This document shows, piece after piece, positions 1 to 64,000 of a stretch of DNA of 64,000 nt (its first letter is position 1; every line of letters begins with the position of its first letter). A program made the position numbers and the translations under genes. The notes below the pieces were generated by a model. The model did no database searches. It saw only the letters and a program-made list of their open reading frames with translations, and was not told the origin of the DNA. The DNA is taken from contig JAFVXW010000011.1 of the NCBI GenBank assembly GCA_017500935.1, forward strand, positions 62,001-126,000, read 5' to 3'. The stretch is from Lachnospiraceae bacterium (GTDB lineage: Bacteria > Bacillota > Clostridia > Lachnospirales > Lachnospiraceae).

Positions 1-246
1 AAACTGTATCTGCACCTTTATGAAAAAACCAACCGTCCGGTGCGTCTTGCCGGTATCCTTGACCGGATTGAACGGATTCGCCTGTTAAGAGACGGATCTG
101 AAGTGGCACTTTTGGACCCCAATTCCTTTCACGGTCCAATCTACAAACAGTTCCCCGGTGACGCCTTCTTTTTCTTCGGCGGACGAAGCGAAGAGCTGCC
201 GGATCCCTGGGATACGGTATTTGAGATCACATTGAAGGCAGATTAA
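1..246 (+). CDS. C-terminal end of a GH29-like alpha-L-fucosidase (partial)
   Basis: An open frame enters from the left edge and stops with TAA at 244-246, giving 81 C-terminal residues. It begins KLYLHLYE and continues with an LAGILDRIERIRLLRDG segment. This resembles the beta-sandwich tail of GH29 alpha-L-fucosidases, in which a 'LYLHVFDWP' strand is followed by a 'V..a.LL.dG' strand. The catalytic TIM barrel lies outside the window, so activity cannot be checked. It ends 32 bp before a sugar isomerase on the same strand, so the two are probably cotranscribed. The family call rests only on the C-terminal pattern. Confidence 0.55.
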   Translation, partial: KLYLHLYEKTNRPVRLAGILDRIERIRLLRDGSEVALLDPNSFHGPIYKQFPGDAFFFFGGRSEELPDPWDTVFEITLKAD

Positions 247-278
247 GGTGACATGAAAAACAGATTGAGGTACTCCCC

Positions 279-1139
279 ATGAAATTGAAAACCTTTCCCA
301 TCGGCTTATCCACCTGCGGCAATAAACCTCTGGATGAAAAATCACTCTTGGCAATGAAAGCAAGCGGCATAGACTATCTGGAATTATCAAATGCAGACTA
401 TGAGACTTTTGATTTTGAAGAAATCTGCAGCACCGCCCAAAAATGCGGCATCAAAATCTGGTCACTCCACCTGCCGTTTACACCCTTTGACAAACTGGAC
501 CCCTCTTCTCCTGATCCGGCAATCCGTTCCTATACAATGGAATTTATGCAAGCGCTGATCACGCGTGCTGCCAAAGCCGGTATTGATAAATTTGTGATCC
601 ATCCCAGTATCGAGCCCATCGATGATTCCATCCGGGAAGCAAAACTGAACGCCGCGACCTCTTTTTTAAGTGAACTGGCTGATTTTGCCGCCGGATACGG
701 TGCTGTGATCGCAGTCGAAAACCTGCCTCGCACCTGCCTTGGCAAAAATTCTTCCGAAATCCTGCGCCTTTTGTCCGCCAACGACAAACTGCGTGTCTGC
801 TTTGACACAAACCACCTGCTTTCGGAAGAAATCACCGCCTTTATTCAAAATGTGGGCGATAAGATCATTACCACCCACATCTCCGATTATGACTTTATCA
901 ACGAACGCCATTGGCTTCCCGGCGAGGGCAAAGTTGACTGGAACGCTGTATTTGCCGCGCTGCAAAAAATCAACTATAGCGGCGTTTGGATGTACGAAAT
1001 CGGATTTGCCCCTGAAAAGAGCATCCGGCGCCGGATGCTGACCTGTGATGACTTTGTTGAAAATGCACGCAGCATTTTTGCAGGCCAAAAGCCTGCTGCC
1101 GTGGGGACTCCGGTTGAAAATCTGGGGTTTTGGGCGTGA
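279..1139 (+). CDS. Sugar phosphate isomerase/epimerase (xylose isomerase-like TIM barrel)
   Basis: 286 residues, single-domain TIM barrel of the AP-endonuclease-2/xylose isomerase-like superfamily, expected to interconvert ketose/aldose sugars or act on inositol-type compounds in the cytoplasm. Metal-ligand positions typical of the fold are visible: VENLP (Glu), CFDTNH (Asp/His), TTHISDYD (His/Asp) and MYEIG (Glu). The ATG at 279 follows a GAGGT ribosome site. It lies 32 bp after the fucosidase-like gene, which suggests a role in processing the sugar released from that glycan. It ends just before a strong hairpin terminator. The substrate cannot be read from sequence. Confidence 0.85.
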   Translation: MKLKTFPIGLSTCGNKPLDEKSLLAMKASGIDYLELSNADYETFDFEEICSTAQKCGIKIWSLHLPFTPFDKLDPSSPDPAIRSYTMEFMQALITRAAKAGIDKFVIHPSIEPIDDSIREAKLNAATSFLSELADFAAGYGAVIAVENLPRTCLGKNSSEILRLLSANDKLRVCFDTNHLLSEEITAFIQNVGDKIITTHISDYDFINERHWLPGEGKVDWNAVFAALQKINYSGVWMYEIGFAPEKSIRRRMLTCDDFVENARSIFAGQKPAAVGTPVENLGFWA

Positions 1140-1170
1140 TACTTAAGTTCAGATAATGACAGCCATAATA

Positions 1171-1221
1171 AAAGAGCGAAGCAGAGATCTGCCTTTTTGG
1201 GGCAGAGCTGCTTCGCTCTTT
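1171..1221 (+). terminator. Terminator after the first sugar isomerase
   Basis: A 14-bp perfect stem (AAAGAGCGAAGCAG at 1171-1184 pairing with 1208-1221) encloses a loop that itself contains a short CTGCC/GGCAG pairing. It is followed by a T-rich run (TGATGTTTTATTTT). It ends the plus-strand unit. Confidence 0.75.
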
Positions 1222-1261
1222 GATGTTTTATTTTAAAACTTCCCAATATCCTGTTTTGCCA

Positions 1262-1304
1262 CCAAAAACAACCGCCGGTCCTGGCTCAACCCCAAAACCG
1301 GCGG
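1262..1304 (-). terminator. Terminator of the minus-strand isomerase/dehydrogenase unit
   Basis: CCGCCGGT at 1272-1279 pairs with ACCGGCGG at 1297-1304. On the minus strand the stem is followed by TTGTTTTT. It lies 28 bp downstream of the minus-strand isomerase stop codon, back to back with the plus-strand terminator at 1171-1221. Confidence 0.65.
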
Positions 1305-1332
1305 CAAAAATAATTCCTATTAAATTTATATC

Positions 1333-2166
1333 TTACAGACCCAGCACGTCTCTTAAATAAGTTCTGGAAACGTCTGCGGAATGGAAGTTGTTCACTTCGG
1401 GGCGGTCAAGCTCTACACAGAGAATGCCGTCATAGCCGATCTCTTCCAGAGCAGCCTTTACTTCGGGGAAGTTAACGGTGCCATGGCCCAGTGCACGGAA
1501 GGAAGCCATCTTAGCTGCGCCTTCTGCCTTGGAAAGTGCATAGGTATCAACGTCCTTTAAGTGCATGTATTCTACTCTGCTGCCGTACTGACGGATCAGA
1601 TCTGCAGGATTGATGCCTGCCAGAGTGGTATGTGCGGTATCGATACAGAAAGAAACATATTCAGGATTGGTATGTTCCGCAAAGTAGTCGATATCGGACT
1701 GGGAGAATACGCAGGTGCCGTAATGAGGATGGAAGGTTACGGTAACGCCCTTGGACTTGGAGTATTCGCCGAGACGGTTTACGATCTCACAGATCTTGTC
1801 GATCATTTCAGGATCGGTGGGACGCTCGATGGGGCCGCCGTCGGAAAATCCGCCGTGCTGACAGTTAAACCATTTGATGCCGCATGCAGAAAGGAAATCG
1901 ATCTGCTTCATTGCGATATCCAGAGATGCTTCCACATCCAGAGTGAAATGACCGTAAAGGTTAACCAGCTTCACGCCGCAGTCTTTGGTCAGATCAACCA
2001 GTTCCTGGGGATTTTCAGCGTAGTAATCGCGGATGAATGCGAAGTTTTCTACATAGTCATAGCCAAGATATTTGCTTTCTCTGAAAGCCTGTTCAAGCTG
2101 TTTTTTTGCAAGTTCGGGATTCTGGGCATCGGTGATCCAGGTCCAGCCGGTATATGCAACATTCAT
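1333..2166 (-). CDS. Sugar phosphate isomerase/epimerase (xylose isomerase-like TIM barrel)
   Basis: 277 residues, same superfamily as the gene at 279-1139 but only distantly similar in sequence. Likely metal ligands are seen at TFHPHYG, CIDTAH, YMHLKD and CVELDRPE. The start is the ATG at 2166 (MNVAYTG), because GGAGGA lies 8 nt upstream; an in-frame TTG five codons earlier overlaps that site and is rejected. It follows the Gfo/Idh/MocA dehydrogenase by 100 bp on the same strand. Such oxidoreductase/isomerase pairs are typical of inositol, glucoside 3-keto and rare-sugar breakdown. Exact substrate unknown. Confidence 0.87.
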   Translation of the reverse strand: MNVAYTGWTWITDAQNPELAKKQLEQAFRESKYLGYDYVENFAFIRDYYAENPQELVDLTKDCGVKLVNLYGHFTLDVEASLDIAMKQIDFLSACGIKWFNCQHGGFSDGGPIERPTDPEMIDKICEIVNRLGEYSKSKGVTVTFHPHYGTCVFSQSDIDYFAEHTNPEYVSFCIDTAHTTLAGINPADLIRQYGSRVEYMHLKDVDTYALSKAEGAAKMASFRALGHGTVNFPEVKAALEEIGYDGILCVELDRPEVNNFHSADVSRTYLRDVLGL

Positions 2167-2266
2167 GGGTGATTCCTCCAAATATTCTGATTTTTGCCGG
2201 CGGCGCCGTATCAGACACCGCCGTTATGTAAGTTGTTTAAATCATTTTTGATATGCTTTTGTCAGC

Positions 2267-3472
2267 TTACGCTTCCAGGATGCCGTGCATGGGGCTGTAG
2301 CACATGGGAGCGGTGCGCTCATAGTTGGTGGTCAGATCAACTCTCTTGCCTTCTGCGCTGGACTTGGAGAAGCTGGTCAGGATTTCCAGTACATGGAGCT
2401 GCTGCTGGTAATTTGCTCTGAAGCCGCGTCCGGTGCTGAGTGCCTTGCACATGTCTGCCAGACCGAGTGCACGGGAGTTCTCGCAGTAGTCAAACAGTAA
2501 AGGCATGGACTTGTAGCCCTTGTAAAACTCAGGAATATCCTTTGCCATCAGACCGGGATCGGTCTTGGGTGCTGCTGCGGTATCTTCGGGACGAAGAAGC
2601 AGGATAGGGCCGCCAAAGGTATTGGGATCGGGCACTACCAGAGTACCGCGGGTGCCGTATACTTCAAAACGGGCCTGTCCGGTATAATGTACGTCAAAGG
2701 TGGTGCAGATCTGTGCGATCGCGCCGCTGGTGAATTCGATGCTGCCGGTCAGATGGGTATCTACATCAACATCGATGATCTCGCCGTTATGAGGCTGAGA
2801 AGTGATCAGACGCTGGGGGAAAGACTTCTTGGTCATACCAACAACGCTCTTTGCTTCGCCAAGCAGCTGAACCAGCGCGGTTACATAGTAAGGTCCCATA
2901 TCCATCATAGGGCCGCCGCCGCGTTTGTAGTAAAATTCCGGATCGGGATGCCAGCTCTCGTGACCGTGGCAGATCATCTCGCAGTTAGCGCCTACGATAT
3001 CGCCGATCATGCCGTCATCGATGAGCTTGCGGCAGGTCTGGATGCCTGCGCCCATAAAGGTATCGGGAGCACCGCCTAAAAGCAGTTCCTTCTCCTGTGC
3101 GATCTTAACAAGCTCAGTGCCTTCTTCCATATCTACAGCAAGGGGCTTTTCGGAATATACATGTTTTCCGTGTAAAAGTGCTGCCTTGGTTACATCATAG
3201 TGTTCGTAAGGGCGGGTCAGATTCAGGATCACTTCAACTTCCGGATCATTGAATGCTTCGTACATATCATCATAAATTCTGGGTACGGTCACATTCACGC
3301 CGTTGTCCTTCTGCTCCTGCATGTAAGCCACACCTTTCTGTGCGCGCTCAGGAATCAGATCGCAGACACCGATCAGCTCCACCTCTTTAAAAACTTTGGC
3401 AATGTTCTCCAGATAAATACCGCTGATGGCGCCGACACCGATCATAGCTACTTTCACAGTTCTGTTGTTCAT
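2267..3472 (-). CDS. Gfo/Idh/MocA family oxidoreductase
   Basis: 401 residues. The N-terminal Rossmann fold shows the nucleotide-binding GVGAISGIY loop, followed by the family EKP motif (YSEKPLAVDMEEG) that carries the catalytic Lys. The C-terminal alpha/beta domain contains GGGPMMDMGPYYV. It is expected to oxidise or reduce a sugar or cyclitol hydroxyl with NAD(P). The start at 3472 (MNNRTVKVAMIG) follows AAGGAG with 8 nt spacing; longer in-frame extensions upstream have no ribosome site. First gene of a minus-strand unit with the isomerase at 1333, divergent from an AraC regulator that probably controls it. Confidence 0.9.
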   Translation of the reverse strand: MNNRTVKVAMIGVGAISGIYLENIAKVFKEVELIGVCDLIPERAQKGVAYMQEQKDNGVNVTVPRIYDDMYEAFNDPEVEVILNLTRPYEHYDVTKAALLHGKHVYSEKPLAVDMEEGTELVKIAQEKELLLGGAPDTFMGAGIQTCRKLIDDGMIGDIVGANCEMICHGHESWHPDPEFYYKRGGGPMMDMGPYYVTALVQLLGEAKSVVGMTKKSFPQRLITSQPHNGEIIDVDVDTHLTGSIEFTSGAIAQICTTFDVHYTGQARFEVYGTRGTLVVPDPNTFGGPILLLRPEDTAAAPKTDPGLMAKDIPEFYKGYKSMPLLFDYCENSRALGLADMCKALSTGRGFRANYQQQLHVLEILTSFSKSSAEGKRVDLTTNYERTAPMCYSPMHGILEA

Positions 3473-3506
3473 TGTTACCACTCCTTTCAGAATATTCCCC
3501 TTTTTG

Positions 3507-3542
3507 TTGGTCAATCTGACCAATATTTCTGCTTGTATTATA
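3507..3542 (-). promoter_or_regulatory. Inverted repeat and -10 box upstream of the Gfo/Idh/MocA gene
   Basis: TTGGTCAATCTGACCAA (3507-3523) is a perfect 7-3-7 inverted repeat. It lies between a minus-strand TATAAT (3537-3542) and the gene's ribosome site. An operator just downstream of the start point is expected to work by repression. No convincing -35 was found. The binding protein is not known; AraC proteins more often use direct repeats, so another regulator is possible. Confidence 0.5.
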
Positions 3543-3618
3543 ACATTCCTTTTGTTACAATACATGCCATAAGATGTTTTTTTTCTCTCAAAAATTGCGA
3601 TTTCATCAGGAGAATTTT

Positions 3619-4440
3619 ATGCACGCTTTTTTCGAAAAAAGAGAAACTCACTTTCACGCCTTCCGCTCTCCCGGCCTTACCTTTCCGCTGCATCTGCACC
3701 CGCAGCTGGAACTGTATCTGTGTCTTTCCGGGCAAGCCGTTGTAACTGTCCGCAGTCAGACAAAAACTCTTACAGCCGGACATATGGCCATCATTTTTCC
3801 CAACGAAATTCACAGCTACACTGCCCTGACTCCGGATACCACTGACGCTTTGATCATCTGCGATCTTTCCTATACCGGCGGCTACACAGACCCGCTGCTT
3901 TCCAATCACCCGCAGGACCCCTTCCTGACACCCAAGCAGATTCACCCCAATGTTCTCTATGCCATTGACGAGATCATTGCCGAATATCAGTCCCGGGAAA
4001 AAAGCACCGTTTTTGCACCTCTTATCCAGCTGACTCTTGCGCGTCTGCTCCCCACGCTGACTCTATCACGCAATAAAAGCACCGACCACCAGGAGCTGAC
4101 CTACCAGATTGCCCAGTACATCAGCGAACATTTCCGGGAACCGCTGACCCTTGGTATTCTGGCCCAGAAACTTGGTCTGAGCAAATATCACCTGTCCCAT
4201 CTTTTTTCCGAAAAAATAGGACAGAGTTTTCTGTCCTATCTGTCCGGTATCCGGCTTTCCTATGCCTGCAGCCGCCTGTCGGAAACCGACCTTCCGATCA
4301 CGGAAATCGCAGAAGACGCAGGCTTTGAAAGCCAGAGTACCTTTTTTAGAGTATTCAAAAATCAGCTGGGCGTAACCCCTTTAAAATACCGGCAAAATGC
4401 GCAGCTGCAGCAAAACCGCAGCGACTCTGCCCTGTTGTAA
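3619..4440 (+). CDS. AraC-family transcriptional regulator
   Basis: 273 residues. The N-terminal part (about 1-150) is a cupin-like sensing domain with FHAF, LHLHPQLELYLCLSG and IIFPNEIHSY, as in AraC-type sugar sensors. The C-terminal 100 residues carry two helix-turn-helix motifs, with LTLGILAQKLGLSKYHLSHLF in the first and ITEIAEDAGFESQSTFFRVFK in the second. The start at 3619 (MHAFFEKR) has AGGAGA upstream; a 15-codon in-frame extension has no ribosome site. Divergent from the dehydrogenase/isomerase genes, its probable targets. It converges with the SEDS-like gene 11 bp beyond its stop. Confidence 0.9.
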   Translation: MHAFFEKRETHFHAFRSPGLTFPLHLHPQLELYLCLSGQAVVTVRSQTKTLTAGHMAIIFPNEIHSYTALTPDTTDALIICDLSYTGGYTDPLLSNHPQDPFLTPKQIHPNVLYAIDEIIAEYQSREKSTVFAPLIQLTLARLLPTLTLSRNKSTDHQELTYQIAQYISEHFREPLTLGILAQKLGLSKYHLSHLFSEKIGQSFLSYLSGIRLSYACSRLSETDLPITEIAEDAGFESQSTFFRVFKNQLGVTPLKYRQNAQLQQNRSDSALL

Positions 4441-4451
4441 AAAAACACAGC

Positions 4452-5858
4452 TTATGCCTTTTCTCTTTTTACCCATTTGCATTCAATCTGACCGCCCAAA
4501 AACGGAATCACAAGGCTGCTGTTATTATTTTTTCTGACAGATGCGGCACCTGTTTCCGGCGCGCAGCATCGAGTGCGAAATACCGACAAAAGCAGCCCCA
4601 GCACTGCGTAAAATGCCACGCAGCTTTTACCGCCGCCCGATAAAAACGGCAGCCAGCAGTTTGTAATCGGGAACAATCCCAGATTTACTGCCATATGCAA
4701 AAGAAACGGTACCGCCAGTGTCATGCTGCAGGCAAATCCTGTCAAAGCCCCCAGTCTGTTCTGGATTTTCCATATTTTTTTAAAAAGACAGATGATCAAC
4801 CCGACAATAAACAGCATGACCGCACAGCTTGCCAAAATGCCAAAACTGTGCATAAGTCCCAGCAGCAGATAATTTTCCTCTGTTTCCATAATCTGGGACA
4901 GCCATTCCGGCGATGAACTGCCCTTTTGCAGCCAGTGCAGATTTGTACGCACCATTTTCATCTGCATAGGAATATATCCCATTCCATTCGCATCTTTTTC
5001 CGGTGTCATCCACACTAAAAGTCTTTCTCTTCTGTAACCTCCATACAAATATGTACAGGCGATCGCAGCTGCCGTCATCAGCAAGAATCCGCCGCCTGGT
5101 ATCCACGCCGCTCTGCGCGGAATCTGATACCAGCCTTTTGCAATGGCAAAGATCAGCATGCCCAGACAGCCAACGGTAAACAGAATCCGCATGCTTGCCA
5201 TATCCAGTGCGCCTGCCATCCACAAAATAAGCCAAGAAATTCCGAAAATAAACAGAACTTTGCACATTCCAGCATAACGCTGATTCCGATACGCATATAC
5301 GACACCTGCAAACAAAGGCATCAGAAGCAGGATTGTCCAGCCGACCCATTTCATGCCATTTGCCTGCGGTGACAATACCGCCACTACAGCTGCTGCGGCC
5401 ACGGCAAAGCCCCAGATTCGTCCGGGAAATTTTGCAAGTGCTGTGTAATCTACAAAACACACCGCCAGCATAACCGGTACGCCCACAACCGTTCCTTTCA
5501 GATAATTGTAAAAGAGCTGTTTTCCCACAATTCCTTCCTGATACAGCAGGCAATACAGAAACAAGCCAATGAGTGCCGCCGCCAGAATCATCCCCAGCAT
5601 ATGCCAGTCCATCTTCGGTCTGTGTACCCGGTCAAAGGCCACACCGGTTTCCACCGGATCGCCCATCTGCTCTGCGGAAAGCCGCACAGCTTCTGCCTTG
5701 GGTACACCTGCATCCAGATAATCCTGCATCTGGTCTTCCATATGTGCTCTTAATTCCTGTTCCAGAACAGGCCGCATCTTCTTACAGCGCACCTGCTGTA
5801 TACAATTTTCCAGATACTCCTCCCATTTTTCATATCTTTCCGGTTCAGATACTGCCAT
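4452..5858 (-). CDS. Permease-prefix/SEDS-like (FtsW/RodA/SpoVE family) membrane protein
   Basis: 468 residues. Residues 1 to about 75 form a soluble charged helical segment (ERYEKWEEYLENC to VAFDRVHRP) of the 'permease prefix' type often found next to PadR genes. About ten membrane segments follow. The last ones match the SEDS family: NLGLFPITNCWLPFLSGGGKS corresponds to the FtsW/RodA 'G.lP.tGi.LPFlSyGGss' region. In the preceding outer loop, the Thr-Asp-Phe segment that supplies the essential Asp of RodA/FtsW appears to read EENYLLL, so glycosyltransferase activity is doubtful. The start at 5858 is chosen because GGAGGT is 7 nt upstream. It overlaps padR by 14 bp and is cotranscribed with it. 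Confidence 0.8.
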   Translation of the reverse strand: MAVSEPERYEKWEEYLENCIQQVRCKKMRPVLEQELRAHMEDQMQDYLDAGVPKAEAVRLSAEQMGDPVETGVAFDRVHRPKMDWHMLGMILAAALIGLFLYCLLYQEGIVGKQLFYNYLKGTVVGVPVMLAVCFVDYTALAKFPGRIWGFAVAAAAVVAVLSPQANGMKWVGWTILLLMPLFAGVVYAYRNQRYAGMCKVLFIFGISWLILWMAGALDMASMRILFTVGCLGMLIFAIAKGWYQIPRRAAWIPGGGFLLMTAAAIACTYLYGGYRRERLLVWMTPEKDANGMGYIPMQMKMVRTNLHWLQKGSSSPEWLSQIMETEENYLLLGLMHSFGILASCAVMLFIVGLIICLFKKIWKIQNRLGALTGFACSMTLAVPFLLHMAVNLGLFPITNCWLPFLSGGGKSCVAFYAVLGLLLSVFRTRCCAPETGAASVRKNNNSSLVIPFLGGQIECKWVKREKA

Positions 5859-6186
5859 AAACAGCACCTCCGATCACATGCGAAACAGCGCCCGCATATT
5901 CCTCCCAGGCCTTCTGTTTCTTTTTGAATTCCTTTCTGCCCTCACCGGTGATGGCATAATACTTGCGCACCTTGCCGCCCACTTCCTTCTCATAGGAAGT
6001 CAGAAATCCCTTTTCCTCCATTCCGTGCAGAAGCGGATATAAAGTTCCCGCCTTTAACTCAAACACCTGATTGGAACGCTCCCGCAAGGTTTCGATCATT
6101 TCATATCCGTACATTTCCTTCTCGGAAAGCAATCCCAGTAATAAAAGAGTCATGCTTCCTGTGATCAGATTTTTTTCCACTGCCAT
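5845..6186 (-). CDS. PadR-family transcriptional repressor
   Basis: 113 residues with the PadR winged-helix pattern: LITGSMTLLLLGLLSEKEMYGYEMIETL, then FELKAGTLYPLLHGMEEKGFL and the wing (GKVRKYYAITGEG). GGAGGT lies 7 nt before the ATG. Its 3' end overlaps the start of the SEDS-like gene by 14 bp, so the two are translationally linked. Its promoter carries two copies of an AT-rich palindrome, suggesting autorepression released by an unknown signal, possibly a cell-envelope stress or a compound sensed directly. Confidence 0.92.
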   Translation of the reverse strand: MAVEKNLITGSMTLLLLGLLSEKEMYGYEMIETLRERSNQVFELKAGTLYPLLHGMEEKGFLTSYEKEVGGKVRKYYAITGEGRKEFKKKQKAWEEYAGAVSHVIGGAVYGSI

Positions 6187-6199
6187 GATAATACCTCCA

Positions 6200-6249
6200 T
6201 ATATAGATTATCTATATATAATCTTATATCGATAATCTATATATGTCAA
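6200..6249 (-). promoter_or_regulatory. padR promoter with two palindromic operators
   Basis: On the minus strand a consensus TTGACA (6244-6249) is spaced 17 bp from TAAGAT (6221-6226). A 19-bp palindrome TATATAGATTATCTATATA (6200-6218) covers the start-site region, ending just before the ribosome site. A second copy with one mismatched position (6225-6243) fills the -35/-10 spacer. The centres are 25 bp apart. This placement is what autorepression by a dimeric PadR protein would need. Assigning the sites to this PadR is inference. Confidence 0.72.
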
Positions 6250-6690
6250 GTGAAATAATTCGATTAACAAGTCAATTCCTCTAAATCCTCTAATTTGCTG
6301 GTGGAAAATTTCTGTGTTGAAAGCCTTCAACCATCAGTACACTCAAAAAGTTATAATCTGCTTGTCAAAATAATTCCTCATATGCCTACCCATCAAGCAA
6401 GCTGCCGCAAATTTTAACTGCTTACTTGTTAACCCAGACTCCAAAAATATCTTTCAACAAGCATACATTTCAAAAATCCGGGAATCCACTTGTTGAATAC
6501 CTCGGAACCAAAGGATTTCAACAAGCAAGGTAAACAAATTTCTACCTCTCACTTGTCAAGCACTGGCCAAACGCCAAAATTCAACCAGCAACTTCAGAAG
6601 AAACCGCAAAATTACTTGTCACAGCAAAATTCCAAGCACCAAAAACACTGAACCAACGCCCGAAATGCAACAAAACCGCCCCATCAACGC
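6250..6690. repeat. Degenerate tandem repeat, period 63-64 bp, in a gene-free block
   Basis: No gene is seen between the padR promoter and the rsmH terminator. The block holds a periodic array. CTTGT begins at 6361, 6425, 6489, 6552 and 6615 (steps 64, 64, 63, 63), and a degenerate copy CTGGTGGAA sits at 6298, one more 63-bp step back. A second motif, TTCAACAAG or a close variant, recurs at 6326, about 6391, 6453, 6517 and 6580 with the same period. Within a unit the two motifs are inverted complements: 6489-6497 CTTGTTGAA pairs with 6517-6525 over a 19-nt loop. The rest of each unit is poorly conserved, unlike a recent satellite or CRISPR. Confidence 0.7.
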
Positions 6691-6730
6691 AAAAAAACAT
6701 GCAAAATCAGGATTTTTCCGATTTTGCATG
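6691..6730 (-). terminator. rsmH terminator (CATGCAAAAT hairpin)
   Basis: CATGCAAAAT (6698-6707) pairs perfectly with ATTTTGCATG (6721-6730). On the minus strand the stem is followed by seven Ts (6691-6697). It lies 8 bp after the rsmH stop codon and separates rsmH from the repeat array. A closely related GCATGCAAAA hairpin caps the second repeat block near 59951. Confidence 0.8.
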
Positions 6731-6737
6731 TTCTCAA

Positions 6738-7823
6738 TCACTGTTCAGCTCTGACCGCCCAGCGCATCTTGGTGGATTTTGCGCGGCTGTTTGCAACGCA
6801 TTCTTCCATGGAAGGTCTGATGACTTCTTCTGCGATCTCGCTGTAGAGTCCCTCATTTTTGTGGCGTTTGAAGGTCTTTTTTACCAGACGGTCTTCGCCG
6901 GAATGGAAGGTCAGGATCGCCACTTTGCCGCCGGGTGCCAGAACACCGGGCAGTTTTTCCAGAAGCTGCTCCAGCACTTCATATTCATTGTTGATATCAA
7001 TGCGCAGCGCCTGGAAGGTTCTCTGGCAGGATTTCTTGACTGCCTCCTTCATTTTGGCAGGTTCGATATCCGGGATCTTTGCCAGGGTTTCTTCGATGAT
7101 TTCCTTTAACTGGGTGGTTGTTTCAATAGGTCTGCCTTTTTTGCGGGCAGTCATGATGGCAGACGAAATCTGCTTTGCATACGGCTCATCCGCATTGGTG
7201 ATCAGCATGCCTTCCAGTTCCTGCTTGTTGACCTGTTTTAAACGCTCTGCCGCAGAAATTCCCTGATGCGGGTTTAAGCGAAGATCCAGCGGACCGTCCA
7301 CTTTAAAAGAAAAGCCCCTGTCCGGATTGTCGATCTGCATGGAGGAAAGTCCAAGGTCTGCCAGCACAAAATCAAAAGGTCCAACTTCTTCTCCAACCTG
7401 ATCAATATTGGCAAAATTTAAAAGCTTCACGGTAAACACATCCGGTCCAAATCCCAGATTCTCCATGCGTTCTCTGGTCTTGGCAGATTCGATGGGGTCA
7501 ATATCCAGTGCATACAGATGCCCCTGACCGTCCAGCTTTTCCAGCATTCTGCGGGAATGGCCGCCGTAGCCTAACGTGCAGTCCAAGCCTTTCTGACCAG
7601 GCTGAATCTGGAAAAAGTCCAGAATCTCATTGACACAGATGGAAATATGCATACCGGCAGGCGTTCCGCCTTTGGAAATGACTTTTGCCACGGTATCGCC
7701 GTATTTTTCCGGCTGCAGTTCTTTATATTTTTCTTCAAAACGCTTGGGATACTTTCCCGAATAGCGCACGCGACGCTTGTGGGGAGTCTCCTGTTGCTTG
7801 TTTGTATTTTTCTGTTCGTCCAT
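6738..7823 (-). CDS. rsmH: 16S rRNA (cytosine-1402-N4)-methyltransferase RsmH
   Basis: 361 residues. RsmH uses SAM to N4-methylate C1402 in the ribosomal P-site region of 16S rRNA. The SAM-binding loop reads DCTLGYGGHSRRML (usual DGTFGRGGHS), with ADLGLSSMQIDNPDRGFSF and the C-terminal ILTFHSGEDRLVKKTFKR matching the family VISFHSLEDR box. An N-terminal Lys/Arg-rich extension of roughly 45 residues makes it longer than the usual 310. The start at 7823 (MDEQKN) follows AGGAG; an upstream in-frame extension lacks a ribosome site. It is not in a mraZ-ftsL-pbp division cluster, so a second copy may exist elsewhere. Confidence 0.9.
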   Translation of the reverse strand: MDEQKNTNKQQETPHKRRVRYSGKYPKRFEEKYKELQPEKYGDTVAKVISKGGTPAGMHISICVNEILDFFQIQPGQKGLDCTLGYGGHSRRMLEKLDGQGHLYALDIDPIESAKTRERMENLGFGPDVFTVKLLNFANIDQVGEEVGPFDFVLADLGLSSMQIDNPDRGFSFKVDGPLDLRLNPHQGISAAERLKQVNKQELEGMLITNADEPYAKQISSAIMTARKKGRPIETTTQLKEIIEETLAKIPDIEPAKMKEAVKKSCQRTFQALRIDINNEYEVLEQLLEKLPGVLAPGGKVAILTFHSGEDRLVKKTFKRHKNEGLYSEIAEEVIRPSMEECVANSRAKSTKMRWAVRAEQ

Positions 7824-7900
7824 TGTAATTCTCCTGCTCTGTAAACGATTCTGTATTTTTTCAGACATATTTTTTATATGATAACAGATTCGACTTTTGC

Positions 7901-7934
7901 TTGTCAAACCATCCAAAATCTCCTACTATATAAT
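7901..7934 (+). promoter_or_regulatory. Possible promoter of the AEC transporter gene
   Basis: TTGTCA (7901-7906) lies 17 bp before TACTAT (7924-7929), which overlaps a TATAAT at 7929-7934. The gene starts at 7995. Spacing fits TACTAT better than the stronger TATAAT. Confidence 0.35.
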
Positions 7935-7994
7935 ATATGCTGACATCAGGGGCAGTCGCCCCAAACACCAACCCCAGTCATACAGGAGAGTTTT

Positions 7995-8903
7995 ATGCTT
8001 GCCATCATTTCACGCGCTGCCTGCTTTATTTTGTTTATCGTGCTCGGTTTCTTTTTAAAAAGAATCGGTTTCTTTCACGAAAAAGACTTTTCCGTGCTTT
8101 CCAAGGTCGTGATCCGCATCACACTGCCTGCTGCCATCATCGTCAATTTTAACGGCAAAGAGATTGACCCGTCCCTGTTTACCCTGATCCTTTTGGGTCT
8201 TGGCGCCGGTATCCTTTATATGATCCTGGGCTATCTGATAAATCTGAAAAAATCCAATGCAGACAAAGCCTTCGGTCTTTTAAATCTGTCCAGTTACAAC
8301 ATCGGCTGTTTTACCATGCCCTTTGCCCAGAGTTTTTTAGGGCCTATGGGTGTGATCACCACCAGCCTTTTTGATACCGGAAATGCCGTGGTCTGCCTTG
8401 GAGGTTCCTACGGTATTGCTTCCACTGTCAAAAACGGCAAAGGCTTTGATGTAAAAAGGGTCGCAAAAGCCCTTGCAACCTCTGTTCCTTTTATCACCTA
8501 TGTGATCATGGTGCTGCTTTGTGTGCTGCACATTTCCCTGCCTGCTCCTGTGATGGAGGGAATCGGCATGATCGCCGATGCCAATGCATTCATGGCCATG
8601 TTTATGATCGGCGTGGGCTTCCGCATGCCCAATGACAAGGCACAGATCGGCATGATCACCAAAATGCTGTCCATCCGCTATGCTATAGCTGCGGCTCTGG
8701 CACTGAGCTTTTATTTCCTGCTTCCCTTCGCCGTAGAGATCAGACAGGCATTAGTCATTCTTGCCTTTGCACCGATCGGCTCTGCCATCCCTGCGTTTAC
8801 CGGTGAGCTTGACGGCGATGTAGGATTATCCAGTGCTCTTAATTCTATGTCTATCGTGATCAGTATTGTCTGTATCGTCAGCCTGCTGTCCGTTATGCTC
8901 TGA
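7995..8903 (+). CDS. AEC-family (auxin efflux carrier-like) transporter
   Basis: 302 residues, nearly all hydrophobic, with about ten membrane segments in two five-helix halves typical of the AEC/bile-acid:arsenite superfamily. Characteristic features are ITLPAAIIVNF in the first half, LLNLSSYNIGCFTMPF near helix 4 and a conserved Pro-Gly/Ala pattern (FAPIGSAIPAFTGE) in the penultimate helix. Bacterial AEC proteins carry organic acids such as malate or malonate, or act as efflux carriers. The ATG follows AGGAGAGTTTT. It converges with the activase gene 13 bp away. Substrate unknown. Confidence 0.88.
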   Translation: MLAIISRAACFILFIVLGFFLKRIGFFHEKDFSVLSKVVIRITLPAAIIVNFNGKEIDPSLFTLILLGLGAGILYMILGYLINLKKSNADKAFGLLNLSSYNIGCFTMPFAQSFLGPMGVITTSLFDTGNAVVCLGGSYGIASTVKNGKGFDVKRVAKALATSVPFITYVIMVLLCVLHISLPAPVMEGIGMIADANAFMAMFMIGVGFRMPNDKAQIGMITKMLSIRYAIAAALALSFYFLLPFAVEIRQALVILAFAPIGSAIPAFTGELDGDVGLSSALNSMSIVISIVCIVSLLSVML

Positions 8904-8916
8904 CACCCGGAAGCTC

Positions 8917-9861
8917 TCACGAAATCTTCACCGTTGTCTGCGTCATGCCCCTTAACAGCTCTGCCCTGCTTTCGATCTGCTCTCCCGGCATAAACGCCCC
9001 ATTCTGATAGGAAGTCTGCAGGCCCAGTTTTTCATACTTGTCTGCTCCAAGCGGATGATACGGCTCCAGATGGATCTCAGTCACATTTTCAAATCGGTTT
9101 GCCAGCGCTGCGATCCCTTCCAGATGCGCCCTGCGGTCATTGCAGTCAGGAATAATGGGGCATCTCAGAATAACCTGCTTTTTCATACCGGCCAGCAATT
9201 CCAGATTTGCAAGAATCAGGGCATTGTCCACGCCGGTATATTTTTTATGTAATTCAGGGTCTGTTTCCTTGATATCAAATAAAAACATATCCGTATATTC
9301 TGCTGCCCTGCGCAGCACATCCTGCCGGCAATACCCGGAGGTTTCCACACAGGTATGAATCCCCTGCTCTCTGGCAAACTTTAAAAGCTCTGCCGCAAAA
9401 GCGCCCTGACTTAAAGGCTCGCCGCCGGACAAAGTCATGCCGCCTTCTGAGGTCTGATAAAAAAGTGCATCTTTTTCCACATCTTCCATCACCTCTTTAC
9501 TGCTCATTTCCCTGCCGTAAATACGAAGTGCCTCTGCCGGACAGCTGTCTGCACATTTGCCGCAGGCAATGCAGGCGCTGCGGTCGATCTCATGTAAAAA
9601 GCCATTCTTCTGTACTGCCGCATCGTTTGCACTGTTTTCTGAACTGATACTATGGCAGCCTTCCGGACAGTTCTGCACGCATTTTCCGCATCCCACACAG
9701 TTTTCTGCGGTATAAGACAGCTGTTTTTTCCCCGTCAGCCCTTCCGCATTGTGGCACCAGATACAGCGCAGCGGACAGCCTTTTAAGAATACCGTCGTCC
9801 GGATTCCCGGACCGTCATCCATACAAAAATGCTGGATATCAAAAACCATTCCTTTTTCCAT
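8917..9861 (-). CDS. Glycyl radical enzyme activating protein (radical SAM)
   Basis: 314 residues. It generates the glycyl radical of a partner enzyme by cleaving SAM at a [4Fe-4S] cluster. The radical SAM CxxxCxxC reads CPLRCIWCHN, preceded by MDDGPGIRTTVFLKGCP, the family signature. An inserted ferredoxin domain has two CxxCxxCxxxC-type sets (CVGCGKCVQNCPEGC and CIACGKCADSCPAE), which marks the non-PFL branch that activates dehydratases, decarboxylases and lyases. TLSGGEPL follows. The start at 9861 has GGAGGT. The usual neighbouring enzyme is absent; the only glycyl radical enzyme in the window is at 60081-62141. Confidence 0.92.
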   Translation of the reverse strand: MEKGMVFDIQHFCMDDGPGIRTTVFLKGCPLRCIWCHNAEGLTGKKQLSYTAENCVGCGKCVQNCPEGCHSISSENSANDAAVQKNGFLHEIDRSACIACGKCADSCPAEALRIYGREMSSKEVMEDVEKDALFYQTSEGGMTLSGGEPLSQGAFAAELLKFAREQGIHTCVETSGYCRQDVLRRAAEYTDMFLFDIKETDPELHKKYTGVDNALILANLELLAGMKKQVILRCPIIPDCNDRRAHLEGIAALANRFENVTEIHLEPYHPLGADKYEKLGLQTSYQNGAFMPGEQIESRAELLRGMTQTTVKIS

Positions 9862-9875
9862 TGCCGGACACCTCC

Positions 9876-9927
9876 AAAAAAAACTGCCATCTGGGTATAT
9901 TGTACCCAAACGGCAGCTGTGAATCAA
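9876..9927 (-). promoter_or_regulatory. Terminator/attenuator-like hairpin upstream of the activase
   Basis: On the minus strand CTGCCGTTTGGGTA (9903-9916) pairs, with one mismatched position in the middle, with TACCCAGATGGCAG (9884-9897), followed by eight Ts (9876-9883) that run directly into the activase GGAGGT. It can end transcription from the PII/DUF1538 unit. A promoter-like TTGATT (9922-9927), 17 bp, TACAAT (9899-9904) places a -10 box in the hairpin loop. A further TATAAT upstream would make the hairpin a transcribed leader, that is an attenuator. Which one operates is not decidable here. Confidence 0.6.
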
Positions 9928-9968
9928 TTATAATCTTTTCTTTTCCGTCCGCAGACTAAAAATACCTC

Positions 9969-10649
9969 TTAAGCATCTTCCATCAGTCTCATACCGGCAG
10001 TGCTGGTAACCGGAACGGAGCAGATCATGGCACCGACCTTGGTATCCAGACCAACCTGATCCATGATCGCTTTCATGATTCCATTCTTCTTTTCTTTTCT
10101 GGTTACGATAAATACCATTTCTTTTTCAACAGCCAGAGAAACACCGAGGAATTTTTCAGCCTTTTCCATACCGGTTCCCTTGGCATGGATCACGGTACCG
10201 CCGGTGGCATTGGCACTGCGCGCCGCATCCATGATCTGTTCTGTATATCCCTGATTTGCCACTACGATCAAAAGTTCATGGGTTGTTTCCTTCAAAGTGC
10301 TTTCCTCCTCTGGTTCAAAATGATGTCCTGCAACTAAAAATTTCAGCGTTTTCTTTCCGCCGATGCTTGCCATCGGAACGATAAATGCAATACCGCTTCC
10401 GGGCACGTCGATCTTCATCTGCTTTTCCAGTGCCTGTTTTACCTTGGTCCAGGTTTCTCCTGTGACAAAGCAAAACTGGAGTGCTTTTTCCGCAGCTTCA
10501 AGACCGATGGAACTTAAGATTTCCGATGCTGCAGTACCTTTGCCCATCGTGGTCATAACCACGGAGATACCAAAATCTTTATAAAAAGACAAAAAACGTC
10601 TGCTCTGATTTCTATCACTGACTGTGACCATCATGTACAATTCACTCAT
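9969..10649 (-). CDS. PII-like regulatory protein paired with DUF1538
   Basis: 226 residues, apparently two tandem PII-like (ferredoxin-like) domains, about 1-105 and 107-226. The second has the PII pattern ELLIVVANQGYTEQIMDAA with GTVIHAKGTG, matching the 'GA.G.TV..a.G.G' signature, and a C-terminal GAMICSVPV strand. PII proteins bind nucleotides and regulate membrane partners by direct contact. It starts 12 bp downstream of the DUF1538 stop codon on the same strand, so it probably regulates that protein. It may sense adenine nucleotides rather than nitrogen status. A terminator hairpin follows. Confidence 0.8.
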   Translation of the reverse strand: MSELYMMVTVSDRNQSRRFLSFYKDFGISVVMTTMGKGTAASEILSSIGLEAAEKALQFCFVTGETWTKVKQALEKQMKIDVPGSGIAFIVPMASIGGKKTLKFLVAGHHFEPEEESTLKETTHELLIVVANQGYTEQIMDAARSANATGGTVIHAKGTGMEKAEKFLGVSLAVEKEMVFIVTRKEKKNGIMKAIMDQVGLDTKVGAMICSVPVTSTAGMRLMEDA

Positions 10650-10661
10650 CCGTCAGCCTCC

Positions 10662-12224
10662 TTACAGTTCAATGATCGCATTGTCATCAAGCTTCTCAAA
10701 CGCCATTGCCGCAGGAGACAATACAGGCATATGTATCGGATGATGATCTGCCACATTGCGCTTCTTTCTCTTTTCCATCATACGCGCATATAATCCCATT
10801 ACCTGAATGGTGATCAGCGGCGTCATTGCAACCATGGCAACCACGCCAAACGCATCAATAACAATATCACCGCCAACCGCTGCGCAGGCGCCCTGTGCCA
10901 GCGGCAGCAAAAACGCTGCTGTCATAGGACCGGATGCAACACCGCCGGAGTCAAATGCGATAGCGGTATAAATCTTGGGTACAAAGAAAGAAATGCCCAG
11001 CGCGATCGCATAACCCGGAATGACAAACCACAAAATGGAAATACCTGTCAGTACACGGATCATAGCAATACCTAAAGATACGGCAACACCTACGGAAAGA
11101 CCGGTTCCCATTGCCTTTGCGGAAATCGCACCGTCCGTAATCTCTTCAACCTGCTTGTTAAGCACGTAAACAGCCGGCTCTGCCTTTACGATAAAGTAAC
11201 CCATGATCATGGCAAGCGGAACCAGAAGCACCGGATATTCCATACTTGCAAGAAGCTGTCCCAGATAGTTTCCCGCAGGAGAAAATCCCACGTTAACACC
11301 GGTCAGAAACAGTACCAGACCGATATAAGTATAAACAAGACCCACAAGAATCTTTACCAGACGGCGTTTGCTGAGTCTTAACACCGCAATCTGAAAAATT
11401 GCAAAAAACATACAGATTGGCAGCAGCGCAGCTGCGATCTCCTTTACATATGCGGGCAGTTCTTCCATAAACATATGCCACAGCTCATTGGAGTCATGCA
11501 GCTCCGGCAAAACAGGCGCTACATAGCCGGTTCCTTCCGGATTATAAAAGATTCCCAGAAGCATGACAGCCATGATCGGGCCGATGGAACATAAAGCAAC
11601 CAGACCGAAGCTGTCATCCGCAGCATGTTTATCGCTTCGGATCGCAGAAATACCGACACCCAGTGCCATGATAAACGGAACTGTCATCGGACCTGTGGTC
11701 ACACCGCCGGAGTCAAAGGCCACACATAAAAAATCATCCGGCACAAAGAAAGCCAGTATAAATGTAATAATGTAAAAAATGATCAGCAGTCTCGGCAGCG
11801 GAATTGAAAAAAACATACGCAATGCCGCAATCAACAGGAAAAATCCCACACCGGCTGCCACTGCAAGAATCAGTGTCATATTCGGCACCGCAGGAACCTG
11901 CTCCGCCAGAACCTGCAGATCCGGCTCTGATATCGTGATGATAAATCCCAATAAAAACATCAACGGTAAAATAACCGCCAGCTTTTTACTCTTGGTCAGA
12001 CAGGCACCTACACGTTCCCCCATCGGTGTCATGGCCATTTCGGCTCCCAGAGTAAAAAACATCATGCCTACCAGCAAAAATGCAGCTCCCATAATAAAAC
12101 TAAGCAAAATACTGGGAGACATGGGTGCGATGGTAAAACACAGCACCATCACAATGGCAAGGATAGGCAAAACCGCCATCACCGCTTCATTCCATTTTTC
12201 TTTCAGTCGTTTTGATAAGTTCAA
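10662..12224 (-). CDS. DUF1538 integral membrane protein (putative cation antiporter)
   Basis: 520 residues made of two homologous halves, each with about six membrane segments. Equivalent motifs recur: TISEPDLQVLAEQVP with AFDSGGVTTGPMTVPF in half one, and KAEPAVYVLNKQVEEIT with AFDSGGVASGPMTAAF in half two. This duplicated DUF1538 pattern suggests an inverted or tandem repeat transporter with a conserved Glu and a DSGG loop per half. From memory, a two-gene DUF1538 system (UmpAB) of Halomonas has been reported as a Na+/H+ antiporter. The start is taken as TTG 12224, 6 nt after AGGGGTGA, rather than an ATG at 12242 with no ribosome site. Confidence 0.82.
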   Translation of the reverse strand: MNLSKRLKEKWNEAVMAVLPILAIVMVLCFTIAPMSPSILLSFIMGAAFLLVGMMFFTLGAEMAMTPMGERVGACLTKSKKLAVILPLMFLLGFIITISEPDLQVLAEQVPAVPNMTLILAVAAGVGFFLLIAALRMFFSIPLPRLLIIFYIITFILAFFVPDDFLCVAFDSGGVTTGPMTVPFIMALGVGISAIRSDKHAADDSFGLVALCSIGPIMAVMLLGIFYNPEGTGYVAPVLPELHDSNELWHMFMEELPAYVKEIAAALLPICMFFAIFQIAVLRLSKRRLVKILVGLVYTYIGLVLFLTGVNVGFSPAGNYLGQLLASMEYPVLLVPLAMIMGYFIVKAEPAVYVLNKQVEEITDGAISAKAMGTGLSVGVAVSLGIAMIRVLTGISILWFVIPGYAIALGISFFVPKIYTAIAFDSGGVASGPMTAAFLLPLAQGACAAVGGDIVIDAFGVVAMVAMTPLITIQVMGLYARMMEKRKKRNVADHHPIHMPVLSPAAMAFEKLDDNAIIEL

Positions 12225-12264
12225 ATCTTCACCCCTATACATACTTACAATCGCAACATCGTAA

Positions 12265-12294
12265 ATTATAGCATAAGTAAATACAGGAATGCAA
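12265..12294 (-). promoter_or_regulatory. Promoter of the DUF1538/PII operon
   Basis: Minus strand TTGCAT (12289-12294), 18-bp spacer, TATAAT (12265-12270). It sits about 40 bp upstream of the TTG start at 12224, leaving a short leader with the AGGGGTGA ribosome site. Confidence 0.55.
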
Positions 12295-12465
12295 CAGTAA
12301 CATTAAGATTGTATAAAGATTGTGCAAAGATAACATAAAGACTCCTGTTAAGACTTCCTTATTTATATATTGTCATTTGATACCGTTCATGCTACGCTGA
12401 ACTTACATACAGACCGGCAAATCCTGCCCCTAAACAGCAATTTCGCAAAGCGTGAAAGGAGTATT

Positions 12466-13368
12466 ATGATCTATACAGTCACCTTTAACCCCTCTCTGGA
12501 CTACTTTGTTACCACCCCCGGATTTACACTCGGAAAAACAAACCGCACCACTCAAGAACAGATGGTTCCGGGCGGCAAAGGACTCAATGTTTCCATCATG
12601 TTAAAAAATCTTGGCATTGACAGTACCTGTCTTGGCTTTACGGCAGGCTTTGTCGGAACAGAGATCATACGCCGTTTTGATGAGCTTGGAATTTCAAATG
12701 AATTCATTCATCTTCCCCAGGGCTGCTCACGTATCAATGTCAAACTGTTGGACCATGACGGCACGGAAATAAACGGTATGGGACCTGTGATCGATCCTGC
12801 TTCCCTGCAGGCTTTTTATGACCGCATGGAATGTCTTTGCGACGGTGACACCCTGATCCTTGCCGGCAGCATTCCTGCCAGCATGCCTTCCTCTGTTTAC
12901 TGCGATATCTTAAAGATGCTTTCCGGACGCAAAATCCGCATCGTTGTCGATGCCACCAAAAATCTGCTTCTGGAAACGCTGTCTTACCGTCCTTTTCTGA
13001 TCAAGCCCAACAATCATGAACTGGGGGAAATCTTCGGTGTATCCTTAAAAGACAGAACAGCTGTCATTCCTTATGCCAAAAAACTGCAGGAAATGGGAGC
13101 CGCAAATGTACTGGTTTCCCTTTCCGGAGACGGCGCTGTACTTGTCTGTCAGGACGGCAGTATCTATGAATCCCCGGCTCCCAAAGGAACTCTTGTGAAT
13201 GCAGTGGGCGCAGGCGATTCCATGATTGCAGGATTTCTTGCAGGCTATGAATCCACGCAGGATTTTTATCACGCTTTCAAACTGGCTGTCAGCGCAGGCT
13301 CTGCCAGTGCTTTTTCCAGTACCTTTGCGACCCTTAAAGAAGTGACTGCACTTTATCAAACCTTATAA
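12466..13368 (+). CDS. 1-phosphofructokinase/tagatose-6-phosphate kinase family (PfkB) sugar kinase
   Basis: 300 residues. It phosphorylates a sugar phosphate using ATP. Signatures: TFNPSLDYFV at the N-terminus, VPGGKGLNVS (PfkB signature 1), ILAGSIPASMP, and the catalytic VNAVGAGDSMIAGFLAGY, in which the GAGD Asp is the base. This pattern fits the FruK/LacC branch. The start at 12466 follows AAAGGAG; a 32-codon upstream in-frame extension has no ribosome site. No PTS fructose or lactose gene is nearby, so the substrate (fructose-1-P or tagatose-6-P) is open. It ends at a strong terminator. Confidence 0.9.
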   Translation: MIYTVTFNPSLDYFVTTPGFTLGKTNRTTQEQMVPGGKGLNVSIMLKNLGIDSTCLGFTAGFVGTEIIRRFDELGISNEFIHLPQGCSRINVKLLDHDGTEINGMGPVIDPASLQAFYDRMECLCDGDTLILAGSIPASMPSSVYCDILKMLSGRKIRIVVDATKNLLLETLSYRPFLIKPNNHELGEIFGVSLKDRTAVIPYAKKLQEMGAANVLVSLSGDGAVLVCQDGSIYESPAPKGTLVNAVGAGDSMIAGFLAGYESTQDFYHAFKLAVSAGSASAFSSTFATLKEVTALYQTL

Positions 13369-13374
13369 ACCGGT

Positions 13375-13416
13375 CAGGGCGTGTGACATCTCACCTTCAC
13401 ACGCCCTGCATTTTTT
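13375..13416 (+). terminator. Terminator of the PfkB kinase gene
   Basis: A 12-bp perfect stem (CAGGGCGTGTGA, 13375-13386, with 13397-13408) is followed by six Ts (13411-13416). Confidence 0.85.
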
Positions 13417-13422
13417 AATATT

Positions 13423-14193
13423 TTACTGTCTGCCCAGCACATATTCTTCCAGAAAATGTGCCACACCGTCTTCATTGTGAGAACCGATCACCACATCCGC
13501 CGCTTTTTCCACGCCCGGCACATGATTTGCCATGGCACATCCGATGCCGCAGAACTTAAGCATACCCATATCTCCGTAATCATCCCCAAAGGCGATCATT
13601 TCCTCCGGCTTTATCCCCAGAAATTCACCTGCTTTTGCAATGGCATTTTCCTTGGTGGCTCCGTTTTTGGAGATTCTGTACCAGTTGGAATTCAAAAAAT
13701 TCAGGTAATTGCAGTTTTCTACTTTCTGTGTCAGATCCGCCACAATCTGTTCATCTGCAGAGACGATCAGAAAACGCATGGCCTCCTGTCCAAAATCCAC
13801 AAAATCGGTGCGGAAGACCTCGCCCCAGTCAGGAGACACTTTCCCCTCATCGTTGCGGTAATATCCTTTTTTGGTGTCCACGCCCATCACATAGGGGCCG
13901 CCCGGCATGGTGCGTCCACAGTCCAGCAAAAGCTGTGTTTCTTCCACAGAAAGCGGATTTTCATAAAAGATCTCTCCCCGGTATTTTGCCAAAGATCCGC
14001 CGCTGGTGATCCAGATATCAGGATGCGCCATATCCAGAAAATACTGCGTACAGGATTCGCCGCGGGCAGTGCAGAATCCGATCAGAATCCCCTTTTCCCG
14101 GCATTTTTGTAAAATCTGCATCGTGTAGTCAGAAATCGTCTTGTCACTGCGAAGCAGCGTATCGTCCAAATCCATAAAAATCGCTTTGATCAT
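13423..14193 (-). CDS. Cof-type HAD-superfamily phosphatase
   Basis: 256 residues. Motif I (MDLDDTLLRSDKTIS) supplies the nucleophile and acid/base Asp pair, TARGE is near motif II and GDDYGDMGML is motif IV, which binds Mg2+. The inserted alpha/beta cap (IIB) is typical of Cof/YbiV sugar-phosphate and phospholipid-precursor phosphatases. The start at 14193 (MIKAIFMD) follows GGGAGA; a 7-codon upstream alternative is not supported. Converges with the PfkB gene. Substrate unknown. Confidence 0.9.
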   Translation of the reverse strand: MIKAIFMDLDDTLLRSDKTISDYTMQILQKCREKGILIGFCTARGESCTQYFLDMAHPDIWITSGGSLAKYRGEIFYENPLSVEETQLLLDCGRTMPGGPYVMGVDTKKGYYRNDEGKVSPDWGEVFRTDFVDFGQEAMRFLIVSADEQIVADLTQKVENCNYLNFLNSNWYRISKNGATKENAIAKAGEFLGIKPEEMIAFGDDYGDMGMLKFCGIGCAMANHVPGVEKAADVVIGSHNEDGVAHFLEEYVLGRQ

Positions 14194-14325
14194 CGTTTTC
14201 TCCCATTTTTTCAACTGTCCGGCACTTTTCCGTTTTTTTTCATTCTATCACTTTTTCCCGTAAAGCAAAACCCTGTATGTATTGCAATCAGACAATGAAA
14301 TACCGCTGCACTGCAATATCACCTA

Positions 14326-14355
14326 TTGTACTGCCGCGCTTTTTGCTGGTATAAT
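14326..14355 (+). promoter_or_regulatory. Promoter of the GH78-like/MATE operon
   Basis: TTGTAC (14326-14331), 18-bp spacer, TATAAT (14350-14355), 38 bp before the ATG at 14394. No clear operator palindrome was seen. Confidence 0.5.
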
Positions 14356-14393
14356 AAAAAAATAAAACAGCATTTTCCAAACGGAGGTTTTTT

Positions 14394-16577
14394 ATGCGTC
14401 CTATCGAACAATGGATCTGGTTACCCAAATCTCTTTATCCTGATCACCAGACATCTGCATACAGCCTGCATGTGACACAGCCTACAGGTGAGCACAACTA
14501 CGCGGTCGCTGCCCTGACCGGAACCTATCAGGCAGACCGTGCCATTTCTGAAGTACAGCTTCGTTTTTCCGGCGATACTTTCTTTGCGCTTTTTGTCAAT
14601 GATACCTTCGTTGCCAGCGGCCCTGCCTCTGCCGGCGGAGATTTCCTGGCCGGTTACTGCGAACATCCGCTGCCTTCTCACTATGCGACAGAGGCAGTTC
14701 TGACACAGGATACCTTCCCCGGTCTGGCGGAAGGCAAGCTTAGCTTTTATGCGCAGGTACGCAAAGACCCTGCCCGTCTGTTTGACTTTTCCAAAGGACA
14801 GGGCGGCTTTTTCCTGACCGCATTTATCCGTTTTGCAGACGGCACGGAAGATATTTTCCTGACCGATGAAAACTGGCAGATCCAGCTGCTTAATGCCTAT
14901 ACCGCACCGGAGCATTTTGACAACAGCAAAGAAGAGACTGCCCCCGTGGCTGCAGAACGCATTGACAATCTCTGGCACTGCGAAACCTCTCCCATTCCCC
15001 CCTGTGTGGAAAAACCTCTGGTTTTTTCTGATGATATGCTCTGCGAAACCGCATCTGCAGAAAGCAGCTCCGGCATTGACCTGACCATTCCCGCCAGAAC
15101 CACTCTTTCTATGGAAATTCCTTTTGATAAGATCTATGCCGGTTATCTGTCCGTACAGGCAAAGACTTCCGACCGCCTCAGTGTGGATGTTTTCTGCCGG
15201 GAGCTGGACGAAGAGGGAACCTCCGAGCATTACATCTTTGTAAAGGATGCAGATTACCGCAGTCTGGAAATGCACAGCGCCGGCAACCTGCTGATCAGTG
15301 CACAGAATGACGGAAAAGAGGACGCGCAGCTTCATCTGGACTACATCATTTCCTATTATCCTGTTTATGCCGATGCCAAAACCGTCACCTCCGATAAGGA
15401 CCTGAATCTGGTATTTGATGTCTGCAAACACACCTTAAAACAGTGCCGTCAGACCCTGCATCTGGACAGCCCGCGTCACTGCGAGCCGCTGGCATGTACC
15501 GGTGACTATTACATCGAATCCCTGATGACCGCTTTCACCTACGGTGACCAGAGTCTGTCTGGCTTTGATATCCGCCGTACCGCCGAGCTTCTGCGCAACC
15601 GTGACGGCCGCATGTTCCACACCACTTATTCTCTGATCTGGGTACAGATGCTGTGGGATGTATATCAGTATTCCGGTGAAACTGCTCTTTTGGCTGACTG
15701 TGAGGATGCGCTGATCTTACTGCTCAACCGTTTTTCACGCTACATCGGCGACAACGGCATCATCGACAATCCGCCCGATTACATGTTCATCGACTGGCTC
15801 TATCCCGACGGCATCAACATGCATCATCCGCCCAAGGCTCTGGGTCAGACCTGCCTGAATCTGTTCTACTACGGCGCACTCAAAACCGCTGCCAAAATTT
15901 TCGATGCCCTTGGCGAAACTGCCATGGCTGACAAACAGCGCAGCGCACTAAACGCCCTGCAGCCTGCGATCTGCGAACTGCTTTACGATCATAAGCGCGG
16001 TCTGTTCTTTGAAGGTTTGAACACCCCGACCCCCGAAGAAAAACTGTATCAGTATATGCCTCCCAACATTGAAAAGCGCTATTACCGGATGCATGCAAAT
16101 ATTCTGGCTGCTTACTTTGGATTCTTTGAAGAAAAAGAATGCCGCCGTCTGCTGGATCAGATTTTAAATGACGATACACTTGGACAGGTACAGCCCTATT
16201 TCATGCACTTTTTACTGGAAGCCATTTACAGAAACGGTCTGCGCGATACCTATACCCTCAAAATCCTGGAGCAGTGGAAAGCCCCCTGCAAGGATTGCTC
16301 CAAAGGCCTTGCGGAAGGTTTTTACAAACCGGATGACTATGTCTTTGACCACAGCCACGCCTGGGGCGGTACTCCTGCATACTCCCTGCCGCTGGCATTG
16401 TCCGGTCTGGAAATTCTGGAACCTGGCATGAAACGGATCCGCCTGCAGCCTTCCCTGCTTGGTCTGGATGAAGCAGAGATTCAGATTCCTGCCCTGCAGG
16501 GCATCATCTGCATCAAGCTTACCAAAGATGCTGAACCTGTGATCACCCTTCCCGATGACATCATTCTGGAAGCATAA
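14394..16577 (+). CDS. GH78-like alpha-L-rhamnosidase family protein
   Basis: 727 residues. An N-terminal beta-sandwich region (1 to about 320) precedes an (alpha/alpha)6 barrel. The barrel opens with DSPRHCEPLACTGDYYIES, which aligns with the GH78 'CPqRdErlgWtGD' region holding acidic catalytic residues. The C-terminus has HSHAWGGTPAYSLPLALSG then GMKRIRLQPSL, as in GH78 'H.W...p...l...ilGi.p..pG...i.i.P'. The central Arg-Asp-Glu trio is altered, so the substrate may not be simple rhamnosides. No signal peptide. The ATG follows CGGAGG. It is cotranscribed with the MATE gene 16 bp downstream. Confidence 0.72.
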   Translation: MRPIEQWIWLPKSLYPDHQTSAYSLHVTQPTGEHNYAVAALTGTYQADRAISEVQLRFSGDTFFALFVNDTFVASGPASAGGDFLAGYCEHPLPSHYATEAVLTQDTFPGLAEGKLSFYAQVRKDPARLFDFSKGQGGFFLTAFIRFADGTEDIFLTDENWQIQLLNAYTAPEHFDNSKEETAPVAAERIDNLWHCETSPIPPCVEKPLVFSDDMLCETASAESSSGIDLTIPARTTLSMEIPFDKIYAGYLSVQAKTSDRLSVDVFCRELDEEGTSEHYIFVKDADYRSLEMHSAGNLLISAQNDGKEDAQLHLDYIISYYPVYADAKTVTSDKDLNLVFDVCKHTLKQCRQTLHLDSPRHCEPLACTGDYYIESLMTAFTYGDQSLSGFDIRRTAELLRNRDGRMFHTTYSLIWVQMLWDVYQYSGETALLADCEDALILLLNRFSRYIGDNGIIDNPPDYMFIDWLYPDGINMHHPPKALGQTCLNLFYYGALKTAAKIFDALGETAMADKQRSALNALQPAICELLYDHKRGLFFEGLNTPTPEEKLYQYMPPNIEKRYYRMHANILAAYFGFFEEKECRRLLDQILNDDTLGQVQPYFMHFLLEAIYRNGLRDTYTLKILEQWKAPCKDCSKGLAEGFYKPDDYVFDHSHAWGGTPAYSLPLALSGLEILEPGMKRIRLQPSLLGLDEAEIQIPALQGIICIKLTKDAEPVITLPDDIILEA

Positions 16578-16593
16578 GGGAGCAGACGATTCT

Positions 16594-18000
16594 ATGAATA
16601 CTTCCACTGCCCCCAAAAAGAAATCTCTTTTTCCCAATATGAACCGGGAAATGTTTTTCATCATTATGAGTCTTGCCTGGCCCACCATGCTGGAACAGGT
16701 CATGCAGACTGCCGTTTCCTACATCGATACCGCCATGGTAGGAGCGCTTGGAACCCAGGCAACTGCTGCTGTCGGTTCCACCACCACGATCAACTGGCTT
16801 TTGGGCAGCACCACCGCTGCCATGGGTGTCGGCTTTTTGGCCTTCATCGCAAAAGCCTGCGGTGCCCAGGACCGGGAATCCGCAAAAAAAGCAGTTTCCC
16901 AGGCGGTTCTGGCAACTCTGGTGGTAGGTGTCGCCTTTACGATACTTGCCCTGTCTTTAAGCAGCTATGTTCCTGTGTGGATGCAGGTGGATGAAAGCAT
17001 TCAGAAACTGGCCGCCCAGTATTTCTTCATTATTTATGTGCCCATGCTGCCGCGTACGGCAAGCACCATCTTCGGCACGGCTCTGCGCGCCGCAGGAGAT
17101 ACCAAATCTCCCATGAAGATCGGCATCTTAATGAATGTCATCAACATCATTTTAAACTTTGTGCTGATCTATCCGACCCGCACGGTAACTTTATTTTCTA
17201 CATCCTTTACAGTATACGGTGCCGGAATGGGCGTGATCGGCGCTGCCTTCGCAAGTGCGATCGCATTTACAGTCGGCGGTATCATGATCACAGTTGTACT
17301 GTTTAAGCACCCCATGATTTCTCCGCGCGGCACTTCCCTGCGGCCGGATATGGAAATTCTTGGTCCCTGCCTGCGGGTAGCCATTCCCAATATGCTGCAG
17401 CGTTTCGGAACCTCTCTGGGTTATGTGGCATTTGCCGCCATGATCAACTCTCTGGGCGAGATATCCACCGCTGCCCATACCATTGCCAACACCGTGGAAT
17501 CCGCCTTTTACATTCCCGGATACGGTATGCAGACAGCCGCTGCCACTCTTGCCGGCAATGCCTACGGTGCCAATGACAAAAAGAAAATGGACGATCTGGG
17601 AGCCATGTTTATTCCCATTGTCACCATACTGATGATCTTTTCCGGTGCATGCCTGTTTGCTTTTGCCCCTGAGCTGATGCAAATCTTTTCCAAAAGTGAT
17701 GATGTTGTCACTCTTGGCACCACCGTTCTTCGCATGGTAGCTGTTTCCGAGCCGTTTTACGGCTTCTCTATCATCGTGGAAGGCTTTATGCAGGGTGTCG
17801 GCAGAACCAAAGCCCCCTTTGTCTACAACATCATCGGTATGTGGGGTGTGCGCATCGTCGGTACCTTTTTGCTGACACAGCTTCTGGGAATGGGACTGGT
17901 TGCCGCATGGGGCTGTATGATCGCCCATAACATGCTCTTATTTGTCCTCTATGTAAGATGCCATGTCAAAAAACTGTGGAATCCGCTGGTTACAGCATAA
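16594..18000 (+). CDS. MATE-family efflux transporter
   Basis: 468 residues with about 12 membrane segments in two MatE halves, for example MSLAWPTMLEQVMQTAVSYIDTAMVGALG at the start (first 20-residue core LAWPTMLEQVMQTAVSYIDT) and VAIPNMLQRFGTSLGY opening the second half. MATE proteins export cationic drugs or metabolites driven by Na+ or H+. ATG 16594 follows AGGGAG, 16 bp after the GH78-like gene. The pairing with a glycosidase is unusual: it may export an aglycone freed from a plant glycoside such as a rhamnosylated flavonoid. That is inference. Confidence 0.9.
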   Translation: MNTSTAPKKKSLFPNMNREMFFIIMSLAWPTMLEQVMQTAVSYIDTAMVGALGTQATAAVGSTTTINWLLGSTTAAMGVGFLAFIAKACGAQDRESAKKAVSQAVLATLVVGVAFTILALSLSSYVPVWMQVDESIQKLAAQYFFIIYVPMLPRTASTIFGTALRAAGDTKSPMKIGILMNVINIILNFVLIYPTRTVTLFSTSFTVYGAGMGVIGAAFASAIAFTVGGIMITVVLFKHPMISPRGTSLRPDMEILGPCLRVAIPNMLQRFGTSLGYVAFAAMINSLGEISTAAHTIANTVESAFYIPGYGMQTAAATLAGNAYGANDKKKMDDLGAMFIPIVTILMIFSGACLFAFAPELMQIFSKSDDVVTLGTTVLRMVAVSEPFYGFSIIVEGFMQGVGRTKAPFVYNIIGMWGVRIVGTFLLTQLLGMGLVAAWGCMIAHNMLLFVLYVRCHVKKLWNPLVTA

Positions 18001-18020
18001 GCATAAAAGAATATACATAC

Positions 18021-18067
18021 AAAAACGGGCAGCGACTCTTGCGCAAAAGTCGCTGCCCTCATTTTTT
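18021..18067. terminator. Bidirectional terminator between MATE and degV genes
   Basis: GGGCAGCGACT (18027-18037) pairs with AGTCGCTGCCC (18048-18058). Six Ts follow on the plus strand and an A-run precedes it, giving Ts on the minus strand, so it can serve both converging genes. Confidence 0.82.
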
Positions 18068-18076
18068 ATACAGACA

Positions 18077-18931
18077 TTAATTTTCAATAAAAAGGACACC
18101 CAGAGTACCCGGACCGCAATGGCTTGTAATAACGCAGCCTGCGCGGGTGATGAGGATTTCCTCAAAATAATTCAGTGCTTCCAGCTGTTCTTTTACCGCA
18201 TCGATCACTGCCTGGTCACATCCGGAATGAGTCAGAAAAACGCGGTCCTTCTTTGCGTTCAGCAAAGCAGGAGTCATATCCTTGACATATTCCAAAATAA
18301 CGCGTTCCATCTTGCCGCGATACTTTTTGGAAGGATGCATCGCACCGTCTTCCACCACGATGGAAGGATGGAGCTTTAACACACTGCCTGCCAGCGCTGC
18401 AACGCCGCTGCAGCGGCCTCCGCGATGCAGATAGGTAAGGGTGTCTACCACAAAGCTTGCGCGCACCTTAGGCTGCAGGGCTGTGATCTTTTCCACAATT
18501 TCAGCTGCAGACATACCCTGCTGTGCCAGGATGGCTGCCTCAATGATCTGCAGACCGATACCGGTGGAAAGATTTTTGGAATCCACCACAAAAATTCTGT
18601 CTTCTGCTTCCAGACTTTCTGCCGCCAGACGCATTACATTCATGCAGCCGGACATCTGTGCAGACAGACAAAAACAAATGATCTCATTATCTTCTTCCAG
18701 ATACTTTTCCAGCGTTTCAATGGCTTCTGCCGGAGAAGGAGTGGAGGTCTTGGGTGTTGCCTCATTGGCATCGGACCATGCATAGATCTCATCGGGTGTG
18801 ATATCCACACCGTCCAGATAGGACTTTTCTCCAAGATGTACATGCAGTGAAAATCTTCCAATCTGATAACGCTCCAGCAGTTCTTTGGAAAGATCGCTGG
18901 TGCTGTCAGTGATAATCGTTACCTTTTTCAT
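18077..18931 (-). CDS. DegV family fatty acid-binding protein
   Basis: 284 residues. It opens with VTIITDSTSDLSKEL, the DegV signature whose Ser/Thr bind the fatty acid carboxylate, with LHVHLGEKSYLDGVDITPDE after it and VVDTLTYLHRGGRCSG in the middle. DegV/FakB-type proteins present fatty acids to the FakA kinase for phospholipid synthesis. The ATG at 18931 is chosen; a TTG two codons earlier is spaced better from the GGGAG and is an alternative start. Single gene between terminators. Confidence 0.9.
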   Translation of the reverse strand: MKKVTIITDSTSDLSKELLERYQIGRFSLHVHLGEKSYLDGVDITPDEIYAWSDANEATPKTSTPSPAEAIETLEKYLEEDNEIICFCLSAQMSGCMNVMRLAAESLEAEDRIFVVDSKNLSTGIGLQIIEAAILAQQGMSAAEIVEKITALQPKVRASFVVDTLTYLHRGGRCSGVAALAGSVLKLHPSIVVEDGAMHPSKKYRGKMERVILEYVKDMTPALLNAKKDRVFLTHSGCDQAVIDAVKEQLEALNYFEEILITRAGCVITSHCGPGTLGVLFIEN

Positions 18932-19055
18932 ACTCAAATCATATCTCCCTGTTATAAATCCGGACAAACCGGTACCATAATAACATTATATTCCGGGATA
19001 CTATATAACGCTTTTTACAACTCAATCTCAACTTTTTTTCAATTATTGTTGATAA

Positions 19056-20099
19056 TCATTCCTTCACCGGCAGGGTAACCGTAAAACAGCAGCCTTTTTC
19101 TGTTCTGTTCTTTACGGAAATTTCCCCTCCGCAAACCCGGACGATCTTCATGGCAAGCGCCAGTCCCAGTCCGTTGCCTTCTTCCTTATGGGAGTTGTCG
19201 CCCTGATAAAACTTGTCAAAAATATGTTTTTGTGCTTCCTCCGGAATGCCGCATCCTTCATCCTCGATCCAAAAACAGATCTTTCCCTCCTGACGCTGCA
19301 GATTCATACTGATATTTCCGCCTGCAGGGCTGAATTTGATGGCATTTCCCAAAAGATTATTCCATACATGATACAAAAGGCTCTCATGGCCGAAATACTC
19401 CAGCGCTTCCAGCTCTACCTCAAATTCGATATCCTTTTTTTCCCATTCTGCTTCCAGCATCAAAAGAGACTGTCTGATCTGCTCATCAAGACGAAACGAT
19501 GTCTTTTTGCTGCTGATCGCCTGATTGTCAATTTTTGACAACAGTAAAATATTGCCTACCAGTGTGGACAGACGCCGTGTATTGGTCAAAATCTTGCCCA
19601 CATAAACAGCCTGTTCTCCTCCCGGCTCAAGCTCACTGCCCTGCAGCAAAGTAGCATAGCCTTCGATGGCGCTGATCGGCGTCTTAAATTCATGGGAAAC
19701 ATTGGACACAAAATCAGTCTGCAGAATCTCGGTCGCGCCAAGTTCCTTGGCCATCAGGTTAAAATTGGCATTGATCTTGCGGATCTCCTTTAAGCCCTTA
19801 TCCGTATGCAGCCGGACACTGTAATCGCCCTGCGCCACCTGCCGCATCGCATTTTCAAGATCCACCAGCGGCTTTAAAAACCAGTTTGCCAGAAAATAGG
19901 CAATACCGCCGCCCACCAGAATGCTGACCGCATAAAACCAGACCAGATCCGGGATGTCAATGGAAATGGGCAGCAGCCGCCCCAGCTTGGACACAAGCCA
20001 AGAGATCAAAACCACCAGCATCAGCTCCAGCAGGATCAGGGATGTAAATAAAAGACGCACACTCAAAAGTGTGCTCTTTTTGTTTCTGTTTTTTTTCAT
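19056..20099 (-). CDS. Sensor histidine kinase (HAMP, HisKA, HATPase)
   Basis: 347 residues. Two N-terminal membrane helices (about 12-40 and 50-72) with only a short outer segment between them, a HAMP linker (FLKPLVDLENAMRQVAQGDYS), HisKA with the phospho-acceptor in SNVSHEFKTPIS, and the ATPase domain with the N box NNLLGNAIKFSP, G1 DEGCGIPEE, F box FDKFYQGD and G2 GNGLGLALA. The small outer region means that the signal is likely sensed in the membrane or through a partner. It overlaps the response regulator stop by 4 bp (ATGA), so they are translationally coupled. Confidence 0.95.
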   Translation of the reverse strand: MKKNRNKKSTLLSVRLLFTSLILLELMLVVLISWLVSKLGRLLPISIDIPDLVWFYAVSILVGGGIAYFLANWFLKPLVDLENAMRQVAQGDYSVRLHTDKGLKEIRKINANFNLMAKELGATEILQTDFVSNVSHEFKTPISAIEGYATLLQGSELEPGGEQAVYVGKILTNTRRLSTLVGNILLLSKIDNQAISSKKTSFRLDEQIRQSLLMLEAEWEKKDIEFEVELEALEYFGHESLLYHVWNNLLGNAIKFSPAGGNISMNLQRQEGKICFWIEDEGCGIPEEAQKHIFDKFYQGDNSHKEEGNGLGLALAMKIVRVCGGEISVKNRTEKGCCFTVTLPVKE

Positions 20100-20767
20100 A
20101 AGCGTATCACCTTATATCCGACACCGCGCATGGTAACGATCTTAAAATCCGTATTGTTCCGGAAACGGTCCCGGAGTCTGCCGATATGTACATCCACGGT
20201 ATGGGTATCACTTTCACTTTCATATCCCCAGATATCATCCATCAGCTGCTGACGGGTAAAAATCTTGCCTGGAAAGGATGCCATCTTGTAAAGCAGCATA
20301 AATTCCTTCTGCGGCAGCACAAAACTCTCATTATTTGTCGTGACTGTCAGCGAATCACACTCCAGCACCGTAGACCCAATGGTCTGACGGCGCTCGTTGA
20401 TCATCTGCGCCCTGCGCAGCAGCGCGCCGACACGAAGCACCATTTCATTGACATTAATGGGTTTTACCATATAATCATCGGTTCCGGAAATAAATCCCAG
20501 CCGCATATCATCAAAGGCATCCTTGGCCGTGATCATAAGCACCGGCGTTGTCGAACCGGATGCGCGCAGAAGCCGCACCAGCTCATAACCGTCCATCACC
20601 GGCATCATAATATCTGAAATGATCAGATCAAAATATTCCGCATCCAGTGCATCCAGTGCTTCTTTTCCGTTTGTAACACCTTTTACCGTATATCCGTTCT
20701 TGGTCAGTACATACATAAATAACTGACAAAGTTCTCTGTCATCTTCCGCGATCAGAATTTTTAACAT
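20096..20767 (-). CDS. OmpR/PhoB-family response regulator
   Basis: 223 residues. Receiver domain 1-120 with the acidic pair EDD, phospho-acceptor Asp in DLIISDIMMPVMDG, the switch Thr/Ser in PVLMITAKD and Lys in VKPIN. The C-terminal winged helix (LPQKEFMLLYKMAS, IWGYESESDTHTVDVHIGRLR, VRGVGYKV-type end) binds DNA. First gene of the two-component unit, with its own promoter at 20803-20831. Likely target: the adjacent lipoprotein gene, or envelope genes elsewhere. Confidence 0.95.
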   Translation of the reverse strand: MLKILIAEDDRELCQLFMYVLTKNGYTVKGVTNGKEALDALDAEYFDLIISDIMMPVMDGYELVRLLRASGSTTPVLMITAKDAFDDMRLGFISGTDDYMVKPINVNEMVLRVGALLRRAQMINERRQTIGSTVLECDSLTVTTNNESFVLPQKEFMLLYKMASFPGKIFTRQQLMDDIWGYESESDTHTVDVHIGRLRDRFRNNTDFKIVTMRGVGYKVIRL

Positions 20768-20802
20768 AACAATCCTCTCAGCTTCGTTTGTTTTTCCTTA
20801 TC

Positions 20803-20831
20803 ATAATACCCTTTTCTCAAAACTTTCTCAA
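20803..20831 (-). promoter_or_regulatory. Promoter of the two-component system
   Basis: Minus strand TTGAGA (20826-20831), 17 bp, TATTAT (20803-20808), about 36 bp before the response regulator start. Several TTGAG words lie upstream (also TTGACT further out). Confidence 0.5.
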
Positions 20832-20861
20832 CCCAGAGTCAACGATTCTTGAAAAAATAAG

Positions 20862-21662
20862 CTAAGGCGTATACCTGCGCAGAATCCCGGTAATGACGCC
20901 GTCTGTCACTGTGATCTGCGTATTGAGTTCGCTGCAGACATAAGGCTGCGTCTCTTCAAGATGCGCTTTAAGTTCTGTCAGGGAAACTTCCGCCCCTTCA
21001 TTGTCCATGCAATAATCCACAAATACCGCCTCCTCAGCAAACGGCAGCGTGATACTGCCAATGCTTTGGTAAAGCGGAAAATCATTTTCCCTCACGATGC
21101 GGTAATAAAGCATGTCCCCGTCTGCATAGCATCTGAAATCATAACCGCCCTGCTCCATTCCGCCATTGAGCAGGATATCGCTTTCCCCGCTGACAGGACT
21201 GGTAAAAATCCCGACCTCCTTAGCCAGGATATCCTGACCGGCAATCTGTACCGTATCTTTTTCTTTCATTTCAAAAATATCCTCCGGCACATAACGGTCA
21301 TAGGAAAAAATTACCACTGTAAGCGTCATTTCCTCTTCTGTGATCACAAGGTCCTCTGATTCAAATGCCGCCGCATATTCCCCATCCTTTAAGGTATCTG
21401 TCAGAACCAGACCTGCCATCGGCAGTATGTATTTCGGCTCATCTGTTTCATCCTGCACTGCAGCTTCTGCTTTCTTCTGCTTTAGATCCTGCAGTGTTTC
21501 TTTCTGCTCCTTTTGGCTGTCTGCTGCTTTTTCTTCGCTGACTGTTTCCTGCTGTATCTTTGCTGTTTCCTTTTCCTGTACTGTGTTTTCTGCCCGCTCA
21601 CAGGAAACAAGGCAGACTGCCATTGCCAGCATTCCCATGAATGTCATCCATTTTTTTCTCAT
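20862..21662 (-). CDS. Predicted lipoprotein of unknown function
   Basis: 266 residues. A lipoprotein signal peptide ends in the lipobox LVSC (Cys about residue 21), followed by a Glu/Lys/Gln-rich low-complexity linker to about residue 75 and a globular domain with repeated beta-strand patterns. The mature protein should sit on the outer face of the membrane. GGAGG is 6-7 nt before ATG 21662; an ATG two codons upstream lies on top of the ribosome site. It precedes the two-component genes on the same strand by 94 bp, so it could be an auxiliary sensor or a target. No family recognised. Confidence 0.75.
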   Translation of the reverse strand: MRKKWMTFMGMLAMAVCLVSCERAENTVQEKETAKIQQETVSEEKAADSQKEQKETLQDLKQKKAEAAVQDETDEPKYILPMAGLVLTDTLKDGEYAAAFESEDLVITEEEMTLTVVIFSYDRYVPEDIFEMKEKDTVQIAGQDILAKEVGIFTSPVSGESDILLNGGMEQGGYDFRCYADGDMLYYRIVRENDFPLYQSIGSITLPFAEEAVFVDYCMDNEGAEVSLTELKAHLEETQPYVCSELNTQITVTDGVITGILRRYTP

Positions 21663-21820
21663 AAACATCCTCCTTTCCTGCTCTCTATCTGTTCCTATTA
21701 TAAACCAAATATCTTAATAATTTGTTACGAAAAAAATAATATTTATCTTTTCAGACGTAAATCTTGCTTTCAGGGATTCTTCTGCGTTAAGATAAAGTCA
21801 CAAAGCGAGGTATTGATACA

Positions 21821-22750
21821 ATGACATTTCTGATTATTTTCATTCTTCTGGCCGCGGTCATTCTGGGAGGCTCCTATTATGCCTACCGTTTTGTCTTCTA
21901 TCATAAACCGCTGCCGACGGATCCTCCCTATCGTCTTCCGGAAGGAGATGCCTACCAAAAAGCACTTCCCAAGTTAAAAATCTGGGCCGAAGCCATGTAT
22001 GCGCGCCCCTTTGAACCGGTAACGATCATATCCCGTGACGGCCTTACCTTATTTGGACGTTATTACCATACCGCAGACAATGCTCCCCTGCAGATTCAGT
22101 GTCATGGATATAAGGGCAGTGCCTTCATCGACTTTTGCGGCGGCAGTGCGCTTGCAAAGACGCTTGGACACAATGCGCTGGTCATTGATCAGCGGGCCCA
22201 CGGAAAAAGCGAAGGCCACACGATTTCCTTTGGAATCAGGGAACGTCTGGACTGTCTTTCCTGGATTGCCTATGCCAATGAACGTTTCGGCAGCCAGACA
22301 CCCATCATCCTCTGCGGGCTGTCCATGGGTGCTGCCAGTGTGTTAATGGCATCCGGAGAAGAGCTTCCTGCCAATGTAAAAGGGATTTTTGCAGACTGTC
22401 CCTACTCTTCTCCCAAAGAGATCATCTGTAAAGTAGGAAAAGACCTGCATCTGCCTTCTGCACTGCTTTATCCCTTTGTCAGACTGGGGGCGCTTTTGTT
22501 CGGACATATTAATCCGGAAGAAACAGATGCCGTAAGAGCTGTACAGCGGGCTAAAGTTCCGATCCTTTTGATCCACGGTGAAGCGGACACGTTTGTTCCC
22601 TGTGATATGAGCCGGCAGATCTACAAAAACTGTGCATCCGACATCACATTTGTCACAGTGCCTGATGCCGGACACGGACTTTGCTATACCGTTTCACCCG
22701 ATATTTATAAACAAGCCGTAACCGGATTTTTTGACCGGATCCTGCAGTAA
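21821..22750 (+). CDS. Membrane-anchored alpha/beta hydrolase
   Basis: 309 residues. An N-terminal membrane helix (about 1-22) precedes an alpha/beta hydrolase fold. The nucleophile elbow GLSMGAAS carries the Ser, HGEADTFVP the Asp and DAGHGL the His; VIDQRAHGKSEG is the typical strand-4 region. It resembles the YhfR/BEM46-like serine hydrolases found in clostridia. The ATG follows a GCGAGG site. Divergent from the lipoprotein gene and 29 bp before the glycan operon, from which it may be expressed independently. Substrate unknown. Confidence 0.85.
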   Translation: MTFLIIFILLAAVILGGSYYAYRFVFYHKPLPTDPPYRLPEGDAYQKALPKLKIWAEAMYARPFEPVTIISRDGLTLFGRYYHTADNAPLQIQCHGYKGSAFIDFCGGSALAKTLGHNALVIDQRAHGKSEGHTISFGIRERLDCLSWIAYANERFGSQTPIILCGLSMGAASVLMASGEELPANVKGIFADCPYSSPKEIICKVGKDLHLPSALLYPFVRLGALLFGHINPEETDAVRAVQRAKVPILLIHGEADTFVPCDMSRQIYKNCASDITFVTVPDAGHGLCYTVSPDIYKQAVTGFFDRILQ

Positions 22751-22779
22751 ATATAAAACAAACAGAAAGTGAGCACATC

Positions 22780-24693
22780 ATGAAAAAAGACTACGCAAAA
22801 ACAACACATATGGATGCCTGGCTGCGCCATCCCGTTCTGGGCGATCCCTCCTTTGACAGCTTTGAGCGTCTGGGCGATACGGTTCATAAGTCCCAGCCCC
22901 CCTATGAATGGGCTGTAAACGGTTCTTTATTCTGCGATTTTGACGGCAGCTGGTATTACTATGCCGGTCTGTACGGCTACGGCTACCGCGGCAGCCTCCG
23001 CAGCCGTTTTAAAATCTACCGTTCCGCCGATAAGGGCATGAGCTGGGAAGATCTTGGATGGGGTTTTGAAGAAGGTTTTGTCTTTGACGGCCATGAAACT
23101 CCCGCCGACGGCTGCCCTGACGTGGTGCTTTACTGGGACGAAACCTACAAAAAGTATCTGCTGACCTATGACTGCAGCACCAATGATTTTACCTGGGAGA
23201 CGGCACATTCTCCCGAAGGACACAAAATAGACAGCGGTGCAGCCATCGCCTGGGCAGATTCTCCTGCAGGTCCTTTTACCCGTGTCCCGGAAATGTTTTT
23301 ATCAAACAGAACCCATCACGGCGTACTGGGCCGTTTCAGCCGTTTTTATGCCTCCTGTGTGGTTCCCCGCAAAAACGATTATGCCGCTTTTTGCCTGTGT
23401 GATTCCAACCAGCATTTTGCGTGGGGTCTGGCAGTTCTGACAGCTCCCACTCCGGAAGGCCCCTGGTCTGCACCTCATCTGGTATTAAGCTGTGACCGTC
23501 CCGAATATTATCCCTGCCCCGTGGAATTTTTCCCCGTGGAAGTACAGGGTGACAAGGTGCTGGCACACGCTACCTCCGTTGCCAAAAACCGCAACTATCA
23601 GGCAATTTTTACTGCTGATCTGGAAAGTGCGCATGACCCTGCAGCATGGACGCTGACCGACGACGGCAATGTATGGCATTCCCGCGACCATGAAGATGAA
23701 TATTTCGGTATCTGGGGACAGACCATCCACGGTTTTGTGGAGCAGGAAACCGGCCGCTATATCGTGATGTTCCCTTCCAAGGATGAAAATGATCACGGTA
23801 CTTTAAATCTGGCATGGCGTCCTTTTGACACGCCCCACACCGACGGTTTTACCCTGACCGGTCATGAAGGCTTTTCCGTATCTCCCCTGCTTGCCGCTTA
23901 CGACAATTTTGAACTCAACGCCGAATTTACCACCAAAGGCTGCGTGGATATCGCCTTTGACTACCGCGGCATTTTAGGCCCCGATGACAGCTGTGCGGAT
24001 TCTTCCCCCGCCATGACTGCCCTGACCAACTATACGGCTGTGCGCATCTGTGAAAATGAAGGCTGTATCGTTTCCGTAAGTCCCCAGGGCTATGCTGATC
24101 CCATGGCGGAAGCCCAGACAGCCGAATATATTACCCGCCTGCGCATCAAAAAATATGCAGGAAAGGTAAATATCCATATTAATGATGTTCTGCTCTGTGA
24201 AAATCAGGAAGTAAAATCCGGTGCACCCGCGCCGCTGGCACTGATCGTAATGCCCCGCAGCCGCATCGACTGCACCAGATTTGAGATCACAGGAACCCCT
24301 GAACCCTACATCCATCTCTGGAACGCTGTAGATGCCCTTTTAGGCGCCGGTCAGCTGATGCCCGATGAAGATGAGGTGGAAACAACCGATGCGATCGCAC
24401 CCGACCGCTGGCACCGTATTCCGGGCGGTTACATCGGAGAAGGCAACATCAATGCAAAGTGGAATCTTCGCGGCTCTGCCTTTTCCGTACAGCTCCAGAA
24501 AGGCCCCGGTTTCGGAAAAGCCGGCATCTGGGTGGACGGCATGCTCTATGGTTCCATTGATCTGGACGGTGATGGTCTTGCAGAATACCGTATCGAAAAT
24601 CTTACCTTCGGCCGCCGCGCCATCCATGTCCGTCCCCTAAACGGACGTATCGGCATCAGAGGATGCGTGGCCTTCGGACCTGCTGTCAGCTGA
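22780..24693 (+). CDS. Beta-propeller glycoside hydrolase-like protein
   Basis: 637 residues with no signal peptide. The first 350 or so residues look like a five-bladed propeller of the GH43/GH32/GH117 type: repeated 'W...DP.S'-like and 'YR S.D.g..W' strands (FKIYRSADKGMSWEDLG, AWADSPAGPFTRV), with acidic candidates in VNGSLFCDFDG, DGCPDVVLYWDE and CPVEFFPVE. The C-terminal 250 residues look like a beta-sandwich with a carbohydrate-binding character. The exact GH family is not recognised. First of four same-strand genes (with GH51, CE15-like and GH2), so it probably trims an arabinose- or galactose-bearing oligosaccharide. Confidence 0.6.
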   Translation: MKKDYAKTTHMDAWLRHPVLGDPSFDSFERLGDTVHKSQPPYEWAVNGSLFCDFDGSWYYYAGLYGYGYRGSLRSRFKIYRSADKGMSWEDLGWGFEEGFVFDGHETPADGCPDVVLYWDETYKKYLLTYDCSTNDFTWETAHSPEGHKIDSGAAIAWADSPAGPFTRVPEMFLSNRTHHGVLGRFSRFYASCVVPRKNDYAAFCLCDSNQHFAWGLAVLTAPTPEGPWSAPHLVLSCDRPEYYPCPVEFFPVEVQGDKVLAHATSVAKNRNYQAIFTADLESAHDPAAWTLTDDGNVWHSRDHEDEYFGIWGQTIHGFVEQETGRYIVMFPSKDENDHGTLNLAWRPFDTPHTDGFTLTGHEGFSVSPLLAAYDNFELNAEFTTKGCVDIAFDYRGILGPDDSCADSSPAMTALTNYTAVRICENEGCIVSVSPQGYADPMAEAQTAEYITRLRIKKYAGKVNIHINDVLLCENQEVKSGAPAPLALIVMPRSRIDCTRFEITGTPEPYIHLWNAVDALLGAGQLMPDEDEVETTDAIAPDRWHRIPGGYIGEGNINAKWNLRGSAFSVQLQKGPGFGKAGIWVDGMLYGSIDLDGDGLAEYRIENLTFGRRAIHVRPLNGRIGIRGCVAFGPAVS

Positions 24694-24762
24694 TCCGCCA
24701 ATTGACAATTTTGCCCCTTTAACCTGTTCATCGATTTATTTTTCAGGAAGGAACGGTAACGC

Positions 24763-26274
24763 ATGAAAATCACATTCAGTCCCAAAAACAGAATCGGCCA
24801 GGCCAATCCCATGATCTTCGGTCACTTTCTGGAACATTTTCACCGCCAGATCTACAGCGGTGTTTATGATCCGCAGTCTCCTTTTGCAGACGAAGACGGC
24901 TTCCGCACCGACGTGCTGGAAGCGCTGCGCCGTATCAAAACACCTATTATCCGCTGGCCCGGCGGCTGCTATGTCTCTGCCTATGACTGGCATTACGGCG
25001 TGGGCAAAAACCGCACTGCCACCTATGACAAAGCGTGGCGTGTGGAAGAATCCAACGCCTTTGGCACCGATGAATTTGTAAAACTCTGCCGCAAACTGGA
25101 CTGTGAGCCTTATATCTGCACCAATGCCGGAACCGGTACCGCAGAACAAATGAGTGACTGGGTGGAATACTGCAATCTGGAAACTATGGGCCGTTTTGCC
25201 AAAGAACGCATCGAAAACGGCTATGAACAGCCCCACGCAGTCAAATTCTGGAGTATCGGCAATGAAAACTGGGGAGACCACGAGATCGGTTCCAAAGACT
25301 GCGAAGAATGGGGACGTCTGGTTCGTGAATCTGCAAAAATGATGCTGCGCGTAGATCCCACTCTGGAGTTGTCTGCAGCTTCCATTGATGATCTGGACTG
25401 GAACTTAAATCTCCTTCGGTCTGCCGGAAAATATCTGGACTGGATCTCCATTCACGGTTATTGGGATTTCTCCCCCGATGGTCTGACCTACGCCGATTAC
25501 GATGCCGTAGTGCTACGCACCGGAGAAGCCATCAGCGGCAGTATCAACCGGGTTCGCGCCTACCTGACTGCTTTCGGTCTGGAAAAACGCATAAAAATTG
25601 CTTTCGATGAATGGAATCTGCGCGGATGGTTTCATCCCAATGTCATGGATATCTGGGAAAGAGACGGCAAACGAAAGGAAGACAAAGATTTTTATGAACA
25701 GCAGGTCATCGGCCCCCGCAGCAGAAACGACAACAATGCCATTTATACCATGGCAGATGCCGTTTTTTCAGCAGCCTTCTTAAATATCTGCCTGCGCAAC
25801 TGTGACATTGTGGGAATGGCATGTTTCTCTCCCATCGTCAACACCAGAGGCGCCATTTTCACCCACAAAGACGGCATTGTCCTGCGCCCGCAGTATTTTG
25901 TCTTTGACCTGTATGCAAATCTGCTGAAGGAAAATGTGCTGAATATCTGGGCTGAAGATGTACCTGTCATCACCGGATGTGACAATGGCAGAGAAGTCAG
26001 CGTAGACAGCATTGATCTTGTTGTTACTTACGGCGATAATACCTATGCTGTCGCTGCAGTCAATAAGGATCCCGGCAAAGCACAGATCGTGGATCTGTCC
26101 CTGATCGGAGATACTGTGTCACAGATGCGTATCCACACGGTAAACGGCCCCTCTGCGGATGCTTACAATGATATCGGAAAAACCGATGTCGGCATCACCG
26201 TTTCCGAATGGATGCCCTTTACCGGCAGCGTGATCCTTGATGCGCATTCCGTAAATATAATCGAAATCTGCTAA
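24763..26274 (+). CDS. GH51 alpha-L-arabinofuranosidase
   Basis: 503 residues, normal GH51 length. TIM barrel with IIRWPGGCYVSAYDW (family R.PGG.f), acid/base Glu168 in KFWSIGNENWG and nucleophile Glu283 in AFDEWNLRGW, then a C-terminal beta-sandwich ending SVNIIEIC. It removes terminal arabinofuranosyl groups from arabinoxylan, arabinan or arabinogalactan oligosaccharides. No signal peptide, so it works on imported material. The ATG at 24763 follows AAGGAA. It sits between the propeller protein (69 bp upstream) and the CE15-like esterase (48 bp downstream). Confidence 0.93.
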   Translation: MKITFSPKNRIGQANPMIFGHFLEHFHRQIYSGVYDPQSPFADEDGFRTDVLEALRRIKTPIIRWPGGCYVSAYDWHYGVGKNRTATYDKAWRVEESNAFGTDEFVKLCRKLDCEPYICTNAGTGTAEQMSDWVEYCNLETMGRFAKERIENGYEQPHAVKFWSIGNENWGDHEIGSKDCEEWGRLVRESAKMMLRVDPTLELSAASIDDLDWNLNLLRSAGKYLDWISIHGYWDFSPDGLTYADYDAVVLRTGEAISGSINRVRAYLTAFGLEKRIKIAFDEWNLRGWFHPNVMDIWERDGKRKEDKDFYEQQVIGPRSRNDNNAIYTMADAVFSAAFLNICLRNCDIVGMACFSPIVNTRGAIFTHKDGIVLRPQYFVFDLYANLLKENVLNIWAEDVPVITGCDNGREVSVDSIDLVVTYGDNTYAVAAVNKDPGKAQIVDLSLIGDTVSQMRIHTVNGPSADAYNDIGKTDVGITVSEWMPFTGSVILDAHSVNIIEIC

Positions 26275-26322
26275 ATAAAAAAGAACTGCCCTCAAAATCT
26301 CTTTTATAAAAGGAGTCCTGTT

Positions 26323-30451
<4,129 letters not shown>

Positions 30452-30491
30452 ACGCATTGTTCCAAAACAAATCATGCTCTTTAACTCCAAA

Positions 30492-30526
30492 GAGGCAGTG
30501 ACCCGGATGAGTCACTGCCCCTTTTT
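30492..30526 (+). terminator. Terminator of the propeller/GH51/CE15/GH2 operon
   Basis: GGCAGTGAC (30494-30502) pairs with GTCACTGCC (30511-30519), followed by five Ts (30522-30526). Confidence 0.85.
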
Positions 30527-30553
30527 CTATTCAACTTCTATATAAACTATCTT

Positions 30554-33142
30554 TTAATATCCCAGATTCTCATTTACAAACACCACTTCATATGCACATC
30601 CCTTGGGTGCCTCCCACAGCACATTCAGCGTGCGGCAGATTCGGTCGGGGCTCTGGCAGTTGTAACATTTATCTGCAAGAACTGCACAAGGTGTCTTTTT
30701 GTTCAGACGCTTTGCATTTAAAGGTGCTGCCACATTACGTGCATAACTGATGGCTGCATCCACATTTTCAGCAATCTTGTTCTTACCGATCACAAAGATG
30801 ACCTTCTTATGTCCATAGAGTGTTGCTGCCACTCTGTTGCCGGTATTGTCAATATTGACGATCTGACCGTCCATGGAAATACCGTTGACAGAGGAGAAAT
30901 AAATCTCTGCGCTTCTTGCTTCTGCCAGCACATCCGCGTTGGTCTTTCCTTCAGGAATGCGCCAGTGCCAGATCACCTCGTTCTTTTTGGAAAGCTTTTC
31001 ATACAATCCCAGCTGATCTAAAGTCACAGAACCGCCAAAAGCAACTTTTTTGCCTTCCAGGCTGCCTGCAAGATAAGCTGCCGCCTCTTCCTTTGTCTCA
31101 AAAGAGCTTACCTGATAGCCTTTGTTTTCCAGCGCCTGCTGTACTCTGCTATACGCCGGACGCACCTTTCCTTCCTTTAATACCACCGCGGTACGGGCGG
31201 GAAGATAGATTTCGATATAAGCCTGACCGTCGAACACTTTTGCCGGGTAATTAATATGCTGTACCTGATTCCAGCCGCCGTACTTTTCATCATCACTGGA
31301 CAGCTCCACGGTGTAATCCGCATCATTGGGAACAGGGATCAGTACATTGGTCAGGGAATTGTTGGGATGGAAGTTAAAGGCAAAAAGCAGACCTTTTCTG
31401 TAGAACGCGATCATCTTTTCGGGTTCTTTTAACAGGCTTAAATTTGCCATACGCTGACCAAACATGTTATTGTCCTGAGTCAGTTTTACCATATCGCGGT
31501 CGAAATCACCCAGCCACTGGTATTTGAGCAGACCGTTATTCTTTAAGCTCCACTGACGTCTGCAGTAATGGAAGCTCCAGTTGTTGCCTTCTCTGGGGAA
31601 ATCGATCCATTCGGGATGGCCGAATTCATTGCCCATAAAGTTCAGATAGCCTTCTCCGCCGCCTGCCAGGGTAAACAGACGGATCATCTTGTGCAGTGCG
31701 ATCGCACGGTCGATGACCTGATTATGGCAGTCTTTATTCATATCGGTATACATATTGGCATCAGCCAGACGGAACATCATGGTCTTATCGCCAACCAGTG
31801 CCTGATCATGGCTTTCCACATACGCGATGGTATTTTCACCGGGACGGCGCAGGCACATATCGCCCCACATCTTGCCGATTTCCCAGTGTTCATCGGATTT
31901 TTCCTTAACGGTACGGATCCACATATCCGGCAGACCCATGCCCAGACGATAGTCAAAACCGATACCGCCGTCTTCAATAGGAAGTCCCATACCGGGCATA
32001 CCGGACATATCTTCGGAAATGGTCACGGCTTTGGGGTTCACCTGACGGATCAGCTCATTGGCAAGCTGCAGATAGGTGATCGCTTCCAGATCGGTATTCA
32101 TGGAAAAATACTTGTTGTTGTCATTAAAATCTGTGCCAAGACCGTGGTCATGATACAGCATGGAGGTGACACCGTCAAAACGGAAACCGTCAAAATGGTA
32201 TTCTGTCATCCAGAATTTCAAGTTGGAAAGCAGGAAATGAATAACTTCGGTCTTACCGTAGTTAAAGCACTTGGTTCCCCATGCGGGATGATCGCCTTTA
32301 GGACCGTCATGGAAGAACTGATAAGTGGTACCGTCAAACTCATTGATGCCTTCCGCAGTATTTTTGACTGCATGGGAATGTACCACGTCAAGCAGTACGC
32401 GGATGCCCATTTCATGCGCTTTATTTACCAGATATTTTAAATCTTCGGGCTTGCCAAACCAGCTGGATGCCGCAAAGAAACTGGAAACCTGATAACCAAA
32501 GCTGCCATAGTAAGGATGCTCCATGATCGCCATCAGCTGAATAGTGTTGTAGCCGCCGTCTTTTACCACAGGAAGGACATTGTCTGCAAACTCACGGTAA
32601 CTGCCGACTTTTCCTTCTTCCTGGGACATACCCACATGCGCTTCATATATGTAAAGAGATTCAGAGCCTTCAAAGTTCTGGTCTGTCCATGCAAAAGGCT
32701 TGTTGGTGTCCACAACTTCACCGCACCATGCAACTGTCTTGGGATCCTGTACCACGCGGCGGATATAAAGCGGAATATGCTCTGTACGCTGCATATTGGC
32801 ATCCACAATGGTCTTGACCTTACTGCCTTCCCAGATCTCATCCGCCGAAAGCTTTAATTCCCAGCATCCGTTCTCTTTCTTTGTCAGAGGATGGCTGGTC
32901 TGATTCCAGTTATTGAAATCGCCGGTCAGATACAGCTGATGTGCCGCGGGAGCCCATTCACGGTATACCCAGCCGCCATCCGCACGGTGAATACCAAAAT
33001 AGTCATGTGCATTGGCAAACTCATTTAAGGTCTGTCCGTCTTTTAAAAGACGCTTCTTTGTCTCATGGTAACGGGACATACGCAGATCAATATCGCCTTT
33101 AAAAGACGCAAGCTGCGGATTCAGTTCTAAAATACGGTACAT
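30554..33142 (-). CDS. GH13_8-type glycogen branching enzyme fused to a C-terminal LUD domain
   Basis: 862 residues. Residues 1-662 are a eukaryote-type (GH13_8) 1,4-alpha-glucan branching enzyme: CBM48 region (WAPAAHQLYLTGDFNNWN), catalytic barrel with Asp323 (GFRFDGVTSM), Glu377 (TISEDMSGMPGMG) and Asp446 (YVESHDQALVGDKT), then LNFMGNEFGHPEWIDFPREG and a C-terminal beta domain ending about residue 661. Residues 663-862 are a LUD/DUF162 domain as in LutC-like proteins: AFGGSVTLDQLGLYEKL, INGxDG-type SMDGQIVNIDNTGNRVA, KKVIFVIGKNKI, and a Cys set (Cys819, 826, 829, 836) ending VFVNENLGY. The reading frame is continuous. ATG 33142 follows GGAGGG. The pairing of glycogen synthesis with a lactate-utilisation-type domain is unusual. 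Confidence 0.9.
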   Translation of the reverse strand: MYRILELNPQLASFKGDIDLRMSRYHETKKRLLKDGQTLNEFANAHDYFGIHRADGGWVYREWAPAAHQLYLTGDFNNWNQTSHPLTKKENGCWELKLSADEIWEGSKVKTIVDANMQRTEHIPLYIRRVVQDPKTVAWCGEVVDTNKPFAWTDQNFEGSESLYIYEAHVGMSQEEGKVGSYREFADNVLPVVKDGGYNTIQLMAIMEHPYYGSFGYQVSSFFAASSWFGKPEDLKYLVNKAHEMGIRVLLDVVHSHAVKNTAEGINEFDGTTYQFFHDGPKGDHPAWGTKCFNYGKTEVIHFLLSNLKFWMTEYHFDGFRFDGVTSMLYHDHGLGTDFNDNNKYFSMNTDLEAITYLQLANELIRQVNPKAVTISEDMSGMPGMGLPIEDGGIGFDYRLGMGLPDMWIRTVKEKSDEHWEIGKMWGDMCLRRPGENTIAYVESHDQALVGDKTMMFRLADANMYTDMNKDCHNQVIDRAIALHKMIRLFTLAGGGEGYLNFMGNEFGHPEWIDFPREGNNWSFHYCRRQWSLKNNGLLKYQWLGDFDRDMVKLTQDNNMFGQRMANLSLLKEPEKMIAFYRKGLLFAFNFHPNNSLTNVLIPVPNDADYTVELSSDDEKYGGWNQVQHINYPAKVFDGQAYIEIYLPARTAVVLKEGKVRPAYSRVQQALENKGYQVSSFETKEEAAAYLAGSLEGKKVAFGGSVTLDQLGLYEKLSKKNEVIWHWRIPEGKTNADVLAEARSAEIYFSSVNGISMDGQIVNIDNTGNRVAATLYGHKKVIFVIGKNKIAENVDAAISYARNVAAPLNAKRLNKKTPCAVLADKCYNCQSPDRICRTLNVLWEAPKGCAYEVVFVNENLGY

Positions 33143-33278
33143 CACAATTCCCTCCTGGCTAAAATCCTTCGATAACATGTATGTTTGTATTTTCAAAAAC
33201 GAAACAAAGTTCTGAATAAAATATAACATACAACCACTGTTTTGAAAAGTATTTCTAAACGCAGAAAAGTTCCGCGTC

Positions 33279-33315
33279 CGAAACTTTCGTATTTCGAAAC
33301 TTCGGTGCGAAACTT
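33279..33315 (-). promoter_or_regulatory. Three direct AAGTTTCG repeats upstream of the GH13-LUD gene
   Basis: On the minus strand AAGTTTCG occurs at 33308-33315, 33295-33302 and 33279-33286, at steps of 13 and 16 bp. The block lies 137-173 bp upstream of the ATG. An AT-rich -10-like TATATT lies nearer the gene, around 33225. Clustered direct repeats upstream of a promoter fit an activator site. No regulator is adjacent. Confidence 0.45.
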
Positions 33316-33348
33316 TTCATGATTGTCATTTGTCAGTCATTCCAGCGA

Positions 33349-36300
33349 TCATTCTGCTTTCAGCAGTGCATACAGCGCATATGCATCCAGATTCTGGGGA
33401 TTTTTTTCCATACAGTGTTCCAGCTGCCACAGCGCTTCCTGTTTATTGCCAAGCGCTTCGTTTGCCAAAGCTTTCAGCCACAGACTTGCTGCTTCTCTCT
33501 CCTGTTTTGCAGGTTCGATAAAGCTCTGATAAAATGCGGTGATCGCATACCAGCCGGGATCTGTAACCTTGGCTGCTTTTTCTGCACGGTCCATAAATTC
33601 GCACAGGATTTTTTCTGCTTCCTTACGCATGCCTCTGTGCATCAGAATCTTTGCCTGATAAACATCCAGTGCCGGTAAAGATGCATCAGGACGTACACGG
33701 GACAGGATATCGTCAAACAGTTCGTCTGCCATCTTCTGCTCGCCCAGCTGTTCTAAGCAGATTGCTTTTCCGTACTCAAAAGGAACCAGCGCCACCTTCT
33801 GCCACAGGCCTGCGCCAAGGCTTGCAGGAAGTTCCATACCCTTATTAAACCAATCCAGTGCCTGTTCATAGCGTCCTGCTGCCAGTGCCTGATTGCCCAG
33901 CGCACAATTGGAGAACAGATACTGCGCGGTCACATAGCCTTCCGCACCTTCACGGGGCACAAATTCACGGGAGAGAAGCTTCTCCAGCGCCTTTTCATAC
34001 TCACCGGCCTGATTGAAGGCTTCCACATACTCAAGCCATACGTCATTGGTGCATACATCCATATGCTCCTCAACCATGGCAATACGTTCCTTAGGAGTGC
34101 AGTGCAGTCTGGTCATCACATAAACGGTTTCCCAGAGCAGCTTTTCATTGTCTTTTTTGATCGCAATGGCTTTTTTCATCCAGTCTAAAGCTTCCTGTCT
34201 GCGTCCCAGATGGGTATAAAGCGCTGCTGCGTGGTTACGGCAGGAAATCCAGTCTTCAGGATCATTTTTGATGGCCTGACACCAGAGCATATCTGCTTTT
34301 TCATAATGGGTATGTCCGTAATACCAGCATCCAAGCAGTCCTGCTGCCGCTGCGTCCTCAGGCATTTTTTCCAGATGTGCATGGAGTGCGCGGCGTTCCA
34401 GCTCGCGGAGAGGATATGCGATTCCCACAGGCAGATCTTTAATCTGTGCTGTCGTGCCTCCCAGATACTCACATACGATCGCGGTCATACGGGTGGGATT
34501 TTCCAGCTTTGCAAGAATATCACAGGCGGTTTTAGTCTGATCAAGTTCACAGAGATCATTTGCCAGATCCAGGGCAGTCTGTGCAGGATCAGTCAGCCAT
34601 ACAGCCCCTTCATCACAGCCCATCAGGCAGCGTCCGGTCACGAACAGAGGATCCAGGGCTTTCATTCGTGCAAGGCAGTTTTCTGCTTCCTGTGTACGCT
34701 GCAGTCTGCTAAACGCTACTGCGCCTGCCGCCAATGCCATCAGGTTCTCGTCACCGGCTTTCTTTGCGTAGGATGCTGCTTTTACAGGATCATTCATACG
34801 CAGGGACAGCATTGCCATACGGGTAAAGGCACGTTGTGCACAGTCACCCTGCCAGCAGGCTCTTGCATACCAGTCCATCGCCTCGCTGTCTTTGTCCAGT
34901 GTTTCACAGATCAGACCCAGTGTATACGGAATATCTCCGCTCTCAGGGCGGAAATTCCAGCGGGTAACTGCCTTCCAGGCACGCATTCCAAGGTCATACG
35001 CTTCTTCATAGTATCCCTTCATGAATCTTGCACGTGCAAGGGCATGCAACAGGCGGTAGTCATTGGGGAATCTCCTGACACCGGCTTCAAAATAGGTTTC
35101 CGGTAAAATAAGGGGATCTCTGTACTGATCCGCATGTACGCCGGTCAGATAGAAATCATCCGCTGTTTCCAGTTGTTCGATCGGAGGCATACCGGGCAGG
35201 ATCGGAGGAAGCTCGGTTTCGCCTTCCTCCTTCTTTTCATAGGAAAGAATGCTCAGTCCGTCTTCGATCAGCTCGACGGTAATGATCTCTTCCTTCCAGG
35301 TCAGAGGCCAGATATCACCGGGATTAAGATCCAGAGCCGCTGCAACCTGACCGTTGATCTTTAAGATAACACCGGAGAACTTGCGGGTACTCTGCAGATT
35401 CAGCTCACATCCGTCCACATTGACTGCTGCATGGTAGGAGGCCATGGTAGGAATACCCATATCACCAATGGGATACCAGCTCTGGATAAATTCCTTGGTT
35501 TCATAGGGCTGGATCCAGGTAAAGTCAGGCTGGTCAGTGGTATAGCTGCCTGCCATCAGCTCTGCATACATGCCGTCTTCGTCGGTAAGTGCCTTTTCCC
35601 ATGCATTTTCCATGGTGCCATAGCCCCAAGTAAACATCTTCTTGCCCTGAGAGATGCGGCTGTCAGAGACATGCACTACGCCGCAGTTTTTGCCTTCGTC
35701 ATAGCCGCCGAAGAAATCATAATGGGAAGCAGCTGCAAAATAAGAGGTTGCCGCTCTGGAATTTTTATGATAGCTGATATCTCTGGGATCGCGCATCCGG
35801 ATACCTGCATAATCTTCGCTCTGGGCAATGGGGAAATTGGTGTTGTGTCTTCTGTAATGGTTCTGTACATAATGTACATCCGGCGGGAAAAACAGTCTGT
35901 ACTGCTCATTAACCGGAACAGCGGCATTCTCCCACCACATAAAAGGACGGCGCACAGCAGTGCGGTTATAAAGGCGCATCTTCGTATCAAACACAGCTGC
36001 ATCGGGGGCCAGACTGATACCTACCATGCCTCTGGTACGGTAAAGGGGATCATTTTCTCCCAGCCATACTGTAACAGTGCCGTCTTCTTCTTCCTCAATC
36101 GTGTAATCGGTGGGCATAAAAGTGGAAGGTCTGTGATGGCAGGGCCAGTTAAATTCCAGACCGCCGGAGATCCATTCACCCATGTAACCGATCAGCGCGG
36201 GTTTGATGACATGCTGTTTGTATAAAAAGTCATAGCCGGTTCTCTTATCCAGTGCAGAATACACTCTGCCGCCCAGTTCAGGCAGAATTTCCAGACGCAG

Positions 36301-36507
36301 ATACTCATTCTCCAGGCTGATGCATACATATTCCTTATCTTCTCTGTGCACTCTGTCAACATCGTTTACAATGCGGCAGGGATAGGGATTGCCTGTTGTG
36401 CCCTGATGATTTCTGTTTTCGTTAAACATCGGCATTTCTTCTGCTTCCACACTGCGCCAGGTAGGTATGGTAAGCTTAAATTCCGTCACGATCGTTTTTT
36501 TGCTCAT
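33349..36507 (-). CDS. DUF5107 domain protein with C-terminal TPR repeats
   Basis: 1052 residues. The first 330 or so form a DUF5107 domain, a beta-supersandwich of the galactose mutarotase-like kind: LRLEILPELGGRVYSALDKR is the N-terminal signature, with WISGGLEFNWPCHHRPSTF and FMWWENAAVPVN. From about residue 400 on, the protein is a long series of TPR-type helical hairpins (for example EEAYDLGMRAWKAV, EALDWMKKAIAI, YEQALDWFNKGMEL). No signal peptide or membrane segment, so cytoplasmic. Known roles of DUF5107 are unclear; a sugar-binding or mutarotase/lyase-like role is inferred from the fold. Divergent from LacI, sharing its operator region. The ATG follows AAGGAG. Confidence 0.85.
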   Translation of the reverse strand: MSKKTIVTEFKLTIPTWRSVEAEEMPMFNENRNHQGTTGNPYPCRIVNDVDRVHREDKEYVCISLENEYLRLEILPELGGRVYSALDKRTGYDFLYKQHVIKPALIGYMGEWISGGLEFNWPCHHRPSTFMPTDYTIEEEEDGTVTVWLGENDPLYRTRGMVGISLAPDAAVFDTKMRLYNRTAVRRPFMWWENAAVPVNEQYRLFFPPDVHYVQNHYRRHNTNFPIAQSEDYAGIRMRDPRDISYHKNSRAATSYFAAASHYDFFGGYDEGKNCGVVHVSDSRISQGKKMFTWGYGTMENAWEKALTDEDGMYAELMAGSYTTDQPDFTWIQPYETKEFIQSWYPIGDMGIPTMASYHAAVNVDGCELNLQSTRKFSGVILKINGQVAAALDLNPGDIWPLTWKEEIITVELIEDGLSILSYEKKEEGETELPPILPGMPPIEQLETADDFYLTGVHADQYRDPLILPETYFEAGVRRFPNDYRLLHALARARFMKGYYEEAYDLGMRAWKAVTRWNFRPESGDIPYTLGLICETLDKDSEAMDWYARACWQGDCAQRAFTRMAMLSLRMNDPVKAASYAKKAGDENLMALAAGAVAFSRLQRTQEAENCLARMKALDPLFVTGRCLMGCDEGAVWLTDPAQTALDLANDLCELDQTKTACDILAKLENPTRMTAIVCEYLGGTTAQIKDLPVGIAYPLRELERRALHAHLEKMPEDAAAAGLLGCWYYGHTHYEKADMLWCQAIKNDPEDWISCRNHAAALYTHLGRRQEALDWMKKAIAIKKDNEKLLWETVYVMTRLHCTPKERIAMVEEHMDVCTNDVWLEYVEAFNQAGEYEKALEKLLSREFVPREGAEGYVTAQYLFSNCALGNQALAAGRYEQALDWFNKGMELPASLGAGLWQKVALVPFEYGKAICLEQLGEQKMADELFDDILSRVRPDASLPALDVYQAKILMHRGMRKEAEKILCEFMDRAEKAAKVTDPGWYAITAFYQSFIEPAKQEREAASLWLKALANEALGNKQEALWQLEHCMEKNPQNLDAYALYALLKAE

Positions 36508-36529
36508 GCTTTTTCTCCTTTTTAAATTC

Positions 36530-36545
36530 TTGATTAATTAATCAA
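36530..36545. promoter_or_regulatory. LacI-type operator between the DUF5107 gene and lacI
   Basis: TTGATTAATTAATCAA is a perfect 16-bp palindrome lying 20-40 bp downstream of the minus-strand start point and just upstream of the DUF5107 ribosome site. A half copy TTGATTAATT recurs at 36624-36633, and TTAACTGGTTAA (36610-36621) is a related near-palindrome. The size and symmetry suit the divergent LacI-family protein. Binding is inferred. Confidence 0.65.
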
Positions 36546-36573
36546 TTATCCGATCATTTTTCCTGTTATTTTC

Positions 36574-36603
36574 ATCTTATCACGCAAACATAACCTGCGT
36601 CAA
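36574..36603 (-). promoter_or_regulatory. Promoter of the DUF5107 gene
   Basis: Minus strand TTGACG (36598-36603), 18-bp spacer, TAAGAT (36574-36579). The operator palindrome at 36530-36545 lies downstream, in a roadblock position. Confidence 0.5.
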
Positions 36604-36623
36604 TTCACCTTAACTGGTTAATT

Positions 36624-36665
36624 TTGATTAATTCTTTTGACTTTTCAGGTATCCGCATGTAAAAT
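36624..36665 (+). promoter_or_regulatory. Promoter of the lacI/glycosidase/GH95 operon with an upstream operator half-site
   Basis: TTGACT (36637-36642), 17-bp spacer, TAAAAT (36660-36665), 60 bp before the LacI start. The half-operator TTGATTAATT (36624-36633) ends 3 bp upstream of the -35 box. Confidence 0.6.
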
Positions 36666-36725
36666 AAACATATCAAACCGCTTCCTGTTCATTTTACAGA
36701 TACTGCACCAAAAAGGAGTTTCACC

Positions 36726-37754
36726 ATGACCAAAATCTCCGACATCGCCAAAGCGATGAATCTTTCAGAAGCCACCGTTTCCAACGCTTTCACCGGAAAA
36801 GGACGCATGAAGCCCGAAACCAGAGATGCCATCCTTACCTGCGCCAGAGAAATGGGATATCAGTTTAAAACCAGAACCGCTGTCGCTCAGAAAAAGAAGC
36901 TGATCGTGGTAACGGAAGGCATTGATGCCGAATTTATCACACTGATCTTAAGCGGCATTTTACAGGAAGCTGCCCGGCATCAGCTTACGCTTCCCATCTA
37001 TTCTCTGGAGATCAGCCAGACGGATGATTTTAAAAATCCGGATCCTGATCTGACTGCCCAAAAGCTGGATCGTCTTCTTTATGATCTTAACTTCGATGTA
37101 TCCGGCATTTTGTATATTGCGCAATATCCGCGCCGTCTGGACGGACTTTTTGAGACTCTGTCCGTACCTGTTGTTTTTGCATTCTGCACCAGAGAAGACG
37201 GAAAAGACGCCGTCCATTATGACGACAGACAGGGCGCACAGCTGGCTGTCAATGCGCTTCTTTCTGAAAACCGTCAAAGAATCGCCATGATCAGCGGTCC
37301 CATCAATTCCATCGGCATGTATCATCGCACCATCGGTTACCAGCAGGCATTGATGGAACACGATCTCCCCTATGACCCGCAGCTTGTGCGGATCGGCGAC
37401 TGGGATGAGGAAAGCGGTTACAGACTTACCACACAGCTTTTAGAAGAGAAAATTACATTCGATGCCGTTTTCGCCCAGAATGATTCCATCGGTGTGGGTG
37501 TCGCCAGAGCCATCCGCGAACACGGACTTCATATTCCGCAGGATATCTCCATCATCGGCTTTGACGACAGTCCCTACTGCTATCATACTTTTCCGGCTCT
37601 GACCAGCATACAGCCGCCGCTTGTACAGATCGGTCAGACCGCTCTGCAGCGGCTGCTCGCCATATCCGACCGCATATCCTCCAACGCAGCTGCCTCCTGC
37701 ACTTTACTGCCCTGCACACTCATCCGGCGCGGCAGCACCGGACAGACATTTTAA
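36726..37754 (+). CDS. LacI-family transcriptional regulator
   Basis: 342 residues. The N-terminal helix-turn-helix reads TKISDIAKAMNLSEATVSNA with the hinge helix nearby (FTGKGRMKPETRDAIL), followed by the periplasmic-binding-protein-like sensor (VVTEGIDAEF, DAVFAQNDSIGVGVARAI, ISIIGFDDSPYC). It should repress the divergent DUF5107 gene and its own operon until a sugar binds. The ATG follows AAAAAGGAG. It is followed 12 bp later by an unknown glycosidase-like gene and then GH95, so the inducer may be a fucose-containing oligosaccharide or its product. Confidence 0.95.
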   Translation: MTKISDIAKAMNLSEATVSNAFTGKGRMKPETRDAILTCAREMGYQFKTRTAVAQKKKLIVVTEGIDAEFITLILSGILQEAARHQLTLPIYSLEISQTDDFKNPDPDLTAQKLDRLLYDLNFDVSGILYIAQYPRRLDGLFETLSVPVVFAFCTREDGKDAVHYDDRQGAQLAVNALLSENRQRIAMISGPINSIGMYHRTIGYQQALMEHDLPYDPQLVRIGDWDEESGYRLTTQLLEEKITFDAVFAQNDSIGVGVARAIREHGLHIPQDISIIGFDDSPYCYHTFPALTSIQPPLVQIGQTALQRLLAISDRISSNAAASCTLLPCTLIRRGSTGQTF

Positions 37755-37766
37755 AAGGAGACCATC

Positions 37767-39695
37767 ATGATCCACGAACTTGCTTTTGACATTCTTTTTG
37801 TTACAGACCAAAACCAGGAAATCCGCCTTGACAACTGGACCAAAAACAGCACCCTGGGCTACACTTACTATGAAGCAGCGCTGGATACACTTCATTTTTC
37901 CATTCTTGCGCACAAGGATCACACCTGGTATTTAAAAGTTCATAATACCGGAAAAACACCGGTAACCGGCTTTGCCGGCATCCGTTTTCCCTGGCGTTAC
38001 GACTCTGACTGCTTCACCCTGATTCCCGGCATTTATTACGACGGTAACTATCAGCAGCAGCTTGCCCATATCCCTCACATTCATCTGCCCGAAACTCCGG
38101 TATTTGCAGCCTCCTTATCCGCCGCCACCTATCCGACGGTTCTTGTAAAAGACGGCAGCCAAGGCTGGCACTATGAAATCTCTCCCACCTCTTTGGCGGG
38201 CTGGAACGGCGTCACTTTAGATGCAGCCAACAGCACCATGACCATTTATGCACCTGCAAAAGAAGAGGATTATTATACCCACCAGGGCACTTCCGGCTTC
38301 GACCGGGCACCGCATGCCTGGCAGCCAAATGAGACGGTCTGCATCCGCTTCTCCAAAACAGCATTTGCCTGCGAAACAGTAAGTGATCTTCTGGATTACC
38401 ACTGGGACAAAGCAATCCGTTCCGAACGCTACCCGGCGGCAAATACCCCGAAAATATCCGAAGAGCAGGGGGCCGCTCTTGTCCGTGACTGGTTTTATCG
38501 CAAACACTGTGTGTATACCGATAAAAAGGAACCGCTGATCTTAAATGCCTTTGTGGATATTGAAAATGACTGGCCGCATGCCGGTATGGCGGAATGGAAT
38601 ATCATGATCGGCTGGTGCTGCGGTGCCATGGCTGCACTTCCGCTGTTGAAATACGGCGGTCAATACCGTGATTTTGCCGTAACTTTTCTGGATTTTGTCT
38701 CTTTACACGGTAACACAAAAAGCGGGGTAAAAGCCCCCATCTATGACGGCAGATCCTGGATGACCAAAGAACATCCGGAATATCACTTCCGTTATCAGCA
38801 CTGCCGTTTTTACAGTGATCATCTTTACTATCTGGGAAGAGCGATCCGCCATGAAAAAGAAAACGGACATATACATCCTTTATGGGAAGAAGATTTTGCC
38901 GGCGGCATTGCCATCTTAAAAGACATCTGGATGCGCGAACAGGATTTTGGTCTGTACTGGAACACAGATGAAGAAAAAGTAACACTGCTTAGCCGCGGCA
39001 CCGCCGCAGGTGCCTTTTTTTTACTGGCACTGGCCGAAGGCTGCAGGCATTTCCCGCAGGATCAGAAACTGGCCGACTGTTTTAGGCAGGCATGTGCATC
39101 TTATCATGAAAAATATGTGCTGACCGGGCGCAGCGGCGGCGGTCCCGTCGATATTCTGGAAGCTGACGATTCCGAAAGTATTGCAGCTCTCACCGATGCG
39201 CTGGTGCAGCAGCATCAGTTATTCGGCGGCAGTGATACCCTGCAGATGGCTCTGAATGCCGCAAAACTCTTTGCCACCTGGACAGTCAATTATCAGCCTG
39301 CGTTCCCCGGCGGTTCCATGCTGGAAGGCATCAACGTCTGCGGCGGCGTACTGGCAAATGTACAGAACCGTCACGTAGGTCCCGGCATTTGTACCAATTC
39401 CGCCCGTTTTGTCTATGATCTGGGACAGATCACCGGTGATCAGCGCTGGACAGATTTATACTGGCGTATTAAAGCAGCTGCCATCAACTGCCTGTCATCC
39501 TATGACGGAGAATTTTTTGGCATCAGATTTGATCAGATTTTTACCCAGGGCATGATCAGTGAGCAGATCAACATGACCAATTGTTTAAATCCTGCCGGTG
39601 AAACCTGGCGCGTCAGCACCAGCTGGCCTTCCTGTTCCATCCTGCTTGGCTGGTATGATACCCCCAAAAACAGCAAAGACGTGCTGAACTTATAA
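37767..39695 (+). CDS. Uncharacterised (alpha/alpha)6-barrel glycosidase-like protein
   Basis: 642 residues, no signal peptide. Residues 1 to about 210 are rich in beta-strands; from about 240 the protein looks like an alpha-hairpin barrel, with helical repeats and aromatic/acidic patches (NAFVDIENDWPHAGMAEW, HFRYQHCRFYSDHLYYLG, LEADDSESIAALTDALVQQH, EGINVCGGVLANVQNRHVGP). These resemble the architecture of GH families 88/105/127, but no family signature was recognised and the catalytic residues cannot be assigned. Operon position between LacI and GH95 (gaps 12 and 19 bp) supports action on the same glycan. The ATG follows AAAGGAG. Confidence 0.6.
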   Translation: MIHELAFDILFVTDQNQEIRLDNWTKNSTLGYTYYEAALDTLHFSILAHKDHTWYLKVHNTGKTPVTGFAGIRFPWRYDSDCFTLIPGIYYDGNYQQQLAHIPHIHLPETPVFAASLSAATYPTVLVKDGSQGWHYEISPTSLAGWNGVTLDAANSTMTIYAPAKEEDYYTHQGTSGFDRAPHAWQPNETVCIRFSKTAFACETVSDLLDYHWDKAIRSERYPAANTPKISEEQGAALVRDWFYRKHCVYTDKKEPLILNAFVDIENDWPHAGMAEWNIMIGWCCGAMAALPLLKYGGQYRDFAVTFLDFVSLHGNTKSGVKAPIYDGRSWMTKEHPEYHFRYQHCRFYSDHLYYLGRAIRHEKENGHIHPLWEEDFAGGIAILKDIWMREQDFGLYWNTDEEKVTLLSRGTAAGAFFLLALAEGCRHFPQDQKLADCFRQACASYHEKYVLTGRSGGGPVDILEADDSESIAALTDALVQQHQLFGGSDTLQMALNAAKLFATWTVNYQPAFPGGSMLEGINVCGGVLANVQNRHVGPGICTNSARFVYDLGQITGDQRWTDLYWRIKAAAINCLSSYDGEFFGIRFDQIFTQGMISEQINMTNCLNPAGETWRVSTSWPSCSILLGWYDTPKNSKDVLNL

Positions 39696-39714
39696 AAGAA
39701 AGGAGTTTCTTTTC

Positions 39715-42006
39715 ATGAACAGACATATCATCCGCTTAAAACATCCTGCTTCCTGGCATACCGATTCCTGGAACAATCCCTCTCACGGCAATGTTGCCCC
39801 CGACAACGGCGCCTGGCGTGATGCACTTCGCCTCGGAAACGGTCTGACCGGCGCTTTGATCCATGGCGTCATTGCAGAAGAAACCATACAGTTTACCCGT
39901 TATGAACTGTGGCATCATGGCAATCCCGGCCCCCAGATTCCCGATGTCTCCGATGCCTTCCGCCAGATGCGCGCACTGATCGATGCCGGTGATTATGCAG
40001 CCGCAAACACCAATCTTTTTGCAAAAGCACTTACCGAAAAAGGATACTACGCAGAACCCCATGTTCCGTACCCGCTGGGCAGCCTGAAATGTCTGTATGC
40101 TCCTGCAAGCATGTTCCGCAATTACGAAAGAGGCATAGACATGCGCTCGGGTGAAAGTTTCGTCCGTTTTAAGATCGGCACTGTCCAGTTTATGCGCAAA
40201 GCCTTTGTATCGCGCGCAGATGATATCACTGTGATCAAAATCACTGCAGATGCACCTTTTACCACCTCATACTATTTTGAAATGCATGAAAAAGAAGGTG
40301 CTTTCCACGAACTTTACAGCCATGCGATCCATAGCTGCAGCGCAGATAAAAGCACCGGCGTCAATATTTATTTTACAGGCGATATCTCCACCACTATCGC
40401 AGACAAGAGACTTTTTGTCACTGGCAGAGAATATATGATCTTTGTACAGGCATATGCAGGCAAAGCCCCTTCTGATTTTGCAGCATTGCGCCGCCTTTCC
40501 TATGAAGAGCTGCTGGCGCGCCACACAGCACTCCACACCACTCTTTACGATTCTGTCGATATCGAACTTGCAGCAGACGACGCACATAATGCCAGCTGCG
40601 AACAGCTGCTGGCAGAAGCTTATGACGATGCAGCTTCTCCCGTGCTTCTGGAAAAACTGTGGCGATACGGCCGTTATCTGTTTATCAGTTCCGCCAGCGA
40701 AAACGGGATTCCCGTTCCTCTTTACGGTCTCTGGCCCGGCGCCGATGATCTGCCCTGGACACAGTATGTGGCAAACGAAAATGTGGAAATGACCTACTGG
40801 CATGTTCTGGCCGGAGGTCTATCCTATTCCATCAAGCCTCTGATCCGCTATTATCTGGAAAAACTGGATGTTTTCAAAGAATCCGCGCAAAAAATGTTTG
40901 GCATGAACGGAGCATGGCTTTCTGCCTACACCTCCCCCGGTGTCAGCGGTCCCTGCGTTCCCGTGGGTGTTATTTCCAACTGGATTTCCTGCGGCGGCTG
41001 GCTTTCCCAGCACTTCTGGAATTATTACTGCTATACCGGCGATCAGGATACTCTGCGCAGTGATATCATGCCGTTTATGTACGAAGTGGCACGTTTTTAT
41101 CTGGATTATGTAACCTATGACGAAAACGGAACCATGCAGCTGTATCCTTCCGTTTCCCCTGAAAACACACCCGGCAACCTGATGCCTGCATTTTACAGTG
41201 AAAACATGGGACATCAATGCCCTGCTGTCAAAAACGCCACCATGGATTTTGCTGTCATGAAGGAATTTCTGACCAATTTCTTAAGCGGCATCGAACAAAC
41301 CGGTCTCTATACAGAAGAAGCCGATATTTACCGGAATCTTCTGGCTCAGATTCCGCCATATATGATCAATGAAGACGGTGCTGTCAAAGAGTGGATGGCT
41401 CCTGACCTTAAAGATCATTACTACCATCGCCACCTTTCCCATATTTATCCGGTATTCCCCGGCAAAGAGATCAATGCCGCCAATGATCCCGAATTGTTTG
41501 CAGCCTTTAAACAGGCCGTCAACCTGCGTGAGCTGGGCGGGCAGTCCGGTTGGTCGCTGGCCCACATGTCCAATATCTATGCCCGTATGGGTGAACCCGA
41601 ACTTGCCATTGAATGTCTGGATACCCTGGCTAAGAGCGCTGTCAACAACGCCCTGATCACCATGCACAATGACTGGCGTCACATGGGTATGACACTGGAC
41701 CTTCAGGATTTTGCACCGGTGCAGATGGATGCCAACTTCGGTGCAGTCAGCGCCATCCAGGAAATGCTGTTTTACTGCAGCGGCGACAAACTGTTTTTAC
41801 TCCCTGCACTTCCTGAGCGCCTCTCCTGCGGCAAAGTCAGAGACATCGTATTCCCCCGGGGCAGAGTGGATCTGGAATGGGACGGTGACAGGATTTTTGC
41901 CACGATCACGGCAGCTTCTGATTTTACTGCCGATGTCTACATAAAAAAAACACTGATCGAGACTGTCAGTCTCAAAGCAGGCGAGCACTGCACACTGAGA
42001 TGTTAA
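39715..42006 (+). CDS. GH95 alpha-L-fucosidase/galactosidase family protein
   Basis: 763 residues, typical GH95 length. The N-terminal domain has WRDALRLGNGLTGALIHG and QFTRYELWHHG (family 'W..aLPiGNG.lGAm.fG' and 'lNe.tlW'). The helical barrel has LYPSVSPENTPG, RHLSHIYPVFPGKEI and SGWSLAHMSNIYARM, and the end has QMDANFGAVSAIQEMLF with LPALPERLSCG. GH95 enzymes are inverting 1,2-alpha-L-fucosidases, with L-galactosidase members acting on plant glycans. No signal peptide, so probably on imported oligosaccharides. The ATG follows AAAGGAG. Last gene of the LacI operon. Confidence 0.92.
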   Translation: MNRHIIRLKHPASWHTDSWNNPSHGNVAPDNGAWRDALRLGNGLTGALIHGVIAEETIQFTRYELWHHGNPGPQIPDVSDAFRQMRALIDAGDYAAANTNLFAKALTEKGYYAEPHVPYPLGSLKCLYAPASMFRNYERGIDMRSGESFVRFKIGTVQFMRKAFVSRADDITVIKITADAPFTTSYYFEMHEKEGAFHELYSHAIHSCSADKSTGVNIYFTGDISTTIADKRLFVTGREYMIFVQAYAGKAPSDFAALRRLSYEELLARHTALHTTLYDSVDIELAADDAHNASCEQLLAEAYDDAASPVLLEKLWRYGRYLFISSASENGIPVPLYGLWPGADDLPWTQYVANENVEMTYWHVLAGGLSYSIKPLIRYYLEKLDVFKESAQKMFGMNGAWLSAYTSPGVSGPCVPVGVISNWISCGGWLSQHFWNYYCYTGDQDTLRSDIMPFMYEVARFYLDYVTYDENGTMQLYPSVSPENTPGNLMPAFYSENMGHQCPAVKNATMDFAVMKEFLTNFLSGIEQTGLYTEEADIYRNLLAQIPPYMINEDGAVKEWMAPDLKDHYYHRHLSHIYPVFPGKEINAANDPELFAAFKQAVNLRELGGQSGWSLAHMSNIYARMGEPELAIECLDTLAKSAVNNALITMHNDWRHMGMTLDLQDFAPVQMDANFGAVSAIQEMLFYCSGDKLFLLPALPERLSCGKVRDIVFPRGRVDLEWDGDRIFATITAASDFTADVYIKKTLIETVSLKAGEHCTLRC

Positions 42007-42012
42007 GTAACT

Positions 42013-42057
42013 AAAAAGGGTGTCCCTCCAGTCATTTCAGACTTTTGGGACACCCTT
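42013..42057 (-). terminator. Terminator of the feo operon
   Basis: AAGGGTGTCCC (42016-42026) pairs with GGGACACCCTT (42047-42057). On the minus strand Ts follow the stem (42013-42017, partly within it). It lies 33 bp after the small Cys-rich gene. On the plus strand there is no T-run, so it serves GH95 poorly. Confidence 0.7.
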
Positions 42058-42089
42058 AATCTTAAATAATATTCTTTTTTACTTTCCGC

Positions 42090-42257
42090 TTATCTGCCGT
42101 CGTTCTGCCCGCTACAGCCACCGCAGCTTTTGCGTGCACACTGACCGGCAGCCGGACAACCGATACATTTTACGCCGCGTTTCTTTTCTCTGACGATGAA
42201 AACGATTGCCGCACCAATTATGATCAGTAAAATCAGGATAACGATCAAATCTGCCAT
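42090..42257 (-). CDS. FeoB-associated Cys-rich membrane protein
   Basis: 55 residues. One N-terminal membrane helix (about 2-22, LIVILILLIIIGAAIVFIV) is followed by a Lys/Arg anchor and a cytoplasmic Cys cluster: CIGCP, then QCARKSCGGC. Such tiny proteins regularly follow feoB in Firmicutes and Bacteroidetes and are thought to help assemble or gate the FeoB complex, replacing FeoC. ATG 42257 lies 17 bp after the FeoB stop. It ends in TAA at 42090-42092. Confidence 0.9.
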   Translation of the reverse strand: MADLIVILILLIIIGAAIVFIVREKKRGVKCIGCPAAGQCARKSCGGCSGQNDGR

Positions 42258-42274
42258 TCTCAAACTCCTTAAAA

Positions 42275-44269
42275 TTATTTCAGACGATACTTTTCATTCA
42301 TTTCTTTATTTGCCTTGCGAATCAGATAAATAAGAACTGCCGCAAAAAATGCCACTGCGATCAGGCCAGGAATAAATCCTGCACCAAAAGCGCCTGTACC
42401 GATCAATGTACCGATCTGATATACCAAAAATGCTACGGTATAGCCGGTTGCCAGCTGCAGCGCAATGCCGCCCCAGAGCCATTTTCTGTCCTGCATTTCG
42501 GAATTCATTGCACCGATCGCCGCAAAACAGGGAGGGGTGTAAAGGTTAAACATCAGACAAGCTAAAGCTGCTGCTTTGGTAAGCCCCATAACCGCCGCAA
42601 CTTCACTGGAACCGCCAACCAAAGCCAGTTCTTCGGTATCGATAAAGCTGGTGAGACCATATACAACTGCCAGTGTACCAACCACGTTTTCTTTTGCGAT
42701 AAAACCTGTGATCGCTGCTGCCGCCTGCTGCCATACACCAATGCCGATGGGGATCAGCAATACTGCAAACGGAGCTGCGATGGAAGCCAGAATGGAGGCA
42801 TGCTCCATACCCTCTTCCACGATCTGAAGCTGCCAGGTGAAAGACTGCATGATCTGAACAACTGCATTACATACCAGAATGATGGTACCCGCTTTTACGA
42901 TATATGCCTTACCGCGGGAACACATGGAAACAAAGGCTCTCTTTAAACTGGGAAGCTTGTATTCAGGAAGTTCCATGATAAAGAAGGATTTTCTGTATTT
43001 ATGACCGGTGATTTTGTTTACAAGCAGCGCACCAAGCAGGATCAGAAGGATACCCACAAAATACATCAGCGTACCAACCCAGGTCGCATCCGCAAAGAAA
43101 GCACCTGCAAATAATGCGATCACGGGAAGCTTTGCACCGCAGGGCATGAAAGGAGTCAGCATAGCGGTTGCCCTGCGTTCTCTTTCATTGCGAATGGTAC
43201 GACAGGCCATAATGCCGGGAATTGCACATCCGGTACCCACAACAAAAGGAATCACAGACTTACCGGAAAGACCAACCTTTTTGAAAATGGGATCCAGAAC
43301 CACTGTTGCACGTGCCATATAACCACAGTCTTCCAGAAGCGCGATCAGAAAATACATTACCATTACCAGAGGCAAAAAGCCTACAACCGCGCCTACACCG
43401 CCGATGATACCATCCACAAGCAGCGCCTGCAGGAAAGGATTTGCATTTTCCACAAGCCCTGCAACCCATTCCTGAAATGTTTCGATCCATCCCACAAGGT
43501 AATCTGCAAGAAAAGGACCAACGCTGGACTGGGAAATATTGAATACCAGAAACATTACCACTGCAAAAATCGGAATGCCAATCCACTTATTGGTCAGAAC
43601 TGCATCGATCTTATCCTGCACATTTTTATCTTTGGTAAAAGTCTTACGTGTCTCAACACTTTTTACAATACCATTTACAAATGCAAAGCGCTCTCTGTCA
43701 GCCGCTTCCACAGCAGCCTTGTCATGCAGATCAACCGTCCCCTGGCTGTAAGGAGCTTTCTGTCCGCTGCCCTTTAAAGAAACAGCCTTCTGCACCAGTT
43801 CCTTAAGACCATTGTCACTGTTTGAAGTGGAAACGGTTTCGATCACAGGACATCCAAGCTTTTCGGACAATACTCTGGTATCAATCCTGTTTTCCTTTTT
43901 CTCATTAATGTCGCTCTTATTGAGTGCAACCACCACAGGCACACCCAATTCCAGAAGCTGGGTGGTAAAAAATAAGCTTCTGCTTAAATTGGTAGCGTCC
44001 ACAATGTTGATAATAACATCGGGATTTTCGTTTTTTACATAAGTGCTGGTGATACTCTCTTCAGAAGTAAACGGAGACATGGAATACGCGCCGGGAAGAT
44101 CCACAGCGATCAGCTTCTCTGTTCCCTCATAATAATTCTTTTTGATCGGACTTTCTTTTTTCTCAACGGTTACGCCAGCCCAGTTGCCGACACGTTCATT
44201 TCTGCCGGTCAGCGCGTTGTACATAGTTGTCTTACCACTGTTTGGATTGCCTGTCAATGCAATTCTCAT
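42275..44269 (-). CDS. feoB: Ferrous iron transport protein FeoB
   Basis: 664 residues. The N-terminal G domain has G1 GNPNSGKTTMYNALTG, G3 DLPGAYSM and G4 NKSD, followed by a helical GDI region. The membrane part has two gate repeats (VGTGCAIPGIMACRTIRNERERR and the YTPPCFAAIG loop). It imports Fe2+ through a GTP-regulated pore. The ATG follows AGGGGAG. Slightly shorter than E. coli FeoB (773), as usual in clostridia. Lies between feoA and the Cys-rich gene, with a DtxR-like box just upstream at 44311-44325. Confidence 0.97.
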   Translation of the reverse strand: MRIALTGNPNSGKTTMYNALTGRNERVGNWAGVTVEKKESPIKKNYYEGTEKLIAVDLPGAYSMSPFTSEESITSTYVKNENPDVIINIVDATNLSRSLFFTTQLLELGVPVVVALNKSDINEKKENRIDTRVLSEKLGCPVIETVSTSNSDNGLKELVQKAVSLKGSGQKAPYSQGTVDLHDKAAVEAADRERFAFVNGIVKSVETRKTFTKDKNVQDKIDAVLTNKWIGIPIFAVVMFLVFNISQSSVGPFLADYLVGWIETFQEWVAGLVENANPFLQALLVDGIIGGVGAVVGFLPLVMVMYFLIALLEDCGYMARATVVLDPIFKKVGLSGKSVIPFVVGTGCAIPGIMACRTIRNERERRATAMLTPFMPCGAKLPVIALFAGAFFADATWVGTLMYFVGILLILLGALLVNKITGHKYRKSFFIMELPEYKLPSLKRAFVSMCSRGKAYIVKAGTIILVCNAVVQIMQSFTWQLQIVEEGMEHASILASIAAPFAVLLIPIGIGVWQQAAAAITGFIAKENVVGTLAVVYGLTSFIDTEELALVGGSSEVAAVMGLTKAAALACLMFNLYTPPCFAAIGAMNSEMQDRKWLWGGIALQLATGYTVAFLVYQIGTLIGTGAFGAGFIPGLIAVAFFAAVLIYLIRKANKEMNEKYRLK

Positions 44270-44310
44270 GTTCTTTTCTCCCCTGTATTCTTAGTTTTTT
44301 CTATCATATG

Positions 44311-44325
44311 TTAGTTTCGCCTAAC
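44311..44325. promoter_or_regulatory. DtxR-like box between feoA and feoB
   Basis: TTAGTTTCGCCTAAC, flanked by a G that extends the GTTAG/CTAAC symmetry. It matches the pattern TTAGTTNNNNCTAAC seen again upstream of feoA at 44667-44681, and resembles the TTAGG..CCTAA symmetry of DtxR/IdeR metal-dependent repressor sites. Confidence 0.6.
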
Positions 44326-44400
44326 TCATGTTTTGAAATATAGGATGCAGCTTTCTAGCATGCATCCTGTCTTTCTCATCTTATCTTTCCGGCTGTCTTC

Positions 44401-44613
44401 TCAGACCCAAATGGCTGCCGCCAAATCCATATCGATATTATATCTGCCGTCTTTAATGGAAACCACACAGCCTCCCTTTGAAAACCGAATTACTGTGATC
44501 GGTTCACCGCTGTAGCAGCCGAGAGAGAACAGAAACGCTTCCAGTTCTTCATCATCGGTCACAATATCTTTGATCATATACTCGATACCAGCAGTTGCCT
44601 CTGCCAATGTCAT
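44401..44613 (-). CDS. feoA: FeoA-domain protein
   Basis: 70 residues, an SH3-like fold. LAEATAGIEYMIKDI, then LGCYSGEPITVIRFSKGGCVVSI and a C-terminal DGRYNIDMDLAAAI strand match FeoA. It binds the cytoplasmic side of FeoB and is needed for Fe2+ uptake. The start at 44613 (MTLAEATAG) has GGAGG at 7-8 nt; a 7-codon upstream extension overlaps that site. First gene of the feo operon (44.6-42.1 kb). Confidence 0.92.
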   Translation of the reverse strand: MTLAEATAGIEYMIKDIVTDDEELEAFLFSLGCYSGEPITVIRFSKGGCVVSIKDGRYNIDMDLAAAIWV

Positions 44614-44666
44614 AATATATCCTCCGAAAGTCAATTCAAACTCAAATTCGAAACCACTTATATGTA

Positions 44667-44717
44667 TTAGTTCCCTCTAACCTCATTTAGAATAATACAT
44701 TATTTACCAATTGTCAA
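44667..44717 (-). promoter_or_regulatory. feo operon promoter with DtxR-like operator
   Basis: Minus strand TTGACA (44712-44717), 17 bp, TATTCT (44689-44694). The box TTAGTTCCCTCTAAC (44667-44681) begins 7 bp past the -10, over the start point. This suits iron-dependent repression, as known for DtxR-family control of feo genes. The regulator gene is not in the window. Confidence 0.7.
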
Positions 44718-44745
44718 CGTTTTTTTTAAAGTGTTTATTAATAAA

Positions 44746-45513
44746 TCACTCTGCTTCCGGCAGACAGTGCATATGAGTCACACCCAGCACACGAAACCCC
44801 TCCGCACATCCGCAAAATGACCGCATACCAAAATCAAACGCACGCAGTCGCAGATACAGCGCAATAGCCCGAGCCTCCCTGCAGCCTTTGGGAAACTGGC
44901 TGAGATGGTTGCAAAACACGCTGTCCAGCTGCATTTGCAGATACCCTTTTGTCCTTACAAATTTTGTCGGTCCGGCTGTCATATAAAAAGCAATTGCTTC
45001 CACCGGCGCACTGCCGCAGGCCCCGTGCGCTGCCATGATCCCCGGATAGGGTGCATGACAGGCAATCTGACGTGCCGCCTTGCCTGCATTTAAATGGTCC
45101 ACATGACACTCACTGGCCACTGACGGATCCGGTGCAAAGATCACTTGCGGACAAAATCGGGCCACCGCCTGCGCAATCCCTTCAACCAGCTCTTCAAACC
45201 GGTAAAATCCGCCGTCTGACAGTCCCAGAAACTGTACATCCGTAACACCCAGATATTCTGCAGAAAGCACCGCCTCTTTCTGCCTTATGTCAATCAGCTG
45301 CTGCCTGTCAGCAGCTGATTTTCCATCTCCGTATCTCCCGTCTGTACAGATCAAAAAACACACCTTTTTCCCCGCAGCCGCAAGTTTTGCCGCCGTCGCA
45401 CCGGCTCCGATCTCAATATCATCCGGATGCGGTCCGATAAACAAAAATCGTTCATATTTTTCAATATCCGGCAGCGGTGCTGCAAATTTCAGGGCAAGTT
45501 TTGTAAGTCCCAT
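44746..45513 (-). CDS. PIG-L family (LmbE-like) deacetylase
   Basis: 255 residues. FIGPHPDDIEIGAGATAAKL carries the zinc-binding His-Pro-Asp-Asp motif, and SECHVDHLNAG supplies the third ligand His and the DH pair. These enzymes hydrolyse N-acetyl groups from GlcNAc-type sugars or conjugates such as bacillithiol and mycothiol precursors. The ATG follows GGGAG, 15 bp after the GPH symporter stop, so they form an operon. Together with the sialidase-like propeller across the divergent promoter this points to an acetylated amino sugar substrate. Confidence 0.9.
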   Translation of the reverse strand: MGLTKLALKFAAPLPDIEKYERFLFIGPHPDDIEIGAGATAAKLAAAGKKVCFLICTDGRYGDGKSAADRQQLIDIRQKEAVLSAEYLGVTDVQFLGLSDGGFYRFEELVEGIAQAVARFCPQVIFAPDPSVASECHVDHLNAGKAARQIACHAPYPGIMAAHGACGSAPVEAIAFYMTAGPTKFVRTKGYLQMQLDSVFCNHLSQFPKGCREARAIALYLRLRAFDFGMRSFCGCAEGFRVLGVTHMHCLPEAE

Positions 45514-45528
45514 AGTTATCTCCCGTCT

Positions 45529-46998
45529 TTATTTTCTGACCGCAATTTCCTGACAGATCCGTTCATACTCTTCTTCATCCAGCTTATAATGCTTTTTATA
45601 AAGGAAATAAGAGATCAGCATCAGTACACAGGGAATGATGGTCATGCAAAGCAGCAGTCCCAGAGACTGTCCTTTTTGCACACCGCTGATGACAGACTCG
45701 ATGGCTGTCAGTTTTTCTGCCTCTGTGATCGTACCTGTGCTGGCTGCACTCTCCAGTTCAGAAATCTGATTGGTATAACCAGTGACGCCAAAAAGCATAT
45801 AGCTGACAGAAGTGATCACCACGATCAGCGCAGAACCAAGCTTTGTAACAAAAGGGCGCACCGAAGCGATGATGGCTTCATCCCTGCTGCCGCAGATATA
45901 CTCATTGTATTCCACGGTATTGATGATCGAGATCATCATGATCAGATAATAGCTGTAGGAACCAAAGTTAGCCAGCGTATAGCCAACCACCAGTACCCAG
46001 AATCGCAGATTGCTTCCTGCAATAAACAGTCCTGCCAGAAGCATCAGCACGTAACCGACCGTATAGATCACTGCCATGATACCCATCAGTTTTTTTCTGG
46101 GAATCCTCTTTGAAATTGCAGGATAAAAAATCATCAGAAAGGCGGTCGCAGACATTCCCACCGTGGTAAAAATGGAATACAGACCTCCGTTATAGCCAAA
46201 ATCAAAATAAATGTACGTGGAACCGATACCTCCCACGATCAGGCCGTTACCCACCTGCTGCACCAAAAAGATCACGGAAATCCAGCGAAGCTGGTCATTT
46301 CCCATCACAGTGCTGATAATTTTCTTAAAGCCAACCGAAGTTCTGGGCGCATTCCGGTCTTCTCTGCGCTCCTGCGCACCAAAAACGGTAAATCCCAAAA
46401 ACAGCGGTGCCAGAATACCGATGATCAGTGCGATCCGGCCGTATGCCACATTGGCACTGCCGCCCAGCGCCATCGCACCGGTTGTCAGCATCGGGATCAG
46501 AATGGATGCCAGCGTACCGCCCACGCCCGCAAACAGTGTTGCACGGGATGTAAACTGGTCACGCGCCTGTGCATCCGAAGAAAGTGCAGGAACCATGCCC
46601 CAATAGGAAATGTCATGCATGGTATAGGCAATACTGAATGAAAAATAAAACACTGCAAACAGGATAATAAAGTTCCAGCCTGTCAGTTTTGTTGCAAACA
46701 CCATATAAACCACAACAGAACTAAACAGCACGCCGATCACAAGCCATGGTTTGAATTTTCCCCATCTGGTACGGGTACTCTCGATGATATTGCCCATGAC
46801 CGGGTCATTTAACGCATCAAATACACGCGCCAGTACCATGACCGCTGTTACTGCTGCCAGCTGTGCACCGGTCAGCCCCTTGGTAAACAGTATGTAGGTA
46901 AGCAAAAAATTGGTGACCAGACAATACATCATGTCGCGGCCCACTGTTCCCAGCGGGAACATCCACAGATTCTTTTTTCTGAGCTTTAAATCTTCCAT
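45529..46998 (-). CDS. GPH-family sugar:cation symporter (MelB-like MFS)
   Basis: 489 residues with 12 predicted membrane segments. Near the N-terminus, VFDALNDPVMGNIIESTRTR followed by WGKFKPWL matches the GPH signature 'r..DaitDP..G...D.t..rwGrfrPw', whose Asp residues couple Na+ or H+ to glycoside uptake. The only recognisable sugar importer in the window. It is first in a two-gene unit with the PIG-L deacetylase. The ATG follows ACGGAGG. Substrate probably a small glycoside or uronide. Confidence 0.92.
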   Translation of the reverse strand: MEDLKLRKKNLWMFPLGTVGRDMMYCLVTNFLLTYILFTKGLTGAQLAAVTAVMVLARVFDALNDPVMGNIIESTRTRWGKFKPWLVIGVLFSSVVVYMVFATKLTGWNFIILFAVFYFSFSIAYTMHDISYWGMVPALSSDAQARDQFTSRATLFAGVGGTLASILIPMLTTGAMALGGSANVAYGRIALIIGILAPLFLGFTVFGAQERREDRNAPRTSVGFKKIISTVMGNDQLRWISVIFLVQQVGNGLIVGGIGSTYIYFDFGYNGGLYSIFTTVGMSATAFLMIFYPAISKRIPRKKLMGIMAVIYTVGYVLMLLAGLFIAGSNLRFWVLVVGYTLANFGSYSYYLIMMISIINTVEYNEYICGSRDEAIIASVRPFVTKLGSALIVVITSVSYMLFGVTGYTNQISELESAASTGTITEAEKLTAIESVISGVQKGQSLGLLLCMTIIPCVLMLISYFLYKKHYKLDEEEYERICQEIAVRK

Positions 46999-47155
46999 CT
47001 CTCTTCCTCCGTCAGGAAATGATCATTTTCTTTATCATAACACATCTGCTGCAAAAACAGTAAGAAATCCTTGTATTTATCCGATCCAAATTTATAATAT
47101 TAAGTAACACCAGTGATTCTCCGACTGTTTTTTTTACAGAAAGGACCGTATCCAT

Positions 47156-48202
47156 ATGAAAATAATTCCTGCACACTCAAAAGTAATCTGTCAGAATGAA
47201 AACAGCAAATTCAACTATTTTGGCTGGCCCAGCGTATGCCGTATGCCAAACGGCGCTCTTGCCATGGTTTGTTCGGGTTTCCGCACCGGTCATGTCGACC
47301 CTTTCGGCAAAGGGGTGATCTGTTACAGCTTTGATGAAGGAAAAACCTGGACCTGTCCTGCTGTCGTGATCGACACACCCGAAGATGACCGAGACTGCGG
47401 CATTGTCCCCTTTGGCAGCGGTGTTTTTATAACCACCTTCAACAACGGCATCGATTATCAGTTAAAACTCCAGCAGACCGTAACGAAACTGGATCAGGCC
47501 TATGTCAATTCCGTTGACACCAAAAAAGCCGACGAGGAATACTACGGACCGCTGTATGTGACCAGTACCGATGGTTTTACTTTCAGTAAGGTCAAACATC
47601 TTCCTGTCACCTGCCCGCACGGTCCCTGTCCCGACAAAAACGGCGGACTGTTTCTGACCGGCAACTTTATGAATTACGGTCAGGCATCCGGTCTGCGCAA
47701 TTATCATATTGACAAAGACTTAAACTTTGAGCTGCTTTCCGTCATCCCCAATCCGGAAGGGCAGATTTACTGCGAACCTCATGCGATCGTGCTTGATGAC
47801 AGAATTCTGGTCATGATCCGCGAGGAGACAACTTTCCGCTTAAAACAGTGTGTTTCCTTTGACGGCGGCAAAACCTTTGATGAAGGCAGATACATCGAAG
47901 CCATCGACAACGGCGCACCTCCACACATTATGCAGCATTCCAACGGCACACTTATCTGCGTATACGGCAGACGCAAAGAGCCTTTCGGTGAAATGGTAAT
48001 GTTCAGTACCGATAAGGGGCAGACCTGGGACTGTGACTATTATATCTACCCCGATGCGCCTCACCCTGATCTTGGCTATCCTGCAACCGTGGAATTAAAA
48101 GACGGCTCCCTTCTGACCGTTTATTATCAGCGCAAAGAAGGACAAACAAACTGTGTGATCATGCAAAGCACCTGGGAACTTCCTGAAAAATACAGAAAAT
48201 GA
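47156..48202 (+). CDS. Sialidase-like (BNR/Asp-box) beta-propeller protein
   Basis: 348 residues, no signal peptide. Three Asp-box-type repeats are seen: SFDEGKTWTC, SFDGGKTFDEG and STDKGQTWDC, in the spacing of a six-bladed sialidase-like propeller. An Arg and acidic residues of the sialidase site could be CSGFRTG, CEPHAIVLDD and MIREETTF. Such proteins include exo-sialidases and other glycosidases, and the substrate is not certain. Divergent from the GPH symporter/PIG-L unit. The ATG follows AAAGGA. A decayed MFS transporter gene begins 2 bp after its stop. Confidence 0.8.
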   Translation: MKIIPAHSKVICQNENSKFNYFGWPSVCRMPNGALAMVCSGFRTGHVDPFGKGVICYSFDEGKTWTCPAVVIDTPEDDRDCGIVPFGSGVFITTFNNGIDYQLKLQQTVTKLDQAYVNSVDTKKADEEYYGPLYVTSTDGFTFSKVKHLPVTCPHGPCPDKNGGLFLTGNFMNYGQASGLRNYHIDKDLNFELLSVIPNPEGQIYCEPHAIVLDDRILVMIREETTFRLKQCVSFDGGKTFDEGRYIEAIDNGAPPHIMQHSNGTLICVYGRRKEPFGEMVMFSTDKGQTWDCDYYIYPDAPHPDLGYPATVELKDGSLLTVYYQRKEGQTNCVIMQSTWELPEKYRK

Positions 48203-48204
48203 CA

Positions 48205-48672
48205 AACTATCATAAATACTACCTCTACTATGCATTCTGTTCTGTATTTCCTGCAGCCTGCTTATTTTTACCATGAAAGAACATCCGGTTTCGACGGGTA
48301 AACCGCTTGATCATCACTTCCATGCCGACAGCTTTTTTCTGCCGCACTTTAAGTGGTTTTATCTGCCCAATTATCTTCGCGGGCTGGGAATGGGGGTTAT
48401 GAACTCCATTTCCGTCATCTGTATCAAGGAAATTACGGATGATGCCTCCTTTGTAAGCGGACTATTCCAACATCGGTATGTATACATCCGTGCGGATGAT
48501 CTGTATGTACGCAGGACAGGCCACCTCCAACCTGCTGCTCTCTGCTGTCATCAGCCATATTCCCGGTTTTGCAATCCTTGCATTTGCCGGCAGCTGTCAG
48601 GTGCTTTCAGCCTTGATCTACCGCCTGTATGAGAAAAAGTATCTTGCATTCCCCCCTGCAAAGGGCGTATGA
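48205..48672 (+). pseudogene. Decayed MFS transporter gene (C-terminal part)
   Basis: Three stretches in different frames encode parts of one MFS transporter. The first, HKYYLYYAFCSVFPAACLFLP, stops near 48275. The second (48273 to about 48480) includes YLRGLGMGVMNSISVICIKE, a conserved late-helix region. The third (about 48478-48672) gives GQATSNLLLSAVISHIPGF and a final helix ending YEKKYLAFPPAKGV. At least two frame breaks make it non-functional. It directly follows the sialidase-like gene, so it was probably its cotranscribed sugar transporter. Confidence 0.78.
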
Positions 48673-48703
48673 TAGCACCATACAAACCAGAAAGGTATTT
48701 TAT

Positions 48704-49267
48704 ATGAACGCATTACAACCCAAAACATTCAAACAGTGGCACCGGATCAAACGGCTCCATGCCGCTGCATTTACAGGCAGCGAGCGCAAATCTCTCTCCA
48801 TCCACCGCATCAGACAGGAGGAAGGCAAAGCAGATATCTGGTATTTTGAAGAGAACAGTACCTTCATCGGTTATGCCATTGCCACTCCCGGCCGCGATAA
48901 AGTACTGATCAATTATCTTGCTGTCACACCGTCCATGCGCGGCCAGAATCTTGGCAGCATCATCCTGAAAAAACTGCAGCAGCAATACGCCGGAAAAGGA
49001 CTTTTTGCAGAAGTGGATATTATACCGGAAGGTTATCCCGATAAGCACCGCAAGTTTCTGCGCAAACAGTTTTATTTAAAAGCCGGCATGAAGGAACTGG
49101 GCGTTTTGGCGTCCTATTATGAAACACATCTGGAACTTGTGGGCATCGACTGTGAAATGACCTTTGAAAGCTACTTCCAGTTTTATGCAGAAACCTATAA
49201 CATGTACACCGCATCCGGTTTAAGGCCCTATAAAAAGCCCGTTGGACCGGAAAATGTGACCTATTGA
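48704..49267 (+). CDS. GNAT-family N-acetyltransferase
   Basis: 187 residues. IGYAIATPGRDKVLINYLAV gives the GNAT beta4 strand, and TPSMRGQNLGSIIL the acetyl-CoA pyrophosphate loop (R/Q-x-x-G-x-G/A, here RGQNLGS). EVDI and FYLKAGMKELG follow as in the family C-terminus. The start at 48704 (MNALQPK) follows AGAAAGG; the frame is open further upstream within the pseudogene. Its stop overlaps the LRR gene start. Substrate unknown. Confidence 0.88.
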   Translation: MNALQPKTFKQWHRIKRLHAAAFTGSERKSLSIHRIRQEEGKADIWYFEENSTFIGYAIATPGRDKVLINYLAVTPSMRGQNLGSIILKKLQQQYAGKGLFAEVDIIPEGYPDKHRKFLRKQFYLKAGMKELGVLASYYETHLELVGIDCEMTFESYFQFYAETYNMYTASGLRPYKKPVGPENVTY

Positions 49268-50136
49268 CAGCCATGATATATAAAAATCACACTGGAAGGG
49301 AAAGTCTTGTGACTATACCGGACCAAATCGACGGGGAAGCTATAACAGCCATCGGAGCCAAAGCCTTTCTTGGCATCAGACAGATTGAAAAACTGGTTCT
49401 TCCCGCTACGATCACAGAAATCGGCGACTGGGCCTTTTCCCATATGAGCAATCTGTTCGAACTGGACATGCCTGCAAATCCGATCCGGTTCGGCAAAAAA
49501 GTGTTTTTAGACTGCAGCAGTCTGCGTTGTATTCATCTTTTTCCGGATCATTCCGGCAATCCCGGGCTGCCTTACTTTATGGCAGATATTGCCGCTGTTT
49601 TTGCCGATGTCAATCTTCTGGATCCTGTATGGGCCGTTTCCCCAGCCAATCATGAATCGTGGATGAACGCCTATGATACCCTGCTGATTTCCTATCTGCA
49701 GCAGGATGACCTTGTCGGTTTTGAGCCCATCTTCTACGGCTGGGTCAATGATGAAGATGCCGATGTATCTCAGAAACCTGCATATCTGCACAAACAGCGC
49801 AGTACCAAGGTACGTCTTGCCTTCCGGCGTCTGCTCTGTGATCTGCATCTTAGCGATGCGCACCGTGATATTCTGTATACTTACCTGCGGGAGCATATGC
49901 CCTGGGGCAGCCAGCCCTTTGGCCATACTGCGGTATGGGATTATCTCCCCAAGGAATACGGCCATGACATCCAATACTATCCGATCCTGAAGCAAGCAGG
50001 TGCACTGCCGCTGGAACACATTCCGGAATTGGTGGAACATCTTTCAAACGCTTCACCGGAGGTCATCGCCTGGATATTAAAATATCAGGAAGAAAATCAG
50101 GATCATTTTGATTTCTTTGATTCTCTTTCTTTGTAG
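49264..50136 (+). CDS. Leucine-rich repeat (BspA-like) protein with a helical tail
   Basis: 290 residues if started at the TTG overlapping the GNAT stop codon by 4 bp; an ATG three codons later is the alternative and has a poorer ribosome site. The N-terminal part has LRR_5-type repeats (AITAIGAKAFLGIRQIEKLVL, TITEIGDWAFSHMSNLFELDM, FLDCSSLRCIHLF). From about residue 130 a helical region rich in aromatic and charged residues follows, with a conserved look but no named family. No signal peptide, so an intracellular binding role is likely. Translational coupling to the acetyltransferase suggests a shared task. Confidence 0.78.
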   Translation: MTAMIYKNHTGRESLVTIPDQIDGEAITAIGAKAFLGIRQIEKLVLPATITEIGDWAFSHMSNLFELDMPANPIRFGKKVFLDCSSLRCIHLFPDHSGNPGLPYFMADIAAVFADVNLLDPVWAVSPANHESWMNAYDTLLISYLQQDDLVGFEPIFYGWVNDEDADVSQKPAYLHKQRSTKVRLAFRRLLCDLHLSDAHRDILYTYLREHMPWGSQPFGHTAVWDYLPKEYGHDIQYYPILKQAGALPLEHIPELVEHLSNASPEVIAWILKYQEENQDHFDFFDSLSL

Positions 50137-50164
50137 AATTTATAAAAAACGTGCGCGAATACGT

Positions 50165-50214
50165 ATAAAAAACTGCACCGGACTACTGATTTTCAGCTGC
50201 CGGTGCAGTTTTTT
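50165..50214. terminator. Bidirectional terminator between the LRR and GH31 genes
   Basis: AAAACTGCACCGG (about 50169-50181) pairs with CCGGTGCAGTTTT (50200-50212), flanked by As on one side and Ts on the other. It serves both converging genes. Confidence 0.82.
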
Positions 50215-50255
50215 ATCAACTATTATTTTGCCGCTTCAGACAGCCCGTTACCAGT

Positions 50256-52547
50256 TTACACCCAATTCTCTATCTTCACGATCTGCCCCATTCCGTTCAT
50301 CAGGCTTTCCTTTACTTCGCAGTATTTCAGTTCAGCGCCTTCTTTTACATAAATCGGCATGGTTTTTAAATCCACCTTCCGCTTGATCCACATACCGCCG
50401 GAAACAATTTTTTCCTTTGTGAAATAGTCAAACCAGGTTCCTGCAGGCAGATAGATATTTCTGATTTCGGTTCTGCACAACGGCTTTAATACCGGTGCGA
50501 TCAGCAGGCTGTCTCCAAACAGATACTGGTCATCAATATGCCATACATTTCTGTCCTCAGGATATGCCAGATACAGCGCGCGCATCATCGGCAGACCGGT
50601 CTTTGTACATTTTTTTGCTTCCTCATAAATATAAGGCATCAGAGAATAGCGCAGTTTGTCATAATATCTGAAAATATCGCATACTTCCTTTGAAAAACGC
50701 CAGGGCTCGCGGTAATTGTTGTCCCCGGCACCGTGGCAGCGGGAATGGGAGGAAAAAAGTCCCAGCTGCGCCCAGCGCACATAAAGCTCATCCGAAGGCG
50801 TTCCGATAAAACCGCCGATATCATGGGAAAAGAACGGAATGCCGCTGATTCCCACAGAAAGAGCAGCTCTTAACGTACCTGCCAGCGCCTCAAAAGTACA
50901 CTGGCTGTCACCGCCCCAGTGTACAGGGTATCTCTGGCTTCCCGCAGTACCGCTGCGCGCCCACACCAGATTTTCACCGGTTACCTTTTTACATGCCTCA
51001 AAAACAGTACTGTTATAAACCAGCGAATACAGGTTATGAAACTGTTTGCCGTCAATATTCTGATAAACTGCGTCTTCTGCGATACCCTCTCCGAAATCTG
51101 TTTTGATCGCGCCTGCGCCCAGTTCCATCAGCGCAGCAATTTTTCCGGCATACCATTCCCGCGCCTGCGGATTGGAAAAGTCGATGGTCACATCATCCAC
51201 CCAGCTGCCCTGACAGTTTTGGGGCAGCTGATAGGGTGTTCCGTCTTTTTTCTTTGACAGATAGCCCTTTTTGACCGCCTCCTGATAATTGGCATTGTCT
51301 TCATTGGGCGGGATAAAATTATACTGCCACAGGGAAATATGAAAACCGTCTTCTTTCAGCTTCTTCATATGCGCACCGGGATCAGGGAAACGTTCTTCGG
51401 AAAACTTCAGGTCACAGTTCCAGTCTCTGTTAAACCAGGCGGTATCCAGATGAAGCACATCACAGGGGATATCATTTTCCCGGATCTTTTTCCCCACATC
51501 TTCGGCAACATCCCAGGAAACATAACTGTTTCTGCTCATCCACAGACCAAAGCTCCAAAGCGGCGGAAGCTTGGAAAATCCCGTAAGATAACAATAATTC
51601 TCAATGATCCGGGCAGGTGTTTTTCCTGCAATGACAAAATAATCCAGCTGACTGTCCAGCACGCCAAACTGCAGTGCACTGGCATCCAGCGTACCAATCT
51701 GCCAGTCAATACCTGCACCGGCATTTAAAAACAGGCCATAGCCCCTGGTAGAAATATAAAACGGAACATTCACATAGGTTCTGGGACTGGTGGTTCCCAC
51801 CGCATCCTTATTATGAAAATCCACAGTCCTGCCGTTTCTGGTCAGACTGTCAAAGCGTTCGCCTAGACCGTAGATGACCTCATCCCCTTCCAGATCAATG
51901 GCTTCAAAGCAGGCATATTCCCCCTGCAGATCACTGAGCGCCAGATCATGGATATCGTCTGTCTGAAATTCTTCTTTTCTCTGACTGAAAAAAACTTCTC
52001 CCTCCGGATATCCGGCCGTGATGCGGTTGGTACCTTTATCGATCCTGATCCAAATCTTTTTCGTAGTCAGGCAAACTGCCGTATCTGTTTCCTCAATCGC
52101 ATAAGTTACCTTCTGCGGCTTTCCGACCAGCATTCTTTTGTCTTGCGGAATGCCCACAAAGGGATCGGCAATCTCTTTTCTGCCCGAAAAAATCACGCGG
52201 AATATTTCGTCTGTCCAAAGCTGAATATGAAGATACAGCTTTTCAACCGTACTTTCTGCTTCTTTATACAGATACAGCGCTGTTTCATGGGTATAGGAAT
52301 GCACTGCCTTTTTGGCTTTTACATTCAGTTCCATTACCAGCCCGCAGTCGTTCTTTTCCATCGCTGCGATGGTGCCGGGGCGGTTCTGCACCGCAGGATT
52401 TATACGAAAATCAAAAAGAGACTTCTCTCTTCCCAAAACATCGGTATAACTGCTCTGTTTTACTGTCACATCTGCCGCAGCTGCTGCATTTTCTTTTCCC
52501 TGCGAAAACTGCGGGTACTGCTCTTTATCAGGTAACGAATTCTGCAT
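50256..52547 (-). CDS. GH31 alpha-xylosidase/alpha-glucosidase (YicI-like)
   Basis: 763 residues, no signal peptide. Catalytic signature: nucleophile Asp in AGAIKTDFGEGI, as in E. coli YicI (KTDFGE), and acid/base Asp in HWGGDSQCTFEAL; SHDIGGF follows. The N-terminal beta-sandwich and the W..WMSRNSY barrel start (FGLWMSRNSYVSW) also match. The KTDFGE form favours alpha-xylosidase over alpha-glucosidase. The start at 52547 (MQNSL) is chosen for GGAGGT 3-4 nt upstream, slightly close; an upstream in-frame extension has no support. It follows the GH106-like gene after a terminator. Confidence 0.9.
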   Translation of the reverse strand: MQNSLPDKEQYPQFSQGKENAAAAADVTVKQSSYTDVLGREKSLFDFRINPAVQNRPGTIAAMEKNDCGLVMELNVKAKKAVHSYTHETALYLYKEAESTVEKLYLHIQLWTDEIFRVIFSGRKEIADPFVGIPQDKRMLVGKPQKVTYAIEETDTAVCLTTKKIWIRIDKGTNRITAGYPEGEVFFSQRKEEFQTDDIHDLALSDLQGEYACFEAIDLEGDEVIYGLGERFDSLTRNGRTVDFHNKDAVGTTSPRTYVNVPFYISTRGYGLFLNAGAGIDWQIGTLDASALQFGVLDSQLDYFVIAGKTPARIIENYCYLTGFSKLPPLWSFGLWMSRNSYVSWDVAEDVGKKIRENDIPCDVLHLDTAWFNRDWNCDLKFSEERFPDPGAHMKKLKEDGFHISLWQYNFIPPNEDNANYQEAVKKGYLSKKKDGTPYQLPQNCQGSWVDDVTIDFSNPQAREWYAGKIAALMELGAGAIKTDFGEGIAEDAVYQNIDGKQFHNLYSLVYNSTVFEACKKVTGENLVWARSGTAGSQRYPVHWGGDSQCTFEALAGTLRAALSVGISGIPFFSHDIGGFIGTPSDELYVRWAQLGLFSSHSRCHGAGDNNYREPWRFSKEVCDIFRYYDKLRYSLMPYIYEEAKKCTKTGLPMMRALYLAYPEDRNVWHIDDQYLFGDSLLIAPVLKPLCRTEIRNIYLPAGTWFDYFTKEKIVSGGMWIKRKVDLKTMPIYVKEGAELKYCEVKESLMNGMGQIVKIENWV

Positions 52548-52586
52548 AATACCTCCAGGTTCTGCCATAAAGCGTTTATTTTCTGC

Positions 52587-52621
52587 AAAAACCCCGGCAG
52601 ACATACATCCGCCGGGGTTTT
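52587..52621 (-). terminator. Terminator of the GH106-like gene
   Basis: AAACCCCGGC (52589-52598) pairs with GCCGGGGTTT (52611-52620); Ts follow on the minus strand (52587-52591). It separates the GH106-like gene from GH31. Confidence 0.8.
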
Positions 52622-52641
52622 AAGGTTATCATTGTACTTAC

Positions 52642-55600
52642 TTAGCTTCTGTCGCTGATATGTTCAGCTGCCTTGCCGCCTTCCAGACCGTAAAGCTCAG
52701 GGCTCTTTAAGATACCCATGGGCTTGAACTGGTATTCATAGCACCACAGATCGCCGCCGGAACGCCAGGAGTTGGGGCTCTGGTAGAAATAAATGCCGGG
52801 GGTATGATGCAGCTGTGCAAAACCGTTCTGACGCACACCGTAAAGCTTTAAGGTTACCTGATGCTTGCCGGGCTCTAAGTCGGTCAGTTCCATGCTGTAA
52901 GGAGAAAACGCGATATTGCCGCGGTCAACGCCGTCAACCAGCACCTTCACAAGTCCGCCGCGGTAACGGGGAACACGGATGGTCAGATCGCCGGTGGTCT
53001 CCACTTCAAAGTGATAATTTAAGTTTCCGGTGTAGAAAGGCAGTCCCTGGGAAACGATGTCAGAGAAGCCGATCTTACGTACAGGTGCGGTCACAGTCTT
53101 GATCAGACCGTTTACGCGTACGCCGAAGTCACCAAGCAGGTAGTACCATTCCAGATTGGTTCTTCTGCCGATGGGCACTTTCAGTTCCAGAATGTTCTCG
53201 CCAACAGGCAAAGGAGGCAGTTCCACGGTGCTGATTGCTTTGTCCACATACCAGCCGTTTACTTTCACTTCCACTTTTTCGCCGTTTAACCAGATTTCGG
53301 TATCTGCAGCGTCTTCCATACCAAGCATGGGTTTTTCCACCGCGTATTCGGTAGGGATGGTAAAGCGCAGCTTCAGATAGTTTTCTGCTGTTTCAGGCTC
53401 GATCAGATAGGGCTGTACCACTTCCTTACGGCGCGGAGGAATGTTGAGTGCCTTGCGGGCCTGGTTGTCCAGACGCAGGATTTCTTCCAGAGGCTGGTAT
53501 TCGCCGCCGTTCATGGAGTATTCTGCCATGTTAAGAAGCAGCATATTGGGTTCATCCAGTGTTACATCCACCAGATTCATCATGGTAACAGGTGCATTGT
53601 TCTTTGCTTTCACAGCAGGTGCTTCCACTTCTGCCTTGCCGGGTTCCAGACGAAGCAACAGACTTTCATGGATATGCCAGTTGCGTTCAAACAGGGTGTT
53701 TCCGTTGTGATAACGCACTGCCAGGGGACGGATATCTCCGCTTAATGTATCGTATTCGGTTACTGTGTATTCGCCCTTAATGGTAAAACGCATCAAAGGC
53801 GCATCGTCCACGTCAGGACAGTCGGGATTTTTGCCGTTTGCGATAAACAGCCACAGACCGCCGTTGTCTTCGCGCATCTGATACAGCAGCTTGTCGCTTA
53901 AGCGGCCGTTTTTATAACGGACATCCAGAAGTCTCTCCTCTTCCAGCGCATTTAAGATCGCAGTCTGGTCAAAGGTTACATTGACGCTCTTGTCATACAG
54001 TTCTTTTACTGCATCGGAGGGTTCTGCGTTGACATAGTCAGGGCAGTCACCCACAAAGATCAGCTTGCCGCCCTGTTCTTTAAACGCTTTTAATCTCTCC
54101 AGAGTGGATGCTCTCAGTGTACGGCTGCCGGAAACGATAACCGCATCGTAAGCCATCTCGCCGACCTTTAAAGGATTGCCTGCCGCAGGACACTGTTCAG
54201 GGAAGCGTGCTTCGTTGATAAAGTCAAAGTCGATCATGCCAAACAAAAGATGCTGGGTCAGCTGTTCAAACTGTTTTTCAAGCTGGCTTCTGAGTGCAGC
54301 GGTCTGCTCTGAAGGTCCCCAGTAGAGCCAGTAGCTTTCGATGGGATGTACAACTGCAACTTTAACCTTAACCTTACCGCGGGTCAGCGCGGTGTTGAGT
54401 CTTGCATAGTGGTTTTCGATCATGGAATACTGATCCCACCAGGGAGACTGATAACCGATGGATGCAGGATAGTCACGCTTTGCTTCGCCCTTCATGGACA
54501 TCCAGGTCAAGTGGGGTACACGCACGGTAACACCTAAAGTTGCCTGCCAGTCACCCTGCAGCTTGTAGCCGCGGAAATCATAATCCCAGCCGGTTACGCC
54601 GTAAAGTTCGCTTAACATACCGGGCTTGCCCATCTGACGAACCATGGACTGGGTCTGTTTTGCGGTGTTGTATTCATGCCAGTCACACAGCATATCGATG
54701 CCGGGAATGCCAAATTCCGGATAGCAGCGCATCGCATCGCCGACTGCCTGGGTCTGCTCTTCCAAAGTAGGTTCACCCATAACATGGCCTGTCAGCGCCA
54801 GATTGTGCTCACGGCACCAGTTGCCGATCTGTACGCAGTAGGAATCCACGAAACGCTGTGCCACCATATTGTGGAAACGGTAACGGAACCGTGAAAGTTT
54901 GCCTTCGGGAAGCTCCCAGATCAGCTCAGGCAGGCTTTCCATCAGTTTTTCGCCGTATAAGGATTCAAACAGCTCCGGAAGATCATCGGTCCAGGGTAAA
55001 AATACATCTTTTTTCTCAAGTGCAAAATCCAGTGTATCCTTGGGGGTAAACTGGGGTTCGTCGGTAAAGATCGCAGGAATGGTCTTGTCAAATTCATCGC
55101 CCACCGCATCTGCATAAACATCGTGGGTGGTCTTTAAAAACAGCTGGATCGCTTCGGGCTTTAAGGTATCCACATATGCACAGTTGTTAAACCAGGGATC
55201 TGCAGTGGCAGATTCCATGTAAGCATACCACTTGGTACCAACTGCTTCATCGTTCTCGCCGATGCATTTTGCTTCCTTTAAAGTACCGTCGTCGTTTAAT
55301 ACTACATCATACACAGCCAGCAGCACGCCGTTGTCCTGACGGATGGATTCCTGTCCGCGTCCGGGTTCGGGCTTGGTGGCACGGTTGGGTCTGTCGGGAG
55401 TATAAGGATTGGGGGTAAACAGCAGGGTCTTTCTTGCAAATTCCGGATGAGGACCGGTTACCTTGCCGCCTGCGGTACCGGAGGGCCAGCGGTCTTCGTC
55501 GTAAAGCCATGCCAGCATCTTGTCATTTTTTGCCTTGTCAACGCAGTGACGGATAAACTCCATATATTCTTCAGTCAGATAAGGGGTGTCCAGACCGGTT

Positions 55601-55779
55601 CTTACATGCATATGGAAACCACCCATACCCATCTTGTTGAAAATATCGATCTGCTCACTTAAAGTCTCTTTGGTAAGCTTGGTGTTCCACGCCCAGAACG
55701 GGGTGCCGCGATATTCACTTGTGGGCTTTTTAAAAAGCTCGTCCGCCAGCTTCGGGGACTGATTCTTGGGATATAACAT
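52642..55779 (-). CDS. GH106-like alpha-L-rhamnosidase family protein
   Basis: 1045 residues, no signal peptide. It opens with YRGTPFWAWNTKLTKETLSEQI, MGMGGFHMHVRTGLDTPYL and WLYDEDRWPSGTAGG, the conserved start of the GH106-type barrel. Further conserved regions are AIFTDEPQF and LTGHVMGEPTLEEQ, with candidate acidic residues for Ca2+-assisted inversion. A Rossmann-like region (YDAVIVSGSRTLRAS, LIFVGDCPDYV) and a C-terminal jelly-roll (EIWLNGEKVEV, NILELKVPIGRRTN) follow. It probably removes rhamnose from pectic or plant-glycoside oligosaccharides. The ATG follows AAAGGAA. Confidence 0.83.
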   Translation of the reverse strand: MLYPKNQSPKLADELFKKPTSEYRGTPFWAWNTKLTKETLSEQIDIFNKMGMGGFHMHVRTGLDTPYLTEEYMEFIRHCVDKAKNDKMLAWLYDEDRWPSGTAGGKVTGPHPEFARKTLLFTPNPYTPDRPNRATKPEPGRGQESIRQDNGVLLAVYDVVLNDDGTLKEAKCIGENDEAVGTKWYAYMESATADPWFNNCAYVDTLKPEAIQLFLKTTHDVYADAVGDEFDKTIPAIFTDEPQFTPKDTLDFALEKKDVFLPWTDDLPELFESLYGEKLMESLPELIWELPEGKLSRFRYRFHNMVAQRFVDSYCVQIGNWCREHNLALTGHVMGEPTLEEQTQAVGDAMRCYPEFGIPGIDMLCDWHEYNTAKQTQSMVRQMGKPGMLSELYGVTGWDYDFRGYKLQGDWQATLGVTVRVPHLTWMSMKGEAKRDYPASIGYQSPWWDQYSMIENHYARLNTALTRGKVKVKVAVVHPIESYWLYWGPSEQTAALRSQLEKQFEQLTQHLLFGMIDFDFINEARFPEQCPAAGNPLKVGEMAYDAVIVSGSRTLRASTLERLKAFKEQGGKLIFVGDCPDYVNAEPSDAVKELYDKSVNVTFDQTAILNALEEERLLDVRYKNGRLSDKLLYQMREDNGGLWLFIANGKNPDCPDVDDAPLMRFTIKGEYTVTEYDTLSGDIRPLAVRYHNGNTLFERNWHIHESLLLRLEPGKAEVEAPAVKAKNNAPVTMMNLVDVTLDEPNMLLLNMAEYSMNGGEYQPLEEILRLDNQARKALNIPPRRKEVVQPYLIEPETAENYLKLRFTIPTEYAVEKPMLGMEDAADTEIWLNGEKVEVKVNGWYVDKAISTVELPPLPVGENILELKVPIGRRTNLEWYYLLGDFGVRVNGLIKTVTAPVRKIGFSDIVSQGLPFYTGNLNYHFEVETTGDLTIRVPRYRGGLVKVLVDGVDRGNIAFSPYSMELTDLEPGKHQVTLKLYGVRQNGFAQLHHTPGIYFYQSPNSWRSGGDLWCYEYQFKPMGILKSPELYGLEGGKAAEHISDRS

Positions 55780-55864
55780 AATGCTCGTTCCTTTCCTGTG
55801 TTCTTTGCAGGCAGCTGCCGCACAGCTGCCTTTTTTACTATATTACTAAAAAAATGCTTTTTTT

Positions 55865-56998
55865 TCAACAGATGTTTACACGTAATGCATAAAAACCTGC
55901 GTGCGTACTTTCTGAAGGATCCATGATGGTGCTCCATGCCATATCGCCGCCGACAGGTGCATGCCAGGCATCCAGATGCAGATATTTCTGCTCCCGTACC
56001 GGCACTTCATGGGTGTGCATTGCCTTCTGCAGATCCTGAATGCTGCAGCTTCTGATATCGAAATGGAACGGTTTGCTTCCCAAAATCTGCAGACTGTTTT
56101 CTTCCTGTCCTGCAGCTGTCAGATACAATTCCCTGCAGCCTTCCCTGCCGCCGTTTTCAGAGGGCGGAGCATATGCAAAGCCCAACGCTTCCACATTTCC
56201 CTGATACCTACCGAATCTTGCGGCCACCATTTTATCCGGATAGTTTTCCATCGGCCCAAAGCCGGTGTAGCTTACCTGATCCATCCATCCGGGCAGCGTA
56301 AGCTCAAGGCCAAATCTGGGCAGTTCCACATATTCTGCCCACTGTCCGTCCAGCGCACATTCCAGACGTCCGTCGCCGTAAACGGTCCAGCATAATTTTC
56401 CTGCCATTTTGGTATCTGCAGTAAACTCTGAAAGCACCATCACCCGGTCATGACCGTTTAATGTCTGCGCGCCTTTATATGCAAACTGCATACTGCGGGC
56501 CTTATCCATCACATTGCGCCATCCCCAGTTTTCCTGTGCGTCCAGACCGGTATAGGGTCTGTCTGTACAAAGACTACTGCCGGTAATTTTTTCCTGCCCG
56601 TCACGCTGGTAGCTTAAGAGCATACCGCTTGCCGCATCGAAACAAGCCGCAAAGCTCTCACCTGTGACAAAGATCCTGTCCTCTTTCCTCTGTATCTGCG
56701 GTGCCGGATAAAATCTTCTGTTATCTTTTCCAAACGGTCTGATGCCGTCCCTGCACAGATACTGTCTGTGGGAGGTTTGGCAGCCGTCTTTTTTTCTGTA
56801 TACCACAAACTCTGCATACAGTCCGGTTTCTTCCGGATACATAGCCAGAAGCCAGTCTATGGAAATTTCCGCTTTTTCACCGGGCAAAAGCACCGGAAGC
56901 TCCATGGTATGACTGCCGATCCGGTATCCGTCCCGGTTGATGATCCAGACTCTTGCTTCATAATCTGCGCTGCTTTGTGCCAGTGTCTGGTTGATCAC
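55865..56998 (-). pseudogene. C-terminal part of a split GH2 beta-galactosidase
   Basis: 377 residues from a GTG that overlaps the upstream stop by 4 bp (GTGA). It holds the last Ig-like domain and the Bgal_small_N beta-sandwich: GLDAQENWGWRNVMDKA, VSYTGFGPMENYPDKM and HAPVGGDMAWSTI correspond to LacZ 'w.G.GP.EnY.Dr' and 'ggd.sW'. No active site of its own. The frame remains open upstream of the GTG and reads IQADTASFEVINQT, natural LacZ linker sequence, so the two pieces were once one gene separated by a 1-nt loss near 57025. It could still be made as a separate LacM-like subunit. Confidence 0.75.
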
Positions 56999-58905
56999 CT
57001 CAAAGGAGGCGGTATCAGCCTGGATACGGCGGTCGTATCATTCAGCGGTTTTTCGATCAGGATGGGCGCATAAGCCTCTTTTACTTCATAAGCTACTGGC
57101 TTCCAGACAAGATCGGCTCTGACCAGACCGTTGTTTGTCATATACCAGGGCACTTCAGAGTCGGTAAAGGACTCTCCAAAATCGCCTCCGTGGGCAAAAT
57201 ATTCCTGTCCGTCCTCTGTTTTTCCAAGCAGTGCCTTATCCTGCCAGTCCCAGACAAAACCGCCCTGGAAGCGGGCATAGCGTCTGGTCAGTTCGATAAA
57301 TTTGCGCATACCGCCGCCGGCATTTCTGATCTGATATAAATATTCCACCAAAATCACCGGACGGTCATCTGCCGGATCTGTCAGCATACCAAGAATGTCT
57401 TTTTCATTGGCATACATCCATCCCCTGATATCCGAGATATTGGCGCCGGGATTGCCCGCTTCATACTGGCAGATCCTGGTTTTGTCATATTCCTTTACCG
57501 CATTGTACATGGCTGCGTGACCGGGGCCAAAGCCGCTTTCATTGCCCAGAGACCAGCCATAGATACAGGGATGATTTTTATGCTGCATCACCATGCGCAG
57601 CGCACGCTCCACATACATCCCTGCCCACTGGGGATCATGGGAAATCTGTCCTTCCACGCCGTGGGTTTCCAGATCACATTCACATAAAACCAGCAGTCCC
57701 ATTTCATCGCAAAGATCATACCAGAGCTCACTGTCCGGATAATGGCAGGTGCGCACCGCATTGATATTCATCTGCTTCATGCTCTGAATTTCTTCGATCA
57801 TATGCTCTTTGGAAACGGTCCGTCCGGTCTTCCATGCAAAATCATGGCGGTTAACACCCAGAATCAGGGCACGCTGTCCGTTGATCAGTAAAATCCCGTT
57901 TTCAATCTCCACCCGTTTAAAACCGGTACGGATCTCCTCGCGGTCCAAAAGCTCTCCCTTTTCATCCAGAAGCTCGATCTGCACGGTATACAGATAAGGA
58001 CTTTCCGGATACCATCTCTTAACGCCGTCAAAGCAAAGCTTTACCCGCGCTGTATTGGCAGTGGGCACGATGTACTGACTGTATCTGGCAGAATCCGCCA
58101 CCGCTGCCCTGCCGGATGCCACTTCCTTTCCGGATGCATCCAGAAGCCGCGCCTGTACCTTCCATTTTGAAAAACCGCTCACACGGGAAACTTTTACGTC
58201 CGCTAAAAATTCTGCCCTGTCAGTATACCGGTCCGGAATTGCTTCAATCCGCACATCCTCGATCCGTTTTACAGGCTCGATCAAAAGCGTCACCGGTCTG
58301 AAAATACCGCACAGATACCAGTAATCCTGGTCCTCCAGATAACTGGATGTCGCATAGGTAAACACGCGCAGCGCGACCAGATTTTCCCCGGCATGCAAAA
58401 GATGGGTCACATCAAATTCACTGGCCAGCTTGCTGTCTTCCGCATAACCTGCAAATTCTCCGTTTACATACAGCTCATAAGAAGTTTCCACGCCTTCAAA
58501 CTTAAGCACATACCGGAAGTTTTCCTGTATCTTTTCCAGATAAACAATTCTGCGGTAACAGCCGGTGGGATTTTCTTTGGGCACCTTCCAGGGCTCGGCT
58601 TTTTTATCCACCCCATATTCGCCGTCTACCGGCCACGGATAAATATAATTGGTATAAATGGGTTTGCCAAACCCTTGCGTCTGCCAGTTTCCGGGCACAT
58701 GGATCGCGGTATAGCCTGCCGTATGCGCATCAAACTCTGTCAGATAAAAATCGTCACATGCTTTTGGACAGTCAAACAGCTTAAACTGCCATTCCCCATC
58801 CAGCGAAATACTCTTTCCTGCAAAAACTTCCGTATTGCGCCGCCAGCGGGCAGGCAGACGGCTGACGCCAGTCACATTGGGCTCCAGATAATAGTCTGTT
58901 CTCAT
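56995..58905 (-). pseudogene. N-terminal and catalytic part of a split GH2 beta-galactosidase
   Basis: 636 residues: sugar-binding jelly roll (VPGNWQTQGFGKPIYTNYIY), Ig-like domain, TIM barrel with LILGVNRHDFAWKTGR, acid/base Glu456 in YGWSLGNESGFG and nucleophile Glu521 in ILVEYLYQIRN (usually VEYAHAMGN). It ends in an out-of-family tail (AVSRLIPPPLR) after the frame break near 57025-57040. The ATG at 58905 follows AGGAGG. The size and break point resemble LacL of heterodimeric LacLM enzymes, so either function as two subunits or recent loss of function is possible. Confidence 0.8.
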
Positions 58906-59002
58906 CTTTCAAACCTCCTGCTTTACATGTTAAAACGTTTTTTCTGCTTTGAGCGTATCACATTCCCGACAAAAAAACAATTGTGTCCCGTTTGCAACTG
59001 GC

Positions 59003-59038
59003 ATGGTCAAAAATAATTAAATTGGCAGTTTTGACCAT
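59003..59038 (+). promoter_or_regulatory. Inverted repeat in the ECF S-component promoter
   Basis: ATGGTCAAAA (59003-59012) and TTTTGACCAT (59029-59038) are perfect inverted complements, 16 bp apart. The right arm contains the -35 candidate TTTGAC, with TATACT 16 bp further on. This suggests an operator for a dimeric or looped regulator. The TGGTCA/TGACCA core is shared with the inverted repeat at 3507-3523. Confidence 0.5.
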
Positions 59039-59090
59039 TCCATTTCCGTGCTATACTGCAATCACAAACAACACACAAAGGAGTTTTGCC

Positions 59091-59654
59091 ATGAATCGCA
59101 ATACACGTACCAAATCCATCATCTCCACCGCTTTTTTTGCGGCAGTGATCTTTCTGGGCATCCAGTCCTTCCGCATTCCGCTTCCCGCAGCCGTGGGAAC
59201 ACCTTTTTTGCATTTCGGTCATATCTTTGTCATGATGGCCATTGTCTGCCTTGGCGCCAAACGCTCCATGGTGGCTGCTGTTTTGGGCTATCTGATCTTC
59301 GACCTGTTAAACGGCTATATACATGCGATCCCCAATGTCTTAGTCACCACCGTCATCAAATGTCTGCTAATCGGCACCATTTATGCCATTTTTGAAAAAA
59401 AAGCCGCCGGCGACCGCAAAAAAGAATCCATGTACGCCATTCTCTGTGCCGTGATCTACGGTGTCACCAATATTTTCCTGGATTTTATCTGGGCTGTTGT
59501 GGAACTGATGCTGATCGGCAATACCTTCGGCGCCGCAGTTGCTGCTGAGATCACTTCTATTCCGGCCACTATCATCAACGCCGTATTTACCGTGATCGGC
59601 ACTGCGATTTTGTATGTACCTGTCAAAAATGCGTACCGCCGGATTCTGAAATAA
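59091..59654 (+). CDS. ECF transporter S component
   Basis: 187 residues with about six hydrophobic helices and a short charged tail. Opens with STAFFAAVIFLGIQSFRIPL, FLHFGHIFVMMAI and AAVLGYLIFDLLNGY, the ECF S-component pattern, including the AxxxA-like motif (TAFFAAV) that docks to the T subunit. It binds a vitamin or metal precursor and shares EcfA/EcfT modules encoded elsewhere. The start at 59091 follows AAAGGAG. No riboswitch was seen in the short leader. Ligand unknown. Confidence 0.85.
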   Translation: MNRNTRTKSIISTAFFAAVIFLGIQSFRIPLPAAVGTPFLHFGHIFVMMAIVCLGAKRSMVAAVLGYLIFDLLNGYIHAIPNVLVTTVIKCLLIGTIYAIFEKKAAGDRKKESMYAILCAVIYGVTNIFLDFIWAVVELMLIGNTFGAAVAAEITSIPATIINAVFTVIGTAILYVPVKNAYRRILK

Positions 59655-59699
59655 ATATTGTTTTCTCTGCTGCGCGGCCGCTATACTCGTTGTGATACT

Positions 59700-59945
59700 C
59701 CCGATCTTTTTATGTGAGGTACAATGCAGGCAGAATAACCAAAAATCCTGATTTGACTGCTCAAATCAATCTATACAAAATGGAATTTCATTCAAAATCA
59801 GAAAAAAATCTAAAATAACTGCTCAAAAAGTTGGAAAATCATTCGATTATGCAAAAATGAGATTTTTGACTGCCTGATATTTTCTAAAAAAGCGGTCAGA
59901 TTTTCAAAATCACCAAAAAAGAGCGCAATTTCTCCCTAAAAAGTA
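59700..59945. repeat. Second AT-rich block of degenerate spaced repeats
   Basis: There is no gene between the ECF S component and the glycyl radical enzyme (59655-60080). ACTGCTCAAA occurs at 59756 and 59818, and ACTGCCTGA at 59869 (steps 62 and 51). Each is preceded, 12-14 bp upstream, by an AAAAATC-type word, and TCAAAATC or a variant recurs between them. The arrangement (short motif, A-rich word, period near 60 bp, ending at a GCATGCAAAA hairpin) is like the block at 6250-6690, though the motif sequence differs. Confidence 0.5.
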
Positions 59946-59946
59946 C

Positions 59947-60002
59947 AAAACGAGCATGCAAAACTCTTAAATCAAAGATTTTGCATGCTCGTATTATTTT
60001 TT
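59947..60002. terminator. GCATGCAAAA hairpin terminator
   Basis: CGAGCATGCAAAA (59951-59963) pairs with TTTTGCATGCTCG (59979-59991), a 13-bp perfect stem with TATTATTTTTT after it on the plus strand and TTTT on the minus strand. It can end transcription from either side. The core equals that of the rsmH terminator at 6698-6730. Confidence 0.8.
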
Positions 60003-60080
60003 ACTTAATCCGAGTCCTCCCGGATATATTCCAGAAGGGATAATCAGGTTATAAACAAGTTCTATGCAGCAATCCGGCGT

Positions 60081-62141
60081 TTATAATTCATGCAGATTTC
60101 TGTCCAGCACAGTCTGGCGCATGGCAGGAGTCAGATTGATAAAATAGTCCGAATAACCGCCCACGCGCACGATCAGATCACGGTGTTCCTCCGGATGCTC
60201 CATGGCATGTTTCAGTTCATCCACCGAAGTTGCTGTCACCTGCGCCTGGATACCGCCCATGGCAAAATATCCTTCCACCAAAGGACGGATTGCTTTCTGC
60301 ACATTGTTTTTTGCAAGGGTCAGATTCAGTATTGTGATGCCATTGACCAGATGCTGGGGCAGCTTTGCCGCACTGCATAACATGGCGGTAGGACCTGCCA
60401 CTGCTTTTCCCCGGATCGGAGAAACCGAGTCTGCCGTGGGCATACCGCGGCGGCGCCCATCGGGAGTGGGACCAACCTTGCTGCCGTGATATTCATACCG
60501 CAGAAACTGGTGCTCTGAAGGCATGTAACCGTCTATGAAGGACTGCAGAGGCTTTTCATGGAACACACGGTATACACGCTCCGCAAAATCTGCCGCAAAC
60601 GCATCCGCCTTTTCATTGTCCACGCCGTAGCAGGGACATTTTTCCAATATCTTAAACAGTGCAGGATCTTCTGCTGACAGTTTCTGTAAAAATTCTGCCG
60701 CTCCATACTGTTTTTTCTCAAACACAACATCCCGCACCGCCAGCAGGCTGTCAATGGTATTGACCAGACTGCTGATGGAGGTCAGCGTCCAGGTATAGCG
60801 CGCACCGCCTGCATTAAAATCCTTCTGCTTCTCAATGCAGTCATCATTCAACAGTGTACGCATGGGATTGGGCTGGTAAGCCGCTTTATAATCATAATAA
60901 GCCACCAGTGTATCCAGATGTGCATCGATCCGTGCTGCCACCTCGGCACAGTATCCCTCATAAAATTCTCTAAAATCAGATGCCTGCTCCAGATTCTCAT
61001 ACAGGTATTTTTCAAAGACTGCAAGCAGCGGTACGCTGTCATCCACACCGCCCACACGGGTCATGCCCTGAAAATTGGTTTCCGTACAGCCGCATCCCAC
61101 AAACATCCTGATCTCTTCCTCTGTCGCCTGCGGATGCAGTCTGCGCAGCATATCATGAATACCTGTGTCATTGTAAAAGGCAGGATTGGCCGCACCGTCT
61201 TCGATCATATCTGCTGCCAGCTGCCAGCATTCATCCGGCATATCGGCATTGGTGCGCAGCTCCAAAAGCGGACGGCGGCGTTTTTTGATGGCTTTTAAGG
61301 CCTGAATCGTGATATCATTGTATTGTCCGCCGATGGTGTAGGACCAGGCATCCAGCGCATCCACATTTTCAAACATCTGCCGGATCATTTCTGTTAAATC
61401 TTCACCGGCATACAGATCTGCCAGGCCGTCATCCAGATATCCCAGATTATCTCCGCCGTCAAAATAAAAGATCAGGTTCCACGCCACAATTCCTTCATAA
61501 TAGGAATCCGCCGGTGCAAAAGGCACCTTTTCCACAGCTGCTGCCAGTTCTTTGGATGCACCTGCGCTTCGCAGATACGCCGCAGAACGGCTCAGATAAG
61601 TACGCATCGCCGCAAGCAGCGCCAGCAGGCCGTCCTTAAAATCCCCTTCCGGCAGCGCCTGTACTCTTTTTTCATAAGAAGAAAAACCTTCTTTGACAAT
61701 ACGCTTATAGTTGGGACAGCCATGACAATAACCATCATAGTATTCCGGAATATCCGGATATTTTTCCAGCACCGCATTGATATTGGGATGCATCTGCCGC
61801 ATCAAAGGCCAGTTGGGGCGATTTAAGCTAAGCTCTGAAAAGGAACGCAGGATTTCGTAAGCCTGCGCACTCTTCTGTTTCAGAAGCTCCCAGTTTACTT
61901 CATAAGTGTTGGCATACTGCGGACGCATCGCATAGGTATCATCCCAGAAGCGGCGCGCACGGGGATATACCAAATCTCCCGCTTCATAGGGCGCCGGACG
62001 CAGATTTTCCAGATATCTGGCATATCCCAGACAATAGCGGTAAAAATAACTGCGGTCAGGCTCTTCAAAAAGTCCCGCCGCAAAAGGTTCTTCTATTTCA
62101 TAAAATAAAGCGGCAATTTCATGTTTTTTTGCAGTATCCAT
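60081..62141 (-). CDS. Glycyl radical enzyme of unknown substrate (PFL-like)
   Basis: 686 residues, about 100 shorter than PFL, choline lyase or dehydratase members. The C-terminal glycyl motif is intact: IVRVGGYSDYFINL with radical-bearing Gly662. The active-site loop reads FVGCGCTETNFQG, so Cys352 is the likely thiyl with Glu354 as base (usual C-V-E), and a second Cys350 two residues before is uncommon. HGSKVGPTPDGRRRGMPTADSVSP is the standard late region (motif PTPDGRRRG). It may be a lyase, dehydratase or decarboxylase. The ATG follows AAAGGAG. No activase is adjacent; the only one in the window is at 8917-9861. Confidence 0.88.
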   Translation of the reverse strand: MDTAKKHEIAALFYEIEEPFAAGLFEEPDRSYFYRYCLGYARYLENLRPAPYEAGDLVYPRARRFWDDTYAMRPQYANTYEVNWELLKQKSAQAYEILRSFSELSLNRPNWPLMRQMHPNINAVLEKYPDIPEYYDGYCHGCPNYKRIVKEGFSSYEKRVQALPEGDFKDGLLALLAAMRTYLSRSAAYLRSAGASKELAAAVEKVPFAPADSYYEGIVAWNLIFYFDGGDNLGYLDDGLADLYAGEDLTEMIRQMFENVDALDAWSYTIGGQYNDITIQALKAIKKRRRPLLELRTNADMPDECWQLAADMIEDGAANPAFYNDTGIHDMLRRLHPQATEEEIRMFVGCGCTETNFQGMTRVGGVDDSVPLLAVFEKYLYENLEQASDFREFYEGYCAEVAARIDAHLDTLVAYYDYKAAYQPNPMRTLLNDDCIEKQKDFNAGGARYTWTLTSISSLVNTIDSLLAVRDVVFEKKQYGAAEFLQKLSAEDPALFKILEKCPCYGVDNEKADAFAADFAERVYRVFHEKPLQSFIDGYMPSEHQFLRYEYHGSKVGPTPDGRRRGMPTADSVSPIRGKAVAGPTAMLCSAAKLPQHLVNGITILNLTLAKNNVQKAIRPLVEGYFAMGGIQAQVTATSVDELKHAMEHPEEHRDLIVRVGGYSDYFINLTPAMRQTVLDRNLHEL

Positions 62142-62225
62142 TTCTGATTCTCCTTTTTACAGACAGTATACATACAATAAGAAACTTATTTATATTATAT
62201 AATTTTTTGTCCAAACAGTTCAACA

Positions 62226-62261
62226 AGAAAAAGACTGCAGAAAAAACTTTCCGCAGTCTTT
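62226..62261 (-). terminator. Terminator of the rnfD-rnfG operon
   Basis: AAAGACTGC (62230-62238) pairs with GCAGTCTTT (62253-62261). On the minus strand it is followed by Ts (62226-62232 is A-rich on plus). It comes 13 bp after the last gene's stop. Confidence 0.75.
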
Positions 62262-62274
62262 GTTATTTTTTATC

Positions 62275-62712
62275 TTATAAAAGTATTCCCGCAAAACACT
62301 GCGCAGCCAGATACAGACACAGCGCGCAGACAACGGGTGTCAGTACAGAGCCGCTTCCGGAACGCATCCGCTCCTGCATGGCGGAAAACAGCCAGGTCAC
62401 TGCAGTAAATACCGCACCGCCGCATAATGCAAGCTTTAAGATCTGCATACCGGATACAAAGCCTGCCGCCCAGGGCAGAATGCCAAAGGTTACTGCCGCC
62501 AGTACAAAAATCCAGAGGTAATCACGTCCGGCATCCGGTTTCCGATAATGATCTGCAAGCAAAGCAAGCAGAGAAAGCAGCACCAGCTCCGGGATTTGGG
62601 GCTCACGCAGGATCACAACAGGAGCAAATACACGCACCAGACATGCTGCAAGCAATACCGCACCAAGGATCACTGCCAGAATGACATTCAGAAACAAAGT
62701 ATTATTTTTCAT
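62275..62712 (-). CDS. Unknown four-helix membrane protein in an Rnf-type operon
   Basis: 145 residues with about four membrane segments (ILAVILGAVLLAACLVRVFA, LVLLSLLALLA, IFVLAAVTFGILPWAAGFV and PVVCALCLYLAAQCFAGIL) joined by short loops. It follows rnfG by 4 bp, and the start at 62712 has GGGGAGG, so it is the last gene of the operon. The position would normally be taken by rnfE, but neither its length nor motifs match RnfE, RnfA or RnfB. It might anchor or replace a subunit of the electron-transfer complex. No family recognised. Confidence 0.65.
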   Translation of the reverse strand: MKNNTLFLNVILAVILGAVLLAACLVRVFAPVVILREPQIPELVLLSLLALLADHYRKPDAGRDYLWIFVLAAVTFGILPWAAGFVSGMQILKLALCGGAVFTAVTWLFSAMQERMRSGSGSVLTPVVCALCLYLAAQCFAGILL

Positions 62713-62716
62713 CTTC

Positions 62717-63256
62717 TCAACCTCCCCAGCTTGTGGCACCGGATGAAGCATCCGCACCTGTCACATAGGCAACTGCGGAATTGACACTGCGGGTAACTGC
62801 CTTGGATGTTACGGTCGCGCCGCTGATGGCATCCACCGTAGTTCCCACGCTGGCTTCACCGGAAGTATTTAAAAACTGTGCCAGAAATTCCACATCATTT
62901 AAAGCACTTGCTCCAAGCCCGGGTGTCTCTGCCATTTTGTCTATCACAACACCGGTGACAGTGCCTTTGCTGCTGACACCTACCAGCATGGTGATGGGAT
63001 CCACATATCCCTGGGTACAGGTTTGGATCACAAATCCGTTTTCAGCCTTATAGACCTTCTGAATATTGACATCTTCGCCGGTATAGACTTCTTCTGTAAA
63101 TTCCTGACTGCCGGGCAAAAGGGTGTGCAGCAAAATATCCAGCTTTTTTGCCTCATTTTTCTGTTCCAGAGAAGAAAGTCCCGTCGAAACTGCAAATAAG
63201 ATCACCGCTGTCAGAAAGATCACAGCTGCCGGAAACACAACTTTTTTCAGTTTCAT
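62717..63256 (-). CDS. RnfG-like FMN-binding electron transport subunit
   Basis: 179 residues. One N-terminal membrane helix (about 8-26) precedes an outer FMN-binding domain. The covalent flavin site is in DAISGATVTSKAV, with FMN expected on a Thr of SGATVT, and KMAETPGLGASALNDVEF is the other family signature. RnfG carries electrons within the Rnf complex, which couples ferredoxin:NAD+ oxidoreduction to ion pumping. It overlaps rnfD by 4 bp and is followed by the unknown membrane gene. Confidence 0.9.
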   Translation of the reverse strand: MKLKKVVFPAAVIFLTAVILFAVSTGLSSLEQKNEAKKLDILLHTLLPGSQEFTEEVYTGEDVNIQKVYKAENGFVIQTCTQGYVDPITMLVGVSSKGTVTGVVIDKMAETPGLGASALNDVEFLAQFLNTSGEASVGTTVDAISGATVTSKAVTRSVNSAVAYVTGADASSGATSWGG

Positions 63257-64000
63257 ACGGTTCCTCCTTTCTTTGTGCCAAATCTGCGGGGTGCTGTATA
63301 ACGGTCAATGGTCCATGCACAGGCATTCATCAAAAGAACCGCATAGGTAACACCTTCTGGGTACAGACCGTTGTTTCTGAAAAATACAGTGAGAACACCG
63401 CAGCCGATACCGTAAAGGATCTGTCCTTTTTTGGTAACCGGAGAAGAAGCATAATCTGTTGCCATAAAGAAGGCTCCCAGCATAATACCGCCGCCAAACA
63501 GGTTATAAAGCATCCATTCCACAGGATTGCCTGCCTTGGCAAACACAAGTGTCAGCACCGCTGCAGAACCCAGATAGGAAAGCGGAATACGCAGGCTGAT
63601 CACTTTTTTATAAACCAGATATGCACCGCCGGCAAGCAGTGCCAGCGCAGAAACTTCACCGATACAACCGGGAATATTTCCGATAAACATGCTCAAAAGG
63701 CTTGTGTCCGGAATTGCCGGCATTACCATCTGGTGCAGAGGTGTCGCATGGGAAACCGCATCCACATCTGTCGCAAACCTGGTCATTGCCGCCGGAAACA
63801 AAAGCATCATCAAAGCACGTCCTGCCAGTGCCGGGTTAAAAACATTCTGTCCAAGACCGCCGCTTAAAATCTTTACCACAAGAATCGCAAACACACTGCC
63901 GATTATGATCTGCCAGAAAGGTACTGTCACAGGAAGTGTCATAGCCAGCAGTACACCGGTAACGATAGCGGAACAGTCAACAACCGTATTGCGTTTTTTG
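63253..64000 (-). CDS. RnfD-like membrane subunit (partial, enters from the right edge)
   Basis: The last 248 residues or so of an RnfD/NqrB-type protein; the start is beyond the window. It has several membrane helices, LGQNVFNPALAGRALMMLLF (family GgnpFNPA) and DAVSHATPLHQM, where the Thr equals the flavin-bearing Thr of the SGATPL motif, with His instead of Gly before Ala. DYASSPVTKKGQILYGIGCG matches the late family region. It forms the flavin-bearing membrane core of the Rnf complex with RnfG. The stop overlaps rnfG by 4 bp. RnfC may lie just upstream, outside the window. Confidence 0.9.
   Translation of the reverse strand, partial: KKRNTVVDCSAIVTGVLLAMTLPVTVPFWQIIIGSVFAILVVKILSGGLGQNVFNPALAGRALMMLLFPAAMTRFATDVDAVSHATPLHQMVMPAIPDTSLLSMFIGNIPGCIGEVSALALLAGGAYLVYKKVISLRIPLSYLGSAAVLTLVFAKAGNPVEWMLYNLFGGGIMLGAFFMATDYASSPVTKKGQILYGIGCGVLTVFFRNNGLYPEGVTYAVLLMNACAWTIDRYTAPRRFGTKKGGTV

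Follow-up and report, generated by a model that had tools for sequence, protein, structure and literature searches.

The window analysed here, a stretch of 64,000 nucleotides from the draft genome of a Lachnospiraceae bacterium, carries a gene in which a glycogen branching enzyme is joined to a LUD domain (Table 1). Its frame of 862 codons runs without interruption from the ATG at 33142 to the stop codon at 30554-30556 on the minus strand, as the first-pass annotation had claimed. The mechanically called open reading frame opens 29 codons further upstream, at 33229, but the ATG at 33142 is the likelier start on sequence grounds, because close relatives begin there and a ribosome-binding site precedes it. 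The promoter call is weak, since seven promoter-type sites were observed in the region against 4.4 expected, while sites combining a hairpin and a T-run numbered four against 2.4 expected. Its neighbours are a DUF5107-TPR gene and, converging on it, a beta-galactosidase gene, and its region contains many plant-polysaccharide enzymes (GH2, GH31, GH95, rhamnosidase-like and arabinofuranosidase-like). The DUF5107 protein with TPR repeats (33349-36507) is encoded on the same strand, 206 bases directly upstream of the fused gene. Elsewhere in the window, a 642-residue protein (37767-39695) flanked by a LacI regulator and a GH95-type enzyme had no match in Pfam or NCBIfam at 0.01, and the 637-aa product of 22780-24693 had no Pfam match at 1e-5.

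Table 1. Features of the fused gene and its flanks, in window coordinates.
Feature	Position	Strand	Remark
Fused gene, branching enzyme and LUD domain	30554..33142	minus	862 aa, ATG start
Candidate sigma-70-type promoter, TTTTCA-17-TATATT, TG before second hexamer	33220..33248	minus	weak
Ribosome-binding site AGGAGGG, 7 nt upstream of ATG	33150..33156	minus	sequence
CBM48 domain, residues 49-117	32792..32998	minus	Pfam
D323	32174..32176	minus	D in 80/80 relatives
E377	32012..32014	minus	E in 80/80 relatives
D446	31805..31807	minus	D in 80/80 relatives
Alpha-amylase C-terminal beta domain, residues 574-656	31175..31423	minus	Pfam
Junction EGKVRPA, residues 657-663, no linker	31154..31174	minus	
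LUD domain, residues 663-862, length of a whole free-standing clostridial LUD protein	30557..31156	minus	
Cys cluster C819, C826, C829, C836	30635..30688	minus	invariant in 24/24 aligned LUD rows
Hairpin and T-run between the convergent fused and beta-galactosidase genes, possible terminator	30494..30519		

Both domains expected of a GH13 eukaryotic-type branching enzyme, CBM48 and alpha-amylase C, were detected by Pfam in the enzyme half, and the alpha-amylase family matched in two stretches, the better of them at residues 191-262. Among solved structures, human GBE1 and the rice and other eukaryotic-type branching enzymes come closest to residues 1-656. The match to 4bzy had an E-value of 6.9e-198, compared to 5.7e-58 for the best GlgB-type enzyme, placing the protein nearer to the eukaryotic type; its CAZy family label is presumably GH13_8. 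By homology, we take D323 to be the GH13 catalytic nucleophile, E377 the acid/base and D446 the third catalytic acid. Moreover, all 232 columns that are invariant across the nearest 80 enzymes are retained. The domains, the columns and the catalytic residues thus bear out the earlier reading of a complete enzyme, GH13_8-like and of the eukaryotic type, and we infer that the fusion protein branches alpha-1,4-glucan as its relatives do. Eukaryotic-type enzymes (human GBE1, 4bzy/5clt; rice BEI, 3amk) share the same order of CBM48, barrel and all-beta C domain but, unlike the fusion, have no LUD, and no match to their structures goes beyond query residue 656. Similarly, the branching enzymes of Oscillospiraceae and other gut Clostridia (L032 and 79 others) are 66.7-81.1% identical, up to residues 1-662, but they end soon after the equivalent of residue 656, without a LUD match.

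The C-terminal half matched the Pfam LUD family (PF02589) at residues 666-841, with an E-value of 7e-35 and 120.9 bits against a cut-off of 22.6, and it ends in NENLGY; the LUD assignment, the Cys set and the ending proposed earlier are therefore all upheld. Together, the matches in the two halves exceed by far what chance would give. It retains 19 of the 20 positions that are invariant in 23 clostridial LUD proteins, all four Cys among them, the sole departure being an Arg that is Tyr in the fusion. Free-standing clostridial LUD proteins of about 200 aa match over their full length with up to 58% identity and share the four Cys and the same ending, but in contrast to the fusion they have their own gene and their own start. 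A fold search assigned the LUD half to the LutC/LutB fold. That search alone succeeded, as searching PDB sequences with the LUD half and its profile gave no real match, and identity to LutC (2g40) and LutB (9a6l) is only 15-18%. The literature account drawn on here describes the LutABC operon and presents the structure of LUD/LutC as known and its function as proposed; it also portrays LutC as an apparent dimer whose conserved cavity is close to the interface (PMC3924224). In our tree the LUD half has a branch length of 0.55 changes per site and falls, without strong support, with free LUDs from the host's and other families of the class.

In the predicted structure the end of the enzyme passes directly into the first LUD helix (residues 663-673), which agrees with the earlier placement of the junction near residue 662. 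The model has a mean pLDDT of 64.7 over the whole protein and a low-confidence catalytic barrel, because only four enzyme rows were alignable; alignment A2 served as folding input, whereas the mixed alignments A1 and A4, with misplaced LUD rows, were left out. Among the 80 relatives of the enzyme, the tail past the equivalent of residue 656 is 2 to 122 residues long (median 24). It reaches at least 15 residues in 48 of them, and in these Lys and Arg average 30%. On the LUD side, 9 of 23 rows have their start Met immediately before the equivalent of A663, and most of the remaining ones have it 2 to 14 residues before that position; starts were read with a simple frame finder, and three of the 23 rows were trimmed elsewhere by hand. 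The tail ends of the relatives and the LUD starts therefore indicate that the window gene comprises a whole enzyme and a whole LUD, with the variable tail replaced. Many tails of the gut Clostridia enzymes (L032-L111) are of low complexity and rich in Lys, Arg, Glu, Ala, Pro and Thr.

The distribution of the fusion was surveyed at several levels. The best 80 of at least 584 enzyme relatives listed have no LUD after the enzyme in 79 complete frames, while in the remaining one (L060) the frame runs off the contig at 712 aa. There was also no LUD match in the available DNA of the 80 loci, 60 of which have at least 2 kb downstream, and none beside the enzyme in that of these and 27 further loci. 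In the order, the enzyme was found in 20 of 392 genomes at E<=1e-70, the window's genome counted, and the fusion in none of the 19 others, where matches stop at residues 625-688. In the class, it was found in 24 of 391 genomes at E<=1e-100, and the matches in the 23 others end at 601-691, again without the fusion. The two order or class rows that run beyond residue 668 contain stop codons; some matches are partial (G569, 105-625; G668, to 601; G701, to 623), and those of G699 and G725 lack the start. No second fused genome turned up in the other 391 order genomes or the other 390 class genomes. The enzyme was absent from 12 congeners, some of them incomplete (completeness 58-99%), their best matches being GlgB- or amylase-like with identities of 40% or less. 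Plasmid and phage collections yielded no further copy of the fusion, nor was one found in viral contigs searched for the LUD half or the exact junction. One plasmid place spans 80% of the query, to residue 693, but carries the annotation of an amylase-family protein and of a separate gene of 240 bases; the LUD match of this record, like that of Acetoanaerobium noterae, is remote from the enzyme. A search of the PMC literature returned nothing pairing a branching enzyme with a LUD domain. Since no second copy was found in the best 80 relatives and the 19 and 23 further genomes, the architecture is indeed as unusual as first supposed. The fusion is probably lineage-specific, an enzyme probably acquired horizontally having been joined with a LUD module. 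Its parts are already known, and it is their combination in one protein that appears to be new among everything sampled.

Regarding origin, the tree places the window enzyme within a large Oscillospiraceae/Clostridia group, where it has a branch of its own (0.19) and no small grouping around it is strongly supported. This place in the tree, together with the distribution of the enzyme, suggests that it was probably acquired horizontally. LUD was matched in 181 of the 299 host-family genomes, the window's counted, and in 5 of the 12 congeners, where the matches form a different subgroup that is 32-33% identical.

LUD domains are also fused to other partners. One is a HAD phosphatase-LUD protein of 406 aa (L235:5105-6325, genome G757; relatives L238-L249); in 39 of the 87 genomes of its family, the match begins at query residue 1-5 and extends to 406. 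In four others, G1055, G1058, G1065 and G1066, HAD and LUD lie side by side as separate matches, the phosphatase of G1065 being partly matched. The HAD part is nearest to phosphoglycolate phosphatase models, below their cut-offs, and a search of the PMC literature gave nothing pairing phosphoglycolate phosphatase with a LUD domain. In addition, a 747-residue protein from one genome (L194:4194-6437, G102) carries DUF4116 repeats followed by LUD. As in the window fusion, LUD is a complete C-terminal module of a larger protein in both cases, although the partners differ, and the HAD-LUD protein is spread through a family whereas the window fusion was found once. Among the cases examined, the most conserved physical partner of LUD is thus the phosphatase.

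The neighbourhoods of 28 free or HAD-fused LUDs (20 loci and 8 loci) contained neither a branching enzyme nor glgA. Glycogen phosphorylase (PF00343; TIGR02093 above cut-off in the three genes scanned) lies 1.7-4.2 kb before LUD on the same strand in 4 of the 28 (L158, L160, L162 and L165), all of the host family. The block at these four loci combines LUD with genes for glycogen phosphorylase and for SpoIID-like, M23-peptidase-like and CBS-domain proteins; three of the loci also have isoleucyl-tRNA synthetase upstream. The families most common near LUD are the M23-peptidase-like and the CBS-domain proteins (6 of 20 loci each), followed by an unannotated family and glycogen phosphorylase (4 loci each) and by isoleucyl-tRNA synthetase and the SpoIID-like protein (3 each). 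The link between phosphorylase and LUD is unspecific, because the block also contains isoleucyl-tRNA synthetase and sporulation-type genes. That LUD is tied to glycogen metabolism is thus no more than possible. The CBS gene also adjoins LUD at L159 and L166.

The glg genes lie elsewhere in the genome, which answers a question raised by the first-pass annotation. The other contigs carry one glycogen-synthase-type match, a GlgB-type branching enzyme and one glgC that scores above cut-off and has a glgC-like gene beside it, so that glycogen synthesis looks present in the host and the fused enzyme is therefore an additional branching enzyme. A glycogen operon around the enzyme was also considered and rejected: among the loci of the 80 relatives a glgA match was found only at L092, which is where the query itself had been taken from, its enzyme being identical to that of G399.

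We consider it probable that the gene is a genuine, lineage-specific, end-to-end fusion in which a functioning branching enzyme carries an intact LUD domain that probably dimerises it and may bind a small metabolite. A eukaryotic-type enzyme, of a kind common in gut Oscillospiraceae, would have been acquired by the source genome, probably horizontally, and its short variable tail would have given way to a whole LUD gene of the free-standing clostridial kind, fused in frame. The LUD half would fold independently as in LutC, retaining the Cys cluster and the ligand pocket. By likeness to LutC, it probably pairs two enzyme molecules, and it may contribute another function of its own, either small-molecule binding or catalysis; the branching and LUD activities are possibly coupled. 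Selection on the fused form lacks support from conservation, because no second genome with the fusion was found among those sampled. Further points that weigh against this reading are the GlgB-type enzyme in the same genome, the absence of LUD next to the enzyme at the 80 and 27 loci and of a branching enzyme or glgA from the 28 LUD neighbourhoods, the low-confidence barrel of the model, the contamination of the assembly, the incompleteness of some congeners and the weakly supported surroundings of the enzyme in the tree.

Several rival readings overlap partly with this one, and the probabilities attached to them do not sum to one. That two genomes, or two places of one, were misjoined during assembly at about 31157 is very improbable. 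Such an error would fit the different affinities of the halves (the enzyme is nearest to MAGs of Oscillospiraceae and other Clostridia, LUD to the host's own family and class), the contamination of 5.67% given for the draft genome (95% complete) and the lack of a second copy in the sampled genomes. However, both sides of the junction bear the host DNA signature, whereas in a chimera one side should resemble Oscillospiraceae and the other the host. Tetranucleotide use in the 15 kb to either side of residue 662 was compared with that of ten stretches taken from the genome's other contigs; the mean r was 0.74 for the LUD side and 0.75 for the enzyme side, against 0.73 (0.51-0.85) for own-own pairs, and the correlation between the two sides was 0.68. 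With the two sides, six congener stretches gave 0.50 and 0.51, and 37 loci of relatives (those of the 80 exceeding 13 kb) gave means of 0.46 and 0.38 and maxima of 0.62 and 0.59. The stretches were hand-chosen, 14 of them from the source genome, including four on the window's own contig, and host-like DNA is by itself no proof of horizontal transfer. Furthermore, GC and codon use of each half are near those of the window's other genes, the join is in frame and at both domain ends, and the junction has only short matches among 16 own-genome stretches (the longest 33 bases at 88%). The contig is also 280 kb long, and only a single LUD was found in the genome. A chimeric contig was thus rejected. 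The first-pass annotation had allowed for a one-off or an assembly error: the fusion is a one-off in everything sampled, while the signature, the codon use and the junction speak against the error.

It is even less credible that the LUD half acts as LutC in lactate oxidation, coupling lactate to glycogen. The Pfam match and the LutC fold agree with such a role, but no LUD protein besides the fused one, hence no LutB or LutC, was found in the draft genome, and the combination expected of LutABC (LutB and LutC, both LUD, encoded with LutA) was not found in it. Lactate utilisation was rejected on this account; moreover, the nearest free LUD genes have neighbours with no relation to lactate (histidine biosynthesis, methyltransferase, PAS, GNAT and YjbR). 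A neutral or recent accident, in which two working genes were fused and remain functionally unlinked with the LUD half tolerated, is less likely than the reading we favour, though the likeliest of its rivals. It is in line with the absence of the fusion from every other sampled genome and with an enzyme end that tolerates additions, as the longer tails of the relatives show. Against it, LUD keeps all but one of its invariant positions on a long branch, an argument weakened by the fact that the branch may largely predate the fusion. Rather unlikely is the proposal of a regulated enzyme, whose LUD half binds a sugar phosphate or an organic acid and so switches or positions the branching activity, although ligand binding of such a kind is known in other proteins of the LUD fold superfamily. 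The broader idea is unlikely that clostridial LUD is a mobile ligand-binding C-terminal module, possibly metal- or Fe-S-bearing, which became attached independently to the branching enzyme, the HAD phosphatase and the DUF4116 protein, its free forms lying near glycogen phosphorylase in some genomes, so that here glycogen branching would answer to a phosphorylated or redox metabolite. The earlier interpretation as a whole is therefore partly supported: both halves, the eukaryotic-type enzyme, the junction and the unusual architecture stand, while control of branching by LUD belongs to these less probable proposals.

Natural fusions are direct clues to partners, and the family-wide HAD phosphatase-LUD fusion is a strong clue to LUD function. 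Together with the genuine branching enzyme-LUD fusion that we favour, it offers concrete proteins for probing LUD activity. If the LUD half controls branching, this would be an unexpected regulation of storage polysaccharide structure in gut bacteria. As for current annotation, several plasmid-borne free LUD proteins are labelled as lactate utilization protein.
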